This document shows, piece after piece, positions 1 to 34,866 of a stretch of 34,866 bases of DNA (position 1 is the stretch's first letter; every line of letters begins with the position of its first letter). The position numbers were made by a program, and so were the translations under genes. The stretch spans positions 1 to 34,866 of the forward strand of contig JABWBD010000131.1 in NCBI GenBank assembly GCA_013360685.1, in the 5' to 3' direction. Source of the DNA: Pirellulales bacterium (GTDB lineage: Bacteria; Planctomycetota; Planctomycetia; Pirellulales; Thermoguttaceae). The notes beneath the pieces were generated by a model that had not been told where the DNA came from, ran no database searches, and saw nothing but the letters and a program-made list of their open reading frames with translations.

Positions 1-97
1 CCCGTATCCAGCCTCGCTCAATCAAGACCGCAGGGCCCGCCAAGCACGAGGCTCGCAGACTTTTTTCAGAATTCCGCCTCCCACCGCAAGAATTCAG

Positions 98-127
98 TTG
101 AAATTGGGCCACTCCCTATTCTATACA
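98..127 (+). promoter_or_regulatory. weak candidate sigma-70 promoter
   Basis: TTGAAA at 98-103 is followed after 18 bases by TATACA at 122-127. This AT-rich patch stands out from the GC-rich surroundings. It lies about 640 bases upstream of the first plausible start codon of the GH38-like gene, so a link to that gene is only a guess. Confidence 0.25.
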
Positions 128-200
128 AACGTATACTTCAAACTCGGCAACCACGACACCCCTCCCAATAGCGATGCGACCATCCTGGCCAAACATCCGC

Positions 201-290
201 GCTCGGCGCAGGTCTCCCGACCTCGCCCTTCGCGCTCCGCGCAGGTCTCCCGATCTTGCTCGCGCTCGGCGCAGGTCTCCTGACCTCGCC
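201..290 (+). repeat. three near-tandem copies of a short palindromic repeat
   Basis: Three copies of a unit of about 27 bases start near 201, 233 and 263. The core is GCGCAGGTCTCCCGACC; copies two and three carry single substitutions. Each core contains an inverted repeat, AGGTC-TCCC-GACCT, able to form a small hairpin. Spacing between copies is 30-32 bases. The unit yields open frames on both strands (peptides rich in RSAQVSR or SGDLRRAR), so long frames across here are repeat artefacts and not genes. Confidence 0.75.
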
Positions 291-542
291 GATCCGGCCA
301 CTCGCCAATCCGCTCCCGCCGCTTCCCATCCCTCATCCCTCCTCCTTCATCCGTCCGACGCAACACTCCACCCAAACGTGCGGTTTCACTTGCGTCACGC
401 GATCCGAACACAACCTGTTCGCAGCCAACCACTTGCGCCGTCGCGCCTTGACGTAACTCATGCAACGCCACCTCAAGGCCGTTGCGTGGACCAGAACCAA
501 CACGCCAGGAGCCCGCTCCACGCCCACTGCCCCGCGCCCAAC

Positions 543-660
543 GCGCTCGGCGCAGGTCTCCCGACTTCGCCGCCCTCCACGCTCCACGCCGCGCTCGGCG
601 CTCGCCGAATCCGAATCCTCCAGCTCGCCCCACGCTCCACGCCCCCACGCTCCACGCCCA
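543..660 (+). repeat. fourth copy of the palindromic repeat plus short CTCCACGC repeats
   Basis: A fourth copy of the unit seen at 201-290 lies at 543-571 (GCGCAGGTCTCCCGACT). A truncated copy may begin near 589. From about 576 to 660 the motif CGCTCCACGCC recurs several times as short direct repeats. The whole stretch 1-771 shows no convincing gene: long frames crossing it are low-complexity, rich in Arg, Ser and Pro, and arise from the repeats. Confidence 0.6.
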
Positions 661-771
661 CAACTCGACGGTTGCCCGATCAGAGGCTATCGTGGAAAGG
701 GCGATCGAAACCAGTGCATCCTGCCCCGTTTCCCGCCGCCGCCTACCACCCTGCTGAAACCGTTGCCCACC

Positions 772-3630
772 ATGCAGTTCGACGACGTAGTGATCCTCCT
801 GCCCTGTTATAGCATCGAGGACCTGCCGCTGGAGTGGAGTCCCGAGGAGGCCAACGAACTCTTGTCGGCATGGTCCGCCGCCTACCACCCGGCCGTGCTG
901 GCCAGCGCCGGCCGGATTGTTCGCTGGGTCCGCGCGGGAGAGCCGCCGGCCGACACGGCCGCGAAGCTGATTATGCTGCCGCGCTGCTCCGAGTCGCGAC
1001 TGCCGTCCGACTGGCTGGATCGGGCGAACGACACCGGCGCCTCCGTGATCCGCAATCGGGCCGACCGCACGGAGATGATTGCAGCCATCCTCGACTACCT
1101 GGGGCCCGATCTGGCGAAACTTGATCCTGGACTGACGGGCGACTTCCTTGCACTGGGCTTCTGCCACCTCGAAATCGAGCTGCTCACGCGCCAGCTCCGC
1201 TACATGAGCAACCTCGACACCGACCGGTTCCAGCGCGAGGCGGTCGCCGGCGCGAAGAAAGCGATGGAAGGCGACCACCAGGCAGCTCGGGAGCACGTTC
1301 AGCGAGCCTTTGACCTCCTGACCGAATCCCGCGAATACTACTATCCCGTCGAAGCCCATCTGCTGGATTGGACGCTCGTGGCGGCAACCACTCTCGGCGA
1401 CTCGCTCCGCGCCGAGATGGCCGGTAAAGCCCCTGTCAATCTGCTCCTTTCGGGTGAGACCGTCGAACGCATGGCTCGCGACGAGCCCGACACGCTCGCC
1501 GCGCTGAAGGCTGCGCTGGAACAAGGCACGGCGAGCATCGCGGGCGGCGAGTTCCGCGAGCAGGAATTGCCCCTGTTGACCGTCGAAGGGATTCTGCGCC
1601 AGCTCAAGCGCGGCCAGGAAGCCTACGAGCGACACCTCGGCCGCCGGCTCACCATCTTCGCCCGACGCCGCTTCGGCCTCACCCCCTCGCTGCCCCTGAT
1701 CCTCCGCGCGCTCGGCTTCGCGGGCGCGGCCCATTTCACGCTGGACGATGGCCGCTTTCCCTCGGGCAACCAGAGCAAAATTCGCTGGGAAGGCGCCGAT
1801 GGAACGACGATCGAGGCCCTCGCCCGCCTCCCGGTCGACGCCTCGCGCCCTGGCAGCTTCTTCAAACTCCCCGAGACCCTCGGCGGCACCATGGACCTCG
1901 ACCACGCGGCCACCGCCGTCTTCGCCCACTGGCCCGGCCATGCCTGCGCGTGGTACGGCGATCTCCGCCGGATGGCCGCCTACAGCCCAGTTCTCGGGCG
2001 TTTCGCATCGCTCACGGGGTATTTCGAAAAGACCCAGAATTCAGGCCAGAGCAAGCGCTACACGGCCGACGATTACCGCTCGCCCTATCTCCGGCAGGCC
2101 GTGGCCAATGGTGAAGCCGACCCGATTTCCCGCTGGGCCCGGTATTACCGGCGGACGGTTGCAGCCGAGACGTTAAGAACGCTGGAAGCCCTGAACGCCA
2201 TCCTCCGCGGCCAGGTCCCTCGGAAAACCAACGCAGACGAGTTCCTCCGCGAGACCGACGACGCCCTGGCCGTGCCCGCGGATGACCGCGCCCAACTCGA
2301 ATCCCGGATCGCCGACTGCCTCCAGCAGACCGCAGAGCAGTTTGCGGCCGGCCTGGCCTCGCCGGACGGGGCGGCGGCGTGCTATTTGGCCGTCAATCCC
2401 CACAGCTTCACTCGGCGGATGCACATCGACCTGCCATCCCTCGACCGGCCGCCGGCGGTCGAAGGCGCGGTCTGGCGATCGGCCGAACACGACGGCCGGG
2501 CGCAGGCGGTCGTCGACCTGCCTCCCATGGGCTTCGTCCGCATCGCCGCCGGATCGGGTACGGTCGCCGCTCCGAAGCCCGCGGCCAGGAAATTCCGCAA
2601 GGCTGACAAACCGGAACCGCCGCTGGCCGAACCCTACGTCCTGCGAAACGAATACTTCGAAGCGGTCCTCGATCCAACGACCGGCGCGATCCGGTCGCTC
2701 AGTGATTACTCGTTCCGCGGTAAGCGCATCGCCCAGCAACTCGCGCTTCGCCTGCCGGGCAGGTATGGGACCGGCGAGATCTGGGAAGAGGAAGGGCACG
2801 AGCGTGATTACTCCGTGATGGCGGCCGACGACATTTCGGTCAGTGCAGGGCCGCTCGCCGGTCGGATCACCAGCCGCGGCCGGCTTCTGGACCGCGACGG
2901 CCGCCGTCTTGCCGGGTTTCAGCAGACCATGACGGTCTGCCGCGGCAGCCGGGTCCTGGAACTCGAGGTCGAACTAGATCCTCTGGAGCAGCCCGACGCT
3001 GATCCGTGGAACTCCTACTACGCGATGCGATTCGCCTGGGGAGACGCAACGGCCGAGATCTACCGAAGCGTGGGAATGATGAGCCGGCAGACGGAAGCTA
3101 CCCTGGTGGAATCCCCCCTGTTCGTCGAAATCCGTTCAGGAAAAAAGCAGACCACGCTCTTGACCGGCGGGCTGCCGTACCACCGTCGTTTCGGCCTCCG
3201 CAAGCTCGACACCCTCCTTGTGGTTCGCGGCGAGACGGCCCGCACGTTCCGGCTCGGCATTGGTATCGACCTCGGCTATCCCGTGCCGGCAGCCATGGAT
3301 TTCCTGGCCCCTCAATGCGTCGTCGAGGCCGGGCTCCCGCCGGAGATCTCGTCCGGATGGCTGTTCCACATCGAGAACAGGAATATCGTGGCGACCAGTT
3401 GGCAGACGCTTGAGGCCGAGGGCAAGCTCGCCGGTTTTCGTGCCAGGCTGTTGGAGACCGAGGGCCGGGAAGGCCGCGTCGGTTTGCGATCGTTTCGCCC
3501 CGTCGAGTCCGCCAGGAGTGTCGACTTCACAGGCGGCAATCCTCGCGAGTTGTCGGCCGAGGCGGACCGCGTCACAATGGATGTGAAGGCCCATGAGTGG
3601 ACCGAGGTCGAAGTGCGACTGCGGAGCTGA
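772..3630 (+). CDS. GH38-like glycoside hydrolase (alpha-mannosidase fold)
   Basis: The product is 952 residues from the ATG at 772. The frame is open upstream to 460, but that part translates repeat DNA and is compositionally unlike a protein, so the internal start is preferred. No good ribosome site is seen. Residues about 190-460 resemble the GH38 barrel and three-helix region (LLLSGETVERM, TLDDGRFP, WYGDLRRMAAYSPVLGRF). Residues about 620-950 resemble the GH38 C-terminal beta domain (NEYFEAVLDPTTGAIRSLSD and onward). Known GH38 enzymes remove alpha-mannose from glycans. The usual N-terminal HxDxGW-type metal motif is not obvious, so activity and substrate are uncertain. No signal peptide is visible, which suggests a cytoplasmic location. 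The cmk gene follows ten bases after the stop codon. Confidence 0.72.
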   Translation: MQFDDVVILLPCYSIEDLPLEWSPEEANELLSAWSAAYHPAVLASAGRIVRWVRAGEPPADTAAKLIMLPRCSESRLPSDWLDRANDTGASVIRNRADRTEMIAAILDYLGPDLAKLDPGLTGDFLALGFCHLEIELLTRQLRYMSNLDTDRFQREAVAGAKKAMEGDHQAAREHVQRAFDLLTESREYYYPVEAHLLDWTLVAATTLGDSLRAEMAGKAPVNLLLSGETVERMARDEPDTLAALKAALEQGTASIAGGEFREQELPLLTVEGILRQLKRGQEAYERHLGRRLTIFARRRFGLTPSLPLILRALGFAGAAHFTLDDGRFPSGNQSKIRWEGADGTTIEALARLPVDASRPGSFFKLPETLGGTMDLDHAATAVFAHWPGHACAWYGDLRRMAAYSPVLGRFASLTGYFEKTQNSGQSKRYTADDYRSPYLRQAVANGEADPISRWARYYRRTVAAETLRTLEALNAILRGQVPRKTNADEFLRETDDALAVPADDRAQLESRIADCLQQTAEQFAAGLASPDGAAACYLAVNPHSFTRRMHIDLPSLDRPPAVEGAVWRSAEHDGRAQAVVDLPPMGFVRIAAGSGTVAAPKPAARKFRKADKPEPPLAEPYVLRNEYFEAVLDPTTGAIRSLSDYSFRGKRIAQQLALRLPGRYGTGEIWEEEGHERDYSVMAADDISVSAGPLAGRITSRGRLLDRDGRRLAGFQQTMTVCRGSRVLELEVELDPLEQPDADPWNSYYAMRFAWGDATAEIYRSVGMMSRQTEATLVESPLFVEIRSGKKQTTLLTGGLPYHRRFGLRKLDTLLVVRGETARTFRLGIGIDLGYPVPAAMDFLAPQCVVEAGLPPEISSGWLFHIENRNIVATSWQTLEAEGKLAGFRARLLETEGREGRVGLRSFRPVESARSVDFTGGNPRELSAEADRVTMDVKAHEWTEVEVRLRS

Positions 3631-3639
3631 GTCGGATCC

Positions 3640-4314
3640 ATGATCATCACCATCGACGGCCCGGCAGGAGCCGGCAAGAGCACGATCGCCCGTCTTCTGG
3701 CGGGCCGCCTGGGGTTTCGGTTTCTCGACACCGGCGCCATGTATCGGGCCATGGCCCTGGCCGGCGTGCGACACGGCGTTGCCTGGGACCGGCCGGAGCA
3801 GTTGGCGGAACTCGCCCCGAGAACAAGCCTCGCGCTGGCACACGACCGCGTCTATCTCGATGGCGAGGACGTGACGGAGGCGATCCGCTCGTCGGCGGTG
3901 ACGGCCGTCACGCGCTACGCGGCCGACAATCCTCAGGTCCGCGAATACCTCGTGCGATTGCAGCGCGCGATGGCTGCCGGCGGCGACGTGGTCACCGAAG
4001 GCCGCGACCAGGGAACCGTGGCTTTTCCGGACGCCCAGTGCAAAATCTATCTCACCGCCGGCGCCGAAGAACGCTCGCGGCGGCGCTTGGCCGACCTTCA
4101 GAGCCAGGGTGAGACCAGGCTTATTGAGGAGGTCCTGGCCGACATCAATCGCCGCGACCAACAGGACGCAAGCCGACCGGTCGGCCCGCTTCGCCGTGCC
4201 CCCGACGCAACCGAGGTCTCGACCGACGGCCTCAGCGTGGACGAAGTCGTCCAGCGCGTCCAGGAAATCGTCGAGCAACGGCGCGGGGCTCGCCATCCCT
4301 CAGACCGACTGTAA
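3640..4314 (+). CDS. cmk: cytidylate kinase
   Basis: The 224-residue product matches the usual bacterial length for CMP kinase, which phosphorylates CMP and dCMP with ATP in the cytoplasm for nucleotide recycling. The N-terminus MIITIDGPAGAGKST holds the Walker A loop (G7 to T15). It is followed by FLDTGAMYRAMAL, the conserved CMP kinase segment, and by the region EGRDQGTVAFPDA typical of the nucleoside-binding part. The gene lies ten bases after the GH38-like gene and 50 bases before plsC. The order cmk, plsC, rpsA is widely conserved in bacteria, which supports the assignment. The name is secure; only the contribution of the upstream gene to the transcript is unknown. Confidence 0.97.
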   Translation: MIITIDGPAGAGKSTIARLLAGRLGFRFLDTGAMYRAMALAGVRHGVAWDRPEQLAELAPRTSLALAHDRVYLDGEDVTEAIRSSAVTAVTRYAADNPQVREYLVRLQRAMAAGGDVVTEGRDQGTVAFPDAQCKIYLTAGAEERSRRRLADLQSQGETRLIEEVLADINRRDQQDASRPVGPLRRAPDATEVSTDGLSVDEVVQRVQEIVEQRRGARHPSDRL

Positions 4315-4364
4315 CCTGCGACCACAAAATCCTTCCTTCCCACCCGGAAACCTGATTGTGAACC

Positions 4365-5102
4365 ATGCCTCGTGACGTCTCGGTTGAGGAATCGCCGCTT
4401 GCCGAAAGACGGCCTCGTCCATCCGACGCCGTGGGCCCGGACTCCACGTTCGCGCGCCGCCTCTGGTACGACTCGGCCAAGGCGGTCGTTGGGCTGGCGT
4501 TCACGGTGGCATTTCGCATTCGATACACGGGCGTGACCAACGTTCCGACCGATGGAGGAGCGCTGGTCGTCTCCAACCACCAGAGCCATCTCGACCCGCC
4601 GCTGATCGGGGCCGGCTACCCGCGCCGAATGAACTTCCTTGCTCGCGATACCCTCTTCCGAAACCCTCACTTTGCCCGCCTTATCCGCTCGTTGAATGCG
4701 ATTCCACTCGATCGAGAGGGGGGTGGCATGGCAGGAATGAAACAGACGCTTCGCCGTCTCAAACGAGGTGAGTTCATTGTCGTTTTCCCCGAGGGCACCC
4801 GAACAAAGGATGGTGAAATCGCCCCCTTCCGGCGAGGATTCGCTACCCTGGCTATCCGCAGCCACGCGGCGATTGTCCCGGCAACCATCGAGGGTGCGTT
4901 TGACTGCTGGCCGCGGACACAGAGCTATCCCCTGCCCCGGCCGATTCACGTCCACTACAATTTACCCATTTTCCCAGAGCAACTGGCGGAATATCGCGAG
5001 GACGAGCTGGTTCGGGAGGTGGAATCGCGGGTCCGGGCCGGTCTGGCCATGATTCGCAAGCGTCCGATATTCGGCGGTAGACGCGGCCCCGTGCAATTGT
5101 GA
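4365..5102 (+). CDS. plsC: 1-acyl-sn-glycerol-3-phosphate acyltransferase (PlsC family)
   Basis: The 245-residue product belongs to the PlsC/LPLAT family that transfers a fatty acyl group to lysophosphatidic acid to make phosphatidic acid at the cytoplasmic membrane. The catalytic motif NHQSHLD (N71-D77, with H72 and D77) and the glycerol-phosphate-binding motif FPEGTRTKDG (E143-R146) are both present. FRRGF follows, the third family block. A hydrophobic stretch near residues 40-55 (AKAVVGLAFTVAFRIRY) may be membrane-associated. The last six bases of the gene overlap the probable -35 element of the rpsA promoter, so transcription of the next gene restarts here. Confidence 0.95.
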   Translation: MPRDVSVEESPLAERRPRPSDAVGPDSTFARRLWYDSAKAVVGLAFTVAFRIRYTGVTNVPTDGGALVVSNHQSHLDPPLIGAGYPRRMNFLARDTLFRNPHFARLIRSLNAIPLDREGGGMAGMKQTLRRLKRGEFIVVFPEGTRTKDGEIAPFRRGFATLAIRSHAAIVPATIEGAFDCWPRTQSYPLPRPIHVHYNLPIFPEQLAEYREDELVREVESRVRAGLAMIRKRPIFGGRRGPVQL

Positions 5103-5125
5103 CCGCCGGAAAGGTTTGCTATATT
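5097..5125 (+). promoter_or_regulatory. sigma-70-type promoter of rpsA
   Basis: TTGTGA (5097-5102) is separated by exactly 17 bases from TATATT (5120-5125), and TG at 5117-5118 makes an extended -10. The -35 matches the consensus at four of six positions and the -10 at five of six. It sits at the very end of plsC and would start a transcript about 160 bases before the rpsA start. Confidence 0.72.
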
Positions 5126-5293
5126 TAGGGTTTCTCGCGGTCCCTCGGGAGCCTTCCGTAGCGAGAAGGCGGGGATCCGCGATGGGTCACTCTAACCGTT
5201 CCGGGGGCCGTGCCCAGCACGTACGGCTGCCGCTCGTTCGCGGCGTTCAACGCCTGCACCGCCCCCACGACACGCTTCGAGAAACACTCTGTT
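5126..5293 (+). promoter_or_regulatory. structured 5' leader of rpsA
   Basis: About 165 bases separate the promoter from the S1 start codon. TTCTCGC (5132-5138) is perfectly complementary to GCGAGAA (5161-5167), and CTCGGGAG-type short palindromes lie between. No clear Shine-Dalgarno sequence precedes the ATG at 5294. S1 autoregulation through its leader is established in Escherichia coli; a similar role here is an inference from the length and structure. Confidence 0.4.
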
Positions 5294-7093
5294 ATGGTCA
5301 ATCGCAACCTGATTCGAGGGCTGGACGTCAACGAGGACGATTTCGAACACGAACTCAACGCCGCGCTGGAGGGCACCTCGCCGGAAGAGATCGACTGGGG
5401 CGGCGAGGAGATCTCCGTCAACCAGATCGTCGAGGGCCGAGTGCTGAGGACCGAGGGCGACTACGTTCTGGTCGACGTCGGTTACAAGAGCGAAGGAATG
5501 ATCTTTCGCAACGAGTGGGAAGACCACGAGCCCCCGCCGCAGCCCGGCCAGAAGATCAAAGTCCTGATCGAGGACGTCGAGGACGTTTTCGGCCAGCTCG
5601 ACGACAGCCGGGGCATGATCGCGCTGAGCAAGCGCAAGGCCGAGAAGATCGAGGCCTGGATGAAGGTGATGGAGACCGTCCACGAGAACGACGTCGTCAC
5701 CGGCGTGGTCACTCGCAAGATCAAGGGCGGGCTCCTGGTGGACATCGGCGTCAACGTCTTCCTGCCGGCCAGCCAGGTCGATATCCGGCGTCCCTCGGAC
5801 ATCGGCGACTACATCGGCCGGACGATCCAGTGCATCGTGCTGAAGATCGACGAGGCGAGGCGCAACATCGTGGTCAGCCGCCGCGCCCTGATCGAGGCCG
5901 AGCGCGCCGAGAAGAAGGCCCAACTGCTCAGCCAGCTCGAGATCGGCCAGCGGCGAAAGGGCGTCGTCAAGAACATTGCCGAGTTCGGCGCGTTCGTCGA
6001 CCTGGGAGGCATCGACGGGCTCCTGCACATTACGGACATGAGTTGGGGCCGCATCAGCCATCCGACCGAAATGGTCGCGATCGACCAGGAGATCGAGGTC
6101 CAAATTCTCCATATCGATTACGAAAAGGAGAAGATCGCCCTGGGACTGAAGCAGAAGAGCGCCAGCCCCTGGGAAAACGTGGAGGAGAAATACCCGGTCG
6201 GCTGCCGCATCCGCGGGACCGTGGTCAACGTGATGAGCTACGGCGCCTTCGTGAAGCTCGAGGAAGGGATCGAGGGCCTGGTGCACATCAGCGAGATGTC
6301 GTGGACGAAGCGGATCAGCCATCCGAGCGAACTGGTCCAGATCGACGACGAAATCGAGGTCGTCGTGTTGGGCATCAACAAGGAGAAGCAGGAAATCTCG
6401 CTCGGCATGAAGCAGACCCAGGAAAACCCCTGGGACCAGGTGGCCGCGAAGTATCCGCCGGGATCGGTCGTGGAGGGAACGGTCCGCAACCTTACCAACT
6501 ACGGCGCTTTCATCGAGATCGAGGAGGGCATCGACGGGTTGTTGCACGTCAGCGACATGTCCTGGACCCGCAAGATCAGCCATCCCAACGAAATGGTCGA
6601 GAAAGGCCACCGTATCCAGTGCCGCGTGCTTTCCGTCGACCAGGACCGCCGCCGCATCGCGCTGGGGCTGAAACAGCTCGCGGAGGACCCCTGGGCGCAC
6701 GACATCCCCGGCAAGTACGAGCCCGGCCAGATCGTCCGGGGCAAGGTGACGAAAATCACCAATTTCGGCGTGTTCGTCGGCCTGGAAAACGGCCTGGAAG
6801 GTCTCCTGCACATCTCCGAACTGGCGGACCACAAGGTCGATAATCCCGAGGACATCGTCAAGGTCGGCGAAGAGATCGAGGTGAAGATCCTGCGGGTCGA
6901 CTCCGACGAGCGGAAGATCGGACTGTCGCGAAAGCGGGTGGAATGGGCGGAAGAGGCGGAAGCCGTGGCGGCCGAGAAAGAAGCCGCTCCGGCCGCGCAC
7001 GTGCCGCCCGCCGAACTCCGCGGCGGCGTCGGACGCGCCAGCGGCCCCCTCATTCAGCCGATGCGGCCCTCGGGCGAGGAATCGGGCGAATAA
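5294..7093 (+). CDS. rpsA: 30S ribosomal protein S1
   Basis: The 599-residue protein starts at the ATG at 5294 (MVNRNLIRGLDVNEDDFE). The frame is open a further 28 codons upstream, but that part has no S1 similarity and overlaps the leader. Six S1 RNA-binding domains can be read in order, beginning near residues 40, 131, 215, 301, 389 and 476. Domains 3 to 6 carry the typical pattern GxVxNxxxFGAFVxLxxGIDGLLHxSDMSW. The first two are more divergent, as expected for the ribosome-binding part. An acidic Ala/Glu/Pro-rich tail of about 50 residues follows. S1 binds mRNA and brings it to the small subunit for initiation. The gene has its own promoter and terminator, so it can be a single transcription unit after cmk-plsC. 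Confidence 0.96.
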   Translation: MVNRNLIRGLDVNEDDFEHELNAALEGTSPEEIDWGGEEISVNQIVEGRVLRTEGDYVLVDVGYKSEGMIFRNEWEDHEPPPQPGQKIKVLIEDVEDVFGQLDDSRGMIALSKRKAEKIEAWMKVMETVHENDVVTGVVTRKIKGGLLVDIGVNVFLPASQVDIRRPSDIGDYIGRTIQCIVLKIDEARRNIVVSRRALIEAERAEKKAQLLSQLEIGQRRKGVVKNIAEFGAFVDLGGIDGLLHITDMSWGRISHPTEMVAIDQEIEVQILHIDYEKEKIALGLKQKSASPWENVEEKYPVGCRIRGTVVNVMSYGAFVKLEEGIEGLVHISEMSWTKRISHPSELVQIDDEIEVVVLGINKEKQEISLGMKQTQENPWDQVAAKYPPGSVVEGTVRNLTNYGAFIEIEEGIDGLLHVSDMSWTRKISHPNEMVEKGHRIQCRVLSVDQDRRRIALGLKQLAEDPWAHDIPGKYEPGQIVRGKVTKITNFGVFVGLENGLEGLLHISELADHKVDNPEDIVKVGEEIEVKILRVDSDERKIGLSRKRVEWAEEAEAVAAEKEAAPAAHVPPAELRGGVGRASGPLIQPMRPSGEESGE

Positions 7094-7167
7094 TCGTCGT
7101 AACCGCTACGAGGCCCAAGTAGCCTCCGGGCGGCACGGTTTCCAGCCATTCTCAGAGCACTCCCCAC

Positions 7168-7203
7168 GGCCCCGCCGGGAATTCCGGCGGGGCCGCCCTT
7201 TTC
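7168..7203 (+). terminator. intrinsic terminator of rpsA
   Basis: A perfect 11-bp stem, GGCCCCGCCGG (7168-7178) with CCGGCGGGGCC (7184-7194), encloses the loop GAATT and is followed by GCCCTTTTC, whose T run is at 7199-7202. It lies about 75 bases after the rpsA stop codon. Confidence 0.88.
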
Positions 7204-7330
7204 GGCACAGCCCGGAGCTTGCCGATATTCGGTCCACCTTGTCGCCGGGACAGGAGGTTGCAGAAATCGGCGGAACTCCGTCGATAGTGGTGTTGGACTG
7301 TCTGCCTGACTCCCCGCCCACCGGATCCCT

Positions 7331-8170
7331 ATGAAGCCTCGACGGAAACTTTCAGCCGCCGCCGTTCAATCTCCGCTGGAGACCTACCTCCGCGAGATCA
7401 ACGAAACTCCGCTCCTGTCGTCCGGCGATGAGCAGGATCTCGCTGTTGCCATCGGCGAAGGCGACATCCAAGCCCGCGACCGCATGGTCCGCGCCAACCT
7501 CCGCCTGGTCGTGAACATCGCGCGCGGCTACACCGGCAAAGGCCTCGGTCTGCAGGACTTGATCGAAGAGGGGAACCTGGGGTTGTTGCGCGCGGTCGAG
7601 GGCTTCGACCCGGCGATGGGCACCCGCTTCTCCACCTACGCCAGCTACTGGATCAAGCAGTCGATCAAGCGTGCCCTGATCAACTCGGCGAAGACGATCC
7701 GGATCCCTGCCTACATGGTCGAGTTGCTCTCCAAGTGGCGACGCGCCAGCAGCCGGCTCACCGAAGAACTCGGACGCACGCCGACGCCCGAGGAGGTCGC
7801 TCGCGTCCTCGGGCTGCCTCGCAAGAAACTGCCGATTATCAAGAAGGCGATCAAGATCTACAATCTCACCCCGCAGACCGATCAAGCCGACAGCGGCTGG
7901 TCGCTTGGTGAGATGGTGATGGACGAGCGAGCGAAGAACCCCGAGGAAGAACTCGTCGATCACGACAACCTCCGACACGTCCTCGAGCAGCTCCAATGCA
8001 TGGACCAGCGCGAAGCCACGGTCCTCAAGATGCGATTCGGCCTGGAGGACAACGAGCCTCGCACCCTCAAGGAAATCGGCGAAAGCCTTGGGCTTACGCG
8101 CGAGCGCGTCCGGCAAATCGAGACGGAAGCTCTCAACAAGCTCGGCGACAGCCTCAACGGATTGCCGTGA
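7331..8170 (+). CDS. sigma-70 family RNA polymerase sigma factor (RpoD/RpoS-like, group 2)
   Basis: The 279-residue protein has sigma region 1.2 (PLETYLREINETPLLSS, about residues 15-31), regions 2.1-2.4 (DLIEEGNLGLLRAVEGFDP and TRFSTYASYWIKQSIKRAL, about 77-120), region 3 (about 135-200) and region 4.2 (TLKEIGESLGLTRERVRQI, about 246-264), which forms the -35-binding helix-turn-helix. It lacks the long acidic region 1.1 of the housekeeping factor, and its length fits an alternative primary-like (group 2) sigma factor. It would direct RNA polymerase to promoters close to the ordinary -35/-10 consensus. It stands alone between the rpsA terminator and apt, with a 127-base gap upstream that holds no promoter I can defend. 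Confidence 0.93.
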   Translation: MKPRRKLSAAAVQSPLETYLREINETPLLSSGDEQDLAVAIGEGDIQARDRMVRANLRLVVNIARGYTGKGLGLQDLIEEGNLGLLRAVEGFDPAMGTRFSTYASYWIKQSIKRALINSAKTIRIPAYMVELLSKWRRASSRLTEELGRTPTPEEVARVLGLPRKKLPIIKKAIKIYNLTPQTDQADSGWSLGEMVMDERAKNPEEELVDHDNLRHVLEQLQCMDQREATVLKMRFGLEDNEPRTLKEIGESLGLTRERVRQIETEALNKLGDSLNGLP

Positions 8171-8257
8171 CTTCCTCTTCCCGCTGGTTCCCTTCCGCTC
8201 TATACTCGATGCCTGACAGAACTACAGCCTTCCTGCGATCAAGAGGAGCGGGTTGCG

Positions 8258-8791
8258 ATGTCCCAGTTCGCAGAACTGAACCTGATGGACTATATCCGCG
8301 AGATCCCCGACTTCCCGAAACCGGGCATCCTGTTTCGCGACATTACCCCCCTTTTGGCGTGCCCTGAAGCGTTCCGGTTGGCCGTGCGGCAGATGGCCGA
8401 GCGGATTGGGGACCGCAAGGTGGACGTAGTCGCGGCTGCGGAAGCGCGAGGATTTCTCTTCGCCTCGCCTTTGGCCCTTGAACTTCGAGCGGCGCTGGTG
8501 CCGATTCGTAAGGCCGGCAAACTGCCTTACAAAACCCTTTCGCACACCTACCAGCTCGAATACGGCACCGATACCCTTCAGATCCATGTCGACGCCATTC
8601 CTCCAGGCTCCAACGTCTTGGTCGTCGACGATCTCCTGGCCACCGGGGGTACCGTCGAGGCATGTTGCCGCCTGGTCGAGAAGGCCGGCGGCGCCGTGGT
8701 CGGCTGCGCGTTTCTGATCGAGCTGGCGGTGTTGGAAGGGGCCAAGCGGATCGACGGCCATGAAGTTGTCAGTCTGATCCGATACGAGTGA
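8258..8791 (+). CDS. apt: adenine phosphoribosyltransferase
   Basis: The 177-residue product has the expected length for this purine salvage enzyme, which makes AMP from adenine and PRPP in the cytoplasm. The N-terminus reads YIREIPDFPKPGILFRDITPLL, the hallmark of Apt. The PRPP-binding loop VLVVDDLLATGGT contains the acidic pair D124-D125. The flexible-loop segment RKAGKLPYKT is also present. GAGGAG at 8243-8248 is a good ribosome-binding site nine bases before the ATG. TATACT at 8201-8206 could be a -10 element, but the matching -35 is poor. Confidence 0.96.
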   Translation: MSQFAELNLMDYIREIPDFPKPGILFRDITPLLACPEAFRLAVRQMAERIGDRKVDVVAAAEARGFLFASPLALELRAALVPIRKAGKLPYKTLSHTYQLEYGTDTLQIHVDAIPPGSNVLVVDDLLATGGTVEACCRLVEKAGGAVVGCAFLIELAVLEGAKRIDGHEVVSLIRYE

Positions 8792-8962
8792 GCCTGCGAA
8801 GCACTCAGCACTTCTCTCCAAATTGCGCCACCGGTAGAACCGGCACAATCGTTTCGCCGTTCCTGCGCGGCATCCGGTGTTTTCATCCGCCAGGCAATTC
8901 TGACGCACGATAAGACTGTTAGCCGCTGCGCGCGTGCGGCGGCCACCTATGCGTCCAGCCCG

Positions 8963-9313
8963 ATGGAATCCGCCATGCCCCGATTTGCCTCATCGATCGT
9001 GCGTGTAACCGTTCTTCTCTTGGTTGCAGTGGCCGCGACCGCCACCTTGGCAGGGGGCAACGCGAGTCTGAGATTCCAGAGCGAGATGGCCTGGTCGGCT
9101 GCAAACTCAGCCACCCCCCAGATCTCGCTCGGACCGCCCGGTCCTCACCGCTATCCGGCCTATCGCGGCGGCAACTACCCCTGGTATGGCTACGGCTTTG
9201 GTGTACCAACATACAATTGGGGGTACTTCGGGACTCACTACTGGCCGAGTTGCCATGCGCATCGGGGCTACTACGGCGACTACATCCAGTGGAGTTACCG
9301 CCGGGGGTACTGA
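8963..9313 (+). CDS. small secreted Gly/Tyr/Trp-rich protein of unknown function
   Basis: I do not recognise a family. The 116-residue frame begins MESAMPRFAS; a second ATG at 8975 is equally plausible. Residues about 12-32 (VRVTVLLLVAVAATATLAGG) form a good signal peptide ending near Ala/Gly. The mature part is short. Its last 60 residues are very rich in Gly, Tyr, Trp and Pro (for example YPAYRGGNYPWYGYGFG and GYYGDYIQWSYRRGY), a composition seen in surface or extracellular structural proteins. Two cysteines are absent from any obvious pattern. It lies 171 bases after apt and is probably separately transcribed. A role at the cell surface is inference from composition only. Confidence 0.6.
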   Translation: MESAMPRFASSIVRVTVLLLVAVAATATLAGGNASLRFQSEMAWSAANSATPQISLGPPGPHRYPAYRGGNYPWYGYGFGVPTYNWGYFGTHYWPSCHAHRGYYGDYIQWSYRRGY

Positions 9314-9340
9314 GTACAGCCGGCTGGAATGTAGAAATAC

Positions 9341-9396
9341 CGAAGGCTACCCGCTAGACTGGGAATAGAGTCTTTCACCGGGTTGACGCCTTCGGG
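9341..9396 (+). other. nested inverted repeats between the small secreted protein and the GYF gene
   Basis: CCGAAGGC near 9341 is complementary to GCCTTCGG near 9387, and inside them AGACT (near 9355) is complementary to AGTCT (near 9368), followed by TTTCA. The structure could end transcription of the upstream gene or sit in the leader of the next. There is no long T run, so the call is weak. Confidence 0.3.
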
Positions 9397-9405
9397 GCAT
9401 GTCGG

Positions 9406-10854
9406 ATGGCTGTGCAGTGGTTCTATCAGATCGCAGGCGAGACGCTCGGGCCAGTTTCGCCGGAGCAACTCAAGTCCCTTGTACGGACCGGCAAGCTATC
9501 GATCGACGATTTCGTACGGGAGGGTGACGCCGCGTGGATTCCGGCCAGTCGCGTGCCAGGACTCTTTTCAAGCCCGAGCAAGCTGCGCCGGCAGCCGGAA
9601 GCCGGACTTCAGCCCAGCGCCGGACCCGAAGCCCCGCCGATCGTGGCCCCGCCCGTCGCGCATTCGACGCTCATCCAGTCTGGCCCTCGCGCGCCCGCCC
9701 CGCCTGTTGCAAGCGTCGCCACATTGCCGCCGCCTGTCGCAGCCGCCCCCCCGGCCATCGGCAGCGGGCCTCCGCCACTTCCCTCGGCCAACGCACCTCT
9801 GGCCACAAGTGGGCGAGGTGCCGGCGGCAATGCGCGGTTGGTGTTCTTGCTCATTGCCTTGGTAATGGTACTGGCCGCCGGCGCGATTGCCGTCGTCGTC
9901 CGGCCGGCGCCTCCCAGCGGCGCCGGTCCGTCCGCTTCGGCAAAGCCGATTCCAGATCCGAGGCCTGAGGAACCCGCGCCTTTGAAGAGTCTCGACGAAC
10001 TGGCCGAGGCCCTTGCCCCATCGGCGACGGAATCTGCCGGGAACGCCGAATGGGTGGACGCAATGGCAGAACCGGCACGTCGGGGCGATATCATCGTGCG
10101 GATCTTGTCTGCCGAGGTGGGACGGCCCACGTTGACCATGTTCAACGGCAGTGCCGCGCGTCCCAGAGGCGAGTACTTAGTTCTCAAGGTCCAAATTCAG
10201 AACGAGAACGGGACGAGCGCTCGCCAGTACACCGGCTTTGCAAACAGTCCGGCGCGGGAAGCCGTCAAGCTTTTCGATGACTCCGGCACGTCGTACTCCC
10301 AGAAAACCTGGAAAGCTGCAACCATCGAAGGGCAGCTTGCCAAAGAGCCGCTCCGAGCCGGCAAACCGATTGCCGACGTGCTGGTCTTTCAGAAACCTAG
10401 TAAAGAGGTCACGATGCTGCGGCTGAGCCTTCCGGCGGCGGCCTTCGGAGAGAAAGGCACGCTCGGCTTCGCGATTCCGACGACCATGCTCGTGGCGGGC
10501 GCCGTCGACCAATCCCCGCAAGGTCCCCAGGTTCGCGCAAGCGACGATTCCGCATCACCGTCGCCCGGCCGCGGAGTGCCGGAGATCGAGCAAGGCATCG
10601 CTGAAATGGGCCCGGAGAGGCAGAAAGAAGAAGATCCCGAGAACATCGTCGAGATGGTGGACAGGGCGACCGAGGCACTAGGGGCCGGCGACAAGCAACA
10701 CGAGGCCACCGACAAGGACTTCGAGGAGATCCTGCGAAACCGGAAAGACTTGGAGCCCAGACGCCGAGACGGTGGGGCGCGGGAGCACCGTCCTCCTTCG
10801 CAACGGGAACCGGAAAGGACCAGACAACCAGACCAACAGGCGGACTCCCCGTGA
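9406..10854 (+). CDS. GYF_2-domain single-pass membrane protein
   Basis: The 482-residue protein has three visible parts. Residues 1-55 (WFYQIAGETLGPVSPEQLKSL, then GDAAWIPASRVPGLF) are a GYF_2 domain, a small fold common in planctomycete membrane proteins and thought to bind proline-rich peptides. Residues about 56-140 are a Pro/Ala-rich linker. Residues about 145-166 (LVFLLIALVMVLAAGAIAVVV) are one transmembrane helix. The remaining 310 residues lie on the other side and include a compact segment (about 220-365) resembling beta-sandwich ligand domains of the DUF4352 type, then a charged, probably disordered tail. The function is unknown. The stop codon overlaps the GTG start of the epimerase gene by four bases (GTGA), so the two are translationally coupled. 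Confidence 0.8.
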   Translation: MAVQWFYQIAGETLGPVSPEQLKSLVRTGKLSIDDFVREGDAAWIPASRVPGLFSSPSKLRRQPEAGLQPSAGPEAPPIVAPPVAHSTLIQSGPRAPAPPVASVATLPPPVAAAPPAIGSGPPPLPSANAPLATSGRGAGGNARLVFLLIALVMVLAAGAIAVVVRPAPPSGAGPSASAKPIPDPRPEEPAPLKSLDELAEALAPSATESAGNAEWVDAMAEPARRGDIIVRILSAEVGRPTLTMFNGSAARPRGEYLVLKVQIQNENGTSARQYTGFANSPAREAVKLFDDSGTSYSQKTWKAATIEGQLAKEPLRAGKPIADVLVFQKPSKEVTMLRLSLPAAAFGEKGTLGFAIPTTMLVAGAVDQSPQGPQVRASDDSASPSPGRGVPEIEQGIAEMGPERQKEEDPENIVEMVDRATEALGAGDKQHEATDKDFEEILRNRKDLEPRRRDGGAREHRPPSQREPERTRQPDQQADSP

Positions 10855-11849
10855 AAGCTCTGGTGACCGGCGCGAACGGATTCTTGGGTCTCTACCTGGT
10901 TGAAATGCTCGTCGCGCGCGGTGACCGGGTGAGGACGTTCTGCCGACGACCGTCGCCCGAACTCGATCGGCTAGGCGTGGAAACCGTGCTGGGCGACATT
11001 CGTGAGAAGGAGGCCGTTGCCTCGGCGTGCCGAGGGGCTGAGGTCGTCTACCACGCGGCCGCCGCGGCAGGGATCGGCGGCCGCTGGCAGGACTACTATG
11101 AAACCAATGTGGTCGGGACCGAGAACGTCGTGGAAGGTTGCTCCGCCGGCGGCGTCGGCCGACTGGTTTATACCAGCAGTCCCAGTGTGACGTTCAATGG
11201 TGTCGATCAGAAGGGAGTGGATGAGTCCACATCGTACGCCCAGCGATGGCTCGCCCCGTATCCGCGGAGCAAAGCGATCGCCGAGCAGCACGTTCTGGCC
11301 GCGAACGGAAGAGACGGGCTGTGGACCTGCGCGCTGCGGCCGCACCTGATCTTCGGACCTCGCGATCGGCACCTCATCCCGCGGCTGCTCGCCCGTGCAA
11401 GGACCGGCAGACTCCGGCGCATCGGCGACGGTTCGAACCTGATCGACATTGTTTACGTGGAAAACGCCGCGCATGCCCATCTGTTGGCGGCCGACACTCT
11501 TGGGCCCGGTTCCCCGGCAGCCGGGCGGGCGTATTTTATTTCCCAGGGCGAACCGGTCAACTGCTGGGAGTGGGTCGACCAGATCCTGGCGCTGGCCCAC
11601 TTGCCGCCCGTGGGCCCGTCGATCTCGCCTGCGGCGGCTTGGTGGCTGGGCGCGGCATTGGAGACAGTGTATCGTCTTTTCCGGATTCCCGGCGATCCTC
11701 CCATGACCCGCTTTCTTGCCGCCCAGCTAACGACCAGTCATTATTTCGACATCCGTGGCGCCCGTCAGGATTTGGGCTACGAGCCGCGGATATCGACCGC
11801 CGACGGGATGCAGAGGCTTGCCTCGGAACTCTCGCTTTCGTCATTTTGA
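10851..11849 (+). CDS. NAD-dependent epimerase/dehydratase (extended SDR family)
   Basis: The 332-residue protein begins at GTG 10851 with MKALVTGANGFLG, the Rossmann-fold dinucleotide loop G7xxG10xxG13. The catalytic pair Y137 and K141 is seen in PYPRSKAIAE, with a serine-rich strand (YTSSPSVTFNG) about 25 residues earlier. RPHLIFGPRD is the substrate-side signature. This class acts on nucleotide sugars, sterols or related carbonyls in the cytoplasm; the overall sequence is close to the 3-beta-hydroxysteroid dehydrogenase/isomerase branch, but substrate cannot be read from the sequence. Position after a coupled membrane protein and 12 bases before a glycan-related secreted protein may hint at sugar metabolism. 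Confidence 0.88.
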   Translation: MKALVTGANGFLGLYLVEMLVARGDRVRTFCRRPSPELDRLGVETVLGDIREKEAVASACRGAEVVYHAAAAAGIGGRWQDYYETNVVGTENVVEGCSAGGVGRLVYTSSPSVTFNGVDQKGVDESTSYAQRWLAPYPRSKAIAEQHVLAANGRDGLWTCALRPHLIFGPRDRHLIPRLLARARTGRLRRIGDGSNLIDIVYVENAAHAHLLAADTLGPGSPAAGRAYFISQGEPVNCWEWVDQILALAHLPPVGPSISPAAAWWLGAALETVYRLFRIPGDPPMTRFLAAQLTTSHYFDIRGARQDLGYEPRISTADGMQRLASELSLSSF

Positions 11850-11861
11850 ACCGGAGACTCT

Positions 11862-13529
11862 ATGGCGGTGCACCGAGCCTGGCGATCGGTCTTATTGGCA
11901 AGCTGTGTTGTCATGGCTTGTCGGGTGTCGGCTCCGGCGGAGTCCCGCGGCCCGGCGCCCTACGTCCCCCACCCGCAGCCAGCGGTGACCGATTACCTGA
12001 TCGGCGCCTACTACTATCCGGGCTGGGACAGGACGGACGCCTGGGACGTACTCCTGCGGTTCTTCCCCGAGCGGCGGCCCTTGCTGGGCTGGCACCACGT
12101 GGGAAACCCGGAAGTGGTTGACTGGCAAATCAAGTGGGCGGTGGAACATGGAGTGCGGTTCTTCGTGTACGACTGGTATTGGGCCAAGGGCTACCGGCGT
12201 CTGGACGAGGGGCTGCACTCGGGGCTCTTCCAGGCCCGCTACCAGAATCTCATCCAATTCTGCCTGCTCTACGCGAACCATCTGCCGTTCAACCCTGAGG
12301 ATTCGTACTCGCCCGAAGATCTTGAGAAGGTTGCCCGGTTCTGGATTGCCAACTACTTCCAGCGGCCGAATTACCTGAAGGTGGACGGCCGGCCGGTGGT
12401 GATCATCTTCTCGCCGCCGCAACTCCGCAAGATGGGCGAGCACAAGATCAAGCCGACGTTCGAGCGGGTCCGCGCGATGTGCCGCGAGGCAGGGCTGGCC
12501 GGTGCGTACGTCTGCGGCACTTGCTGGTATCCGACGGATGAGCCCTCGCCCGACTATTGGAAGACGCTGGAGGCAATGAACGCCGAAGGCTATGACGCCG
12601 TGACCGCCTACACGTGGTCGGGACACATCGGCATGACGCCGGCTGAGATCGCCCGGAAGCAATCGCCGTTTGCCGCCTGCGCCGAGGGCTACCGCAAGGC
12701 ATGGAGCGACATCGCCGACGCCAAAGTCATCAAGCTGATCCCGCCCGTCTCCGGCGGCTGGGACTGCCGCCCGTGGGCCGGCGACGCCGCAGTAGCGCGC
12801 ACAGACCGCACCCCGGAACAGTTCAAGAGACACCTTCTCGACTGCAAGGCATTCCTCGATGCTCGAGAACAGACTCCGCAGCTCAAGATGGCCATCATCG
12901 GGGCGTGGAACGAATGGACCGAGGGGAGCTACATCGAGCCCGATTGTACGAACCGTTTCGCGTACCTGGAGGCAATTCGTCAGGTGTTCGCTCCGCAGTC
13001 GACGAAGCCCTCGGAGGTTTTGCCTGCCGATCTCGGTCTGGGACCTTACGATTTGCCGCAACAGCCGGCCGTCACATCGTGGGATTTCGCCCACGCCTCG
13101 ACTACACTCGGCTGGGGCAGCTACTTGGGCCGACTGCAAGTTGCCGACGGCGCCCTGCGGTTCACAACGCGGACCTACGGCCCTGTCCCCACGAGCACGG
13201 CGGTGCGAGTCCCAGCAGCTAGGTATCCGGCCTTTCTGATCCGTGTGGCAGCTTCGCGCGACGTGCCTGCCCGCTTTATGTGGGGGACGCCGAGCTACGG
13301 TCTGCCGACTTATCGCATCGGCGGCAAGCCGATACGCGACAGCGAGGTTGCACCGTTCGTTGACTTTTCGATCAAAGCCTCGGGGCAACCGCAGGAAATC
13401 AGGATCTCGTTGGCCGACCACCCGCTGTGGCAAGGCACGATTACCGTGCTGCAAATCGTCGCCGGTCCCGAACCGGGCAAGCACGAGGGCGTCGACATTG
13501 CAGTCTATTCCATGCAACTGGCGGAGTAA
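11862..13529 (+). CDS. secreted WbsX/GH99-like protein
   Basis: The 555-residue protein starts with a signal peptide (residues about 1-28, VLLASCVVMACRVSAPAES). The region from residue about 44 (YLIGAYYYPGW) to about 380 matches the WbsX or GH99-like barrel: FFVYDWYWAKG and the conserved GAWNEWTEGSYIEPD, where E351 and E354 correspond to the acidic residues typical of this fold. GH99 enzymes are endo-alpha-mannosidases; WbsX relatives were first linked to O-antigen synthesis. A signal peptide favours a secreted hydrolase here. Residues about 395-555 form a separate beta-rich domain, possibly for carbohydrate binding. It lies 12 bases after the epimerase and 85 bases before the GH2 gene, so all may share a transcript. 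Confidence 0.82.
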   Translation: MAVHRAWRSVLLASCVVMACRVSAPAESRGPAPYVPHPQPAVTDYLIGAYYYPGWDRTDAWDVLLRFFPERRPLLGWHHVGNPEVVDWQIKWAVEHGVRFFVYDWYWAKGYRRLDEGLHSGLFQARYQNLIQFCLLYANHLPFNPEDSYSPEDLEKVARFWIANYFQRPNYLKVDGRPVVIIFSPPQLRKMGEHKIKPTFERVRAMCREAGLAGAYVCGTCWYPTDEPSPDYWKTLEAMNAEGYDAVTAYTWSGHIGMTPAEIARKQSPFAACAEGYRKAWSDIADAKVIKLIPPVSGGWDCRPWAGDAAVARTDRTPEQFKRHLLDCKAFLDAREQTPQLKMAIIGAWNEWTEGSYIEPDCTNRFAYLEAIRQVFAPQSTKPSEVLPADLGLGPYDLPQQPAVTSWDFAHASTTLGWGSYLGRLQVADGALRFTTRTYGPVPTSTAVRVPAARYPAFLIRVAASRDVPARFMWGTPSYGLPTYRIGGKPIRDSEVAPFVDFSIKASGQPQEIRISLADHPLWQGTITVLQIVAGPEPGKHEGVDIAVYSMQLAE

Positions 13530-13614
13530 ACCCCGTGTGCCGGACCGGCGCCTTGTCCGGATCAAGACCCGCCGCGAAGCGGAACCTGCCTGCCAACCGG
13601 AAAGAGACACAGCC

Positions 13615-16600
13615 ATGACATTGCATCCCTCGATGACCGCACTTGTCTTCCTCCTGGCCATAAGTACGGGGTTCGGCGCCGAGGACAAACCCTCGACGAC
13701 TTCGATGATGTCGCTCGATGGCCAGTGGTCCCTGGCCGTAGACCCGCAGAACGTGGGCCGCCAGGAGCGTTGGTTTGAAAAGCAGACCTGCGAAGGGGCC
13801 AAGCCGGGCAAGGTGCCTTGGATCCTCCAATCCACGTTTCCCGGCTACCACGGCGTTGCCTGGTATGCTCGCGATTTCGTCGCCCCACCCAGGCCGCAGC
13901 CCGGCTGGCAGTGCCTGCTGCGGTTCCAACAGGTCGACTACCTGGCCGACGTCTGGCTCAACGGCGTCCACATCGGCGGCCATGAAGGGGGCGAGACAAC
14001 TTTCGCGCTCGACGCCACGGGGGCCGTGAAGCCCGGCGAGAAGAACTTCATCTCGGTCCGCGTGCTCAATCCAACGACCGAGCCGATCGACGGGATCCGC
14101 CTCGATCAGACCGCGCGCCGCTGCAAGGTCGTGCCCTTTGCCGCCGGGGCCATTTTCAATCACGGCGGGATCACCGGTCCGGTCGAACTGGCGTGGGCGC
14201 CGCAGATCCGCGTCGAAGACCTGTTTGTCATCGCCGAGCCGGCCGGCGACCAGGGAAAGCTCCACCTCCGCACAACGGTCCACAACGCCGGCTCGCAAGC
14301 CGGAAAGGGCGCTCTGGAGTTCACCCTTGCTTCGGCACGCGGCGGCGAAACCACGTCGGCGCTGCGATTGGCACGAGAGTTCGCGCCCGGCAGCACAACA
14401 GTCGAAACCGAGTTGACCGTCAATAATCCGCACCTCTGGGACCTCAACGCGCCATATCTCTACCGCGTGACGGCTCGGGCGACCGTCGATGGGGCGGATG
14501 CTTTCGACGAGCGATCGACACGCTGCGGGTTTCGCGATTTCTGCTTCGCCGACGGCTATTTCCGGCTCAACGGCCGGCGGATCTACCTGCGGTGCAGTCA
14601 CACGTGCAACCACTATCCGGTCGGCATCCAGTTTCCCGAAGATCCCGATCTGTTGCGGCGCGACATGCTCAACATGAAGGTGATGGGCTTCAATGCGATC
14701 CGCTTCATTTGGGGCGGGGCCACGCCGGTGCAACTCGATCTCTGCGACGAGATCGGCCTGTTGGTCTACGAGGAGTCATACGCCTCGATGCCGATCGCGG
14801 ACTCGCCGCAGATGGCCCAGCGATTCGACGCAGCCGTGGGCGAGTTGATCCGCCGCGACCGCAATCACCCCAGCGTGGTGATCTGGGGACTGTTGAACGA
14901 GGCGAACGACCGACCGACCTTCCGCCACGCGGCGGCGATGCTGCCGTTGGTCCGCTCGCTGGACCCGAGCCGGATGGTGATGCTTAACAGCGGCCGCTGG
15001 GACCAGCGGACGGATTACGGCATCCGCACGGTTCCCGGCATCCGCGTCTGGCCCAAGGACCGGCCCACGGAGCCTTGGGTCGGGATCAATGTTACCACCG
15101 AAACCGTCCGCGGGCTGGGGATCACCTGGCCGGCCGGGCATCTGGCGCTGCATCCCGGGCCGGCCCAGGAATGGAGCGTGGTGCGTTGGACGGCCCCGAC
15201 CGCGGGACCGGCGGAAGTCTCGGGAACGTTTGTCGGACTGGCCGGTCAGGCGACTACCGACGTGCACGTGCGGCACAACGGCCGCGCGATTTTCGACAGC
15301 CATGTAAACCTCAACGGTTCGCCCAACGAGGTCCGCTTCAACAAGGGCATCGATGCGGCCGCGGGCGACACGGTGGACTTCGTCGTGGGCGTCGGCAACG
15401 GCAACTACGGAGGCGATACCACGGGCCTCTGCGCGACCATCGCGGCGGCCGGAAGAACCTACGATGCCACGGACCAGTTCTCGATGGAGTCGAACCCGAA
15501 CGGCCCTTGGAGCTACGGCTCCATGGCGGCCGGCGCTGCGGAGTTTGCCCTCTATTCCGCTGATAAGGCGGGACCAGCCGTGGGGAGCCTTGCCAATCCG
15601 GGCTGCTTGGCCTGGGAGGATGTGCTCAAAGACGTGCACAGTTATCCGCGCGTGCCGCACACCGCATCGGTGCTCGAATCACTGAGGACGATGGAGGGCA
15701 ACGGCCAGCCGGTGTTTCTCACGGAATACGGTATCGGCAGCGCGGTGGATCTGTGGAGGGCAGTCCGACATTTCGAGCAGCGGGGCGCCGACGGTTTGGA
15801 GGACGCAGAGTTCTTCCGCGAGAAGCTCGGGCAGTTTGAAACCGACTGGCGGCAATGGCGCATGGACGAGGCATTCGCGCGGCCCGAAGATTTTTTCATG
15901 GAGAGTCTGAAAAAAATGGCCGGCCAGCGGACGCTTGGCCTCAACGCCATCCGCTCGAATCCCAAGATCATCAGCCACAGCCTCACCGGGGCAATCGACC
16001 ACGTCATGTGCGGCGAAGGGCTGACCACGCTGTTCCGCGAACTCAAGCCGGGCACCATCGACGCGATGTACGACGCCTGGGCGCCGTTGCGGTGGTGCCT
16101 GTTTGCCGAACCGGCCCACATCGCACGCGGCGGCAAGATCCGCCTGGAGGCCGTGCTGGCCGATGAGGACGTGTTGAAGCCCGGCGAGTACCCGGCTAGG
16201 CTTCAGGTCATAGGCCCGGACCTGACGCGGGCGCTGGATCGTCGCGTCAGCGTCACGGTCCCCAAGCGGACCGGGCAAGAGGATCCGCCGCTGGCGAGGC
16301 TCTGTTTTGCGGATGATGTGGCGATCGACGGCCCGCCGGGCAAATACTGCTTTCTGGCCGCATTCGAGCGCGGCGCCGCCGCAACCGGCACCGCCGCGGA
16401 ATTCTACGTGACCGACCTCGCGGAGATGCCGCCGGTCGAGGCGGAGGTGGTCCTCTGGGGCGACGACCCCGGGCTGGTCCAGTGGCTCACCGCGCACGGC
16501 ATTCACACGCGATCCTTCTCCGCCGGCCCGTCTGTGGGCGAGGGGCTGGGGGTGAGGGCGTCCGGCGGCGCGACGCTTTTGAATCGCGAGCTCATCCTGG

Positions 16601-17157
16601 CCTCGTCGAAACCACCCGCGCCCGGCGGGCCTTCCGTCTTCGCCGAGTTGGCCCGGCGGATTGCCGCCGGATCGAGCGTCGTCTTCCTCTCGCCCGAAGT
16701 GTTTGCCAACGGCGGCCAGTCCACGGCCTGGCTGCCTTTGGCGCGCAAAGGCGCTCTGGGCCCGATCCGCGGCTGGCTTTACCTGAAGGACGAATGGGCC
16801 AAACGCCACCCGATCTTCGAGGGCTTACACGCTGGCGGCCTAATGGATTACACCTACTACCGCGAGCTCATCCCCGACCTCGTTTGGACCGGCCAGGACG
16901 CGCCCGCGGAAGCCGTGGCCGGCGCGATCAAGGCGTCGCAGGACTACGCTTCGGGATTGATGGTGGCGGTGTACGCCCTGGGCGAAGGCCGCTTCGTGCT
17001 CAACACCTTGCAGATCCGAGAAAACCTCCAGACCCACCCGGCCGCCGAACGGCTGTTGCGGAACATGCTCCGCTACGCCGCGCCGAACACCTCCCGACCG
17101 GCGGCCGCACTGCCGGACGATTTTGACAAACAACTCGCGACCATGGGACTCAATTAG
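13615..17157 (+). CDS. secreted glycoside hydrolase family 2 protein with an inserted domain
   Basis: The 1180-residue protein starts at ATG 13615 with a signal peptide (MTALVFLLAISTGFGAED); longer frames upstream overlap the previous gene. Residues about 30-200 are the GH2 sugar-binding jelly roll (SLDGQWSLAVD, GVAWYARDF, DVWLNGVHIGGHEGG), about 210-310 the immunoglobulin-like domain, and from about 315 the barrel. The acid/base glutamate is E429 in WGLLNEAND and the nucleophile is probably E704 in FLTEYGIGS. They are 275 residues apart, much more than usual, because residues about 505-625 form a beta-sandwich resembling carbohydrate-binding or PA14-like modules. The C-terminal third holds further beta domains and a flavodoxin-like or amidotransferase-like region (about 945-1165). 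GH2 enzymes cleave beta-galactosides, glucuronides or mannosides; the substrate is not clear. Confidence 0.88.
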   Translation: MTLHPSMTALVFLLAISTGFGAEDKPSTTSMMSLDGQWSLAVDPQNVGRQERWFEKQTCEGAKPGKVPWILQSTFPGYHGVAWYARDFVAPPRPQPGWQCLLRFQQVDYLADVWLNGVHIGGHEGGETTFALDATGAVKPGEKNFISVRVLNPTTEPIDGIRLDQTARRCKVVPFAAGAIFNHGGITGPVELAWAPQIRVEDLFVIAEPAGDQGKLHLRTTVHNAGSQAGKGALEFTLASARGGETTSALRLAREFAPGSTTVETELTVNNPHLWDLNAPYLYRVTARATVDGADAFDERSTRCGFRDFCFADGYFRLNGRRIYLRCSHTCNHYPVGIQFPEDPDLLRRDMLNMKVMGFNAIRFIWGGATPVQLDLCDEIGLLVYEESYASMPIADSPQMAQRFDAAVGELIRRDRNHPSVVIWGLLNEANDRPTFRHAAAMLPLVRSLDPSRMVMLNSGRWDQRTDYGIRTVPGIRVWPKDRPTEPWVGINVTTETVRGLGITWPAGHLALHPGPAQEWSVVRWTAPTAGPAEVSGTFVGLAGQATTDVHVRHNGRAIFDSHVNLNGSPNEVRFNKGIDAAAGDTVDFVVGVGNGNYGGDTTGLCATIAAAGRTYDATDQFSMESNPNGPWSYGSMAAGAAEFALYSADKAGPAVGSLANPGCLAWEDVLKDVHSYPRVPHTASVLESLRTMEGNGQPVFLTEYGIGSAVDLWRAVRHFEQRGADGLEDAEFFREKLGQFETDWRQWRMDEAFARPEDFFMESLKKMAGQRTLGLNAIRSNPKIISHSLTGAIDHVMCGEGLTTLFRELKPGTIDAMYDAWAPLRWCLFAEPAHIARGGKIRLEAVLADEDVLKPGEYPARLQVIGPDLTRALDRRVSVTVPKRTGQEDPPLARLCFADDVAIDGPPGKYCFLAAFERGAAATGTAAEFYVTDLAEMPPVEAEVVLWGDDPGLVQWLTAHGIHTRSFSAGPSVGEGLGVRASGGATLLNRELILASSKPPAPGGPSVFAELARRIAAGSSVVFLSPEVFANGGQSTAWLPLARKGALGPIRGWLYLKDEWAKRHPIFEGLHAGGLMDYTYYRELIPDLVWTGQDAPAEAVAGAIKASQDYASGLMVAVYALGEGRFVLNTLQIRENLQTHPAAERLLRNMLRYAAPNTSRPAAALPDDFDKQLATMGLN
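16533..16558 (-). repeat. dispersed CCCTCACCCCC-type repeat inside the GH2 gene
   Basis: The minus strand reads CCCTCACCCCCAGCCCC and continues with TCGCCCACA. It shares its first half with the repeat at 23752-23788 and is in the orientation typical of this widespread boilerplate element. It adds about nine codons (SVGEGLGVRAS, near residues 973-982) to the GH2 frame without breaking it. Confidence 0.6.
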
Positions 17158-17235
17158 GGGCTTTCTCGCGAGGAAAGCTGCACGCAAGTGCGGCGAGCTG
17201 GCCCAGGATCTGGTGGACACAGAAGGTACCTGTGG

Positions 17236-17286
17236 CCTCTGTTGCATCCGTTCAATGGGGCCGCGGCTGATTAGCCGCGGAAATTT
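17236..17286. repeat. solitary palindromic unit, CRISPR-repeat-like
   Basis: CCGCGGCT (17261-17268) and AGCCGCGG (17273-17280) form a perfect 8-bp stem with loop GATT, preceded by GTTCAATGGGG and followed by AAATTTC. Size and layout resemble a single CRISPR repeat or a REP unit. No second copy and no cas gene is seen in the window. The surrounding gap from 17158 to about 17315 contains no gene. Confidence 0.4.
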
Positions 17287-17314
17287 CACCTAAACGAAAG
17301 GACACTCGTGCCTC

Positions 17315-17610
17315 ATCCTGAGCCCAGTTCCCGATAGAAGTCGGCGGGGCGGGACTGCGGCCTTTCGAGCACGCCGACCACCACGTCGCGCAGCGCCGCG
17401 AGGCGTTCGGCGACGATCCTCAGCGCCACCGACTTGCCGGTCCCCGACTCGCCCGAGATCAAGGCGAAGCCGCCTTCCTCGCGCGAGTTGCTCGACGCGC
17501 CAGGCGAAGTTCTCGACCGCTGCGGTCACCAGCAGTCCCTCGCTGGGAAGTTCCGGCGAGACGGGGTTCCATTTCAGTCCCCACAGCGATATGAGTCTCT
17601 TGGCATTCAT
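17315..17610 (-). pseudogene. truncated, frameshifted ExeA/TniB-like AAA ATPase of a transposon
   Basis: Reading down from ATG 17610 gives MNAKRLISLWGLKWNPVSP and VENFAWRVEQLAR, then a frameshift near 17483. In the next frame come GGFALISGESGTGKS, a Walker A motif, and RIVAERLAALRDVVVGVLE up to FYRELGSG, where a stop occurs near 17320. This matches the N-terminal 95 or so residues of ExeA-like ATPases that partner DDE transposases as target-selection or regulator subunits; the family is normally about 250-300 residues. Its ATG overlaps the transposase TGA by four bases (ATGA), the usual coupled arrangement. The frameshift and missing C-terminal two thirds make it non-functional. Confidence 0.75.
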
Positions 17611-18290
17611 GGTGTTTCTCCTGGGGTGGAAGGCGGAATTCTGGGCAAGTACGCCGGCGGGAGCCCCGTGGCCGAGTACTCGTCGAGGATGCGCTTCAGC
17701 AGCGGCGGCAGTTTCTGGTCGCCACGCGATTGGGCGGACTTCGGCTGTTCCGGACCGTCCTGGCCGGCAGGTGGCTTCTCGTCGGTCGTCACGGGCGCGT
17801 CGCGTTCGAAGAGCAGTCGCTGGCCGTCGGCGTTGGCCTGGCGATCCAGCGGATACAGGGGCGAGAGAATGGTGCCGCTGTGCGGATCGACCAGATCGAC
17901 GCGGCGGAGGTTCCAGCGGGCGTACCGCACCGAGACCTTGCGGAAGTGACGACAGCGCCCCGGGATCTCGAAACGCACGCCATCCAGCGAGATCGTCCCA
18001 TCGCTTTGGCGCTGCGTTCTGGAAACCTGCATGCGAAAGGCGTCGCGAAGGGCGTCCGAGGAAGGGCTGGGCCGCAGCACGTTGCAGGCCTGAGCGAGAC
18101 GTTCCACGGGCGAACAGCCGATCTCGCGGTGCCGCCTGCGGTTGTACTCGACTTCCAGCCACGCCTGGGCAGCTTCGTTGAGGAACTCCAGCGTCAGTTC
18201 CGGCACGCCGTCGAGCATCCCCATCAGGTGTCCTTCGAGGGTCGCCCAGAAGCACTCCTGCTTGCCGTTTACGTGACCCGTCCATTGCAC
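17607..18290 (-). pseudogene. C-terminal half of a DDE (Mu/IS481-type) transposase
   Basis: The 227-residue frame begins abruptly with HVNGKQECFWATLEGHL, the region around the third catalytic acidic residue of rve-type integrase cores, followed by LTLEFLNEAAQAWLEVEYN and RRRHREIGCSPVERL. The C-terminal part is a Mu-transposase-like beta barrel (about residues 90-150, DGTISLDGVRFEIPGRCRHF). The N-terminal DNA-binding domain and first two catalytic aspartates are missing: the sequence above 18290 is unrelated. The apparent ATG at 18290 is simply the first available codon after the break. The enzyme is therefore inactive, a relic of an insertion that has lost its left end. Confidence 0.8.
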
Positions 18291-18322
18291 CCGATCTGCG
18301 CGATGGGGAACAATCCTTTCAA

Positions 18323-18772
18323 GTGATCCATCCCTTTCATCCGCTCTACCAGCGAAAGTTTCGCCTGGTCACCTATCGGTTCAATTGGGGCGAAGACCGC
18401 GTTTATTTTCACGGCGAAGACGGACGGCTGGCGTCCTTGCCCGCGGCCTGGAGCAGCGCGGTTCCGCCCGATCCGTTTGTGGTGGTGGCCAACGGGCCAT
18501 CGGCCTTTCGAGTTCAGGATCTGACAGAGTTGGCCTCGCTGCTGAAACAACTCGATGAGGACTCCGGTGGTTCGACGCACCTGGGGGCCCCATGTTTTTT
18601 CCCGTCCGGGAGTCGAACGGGTATCACTTCATTGTTGCAAGTGCCTGAAATTCGTCACTTCCTGGGGTTTTTCCTATTGGAGTTGAATGTGGTTGTCCAT
18701 CTGAAGCAAGACTTCGCACAACTCCAAGCAGTGCGGCGTTCAAAGCGAGGTGGCGATTTTCACTGCTTGTGA
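18323..18772 (+). CDS. DUF5372-like transposon-associated protein, C-terminus possibly degenerate
   Basis: From GTG 18323 the frame reads IHPFHPLYQRKFRLVTYRF, NWGEDRVYFHGEDGRLASLPA and DPFVVVANGPSAFRVQDLTE, which matches small DUF5372-type proteins commonly found next to transposases and integrases; their function is unknown. The recognisable part ends near residue 80 (about 18565). The remaining 65 or so residues look unrelated and probably come from reading on into non-coding DNA after loss of the natural stop. It points away from the transposase relic. It may be a remnant and not an active gene. Confidence 0.55.
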   Translation: MIHPFHPLYQRKFRLVTYRFNWGEDRVYFHGEDGRLASLPAAWSSAVPPDPFVVVANGPSAFRVQDLTELASLLKQLDEDSGGSTHLGAPCFFPSGSRTGITSLLQVPEIRHFLGFFLLELNVVVHLKQDFAQLQAVRRSKRGGDFHCL

Positions 18773-18871
18773 TTGTGATTGTGGCAGCTCTCGCGCCGGT
18801 GGAAGGTCCGTCCAATCACAGGCAGCGATGGCACACCGGCGACCGGATGTCTCGGAATCATGTAAAGTCGT
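18591..18871. other. gene-free spacer of lower GC
   Basis: This stretch has lower GC than its neighbours and no coding frame I can support. It contains a small tandem of TGTGAT units near 18769-18783. It lies between the transposon scar and the end of the MttB-family gene, so it may be leftover insertion DNA. Confidence 0.4.
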
Positions 18872-20353
18872 TCAAGGTTTCAGGTCCAAGGCGGCCTCTT
18901 TGACGATCTCGTCAATCGCGGCTTCTTGTTCGGTGTTCAAGGGCGGGTCACTTTCCGCCGCGAGCAACTCGCGGGCCCTTGCGGCGGCGCGTCTTTCAAA
19001 ACGCTCCCGATCCAGGCTGTCGGCCGCGCCCCAAGAAAGACATTCGAAAAACGGCGAGAGCAGCTCTTCGCTGCGATAGTGTCGGGCTGTGTGGTCGTGG
19101 TCGTAGGCGCGGCCGTTGATGCCCATCTGCTCGATGACCTCTAGCGCGAGCGTCTCGTCGTTGACCTCGATGCCCCGGACGGCACGGCGCACGTAGCGAG
19201 CAATCTCATTGTCGATGACCAGTTGGAGCGGCGAGAACGTAACGGCATTCTCCAAATGCCCGACGGTGCCGAAGCCGATGGCGCCCGCCATCACCGCGGA
19301 ATACATCGAGATCGCCTTCTCGACTCCAACCTGGGTCCCGGCCACACATGCATCAGTCTTGCCGCCGTGAATGCCCGAGGGGCAGCCGTAATACTCGGAC
19401 ACCATTTGCACGCGCGCCGCGAGCAATGCGGCGCGCTCCGCGCCCGCATAACGGAAATGCATCGAGCGCATGTCGCAGTACCCCGGCGTCAGATCCAAAG
19501 TCATCGTGGCGCATGGATCCACCGCAAATCCCAGCACCAGGCCCCCCAGCGTTTCGGCCACGCCGAGCGACAGCATGGCCGCGGCAGTGATCGGCGCCGT
19601 CGCGCCGCCGTTGGGCATGGTGTCGAGACTCTGGGGCAGACCGAGTTCAAGATGGGCCAGCATCACGTCGGCCATCACGGCGTCGATGCACAGCGGTGTG
19701 CGCGCTTCGGCATAGCCGACCAGGATCGGGTCGCGCCGATGCGCTTCGCGACCGCCGGCCACGATCTCCCCGATCCGCGCAATGTAGCCGACATGCTCGC
19801 GGCGGAATGTCTCGATTCCGCCGAGTTTCCGCGTAGCTTTGACCAGTTCCGCCGCCATCACGACAGGCCGGACGTGCACGGGCACCTCCTGCGCAGCGCA
19901 CGGCAGTCCGGTATAGGCGATCTGATCGAGCCGGTCGGCCAGCTTCAGCGACTGCCGGACATCCTCGAGCGTGGCTTGCCGCCGCCGCCCGTCGAGGTCG
20001 CAGATGAAGACGCAGAACCCACCGGCGCTGACGGTAAAATCATCGTGGACGCGAAATGGTTGGGATTCCAGTCGCACTTGCGAATACCGGACCGACATCC
20101 GCAGGGGTCGCCGTCCCGGGGTCTGAAAGTTTTGCCGCATCCGGCTTACGGCGGCTTCGACCACTTCGGGCGGGAACTTCACGGTCCGCCGATCCATGTC
20201 CACCCGGCAACCGGCCGCCCGCAAGTATTCCAACGCTTCCAGGTGATCCACCCACATTCCCGTCCGTTCGAGAATCCGCAGCGCGGACCGATGAATCGTG
20301 TCCATCTCGTCGCGGCCCAGATACCGGATTGGTTCCATGGAGGATGTCTTCAT
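18872..20353 (-). CDS. trimethylamine methyltransferase (MttB) family protein, non-pyrrolysine
   Basis: The 493-residue protein matches MttB length. Recognisable segments include the N-terminal RILERTGMWVDHLEALEYL, the middle LPQSLDTMPNGGATAPITAA and the C-terminal AISMYSAVMAGAIGFGTVGHLENA. True MttB carries pyrrolysine at an in-frame amber codon. Here the frame is uninterrupted, so it belongs to the larger non-pyrrolysine branch, whose studied members (for example MtgB) move a methyl group from glycine betaine or related quaternary amines to a corrinoid protein. The substrate here is unknown. No corrinoid protein gene is nearby, but a DUF1638/hydantoinase fusion lies 6 kb away. The start ATG overlaps the stop of an MFS remnant by four bases, so it was once translated behind a transporter. 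Confidence 0.88.
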   Translation of the reverse strand: MKTSSMEPIRYLGRDEMDTIHRSALRILERTGMWVDHLEALEYLRAAGCRVDMDRRTVKFPPEVVEAAVSRMRQNFQTPGRRPLRMSVRYSQVRLESQPFRVHDDFTVSAGGFCVFICDLDGRRRQATLEDVRQSLKLADRLDQIAYTGLPCAAQEVPVHVRPVVMAAELVKATRKLGGIETFRREHVGYIARIGEIVAGGREAHRRDPILVGYAEARTPLCIDAVMADVMLAHLELGLPQSLDTMPNGGATAPITAAAMLSLGVAETLGGLVLGFAVDPCATMTLDLTPGYCDMRSMHFRYAGAERAALLAARVQMVSEYYGCPSGIHGGKTDACVAGTQVGVEKAISMYSAVMAGAIGFGTVGHLENAVTFSPLQLVIDNEIARYVRRAVRGIEVNDETLALEVIEQMGINGRAYDHDHTARHYRSEELLSPFFECLSWGAADSLDRERFERRAAARARELLAAESDPPLNTEQEAAIDEIVKEAALDLKP

Positions 20354-20502
20354 GACGCACCATTCAGCGGCTGCAGCTTGGGAATCAGGAGCTGCGCCGC
20401 GAGCAATGCCGCCAACGGCAACACTCCGGCGACGACAAAGATCGGCCTATTCAAGAACTTGTCGGCCACCGTTCCGATGATCCAAGTCAACGCGATTCCA
20501 AC
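20350..20502 (-). pseudogene. C-terminal remnant of an MFS transporter
   Basis: Between an in-frame TGA (20505-20503) and TGA 20352-20350, the minus strand encodes about 50 residues: LTWIIGTVADKFLNRPIFV then VAGVLPLAALLAAQLLIPKL and a short tail. This is the last transmembrane helix and preceding loop of a major facilitator transporter of the hexuronate or sialate type. The rest is absent. Its stop overlaps the MttB-family ATG (ATGA), showing the former operon. Upstream DNA (20506-20700) contains only a repeat, so a deletion removed the transporter and probably the original promoter. Confidence 0.62.
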
Positions 20503-20590
20503 TCAGCCCGCAGGTGCTGGCGCCAGACGCCGCTGCCGACCACAGCTCGCCCTGCGCACTGACTCATCTCCCCTTAGACAAGCGGCAGAA

Positions 20591-20628
20591 AATGACTTAC
20601 CCGTAGCCGAAGTCGTGAGACTTCCTTT
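20591..20628 (+). repeat. 38-base interspersed repeat, copy 1
   Basis: The core CGTAGCCGAAGTCGTGAGAC is flanked by AATGAC on the left and TTCCTTT on the right. A second full copy, in the opposite orientation, is at 32360-32397, with two differences seen, and a partial copy lies beside that one. It sits in the gap left by the lost transporter. Confidence 0.85.
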
Positions 20629-20711
20629 CCCCTGGCTCATCGTCTTTCCTTTCCTCGTGCTTGATACCCACGAATCCGCCAGATTCCCATTCTCCACCGC
20701 GGCCGCTCCGG

Positions 20712-20740
20712 GTGTCAATGGGACGAAGAAGTGGTATCAT
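20712..20740 (+). promoter_or_regulatory. extended -10 promoter of the beta-helix gene
   Basis: GTGTCA (20712-20717, four of six matches to the -35 consensus) lies 17 bases before TATCAT (20735-20740), which is preceded by TGG as an extended -10. The start codon follows 58 bases later. Confidence 0.6.
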
Positions 20741-20798
20741 AACCTCGTCGAATTGGCACGAACGACAAGTTAAGACCTCCTCCCTTGGAGACGCCCCC

Positions 20799-23525
20799 AT
20801 GCGATCGGCTCTCATTCGACTACTTTGCCTGTATTTAGCGCTGGGATGCTTGCGGCAGACCTTCGCAGCCCAGGAAACCGTTCTCTACGTTGCGGCCGGA
20901 GGCAATGACGCCTGGTCGGGCACGCTGCCCGAGGCGAATGCGGCTGGAGCGGATGGACCGCTCGCCTCGGTCGATCAGGCACTCACGATGCTGCGGCGGC
21001 TCCGGAAGGAAGGCAAGCTCCCGGGAGCGGCCACGGTGCGGATACGAGGCATCCATCGGCTGGACCGGCCCTTGGTTCTGACTCCCGAAGACTCGGGGAC
21101 CGCCGAGGCGCCAGTGACGATCACGGCGTATGCGGGCGAAAAGCCGGTCCTCTCGGGCGGGCGGGTGATTTCAGGTTGGCGGAAGCACAACGGTCGGCTC
21201 TGGACGGCCGATGTGCCGGAGGCGAAAACGGGATCCTGGTGCTTCCGGCAACTCTTCGTCAACGGCCGACGGGCCTGCCGGGCGCGCACGCCCAACAAGG
21301 GCTACCTGCACGTGGAATCGCTGGTCGACGACAAGCCGGGCGCGCCGTGGAACGAGGGTGTTGACCGGTTCCGGTTCAAACCCGGCGACATTCGTGCGTG
21401 GAACGATCTGAACAACGTCGAGGTGGTCGTGTTCCATTCGTGGAATACATCGCGGGTGAGGATCCAGTCGGTCGATGAAAGCAACCGGACGGTCGTTTTC
21501 ACCGGGCCGACCGTCTTCCGTCCACTGAGTTGGGACCCAGATCAACGGTATTATGTCGAGAACTGCCGGGAGGCGCTCGACTCGCCGGGGGAATGGTTTC
21601 TCGACCGGGCATCCGGGCGTCTCTATTACTGGCCGCAAGCGGAAGACGACATGGCCAAGGCCGAGGTCGTTGCGCCGGTGCTCGGTGAACTCCTGCGGTT
21701 TGAAGGAGATGCCGATGCGGGGCGACCCGTGGTGTACGTCCACGTTGCCGATCTTTCGTTCCAGCACTCCGACTGGGAGCTTCCGGCGGCCGGGTATGGC
21801 GATCCGCAGGCTGCCGTGACCGTGCCCGCGGCGGTGACGGCCGACGGGGCGAGGCACTGCGCGATCCAGCGGTGCGAGATCGCGCACGCGGGAACGTACG
21901 GCCTGTGGTTTCGCCACGGCTGCAAGGACAACCAGATCATTGAGAACCAGATTCACGACCTGGGGGCAGGCGGCATCCGTCTCGGAGAGCCGACGATGGC
22001 CGCGACGGACGAAGCCGAGTCGAGCCGCAATCTCGTCTCCAACAATTACATCCACGACGGCGGCCAAGTTTATGCGGGGGCCGTCGGGTTCTGGCTGGCC
22101 CAGAGCAGTCGCAACACGATCTCGCACAACGAGATCCACAGCTTCGACTACTCGGGCATGTCGATCGGCTGGAACTGGAGCGACGCCCCGACGCGGACCC
22201 TCCATAATCGGATCGAGCACAACCACGTTCATCACGTCGTCCGCGGCGTGCTCAGCGACGCGGGAGGCATTTACACACTCGGAACACAGACCGGCACGGT
22301 GGTCCGCGGCAACATCTTTCACGACATCTTTCCCTACATGGGCAAGCCGGCCATGGCATGGGGGATCTATTTCGACCAGGGAAGCAACGGGCTGTTGGTG
22401 GAGAAGAACCTGGTCTACAACACGCTCAACGGCGGCATCATGAACACCGGCAACCCCGGCAACACGGTCCGCAACAACATCTTCGCCCACAGCGCCTGGC
22501 ATGCGGCGTGGCGGTATCAGTTCCAGAAGGAGCCGGCCACGGTCGTCGAGCGCAACCTCTTCTACCTCGCGCAGGGCGAGTTGTTTTATCGCGACGGCGG
22601 GCAATCGGATTTTCAGTCGCGGTGGAACCACAATCTCTACTGGCGGACCGACGGGGAGCCGCTCATGTTCTACAGCAACCGGTTTGCCGAGTGGCAGGCA
22701 AAAGGCGCCGACCGGGACGGGGTCGTGGCCGATCCTCGCTTCGTCGACGCGGACCGTTACGATTTCCGCCTCCAGCCCGATTCGCCCGCGCTGCAATTGG
22801 GGTTCGAGCCGATCGACTTGAGCCATTGCGGGCTGATCGGGCGAGCCGAGTGGGTCAACTTGCCGAAGCAGGCGGTGTTTGCGCCCACGGTGCTGCCGCC
22901 CGCGCCGGCGCCGCCCGCGCCGGTGACGGTCGACGATGGTTTTGAGGATCTGCCGCCGGGCAGCCCGCCGGGACGCGCAGTGGTTCTGGTGGAGGGGCGA
23001 GGCGACGCTATTTCGGTGAGCGAAGTAACGGCCGCCGGAGGAAAGAAAAGCTTGAAGCTCCAGGATGCGCCCGGGCTACAGCACCGATTCAATCCGCATC
23101 TTTACTACCAGCCGCACTTCCGCACGGGGACCGCCGTGCTGAGCTTTGATGTGCGGTTGGAGGCCGGCGCTATGCTGGCGCACGAGTGGCGCGACGACGG
23201 GCAGCCCTACCGAGTCGGCCCATCACTTGAGATCGCCGCGGATGGGAAACTGCGCGCCGCGGGAGCGGCCGTGGGTGACGTGCCGATCGGCACCTGGGTG
23301 CACTTTGAGATTACAAGCCGGCTAGGGCAAGATGCGCCGGGCACGTACAGCCTGAGCGTGGCGGCTCCTCGCCGACCGGTCTTGAAGATGGATGACCTTC
23401 GCTGCGGCTCGGAGGACTTCCAACAGATCGAGTGGCTGGGGTTTGTCAGCCTGGCGGATGCGGAGACGGCGATCTATTTGGACAATATCAAGCTTGAATT
23501 GAGGGCGAACAACGCGGGGAAGTAG
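20799..23525 (+). CDS. secreted right-handed beta-helix protein, GH141-like
   Basis: The 908-residue protein starts at ATG 20799, after a signal-peptide stretch (LIRLLCLYLALGCLRQTFA). Residues about 27-120 (YVAAGGNDAWSGTL, TITAYAGEKPVLSGG) are the characteristic entry to secreted parallel beta-helix polysaccharide enzymes. The helix occupies about residues 330-620, with repeated N-x-I-H-D type rungs such as NQIIENQIHDLGAGGIRLG and NKLVYNTLNGGIMN-like coils. From about 755 to 905 there is a LamG-like or jelly-roll domain (DGFEDLPPGSPPGRAVVLVE). The layout resembles GH141 and related fucosidase or xylanase families; catalytic residues cannot be named by eye. It would act outside the cytoplasm on a complex glycan. 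It has its own promoter. Confidence 0.8.
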   Translation: MRSALIRLLCLYLALGCLRQTFAAQETVLYVAAGGNDAWSGTLPEANAAGADGPLASVDQALTMLRRLRKEGKLPGAATVRIRGIHRLDRPLVLTPEDSGTAEAPVTITAYAGEKPVLSGGRVISGWRKHNGRLWTADVPEAKTGSWCFRQLFVNGRRACRARTPNKGYLHVESLVDDKPGAPWNEGVDRFRFKPGDIRAWNDLNNVEVVVFHSWNTSRVRIQSVDESNRTVVFTGPTVFRPLSWDPDQRYYVENCREALDSPGEWFLDRASGRLYYWPQAEDDMAKAEVVAPVLGELLRFEGDADAGRPVVYVHVADLSFQHSDWELPAAGYGDPQAAVTVPAAVTADGARHCAIQRCEIAHAGTYGLWFRHGCKDNQIIENQIHDLGAGGIRLGEPTMAATDEAESSRNLVSNNYIHDGGQVYAGAVGFWLAQSSRNTISHNEIHSFDYSGMSIGWNWSDAPTRTLHNRIEHNHVHHVVRGVLSDAGGIYTLGTQTGTVVRGNIFHDIFPYMGKPAMAWGIYFDQGSNGLLVEKNLVYNTLNGGIMNTGNPGNTVRNNIFAHSAWHAAWRYQFQKEPATVVERNLFYLAQGELFYRDGGQSDFQSRWNHNLYWRTDGEPLMFYSNRFAEWQAKGADRDGVVADPRFVDADRYDFRLQPDSPALQLGFEPIDLSHCGLIGRAEWVNLPKQAVFAPTVLPPAPAPPAPVTVDDGFEDLPPGSPPGRAVVLVEGRGDAISVSEVTAAGGKKSLKLQDAPGLQHRFNPHLYYQPHFRTGTAVLSFDVRLEAGAMLAHEWRDDGQPYRVGPSLEIAADGKLRAAGAAVGDVPIGTWVHFEITSRLGQDAPGTYSLSVAAPRRPVLKMDDLRCGSEDFQQIEWLGFVSLADAETAIYLDNIKLELRANNAGK

Positions 23526-23751
23526 CGCGGCGTTGCCCGGGAATCGATGGCGTTATTATGCCGACAAGGAACATCAGCATACGAACCCGAAGCGCAAGCG
23601 AGAGGCTCCTGTTTGACTTCGATTCCGTGTTGAGCAACCTTCTTGCTGGTGTAATACAAAGGACCCACGGATGGCAGCGCCGAACCAAGGATAAGGATTG
23701 AAGCGGAGCAAGAGACGGATTCCTCGGAGGTCGTAACAGAGTCTCAAAGCG

Positions 23752-23788
23752 CCCTCACCCCCGGGCCCCTCTCCCGAAGCGGGAGAGG
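23752..23788 (+). repeat. dispersed CCCTCACCCCC repeat with hairpin
   Basis: CCCTCACCCCCGGGCCCC leads into a perfect 9-bp stem, CCTCTCCCG (23768-23776) and CGGGAGAGG (23780-23788), with loop AAG. Its first half matches the repeat inside the GH2 gene. It lies just beyond the 3' end of the minus-strand thioredoxin gene and might stop its transcript, although no T run follows. The rest of 23526-23806 holds no gene I can support. Confidence 0.65.
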
Positions 23789-23806
23789 AGAGCCTTGGAG
23801 TTCCCC

Positions 23807-24424
23807 TCAACGGCGGAGAAGGTCGAGCAACTGCAGCTTGCTGGCCAGACCGACGTGTTCGGCAACGACTTCGCCGTTCTTGAAGACCTTGACGCTCGGG
23901 ATCGAATCGACACCGTAGCGCGCGGCCAGCCGCGGACTGTGATCGACGTTGACCTTGACGACCTTGGCGTCCGGGGTGTCGCGTGCGAGCTCCTCGAGCG
24001 TCGGCGCGAGTCTCTGACACGGTCCGCACCAATCGGCATAGAAGTCGACCAGGACCGGGACGTTGGACCCCAGAACCTCGCGGCTGAAAGTGTCCTCATT
24101 GGCATGTTGGACCTTGCCGGAATGCTGACGGACGGTAGCCATGGTTTCTTCGTCTCCTGTTCTGTTTGCCTGACTGAGAGAAATCGTTCCCATCCGCGCC
24201 GGTTCCACGAACTCGGCGGTGGAGGAGGTTTCGGATACGAGCAGTTCCACGATGGGCGGTTCGGCCGCGGCCGATTCGTCAACCGTGCGGCTGTCCATTT
24301 GGGCAAGCTGGTTGGACGAGGAACAGCCGAGCGGGGCTGTGCCCGCAATGGCCAACCCGACCAACGCGAGCAGCCCCGCCGGGGGGAACATGTTCTGCTT
24401 CCTGCGAAAAAAACCGTGTGTCAT
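23807..24424 (-). CDS. thioredoxin-domain lipoprotein
   Basis: The 205-residue frame has an N-terminal signal (AGLLALVGLAIAGTAPLGC) with C34 as a possible lipidation site, a linker of about 60 residues, and a complete thioredoxin domain from about residue 96. The active site is WCGPC (C133 and C136), and SIPSVKVFKNGE contains the cis-proline loop. It would reduce or exchange disulfides at the membrane outer face. An internal ATG at 24142 (MATVRQHSGKV) would make a normal-sized cytoplasmic thioredoxin of 111 residues, and AGGAGA lies ten bases before it. Either or both starts may be used. The gene faces the beta-helix gene and ends close to a repeat hairpin. Confidence 0.85.
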   Translation of the reverse strand: MTHGFFRRKQNMFPPAGLLALVGLAIAGTAPLGCSSSNQLAQMDSRTVDESAAAEPPIVELLVSETSSTAEFVEPARMGTISLSQANRTGDEETMATVRQHSGKVQHANEDTFSREVLGSNVPVLVDFYADWCGPCQRLAPTLEELARDTPDAKVVKVNVDHSPRLAARYGVDSIPSVKVFKNGEVVAEHVGLASKLQLLDLLRR

Positions 24425-24578
24425 GAAAGGCTCCTTGCCAGTTCGGTTGCGGCTGCCACAATTCAGCCGCTACAGGACTGATGCGGACGGGCAGGCGGAG
24501 GTTACACGCGGTCTTGGATGGGATTTGGCCGCAGGAATAGGGAAGAACAATAGGAGTGGACTAGAGGCACTGCACTCG

Positions 24579-24776
24579 GTGCAGTTCGTAACTGCAAACG
24601 GAAAAAGGCTCGCGGTGATGGACGCGGACGATTGGGAAGCGCTGGTCGAGTGGCTGGAAACGTTTGAAGATCGGCAGATTGTTCGAGAGGCCACGGAAGA
24701 TCTCAAGGCAGGCGGCGGCAGTCGCGAACGTGCCGGATGGGAGCAATGGAAGACGGCTGCTGGAGAGATCCAGTGA
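24579..24776 (+). CDS. small Phd/YefM antitoxin-like protein
   Basis: The frame covering VQFVTANGKRLAVMDADDWE, then ALVEWLETFEDRQIVREATED and GWEQWKTAAGEIQ resembles short prevent-host-death (Phd/YefM) antitoxins, which repress their own operon and neutralise a toxin. GTG 24579 is taken as the start because the similarity begins there; AGGAG at 24552-24556 is too distant to be its ribosome site, so a start a few codons earlier is possible. The stop overlaps the GTG of the decayed DUF4338 gene by four bases (GTGA). No RelE- or PIN-type toxin follows. It is about 65 residues, typical for the family. Confidence 0.5.
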   Translation: MQFVTANGKRLAVMDADDWEALVEWLETFEDRQIVREATEDLKAGGGSRERAGWEQWKTAAGEIQ

Positions 24777-25633
24777 GCCAATAGGGACGGTCCTTCAGCA
24801 GCGAAGAGATCCAACAACTCCGCCAGTTGATCGCGGCATCGCCGCATGCCAGCCGTGCCGCGATCTCGCGAGAGGTGTGCCGCTTGTTGGATTGGCGCCA
24901 GCCGGATGGTGGACTGAAACAGATGAGTTGTCGTGTGGCCTTACTGCGGATGCAGGAGGATGGCCTGTTGACGTTGCCGCCGCCGCGTAACGGCAACTGC
25001 AACGGTCGGCCCATCGTGTCCCGCACGGCTGCCGCCGAGCCGCAACCGTGGCAGGAGTTCTCCTTGTCCGACTTGGGCCCCTTGCGGCTGGAGATCGTTT
25101 CGCCGGGTGAGTCGCGGTTGTGGAATGAGTATCTCGACCGCTACCATTACTTGAGGTATGCGCCGTTGGCGGGAGCCCAATTGTGTTATTGGGCCTATGC
25201 GGACCAGCGGCTACTGGCCTTGTTCAGCTACGGGGCTGCCGCTTGGCGGTTGGCGTCCCGGGACCGCTGGATCGGTTGGGACGATGCGCAACGACAAGCC
25301 AACTTGTGCCACGTGGTGGGGCAAGCGCGGTTCTTGATCCTGCCCTGGATTGGTTGCCGCCACTTGGCTTCCAAGCTGCTTCCGCTGTCGGCCGGTCAAC
25401 TGCCGAGGGATTGGGAGCAGCGTTATGGGATTCGGCCATGGTTATTGGAGAGTTTTGTCGACGTCAGCCACTTCCGGTGGGGTGGCATGCTACCTGGCCG
25501 CGAATTAGATCGACGTGGGCCAAACGCAGGGGTGGGGCAAGAAGGACCGCCATAGCCGCAACTGCCTCCCCGAAAGCAGATCTACCTCTACCCGCTCCAC
25601 CGCAACTGCTGGGAGCGGCTCGGCACCGAATAA
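24773..25633 (+). pseudogene. decayed DUF4338 (Druantia DruA-like) gene
   Basis: Starting at GTG 24773 the translation is VSQ, then an in-frame TAG (24782-24784), then GRSFSSEEIQQLRQLIAASP and a long intact stretch to about 25475. That stretch holds the DUF4338 hallmarks YLRYAPLAGAQLCYWAYAD and RPWLLESFVDVSHFR. Then the frame shifts. In another frame come CYLAAN, a TAG (25506-25508) where Trp is expected, and IDVGQTQGWGKKDRHS. A second shift near 25570 leads into KQIYLYPLHRNCWERL and TAA at 25631. Two nonsense codons and two shifts make it non-functional. DruA is a component of Druantia phage defence, but solitary DUF4338 genes are also common in mobile or multi-copy contexts, and no druB-druE genes are near. 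Confidence 0.8.
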
Positions 25634-25706
25634 TCTCGCAACGGGGCCAGCGAACGTTTGTTGAGATGTTGCGTTAAGTCCTTGTCTAGCAGGAACTTGT
25701 GGAAGG

Positions 25707-25779
25707 TGGAGACGAACGGGCTCGAACCGTCAACCCCCGGCTTGCAAAGCCGGTGCTCTCCCAATTGAGCTACGTCCCC
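25707..25779 (-). tRNA. tRNA-Ala (TGC anticodon)
   Basis: The minus strand begins GGGGACGTAGCTCAATTGG and ends CGTCTCCA, with a seven-base acceptor stem that contains the G3-U70 pair that marks alanine tRNA. The anticodon loop CTTTGCAAG gives TGC, and the T arm has GTTCGAG. No CCA is encoded. Confidence 0.95.
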
Positions 25780-25783
25780 ACAC

Positions 25784-25809
25784 AAAAGAGGGTGCCCAAG
25801 AGGACACCC
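25784..25809 (-). terminator. hairpin with short T run between the two tRNAs
   Basis: On the minus strand GGGTG (25809-25805) pairs with CACCC (25794-25790), with a further CC/GG pair inside and loop TCTT; TCTTTTG follows. It may be a weak terminator or an RNA-processing signal between tRNA-Ile and tRNA-Ala. Confidence 0.4.
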
Positions 25810-25861
25810 ACCAGCATTGCGGCCAACGAACCGACCGCATTCTTGAAGCACTGATTTTCAG

Positions 25862-25935
25862 TGGGCGCACCAGAATTCGAATCTGGGACCTCGTCCTTAT
25901 CAGGGACGCGCTCTAACCAACTGAGCTATGCGCCC
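25862..25935 (-). tRNA. tRNA-Ile (GAT anticodon)
   Basis: The minus strand begins GGGCGCATAGCTCAGTTGG and ends TGCGCCCA with a fully paired seven-base acceptor stem. The anticodon loop CTGATAAG gives GAT, and the T arm has ATTCGAATT. No CCA is encoded. tRNA-Ala follows 82 bases downstream on the same strand. Confidence 0.95.
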
Positions 25936-26023
25936 GGTTCCGGATCTCGGAAGGTCCAGGCCCTTCCCTCAAGCATACATTCCCGCCCGCGGTATGACTA
26001 CCGAACTGGCAAGAACAGCCCGA

Positions 26024-26051
26024 ATTGTATAAATCCGCCGCCACCTGTCAA
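26024..26051 (-). promoter_or_regulatory. promoter of the tRNA-Ile/tRNA-Ala transcript
   Basis: On the minus strand a perfect TTGACA (26051-26046) is followed after 16 bases by TACAAT (26029-26024, five of six consensus matches). It lies about 90 bases upstream of tRNA-Ile. Confidence 0.75.
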
Positions 26052-26201
26052 ACGCTCCTGAATTCCCGCTATTCCTAGCTGTTATAATACCGTCGTTCCG
26101 AGGGGTAATTTTCCCCGGTTGCAAGCGATAGCATGGAGACTGAGGCTTTCCGGAAACGGCTGGACCATCGGGACGCACCTCGAACAGACGGCCTTGGCCT
26201 T

Positions 26202-29072
26202 TCATGCCTTGCTTCCGGCAGTCCTGCCGTCCAGGCTCGAATTGGGCCCGCGACTGTCCGCAACGAGCTCACTTTTCAACCGCGCCACGTCCGGCCGGCC
26301 CGAGAGATGGGCTGAGAGCGTACGGCCAATGAAGACCGGGCTTTGCATGGCCGTCGGAGCGACGCGGTCGTGGACGCGGATCTCGACGCGGGATGCGCTC
26401 GTGCCCGCCTCGCGGGCTGCGTGCCGGACGAGCCGGGTGAGTTCCTCCAGGGCGAATCGGTTCGCTTCGTGGAAATCGGCAAACCACCTGGCCTCCGGCA
26501 AGCCCGCGATCGCGTACCGGCCGTTGTCGCCCGGCGAAATCTCCACGTGGTGCCGGACCGACACTCGGCTGGTGATGGCGCCGATGGCGTTGGCCACGTC
26601 AGCGTGTGGCGGGATGATTGCCTCGGTTTCCAGCAGTTTCGCCGCGGCGGGCAGAAACAGGTGAACCGGCGCGCCGATGCCGACCAACGCGTGCTTCAGT
26701 TCGACGCGGATCCGGAAATCGTCCGTTCCGCCGTCAAGCCAGTTGTTCACCAGCGAGTCGGCTGCCGGCGAACGGTCCCCATCGCGAGCTTCGCCATGCT
26801 CGGCGAGCTGCATTTTGAGAAGTTCGGCGGCGAGCCGCCGGGTGATCTGGTCGTGGATCCATTGCGAAAACGCCTCCCGCGACATGCCCATGAGCCGGCA
26901 GAACATGGCGCAGATCCGCTCGGCTGCGCGGGTGTTCCAGAGGGAAATCCGGCCGGCGGCATGGAGCACGTCCGTCGGCGTGAGCCCGCACCGCTGGACG
27001 GCGTGCCGGAGCTCCAGCCGGTCCAAATCGAGAAACTCCCATCGACGTGCCTGGGTCCGTTCCGCCAACTCGTGAAGACTGTGGGGCCGCTCGGACAGCA
27101 GTTCCAGGATCCGCAATTCGTGTGGCGCGTAGCCGTCGTGTCGCGCGTGGCCGTTCAGGGCGAGCAGTTCCATCGGTCGCGTCGAGCCGCGGTAGCGGTC
27201 GAGGCGGTCTTCCAGCCAGTCCAGCGCGGCCAGTCCGCGATCTTCCCGGCAGAGCCATGCGACGGGAGCGACCCGCTGTGGACCGATCTCCACTTCGCCT
27301 CTTTCCAGGGTGATGAGACTGTCGCCGCCCAATCCGAGCGTCCGCATGTCGAGCGCGCGGACGTGCGTTCGCCAGCCGCCGACCGTCGCGCCCTTTTCGG
27401 ACGTGGCGACGCGTCCGCCGCGGATCGTTGCCGTGTCGGTCGTGGTGCCGCCCATGTCGACGACCACGGCGTCGGGCAGCCCGGCCAGGTAGCTCGCCCC
27501 GGCCACGCTCGCGGCCGGGCCGGAGAGGATCGTTTCGATCGGCCGCCGGCGGGCCACGGGGAGGCTCATCAGCGAACCGTCGCTCTTGACCACCATCTGC
27601 GGAGCGCCGATGCCGCGGCGGCGGAGCGAAACCTCGACGTCGTTGAGAAACGAGTCGAGGCAGGGGATGATGCTGGCATTCAGGGCCGCCGTGACCGCGC
27701 GGACCCGGTAGTTCAGCCCTTCGGAAACTTCGTGCCCGCAGGTGACATGGAGCCCCGTCGCCTCGCGGAGGATTGCCTGGGCGGCCAATTCGTGGGCCGG
27801 ATTGGCGTGGCTGGCGTAGCCGGTCACGGCAAAGGCCCCGACCTGGTGCTGCCGCAGCATCTCGGCCGCCGCTGCGCGGATCTGCGCCGGATCGATCGGT
27901 ACAAGCTCGCGGCCGTCGATCTCCAGCTTGCCCTGGAGCACAGCGATCGGCCGGTAGGCAATATGCGACGGGTGCCACAGCCCATAGGGCGGGAAGACCA
28001 TCATTCCCACTTTCTGGCCGCGGCCCTCGACGATGGCATTCGTGGCGAGCGTGGTGGAGATGGTTACCAGATCGACCTGCGCGAGCTTTTCAGGATCGAG
28101 GCGATCGAGGGCCTCTTCGATGCCGATGGTGAAGTCCCACTTCGTGGTCGGGGCTTTGGCTTTCAGCAAGACCCGGTCCGCCGAGAAATCGTAGAGGACC
28201 ACGTCGGTGTATGTGCCGCCCGCGTCGATCCCCAATCCCAGCCGAACCGGCCGCCGGTCTTCCGGCTCTTCGCGAGCGTCGTCGAACACGAGCGTATGGT
28301 CGCGGCCCTCGGCGGCGTCTTCGGCTTCCCAGACGGGCACGGCCTTGAGCGTCTTGGAAACCGCGTCGTATGCCGTCACGTGGTGGGGCGGGACGAGGAG
28401 GATCTCGTCGGTCGACTGGTGCGCGGCCAGCAGCCTCTCCATCAACTCGCTGGATCCTGGGATCTCCTCGTATTTCCACCCCAATGCCTTGGCCATGGCC
28501 TGGGCGATCTCCGCATAGCGGCTCTTGCCCCTGGCGCCGGTGTCGATGAATGCCGCGCGCTGGTAGTTCCTCTGCCAGCTCGTGAGAAACCGTCGAATCG
28601 CTTCGGCATTTTCCTCGCCATAGGCGGCAACGAGTTGCGCGAACGTGTAGCAGTCGGGCCCGCAGTGGGTCTTCCCCTCGGGCGACTGCGGCTGGGCTTT
28701 CCCCTCGACCCAGCCGGCCGAGATGTAGTAGGTGCCGGGATAGCGGACGAATTGCTCGCGGTAGGCTCGGTCGGACCCGAGGAACATGGCGATGCAATCG
28801 TTCACGCGAGGGATGACCAGCGGGACGTTGCGGGCATGGATCCCCACGCTTCCCAGGCCGCAGACCCCGTATCCGACAACGATCCGCTCGCCGCGGAATA
28901 CGGCCGACGCCTGGTCGATCGCCTCCTGCAAACGGCGCCGCAGTTCGTGCGGTCGGTCGTGGAGCCCGCCCGGCAGGAAATCGGTCGTGAGCCGAAGGCC
29001 AAGCCGGCGAGCGATGTCCTCGAGATCGATGGCCAACACTCCGCAGGCAATCACGTGAATCGAATCAGTCAT
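26202..29072 (-). CDS. DUF1638-hydantoinase/oxoprolinase (HyuA) fusion protein
   Basis: The 956-residue protein joins two families. Residues about 1-245 match DUF1638 (IHVIACGVLAIDLEDIARRL, VGYGVCGLGSVGIHARN, CGPDCYTFAQL), with cysteines C72, C137 and C141 that could bind a metal or cofactor. From about residue 278 the sequence is a hydantoinase A/oxoprolinase ASKHA-type ATPase: GLGIDAGGTYTD (281-290) is the phosphate-1 loop and VVDMGGTTTDTATIRGG the second. HyuA proteins hydrolyse cyclic amides with ATP; DUF1638 proteins are often found near corrinoid methyltransferases. A role in activating or servicing a corrinoid system is inferred, helped by the MttB homologue in the window. The catalytic B subunit (HyuB) is not adjacent. 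It is transcribed away from the sulfatase pair. Confidence 0.85.
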   Translation of the reverse strand: MTDSIHVIACGVLAIDLEDIARRLGLRLTTDFLPGGLHDRPHELRRRLQEAIDQASAVFRGERIVVGYGVCGLGSVGIHARNVPLVIPRVNDCIAMFLGSDRAYREQFVRYPGTYYISAGWVEGKAQPQSPEGKTHCGPDCYTFAQLVAAYGEENAEAIRRFLTSWQRNYQRAAFIDTGARGKSRYAEIAQAMAKALGWKYEEIPGSSELMERLLAAHQSTDEILLVPPHHVTAYDAVSKTLKAVPVWEAEDAAEGRDHTLVFDDAREEPEDRRPVRLGLGIDAGGTYTDVVLYDFSADRVLLKAKAPTTKWDFTIGIEEALDRLDPEKLAQVDLVTISTTLATNAIVEGRGQKVGMMVFPPYGLWHPSHIAYRPIAVLQGKLEIDGRELVPIDPAQIRAAAAEMLRQHQVGAFAVTGYASHANPAHELAAQAILREATGLHVTCGHEVSEGLNYRVRAVTAALNASIIPCLDSFLNDVEVSLRRRGIGAPQMVVKSDGSLMSLPVARRRPIETILSGPAASVAGASYLAGLPDAVVVDMGGTTTDTATIRGGRVATSEKGATVGGWRTHVRALDMRTLGLGGDSLITLERGEVEIGPQRVAPVAWLCREDRGLAALDWLEDRLDRYRGSTRPMELLALNGHARHDGYAPHELRILELLSERPHSLHELAERTQARRWEFLDLDRLELRHAVQRCGLTPTDVLHAAGRISLWNTRAAERICAMFCRLMGMSREAFSQWIHDQITRRLAAELLKMQLAEHGEARDGDRSPAADSLVNNWLDGGTDDFRIRVELKHALVGIGAPVHLFLPAAAKLLETEAIIPPHADVANAIGAITSRVSVRHHVEISPGDNGRYAIAGLPEARWFADFHEANRFALEELTRLVRHAAREAGTSASRVEIRVHDRVAPTAMQSPVFIGRTLSAHLSGRPDVARLKSELVADSRGPNSSLDGRTAGSKA

Positions 29073-29140
29073 GTCGCGGGGAACAGGTTGGGCAAGCGAA
29101 GCGGGCTTGCGTGGCGCGTCTGCCAGAGCACGTGCCCTGG

Positions 29141-29169
29141 TTTCAACGGAATTCTTTACGGATTATAAT
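29141..29169 (+). promoter_or_regulatory. promoter of the sulfatase pair
   Basis: A perfect -10 hexamer TATAAT lies at 29164-29169, with a poor -35 (TTTCAA, 29141-29146) 17 bases upstream. The first sulfatase start codon is 29 bases further on. Confidence 0.45.
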
Positions 29170-29197
29170 ACGGCCGACCCAGCACAAGGAGTTGCCC

Positions 29198-30850
29198 ATG
29201 AACCAACCCTTCGCCGCAATCCTCCTCGGTCTGCTGCTGCCGACCGTGGTTTCCGCCGCCCGAGCCGCGGAGGTTGATCGGAGGCCAAACGTCATCTTCT
29301 TGCTCACCGACGACCAGGGATGGGGCGACGCCGCCGCGTGGGGCCATCCTTACTGCAAGACACCCCACCTCGACCGGCTGACGGCGGAAGGCCGGCGGTT
29401 CGGGCAGTTCTACGTAGCCAATCCGGTGTGCTCGCCCAGCCGCACGGCGTTTATGACGGGGCGCTACCCGGCGCGGTTCCGCATCCACGGGCACTTCGCC
29501 ACGCACGAATTGAACCAGGCCCGCGCCATGCCCGATTGGCTCGATCCCCAGGTACTGACGGTGACCCGCCAATTGCAGGCCGCCGGCTACGTCACGGGGC
29601 ATTTCGGCAAGTGGCACCTGGGAGGCGGCGAGGGCGCACCGGAGCCGGGCAGCTACGGCATCGACAGCCACGTCACGATCGTGTCCAACGGCCCGCAGTT
29701 GCGCGAGAAAGACGCGCCGCCCGAGCCGCACTGGTGGGGCAAGTCCACCGGCATCATCATGGACCACGCGATTGCCTTTCTCCGCCGGAACAAGGACAAG
29801 CCGTTCTATCTCAACATCTGGACGCTCGTGCCGCACGCCAAGCTCGATCCAACACCCGAGCAGCTCGCCGTGTATCAAGACCTCGATCCGCGAGCCGACC
29901 ATCCGGCGTTCGGCCAGTGGACCCGGGACTACTACACGGCGGCCAAGGACTTCCGCTCGCAGATGCAAGTCTACGCCGCGTCGATCACCGATCTGGACAC
30001 GCAAGTCGGCCGGCTGCTCGATACGCTCAAGGAACTCGGCCTGGAAGAGCATACCGTTTTGATTCTCAGCAGCGACAATGGGCCGGAGGACTACCATATC
30101 GGCAACGCGACGAACGCGGGCGTCGGTTCGCCCGGCCCGCACCGCGGCCGGAAGCGCAGCATTTACGAGGGCGGCGTGCGCCAACCCTTTGTGGTGCGTT
30201 GGCCCCGCAAGATCCGTGGCGGCGTGTTCGACGAGACGTCCGTCGTCGGCGCCGTGGATTTCCTGCCGACACTTTGCGCTTTGACGGGCGTGAAATTGCC
30301 TCCGGACGCGGAGCTGGACGGCGAGGACGTGAGCGATATCCTGCTCGGCGGCCAGACGCGGCCGCGGAAGAAGCCGCTGTTCTGGGAATGGCGCTCGACG
30401 ATTGCCGGCAATCCCGAGTTCACTCCGCCGCCGATCGCTGTGCGCGACGGCCCTTGGAAGCTGTTGACCAACCGCGACCGCAGCCGGGTAGAACTCTACA
30501 ACGTCCCCGACGATCCGGCGGAGACCAACAGTCTGGCCGCCGCCAACCCCGAAGTGGTGGAACGTCTCGCCAGGCTGGCACTCCAGTGGAAGGCGACGTT
30601 GCCGCCCGGCGAGGAGCAGCCGCTTCCGCGTGCCAAGGCAAAGGCACAGGGCAAGCCCGCGCCCGACCGGGCCGCGATGTTTGAAACCAAAGACGGCGAT
30701 CGCAACGGAAAACTCACGCTGGAGGAATATCTCCGCAATTTCCCCGATCAGGCCGAAGGCCGGCGGCGATTCCCCACGTTCGACGCGAATGGGGACGGCG
30801 TGTTGAGCCGAGAGGAATTCATCACGATGGGAGGAAAACTCAAGCCATGA
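29198..30850 (+). CDS. secreted sulfatase with C-terminal EF-hands
   Basis: The 550-residue protein starts at ATG 29198, six bases after AAGGAG, with a signal peptide (AAILLGLLLPTVVSAARA). The alkaline-phosphatase-like fold begins with RPNVIFLLTDDQGWGD, whose Asp pair binds calcium. C78 in VCSPSRTAFMTGRYP is the residue converted to formylglycine, C-x-P-S-R type, so a formylglycine-generating enzyme or an anaerobic maturase is needed. FGKWHLGG and ILSSDNGPED complete the active site. The last 45 residues contain two EF-hand loops (DGDRNGKLTLEEY and DANGDGVLSREEF), an addition common in planctomycete proteins. It cleaves sulfate esters; the natural substrate is unknown. Its stop overlaps the next sulfatase start by four bases (ATGA). 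Confidence 0.95.
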   Translation: MNQPFAAILLGLLLPTVVSAARAAEVDRRPNVIFLLTDDQGWGDAAAWGHPYCKTPHLDRLTAEGRRFGQFYVANPVCSPSRTAFMTGRYPARFRIHGHFATHELNQARAMPDWLDPQVLTVTRQLQAAGYVTGHFGKWHLGGGEGAPEPGSYGIDSHVTIVSNGPQLREKDAPPEPHWWGKSTGIIMDHAIAFLRRNKDKPFYLNIWTLVPHAKLDPTPEQLAVYQDLDPRADHPAFGQWTRDYYTAAKDFRSQMQVYAASITDLDTQVGRLLDTLKELGLEEHTVLILSSDNGPEDYHIGNATNAGVGSPGPHRGRKRSIYEGGVRQPFVVRWPRKIRGGVFDETSVVGAVDFLPTLCALTGVKLPPDAELDGEDVSDILLGGQTRPRKKPLFWEWRSTIAGNPEFTPPPIAVRDGPWKLLTNRDRSRVELYNVPDDPAETNSLAAANPEVVERLARLALQWKATLPPGEEQPLPRAKAKAQGKPAPDRAAMFETKDGDRNGKLTLEEYLRNFPDQAEGRRRFPTFDANGDGVLSREEFITMGGKLKP

Positions 30851-32313
30851 ACCTGCCATGCCCATTTCGTTCACTGCTGCTTCTCTGGTTCGGCGCCACG
30901 GCCGTGACCGCCCTTGCCAGCGGGGCAGCACCCGATCGCGAACGTCCCAACATCCTCTTCCTCCTCTCCGACGACCACAGCTACCCGTATCTGGGCTGCT
31001 ACGGAAACCCGGACGTGCGGACGCCGAACCTCGACCGGCTGGCGGCCGAGGGGATGCGGTTCGATCGGATGTTCGTCGGCTGCCCGCAGTGCGTCCCGTC
31101 GCGGGCGACGCTCATGACCGGTCGCTCGGCCGTGGCGGTCCGCATGGTGCGGTTCACTTCGCCGTTGCCGGCGGACTTGGCCGCGCTGCCGGACCTGCTG
31201 CGCGACAAAGGCGGCTACTTCACCGGGGTAGGCGGCCGCAGCTACCACTTGGACGGCCCGCCGACCAAGGGCAAGGGCATCGGCGTTGCGCCGGTCATGG
31301 GCGAGATCATGGACCGCCACGGTTTGCGGACTTTCGCCAACCGGGTGGACTACGTCGAGAAGGGCGGCGGCATGAAGGATTTCGGCGGCAAGCTCGCCGC
31401 GTTCCTCGACGCGACCCCGAAAGACAAGCCGTGGTTTTTCTGGCTTGGCTTCAGCGACCCGCACCACGTGTGGGAGACGAAAGGCCCTCGCGGCTTGTCG
31501 GATCCGGCGAAACTGACGCTGCCGCCGCATTTTCCGGACCTGCCCGGCGTGCGCGGCGACCTGGCGCGCTACCTTGCCGAGGTTGAGCACCTCGACGGCG
31601 ACGTGCAAGACGTTCTCGACATGCTCAAGTCGCGGGGCTTTGCGGAAAACACGCTGGTGGTCTTCATGGGCGACAACGGCATGGCCATGCCGCACGGCAA
31701 GGGTTCGCTTTTCGACCCGGGCATCGCCGTGCCTCTCTTGGTCCGTTGGCCCGGCGTGGTGAAGCCCGGCGGGACCACGATGCAGCTTATCTCCGGGGAG
31801 GACTTCGCTCCCACCATGCTGGAAGCCGCCGGACTTACTCCGCCCAAGGAAATGAGCGGCGTAAGTTTCCTCAAATTGCTCCGCGGCGAACCTTTCACCG
31901 GTCGGAAGTACATCTTCGCCGAGCGCGGGCCCCACGGCGGCGACGGCGGCATGAAGCCGGACATCCTAGCGTCGACGTTTGATCTGGCCCGCTGTGTCCG
32001 GTCCGACGGTTTCAAGCTCATCTACAACTGCACGCCGCACCAGGCCGTCGCTCCGGTCGACAGCCAGCGCGATCCCGGCTGGCAGGAGATCCGGGCCGCT
32101 GGTGCAGCCGGCACGCTTGCCGAACCGTTCGTGAAGGCCTACTTCACGGTCCCGCGGTCGACGTTTGAACTCTACGACCTGACTGCCGATCCCGGCGAAT
32201 TGCACAACCTGTCCGGCGACCCGAACTACAAGGACATCGAGTGGGAACTCAAGCGGGCACTCACCGAGAAAATGGTGCTCGAATGGGATTTTCTCCCGAC
32301 GCCGCTGCGGTAA
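30847..32313 (+). CDS. secreted sulfatase, N-sulfoglucosamine sulfohydrolase-like
   Basis: The 488-residue product begins with a short signal peptide (LLLLWFGATAVTALASGAA) and then RPNILFLLSDDHSYPYLGCYG, the calcium-binding start of the sulfatase fold. C82 in CVPSRATLMTGRS is the formylglycine site (C-x-P-S-R). GDNGMAMPHGKGSLFDPG is the second metal-binding segment, and FELYDLTADPGELHNLSGD is the usual C-terminal block. Overall it is closest in layout to heparan N-sulfatase or SGSH-like proteins, but this is by memory of motifs and not a search. It is translationally coupled to the upstream sulfatase, so the two probably act on the same sulfated glycan. Confidence 0.94.
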   Translation: MNLPCPFRSLLLLWFGATAVTALASGAAPDRERPNILFLLSDDHSYPYLGCYGNPDVRTPNLDRLAAEGMRFDRMFVGCPQCVPSRATLMTGRSAVAVRMVRFTSPLPADLAALPDLLRDKGGYFTGVGGRSYHLDGPPTKGKGIGVAPVMGEIMDRHGLRTFANRVDYVEKGGGMKDFGGKLAAFLDATPKDKPWFFWLGFSDPHHVWETKGPRGLSDPAKLTLPPHFPDLPGVRGDLARYLAEVEHLDGDVQDVLDMLKSRGFAENTLVVFMGDNGMAMPHGKGSLFDPGIAVPLLVRWPGVVKPGGTTMQLISGEDFAPTMLEAAGLTPPKEMSGVSFLKLLRGEPFTGRKYIFAERGPHGGDGGMKPDILASTFDLARCVRSDGFKLIYNCTPHQAVAPVDSQRDPGWQEIRAAGAAGTLAEPFVKAYFTVPRSTFELYDLTADPGELHNLSGDPNYKDIEWELKRALTEKMVLEWDFLPTPLR

Positions 32314-32322
32314 GAGTCTATC

Positions 32323-32397
32323 CGTAGCCGAACTCGTGAGACTTCGGGCAGAAACGAAAAAAGGAAGTCTCACGACTTCGGCTACGAGTACGTCATT
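32323..32397. repeat. inverted pair of interspersed repeats forming a long stem
   Basis: The left arm 32323-32345 and right arm 32364-32386 (each 23 bases, core CGAAGTCGTGAGACTTC on the minus strand) are complementary at 22 of 23 positions with an 18-base loop. The right arm belongs to a full 38-base copy (32360-32397, minus) of the repeat at 20591-20628. It sits ten bases after the sulfatase stop and could act as a transcription barrier. Confidence 0.85.
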
Positions 32398-32431
32398 CTC
32401 TTCCGCTCGCGCAAAGACCATTGTCTCCACC

Positions 32432-32460
32432 TTGACAGCCCCCAATGGTGGGTGTAAGAT
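32432..32460 (+). promoter_or_regulatory. polA promoter
   Basis: A perfect TTGACA (32432-32437) is followed after exactly 17 bases by TAAGAT (32455-32460). It lies about 70 bases before the chosen start of DNA polymerase I. Confidence 0.72.
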
Positions 32461-32528
32461 TCGGGTGACAAGTCCCCAATTCCTTCCTGTCAATGCTTTT
32501 CTTCTTCCTTCCCCCTTCCAGGCCGCTC

Positions 32529-34866
32529 ATGGCTCGCCCCTCGCGTCAACGTTTGCTGTTCGACTCCGAGGAGGAGACCGGGAATACCGGGCGTGCGGTG
32601 GCCGAGCCGGCGGCGGCACCCTGCGCCACTCCGGTTGCGCCGGCCGAGATGCTTGAAGGCAAAACGGTCTACGTCATCGACTCGCATTCGCTGATTTACC
32701 AGGTCTTCCACGCCCTGCCTGAGATGTCGAGTCCACGAGGCGAACCGGTCGGAGCGGTGTTCGGTTTCGCGCGGGATCTCATTTTTCTCTTGGAGGAGAA
32801 GAAGCCGGATTACCTGTTCTGCGCGTTCGACATGCCGGGCAAGACGTTCCGGCACGATTGGTACGCGGACTACAAGCTCGACCGGCCCGACATGCCGGAT
32901 GAACTGGTCCCGCAACTGGAGTCGATCCGGCGGCTGATCGACGCCCTGGGGATCCCGGCCTTGGGCGTGGAGGGTTTTGAGGCCGACGACATCCTGGCCA
33001 CGGTCGCTCGCGTTACCGATGAACTTGGCGGCCTGTGCTATCTGGTCAGCGCCGACAAGGATTGCCGGCAACTGATTACCGACCGGGCGAAAATCTTCAA
33101 CATCCGAAAGAACCAGGTTTTCGACTGCGACGCGCTCCGGGAAGAATGGGGGGTCTCACCTGCCCAGGTCGTCGATTTCCAGGCCCTGGTGGGCGACTCC
33201 ACCGACAACGTCCCCGGCGTCCCCCTCATCGGCCCCAAATTGGCGCGAGAACTGCTCGAGAAGTACCAGACGCTCGAGTCGGTCCTGGACCATGCCGGCG
33301 AAGTCTCCGGTGCGAAGCGCAAGCAGAACCTCGTCGAGTACCGGGAGCAGGCGCTGCTCAGCCGCAAACTGGCCAGGCTCAATGCACACGTGCCTCTGGT
33401 GATCGACTGGGAAAGCGGGCGGACCGGCCGGATCGACCTGTCGCGGGCCTTGGGACTTTTCCGGGAGTTCGGCTTCCGCAGCCTGGCGGAAAAAGTCCAG
33501 TCGCTTGCCGGCGCGCAGCCGGAGCCCAAGGTCAAGCTGGAACCGACTTACCACACGGTCGACACTCCGGAACGGTTTCAATTGTTTCTGACCGAACTGA
33601 AGGGCCAAAAGCGGATTTCGGTCGATCTGGAGACCACGAACCTCTGTCCGCGGTGGGCGGAAATCGTCGGTTATGCGTTCTCCTGGAACGACAAGGAGGC
33701 GTGGTACGTGGCGGTCCGCGCTCCACAGGGGGAGGCGTGCCTGGATCCGCAGGCAACGCTGGAATCGCTCCGAACGGTGCTGGAAGACCCCGCCGTCGAG
33801 AAAATCGGACAGAATCTCAAGTACGACATGATCGTGCTGCGGTCCGCCGGCCTCAAGCTGGCCGGAGTGGCTTTCGACACGATGATTGCCAGCTACCTGT
33901 TGGATGCCGGCGCGAGGAACCACAACTTGGACGAATTGGCCAGGGATTACCTGGGCCACACGACGATCAAGATCACGGAGCTGATCGGCACCGGCAAGGA
34001 CCAGAAACGGATGGACGAAGTGCCGGTGGCGCGCGTGGCCGAGTACGCCGGCGAGGACGCGCTGGTGCCGGTCTTGCTCCGGCCGATCCTCGCCAGGAAG
34101 CTGGCCGAGTCGAATCTCGAATGCCTGTTCCACACGCTGGAGATGCCGCTGGTCGACGTGCTCGTGGAGATGGAATACAACGGCGTCCGGGTCGACGTCG
34201 CGCGGCTGCGGGAACTCAGCGAGCGCTACACGCGCCGGATGGTCGAGTTGGAGCGAGAGATCTACGAACTGGCCAGGCGTGAGTTCAACATCGGGTCGCC
34301 CAAACAACTCCAGCAGATCCTTTTTGACGAGTTCCGCCTGCCGGTGGTCAAGAAAACGAAGACCGGGCCCAGCACCGACGTGGACGTTCTCGAAGAGTTG
34401 GCCATGGTCCATCCGCTGCCCGCCAAGATCATCGACTACCGGCAATACGCGAAACTGAAAAGCACCTATGTCGACGCGCTGCCGCAGATGATCTACCCGA
34501 AGACGGGCCGGGTCCACGCCTCGTTCAACCAGGTGGTGACGGCCACGGGCCGATTGAGCTCCAGCGATCCCAACCTCCAGAATATCCCGGTCCGGACCGA
34601 GGAGGGCCGGGAAATCCGCTCGGCCTTTGTGCCGGGCGAGGACGGCTGGTTGTTGCTGGCGGCCGACTACTCTCAGATCGAACTGCGCGTGCTGGCGCAC
34701 TTCAGCGGCGACGAGCGCCTCTGCGAGGCATTTGCACGCGATGAAGACATCCACGCTCGGGTCGCCAGCCAGGTGTATGGAGTTGGGCTGGAGCAGGTGA
34801 CCGGGGAGATGCGGCGCCAGGCAAAAGCAGTGAATTTTGGAGTAATTTATGGTCAGAGCGCGTTCG
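32529..34866 (+). CDS. polA: DNA polymerase I (5' nuclease, 3' exonuclease and polymerase; cut by window end)
   Basis: About 779 residues are visible from ATG 32529; an in-frame ATG at 32493 would add 12. A low-complexity extension of about 40 residues precedes the 5' nuclease domain (TVYVIDSHSLIYQVFHALPE, GFEADDILATVAR, SADKDCRQL, GDSTDNVPGVPLIGPK). The 3'-5' exonuclease domain keeps its acidic residues (D366 and E368 in SVDLETT; Y-A-G-E-D as the last motif), so proofreading is likely intact. The polymerase domain shows TGRLSSSDPNLQNIPVR, motif A DYSQIELR (D713) and the start of motif B RRQAKAVNFGVIYG, where the window ends. The enzyme fills gaps and removes RNA primers in replication and repair. 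Confidence 0.97.
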   Translation, partial: MARPSRQRLLFDSEEETGNTGRAVAEPAAAPCATPVAPAEMLEGKTVYVIDSHSLIYQVFHALPEMSSPRGEPVGAVFGFARDLIFLLEEKKPDYLFCAFDMPGKTFRHDWYADYKLDRPDMPDELVPQLESIRRLIDALGIPALGVEGFEADDILATVARVTDELGGLCYLVSADKDCRQLITDRAKIFNIRKNQVFDCDALREEWGVSPAQVVDFQALVGDSTDNVPGVPLIGPKLARELLEKYQTLESVLDHAGEVSGAKRKQNLVEYREQALLSRKLARLNAHVPLVIDWESGRTGRIDLSRALGLFREFGFRSLAEKVQSLAGAQPEPKVKLEPTYHTVDTPERFQLFLTELKGQKRISVDLETTNLCPRWAEIVGYAFSWNDKEAWYVAVRAPQGEACLDPQATLESLRTVLEDPAVEKIGQNLKYDMIVLRSAGLKLAGVAFDTMIASYLLDAGARNHNLDELARDYLGHTTIKITELIGTGKDQKRMDEVPVARVAEYAGEDALVPVLLRPILARKLAESNLECLFHTLEMPLVDVLVEMEYNGVRVDVARLRELSERYTRRMVELEREIYELARREFNIGSPKQLQQILFDEFRLPVVKKTKTGPSTDVDVLEELAMVHPLPAKIIDYRQYAKLKSTYVDALPQMIYPKTGRVHASFNQVVTATGRLSSSDPNLQNIPVRTEEGREIRSAFVPGEDGWLLLAADYSQIELRVLAHFSGDERLCEAFARDEDIHARVASQVYGVGLEQVTGEMRRQAKAVNFGVIYGQSAF

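Follow-up and report, generated by a model that had tools for sequence, protein, structure and literature searches.

Fusion of DUF1638 with a HyuA-type ATPase: a candidate accessory factor for corrinoid methyltransferases

In a stretch of 34,866 nucleotides from a Pirellulales bacterium (contig JABWBD010000131.1 of assembly GCA_013360685.1, hereafter the window), a single gene joins the DUF1638 domain to an ASKHA ATPase of the HyuA type. Judging from sequence and genomic context, we consider it fairly probable that the fused protein assists corrinoid (vitamin B12) methyltransferases as an ATP-dependent accessory factor that acts beside RACo. The proposal is based on the domain architecture, the conserved residues, the ATP motifs, the co-occurrence with RACo and corrinoid proteins, and operons in relatives.

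Architecture and conserved sites of the fusion

The fusion gene (26202..29072, minus strand) starts with ATG and encodes 956 amino acids; it was delimited by its open reading frame and translation, codon GC, Pfam matches and homologues of like architecture. The GC content at the three codon positions is 0.70/0.48/0.83, the usual pattern for this window of 64% GC, and we thus conclude that the minus strand is coding. By the same measure, a plus-strand reading frame of 941 amino acids over the gene is an antisense artefact. Three Pfam families match far above their curated cut-offs: DUF1638 (PF07796, E=3e-39) at residues 32–215, covering profile positions 1–161 of 161, Hydant_A_N (PF05378, E=9e-31) at residues 280–438 and Hydantoinase_A (PF01968, E=1e-36) at residues 458–600. 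The AlphaFold2 model of the whole chain has a pLDDT of 86. The original prediction had placed both parts on one 956-residue chain, with DUF1638 in the N-terminal 245 residues and no strand given; Pfam, the reading frame and the extent of the modelled DUF1638 fold agree with this. An assembly artefact can be ruled out as the origin of the fusion, as the same architecture recurs at 41–61% identity in other assemblies from the phylum. It also recurs in dozens of named genomes, among them those of the isolates Desulfosarcina widdelii PP31, Desulforhopalus singaporensis, Desulfocicer vacuolatum and Desulfofustis glycolicus.

The DUF1638 half (28335..29072, minus strand) was delimited by Pfam, AlphaFold2 and alignments; its modelled fold spans approximately residues 1–246 with a mean pLDDT of 90. 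In the alignment of fused copies, C10, H38, C71, D92 and C93 are unchanged in 38 of 38 sequences, as are several glycine, tryptophan and tyrosine residues, and the same five positions are equally invariant in all 19 free DUF1638 proteins that were compared. Such a pattern of cysteine, histidine and aspartate would suit a site that binds a metal, an Fe-S cluster or a cofactor. At position 91, the window copy has asparagine where all 19 free copies have histidine. When the modelled domain was searched against the PDB, no fold match below E=1e-3 was found. Weak matches include ribose-binding protein, PrpR and glutamate racemase, which only suggest that the model has two alpha/beta lobes.

The ATPase half consists of the Hydant_A_N domain (residues 280–438; 27759..28235, minus strand), the Hydantoinase_A domain (residues 458–600; 27273..27701, minus strand) and a C-terminal extension of about 330 residues (601–931; 26280..27272, minus strand). 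Both conserved ATP-binding motifs of the ASKHA fold are intact. The first, GIDAGGTYTD at residues 281–290, is invariant across 38 homologues apart from Y288; in the second, DMGGTTTD at residues 539–546, positions D539, G541, G542, T543, T544 and D546 are invariant across the same number of homologues and M540 varies. The extension is matched by no Pfam family; it contains blocks that are conserved in all full-length homologues, for instance TPTD at 698–701, and it falls inside the fold match to HyuA-type proteins. These fold matches comprise acetone carboxylase, acetophenone carboxylase, caprolactamase and N-methylhydantoinase, with E values from 1e-24 to 1e-29. Against the equivalog models for HyuA types, the fusion scores far below the cut-off. 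The fold match to the RACo structure 3zyy is weak (E=8e-4), and neither RACo_middle nor RACo_C_ter nor an N-terminal ferredoxin is among the Pfam matches of the fusion.

Distribution of the fusion and of its separate halves

Scanning the GTDB species genomes yielded 80 loci; many of the fusion-bearing genomes are metagenome bins. Combining the scan with the window and a phylum sample of 392 Planctomycetota genomes, we obtained 62 non-redundant loci that start in the DUF1638 half, a few of them cut or decayed. The fusion thereby occurs in more than 55 loci other than the window and in about ten phyla: the 62 loci stem from Planctomycetota, Desulfobacterota, Spirochaetota, Armatimonadota with Zipacnadia and WS1, Kiritimatiellota and Lentisphaerota, Omnitrophota, Latescibacterota and Abditibacteriota. 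Within the phylum sample, six further genomes carry the fusion (in one of them its DUF1638 half has decayed, and another copy is cut by a contig end) and several have the ATPase half alone. Furthermore, many planctomycetes carry DUF1638 without this ATPase, so DUF1638 does not depend on having it.

When a tree was built from the ATPase half, a single group (support 99) comprised 56 fused copies, nine free copies and three copies whose DUF1638 half has decayed; most of the remaining free copies lie outside it. The simplest reading of this topology would be an early fusion that has since split or decayed repeatedly. A separate DUF1638 gene is present in 10 of the 12 genomes that have free or decayed copies of the fused group, compared to a base rate of 46/392 in the phylum sample. 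An apparent 'mega-fusion' of 3308 amino acids around one homologue (in G284) was discarded, as its frame is mostly antisense to plus-strand genes according to codon GC.

Association with corrinoid machinery

The original prediction linked DUF1638 and ASKHA ATPases to corrinoid methyltransferases, and the association is borne out by genome content as well as by gene neighbourhoods. In the Planctomycetota sample, RACo is present in 46/46 genomes with DUF1638 compared to 133/392 genomes overall (hypergeometric P of 6e-25, relatedness ignored). Counted by family, RACo accompanies DUF1638 in 20/20 families compared to 42/100 (P 1e-9, relatedness likewise ignored). The two genes are also physically close: 14 of the 46 DUF1638 genes lie less than 6 kb from RACo, where 0.25 are expected. 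Among 14 control genomes, only Methanosarcina acetivorans has both DUF1638 and RACo.

We surveyed partners in 62 genomes that had been chosen for the presence of the fusion or the free ATPase. DUF1638 was found in 60 of these, RACo in 59, the corrinoid-protein domain B12-binding_2 in 60 and MttB in 42. No RACo was found in the fusion genomes G400, G406 and G417, and G406 also lacks B12-binding_2, although these genomes may be incomplete. As MttB is missing from 20 of the 62 genomes, an exclusive dependence of the fusion on MttB was rejected. The reactivation domain of MetH is significantly depleted among DUF1638 genomes (13/46 versus about 242/346 in the phylum sample) and was detected in none of the seven fused planctomycetes at E<1e-6. 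We also rejected the idea that DUF1638 is a plain replacement for this domain: the depletion is not clean, with 13 of the 46 carriers keeping it.

The prevalence of RACo bears on a different role, in which the fusion would be a cofactor-exchange or chaperone factor that strips damaged cobalamin from corrinoid proteins or loads them, with no redox function. The model here would be the diol dehydratase reactivases, which remove damaged cobalamin or load the cofactor. With RACo in 59 of the 62 genomes, reduction is already supplied. In sequence, the ATPase half weakly resembles GlmL/MutL and EutJ, which are ASKHA proteins that assist B12-dependent mutases and ammonia-lyases, and its fold gives a weak match to EutJ. 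However, ASKHA similarity is common to many unrelated kinases and ATPases and is thus weak evidence, and three invariant cysteines are more suggestive of a metal or redox site than of simple chaperoning. We regard a pure exchange factor as quite improbable.

Gene neighbourhoods were analysed in flanks of up to 10 kb on each side, and expected counts were derived from the copy numbers in each genome. MttB was observed ten times in the flanks of the fusion compared to 1.16 expected, an approximately nine-fold enrichment (P=4e-7). RACo was observed three times (0.42 expected, P=0.009) and the corrinoid protein twice (0.48 expected, P=0.08). These P values are optimistic, because Desulfobacterota account for nine of the ten MttB cases, with some close relatives among them. 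Several loci combine the expected components. The clearest operon (L068) contains, on one strand, a BCCT betaine transporter, the fusion, a sigma-54 regulator, MttB, a corrinoid protein, a pterin-binding methyltransferase (MeTr) and RACo. In Desulfofustis glycolicus (L110), the fusion is found with MeTr, a corrinoid protein, UroD, a TRAP transporter and RACo, and in Desulfotignum and Desulfobacula with MttB and an FAD-dependent oxidase of the DAO family. The separate halves occur in similar surroundings: one locus (L118) has MttB, a corrinoid protein, a second MttB, the free ATPase, MeTr and BCCT, in another (L037) the free ATPase half adjoins a corrinoid protein, and in a third (L046) a corrinoid protein, DUF1638 and RACo form a run on one strand. 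Thus, the survey returned the repeated co-occurrence with methyltransferase and corrinoid genes that had been anticipated, with MttB enriched and full operons in relatives. Outside Desulfobacterota, most fused loci, including the window, are not beside methyltransferase genes.

In the same flanks, no match to HyuB was found next to any fusion or free-ATPase locus, and there were no hydantoin genes among the neighbours scanned. The fusion was thus not filed as a hydantoinase, and hydantoin metabolism was rejected as its role; homologues that sit only with HyuB and hydantoin genes, named in the original prediction as the contrary case, did not occur. A broader enzymatic role might be considered, in which the HyuA half phosphorylates or opens, at the expense of ATP, a small molecule of quaternary-amine or C1 metabolism, as modelled on acetone carboxylase and N-methylhydantoinase, and DUF1638 is a substrate-binding or second catalytic domain; MttB would then be nearby through a shared substrate pathway. 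In sequence and fold, the ATPase half does resemble catalytic HyuA-type subunits, some operons contain betaine or TRAP transporters and the DAO-family oxidase, and a HyuA protein encoded in a glycine betaine cluster is strongly induced with that cluster (PMC9768040). Nonetheless, HyuB is absent near every copy. The neighbours vary among MttB, UroD and RACo, and what the loci share is corrinoid proteins or RACo. The genetics of DUF1638, moreover, implicate methionine synthesis, a pathway with no known substrate of this kind. We consider a metabolic enzyme unlikely.

The window itself encodes an MttB-family methyltransferase of 493 amino acids (18872..20353, minus strand; Pfam MTTB, E=8.5e-63), whose match to TIGR02369 is below the cut-off of that model and whose gene contains no in-frame TAG. 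It is a possible functional partner of the fusion and had been proposed as such at a distance of 6 kb. We found it on the same strand as the fusion, 5.85 kb apart and not contiguous; the two are separated by genes for a GH141 protein and a thioredoxin and by a reading frame with a DruA domain, on mixed strands, so they do not form one operon. Furthermore, in the clustering of conserved neighbours the closest homologues (L032, L033 and L034) had no MttB in their vicinity, and 20 of the 62 surveyed genomes have none. The presence of the homologue thus stands, whereas its part as an operon partner does not.

The local setting could also mean that in this organism the fusion has drifted away from corrinoid methyltransferases to some unrelated role and that the nearby MttB is a coincidence. 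In the window, the genes immediately around the fusion encode sulfatases, a GH141 beta-helix protein and a thioredoxin, and varied, unrelated genes lie near close homologues (ArsP permease, phosphoribosyltransferase, phosphatases and a GntR-type regulator). With six MttB copies in a genome of 8 Mb, the chance that one falls within 10 kb is about 1.5%, so that the local MttB alone is weak evidence. Against such a drift, the genome (77% complete) keeps two RACo genes, six MttB matches and one B12-binding_2 corrinoid protein, and the window copy retains the DUF1638 residues and the ATP motifs. The corrinoid protein is encoded on another contig (L127) with MTHFR, a pterin-binding methyltransferase (MeTr) and formate-H4F ligase (FTHFS). 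One RACo (L134) lies within what reads, by eye, as a CODH/ACS operon. The only DUF1638 found in the genome is the fusion, and the reactivation domain of MetH was not detected there. The expected clients of the fusion exist in this genome, unlinked to its gene, and the sole B12-binding_2 corrinoid protein found is its likely client. A role unconnected with corrinoid methyltransferases in the window organism is very improbable in our estimate.

Proposed role and relation to known systems

Returning to an accessory factor beside RACo, we infer from the observations above that the fusion touches the corrinoid protein, that this protein is then in the Co(II) state, that ATP is hydrolysed and that chemistry takes place at the cysteines. 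The DUF1638 half, with C10, H38, C71, D92 and C93, would act on the corrinoid protein, probably while that protein is inactive in the Co(II) state, and the HyuA-type ASKHA half would bind ATP and drive a conformational cycle. The fusion would work beside RACo, not in its place, and help to reactivate or maintain the corrinoid protein of methyltransferases of the MttB, UroD or methionine-synthase type. We put forward more tentatively that it may be a second ATP-driven corrinoid machine apart from RACo, in which DUF1638, with its cysteines and histidine, carries out the cofactor chemistry and a HyuA-type ATPase without HyuB powers it. The original prediction of an undescribed methyl-transfer system was overstated, since the parts are known components of corrinoid methyltransferase systems and the fusion looks like a general accessory.

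Both halves have been noted before in related contexts. In Phaeobacter inhibens, the DUF1638 gene PGA1_c13340 is required for B12-dependent methionine synthesis, and DUF1638 tracks a RamA-like protein across Alphaproteobacteria, a link published in 2018 with no specific function proposed (PMC5764234). DUF1638 and RamA proteins are more abundant in Ruegeria on N-osmolytes (PMC12478193). By their descriptions, PGA1_c13340 and SPO2162 of Ruegeria pomeroyi share with the fusion the Pfam family DUF1638 and the tie to cobalamin-dependent methyl transfer and a RamA-like protein; unlike the fusion, they are described with no HyuA ATPase half, and no mechanism is proposed for them.

Other relatives resemble the ATPase half. 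RACo/RamA (DUF4445), the reductive corrinoid activators, share the ASKHA ATPase fold, the genomes and several operons with the fusion; however, their ferredoxin, RACo_middle and RACo_C_ter domains are absent from it, and RACo is encoded separately in fusion genomes. HyuA-type subunits (N-methylhydantoinase A, caprolactamase alpha, acetone/acetophenone carboxylase) share Hydant_A_N, Hydantoinase_A and the fold, whereas the fusion has an N-terminal DUF1638 and no HyuB or hydantoin genes nearby. Closer in setting is the 'HydA', or N-methylhydantoinase A, of the glycine betaine clusters in betaine-fermenting Bacillota, which is strongly induced with its cluster and whose role was left unexplained in 2022 (PMC9768040). 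This HyuA-type protein belongs to a cluster of MttB, corrinoid protein and methyltransferase II that is laid out approximately like L118, a likeness that rests on layout and family name; in contrast to the fusion, it is free-standing and has no DUF1638 (PMC9768040). Lastly, MecG and MecH of the mec cassette for dichloromethane have a proposed function in reactivating the corrinoid cofactor, with the DUF1638 paper among the citations (PMC9768040). An accessory role in corrinoid reactivation would be shared with the fusion; this is no more than a lead, the dichloromethane papers assigning neither MecG nor MecH to DUF1638, HyuA or another family.

The DUF1638–RamA link and the HyuA-type gene in MttB/betaine clusters are thus already published. 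For the fusion itself, we found no description in the mostly open-access literature, in which DUF1638 is mentioned by only three papers, and domain databases may already list the architecture. New here is the combination of domains in a candidate corrinoid methyltransferase accessory with a testable function.

In a marine bacterium, B12-dependent methionine synthesis requires DUF1638, and the fusion with an ATPase across about ten phyla names a working partner for this domain. The question of its function thereby becomes testable with one purified protein. Should the reading as a second machine be true, DUF1638 would have a function for the first time, and the HyuA fold would serve a purpose other than substrate activation. 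An accessory role might also explain why so-called hydantoinase genes are found in glycine betaine clusters, and it would bear on how anaerobes handle the methylated compounds that feed methane and acetate formation.

Variation in the DUF1638 half and genes following the fusion

In some relatives of the fusion protein, the DUF1638 half is altered or decayed. The halves encoded at two of the compared loci (L036:9387-12032 and L077:9707-12421) are decayed and have lost the conserved cysteines, and each of these genomes carries an intact separate DUF1638 gene besides the decayed fused half. An ATPase gene without most of DUF1638 was observed in an Acidobacteria bin (L062:9842-12442). The N-terminus of its product, CTSCMECDTFCP, contains a ferredoxin-like cysteine motif and is fused to the remaining DUF1638 tail. 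This arrangement may have arisen by a genuine domain swap or by an in-frame deletion, or it may reflect a join made during assembly.

We also observed recurrent genes directly after the fusion. At five Armatimonadota/Zipacnadia/WS1 loci (L105:12804-13610, L087, L099, L101 and L103), a protein of 268 aa without any Pfam match is encoded immediately 3' of the fusion on the same strand. In four Desulfotignum bins (L056, L058, L059 and L114), the fusion gene shares its last few bases with the MFS transporter gene that follows it.

MttB and other genes in the window

Many MttB matches of the surveyed genomes contain one in-frame TAG (e.g. G395, G397, G402, G415 and G424), which is the expectation for pyrrolysine-containing MttB, whereas the window MttB gene (18872-20353, minus strand) contains none. 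Between this gene and the fusion, Pfam detects an ORF with a DruA domain (PF14236; 24827-25555). The ORF falls short of the full profile length and is perhaps a fragment or the remnant of a mobile element. Two tandem sulfatase genes (29111-32313) are divergent from the fusion, the first with an EF-hand match at its C-terminus. A reductase resembling OleD (2-alkyl-3-oxoalkanoate reductase) is encoded at 10851-11849; the match has E=3e-114 but scores below the equivalog cut-off.

Corrinoid and C1 genes

In three planctomycetes with the fusion (L128, L129 and L132), a free corrinoid protein gene is surrounded by sigma factor, apt and rluD-like genes (names by eye). The window similarly contains a sigma factor gene and apt in adjacent positions (7331-8791; also named by eye); however, in contrast to the three planctomycetes, the corrinoid gene is absent among the called genes of this region. 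Elsewhere in the same genome, contig C450 (locus L134) carries genes reading by eye as CODH/ACS and RACo, and contig C108 (locus L127) carries a run of corrinoid protein, MTHFR, MeTr and FTHFS genes. Given the gene content of these two loci, a pathway of the Wood-Ljungdahl type may be present in the window organism.
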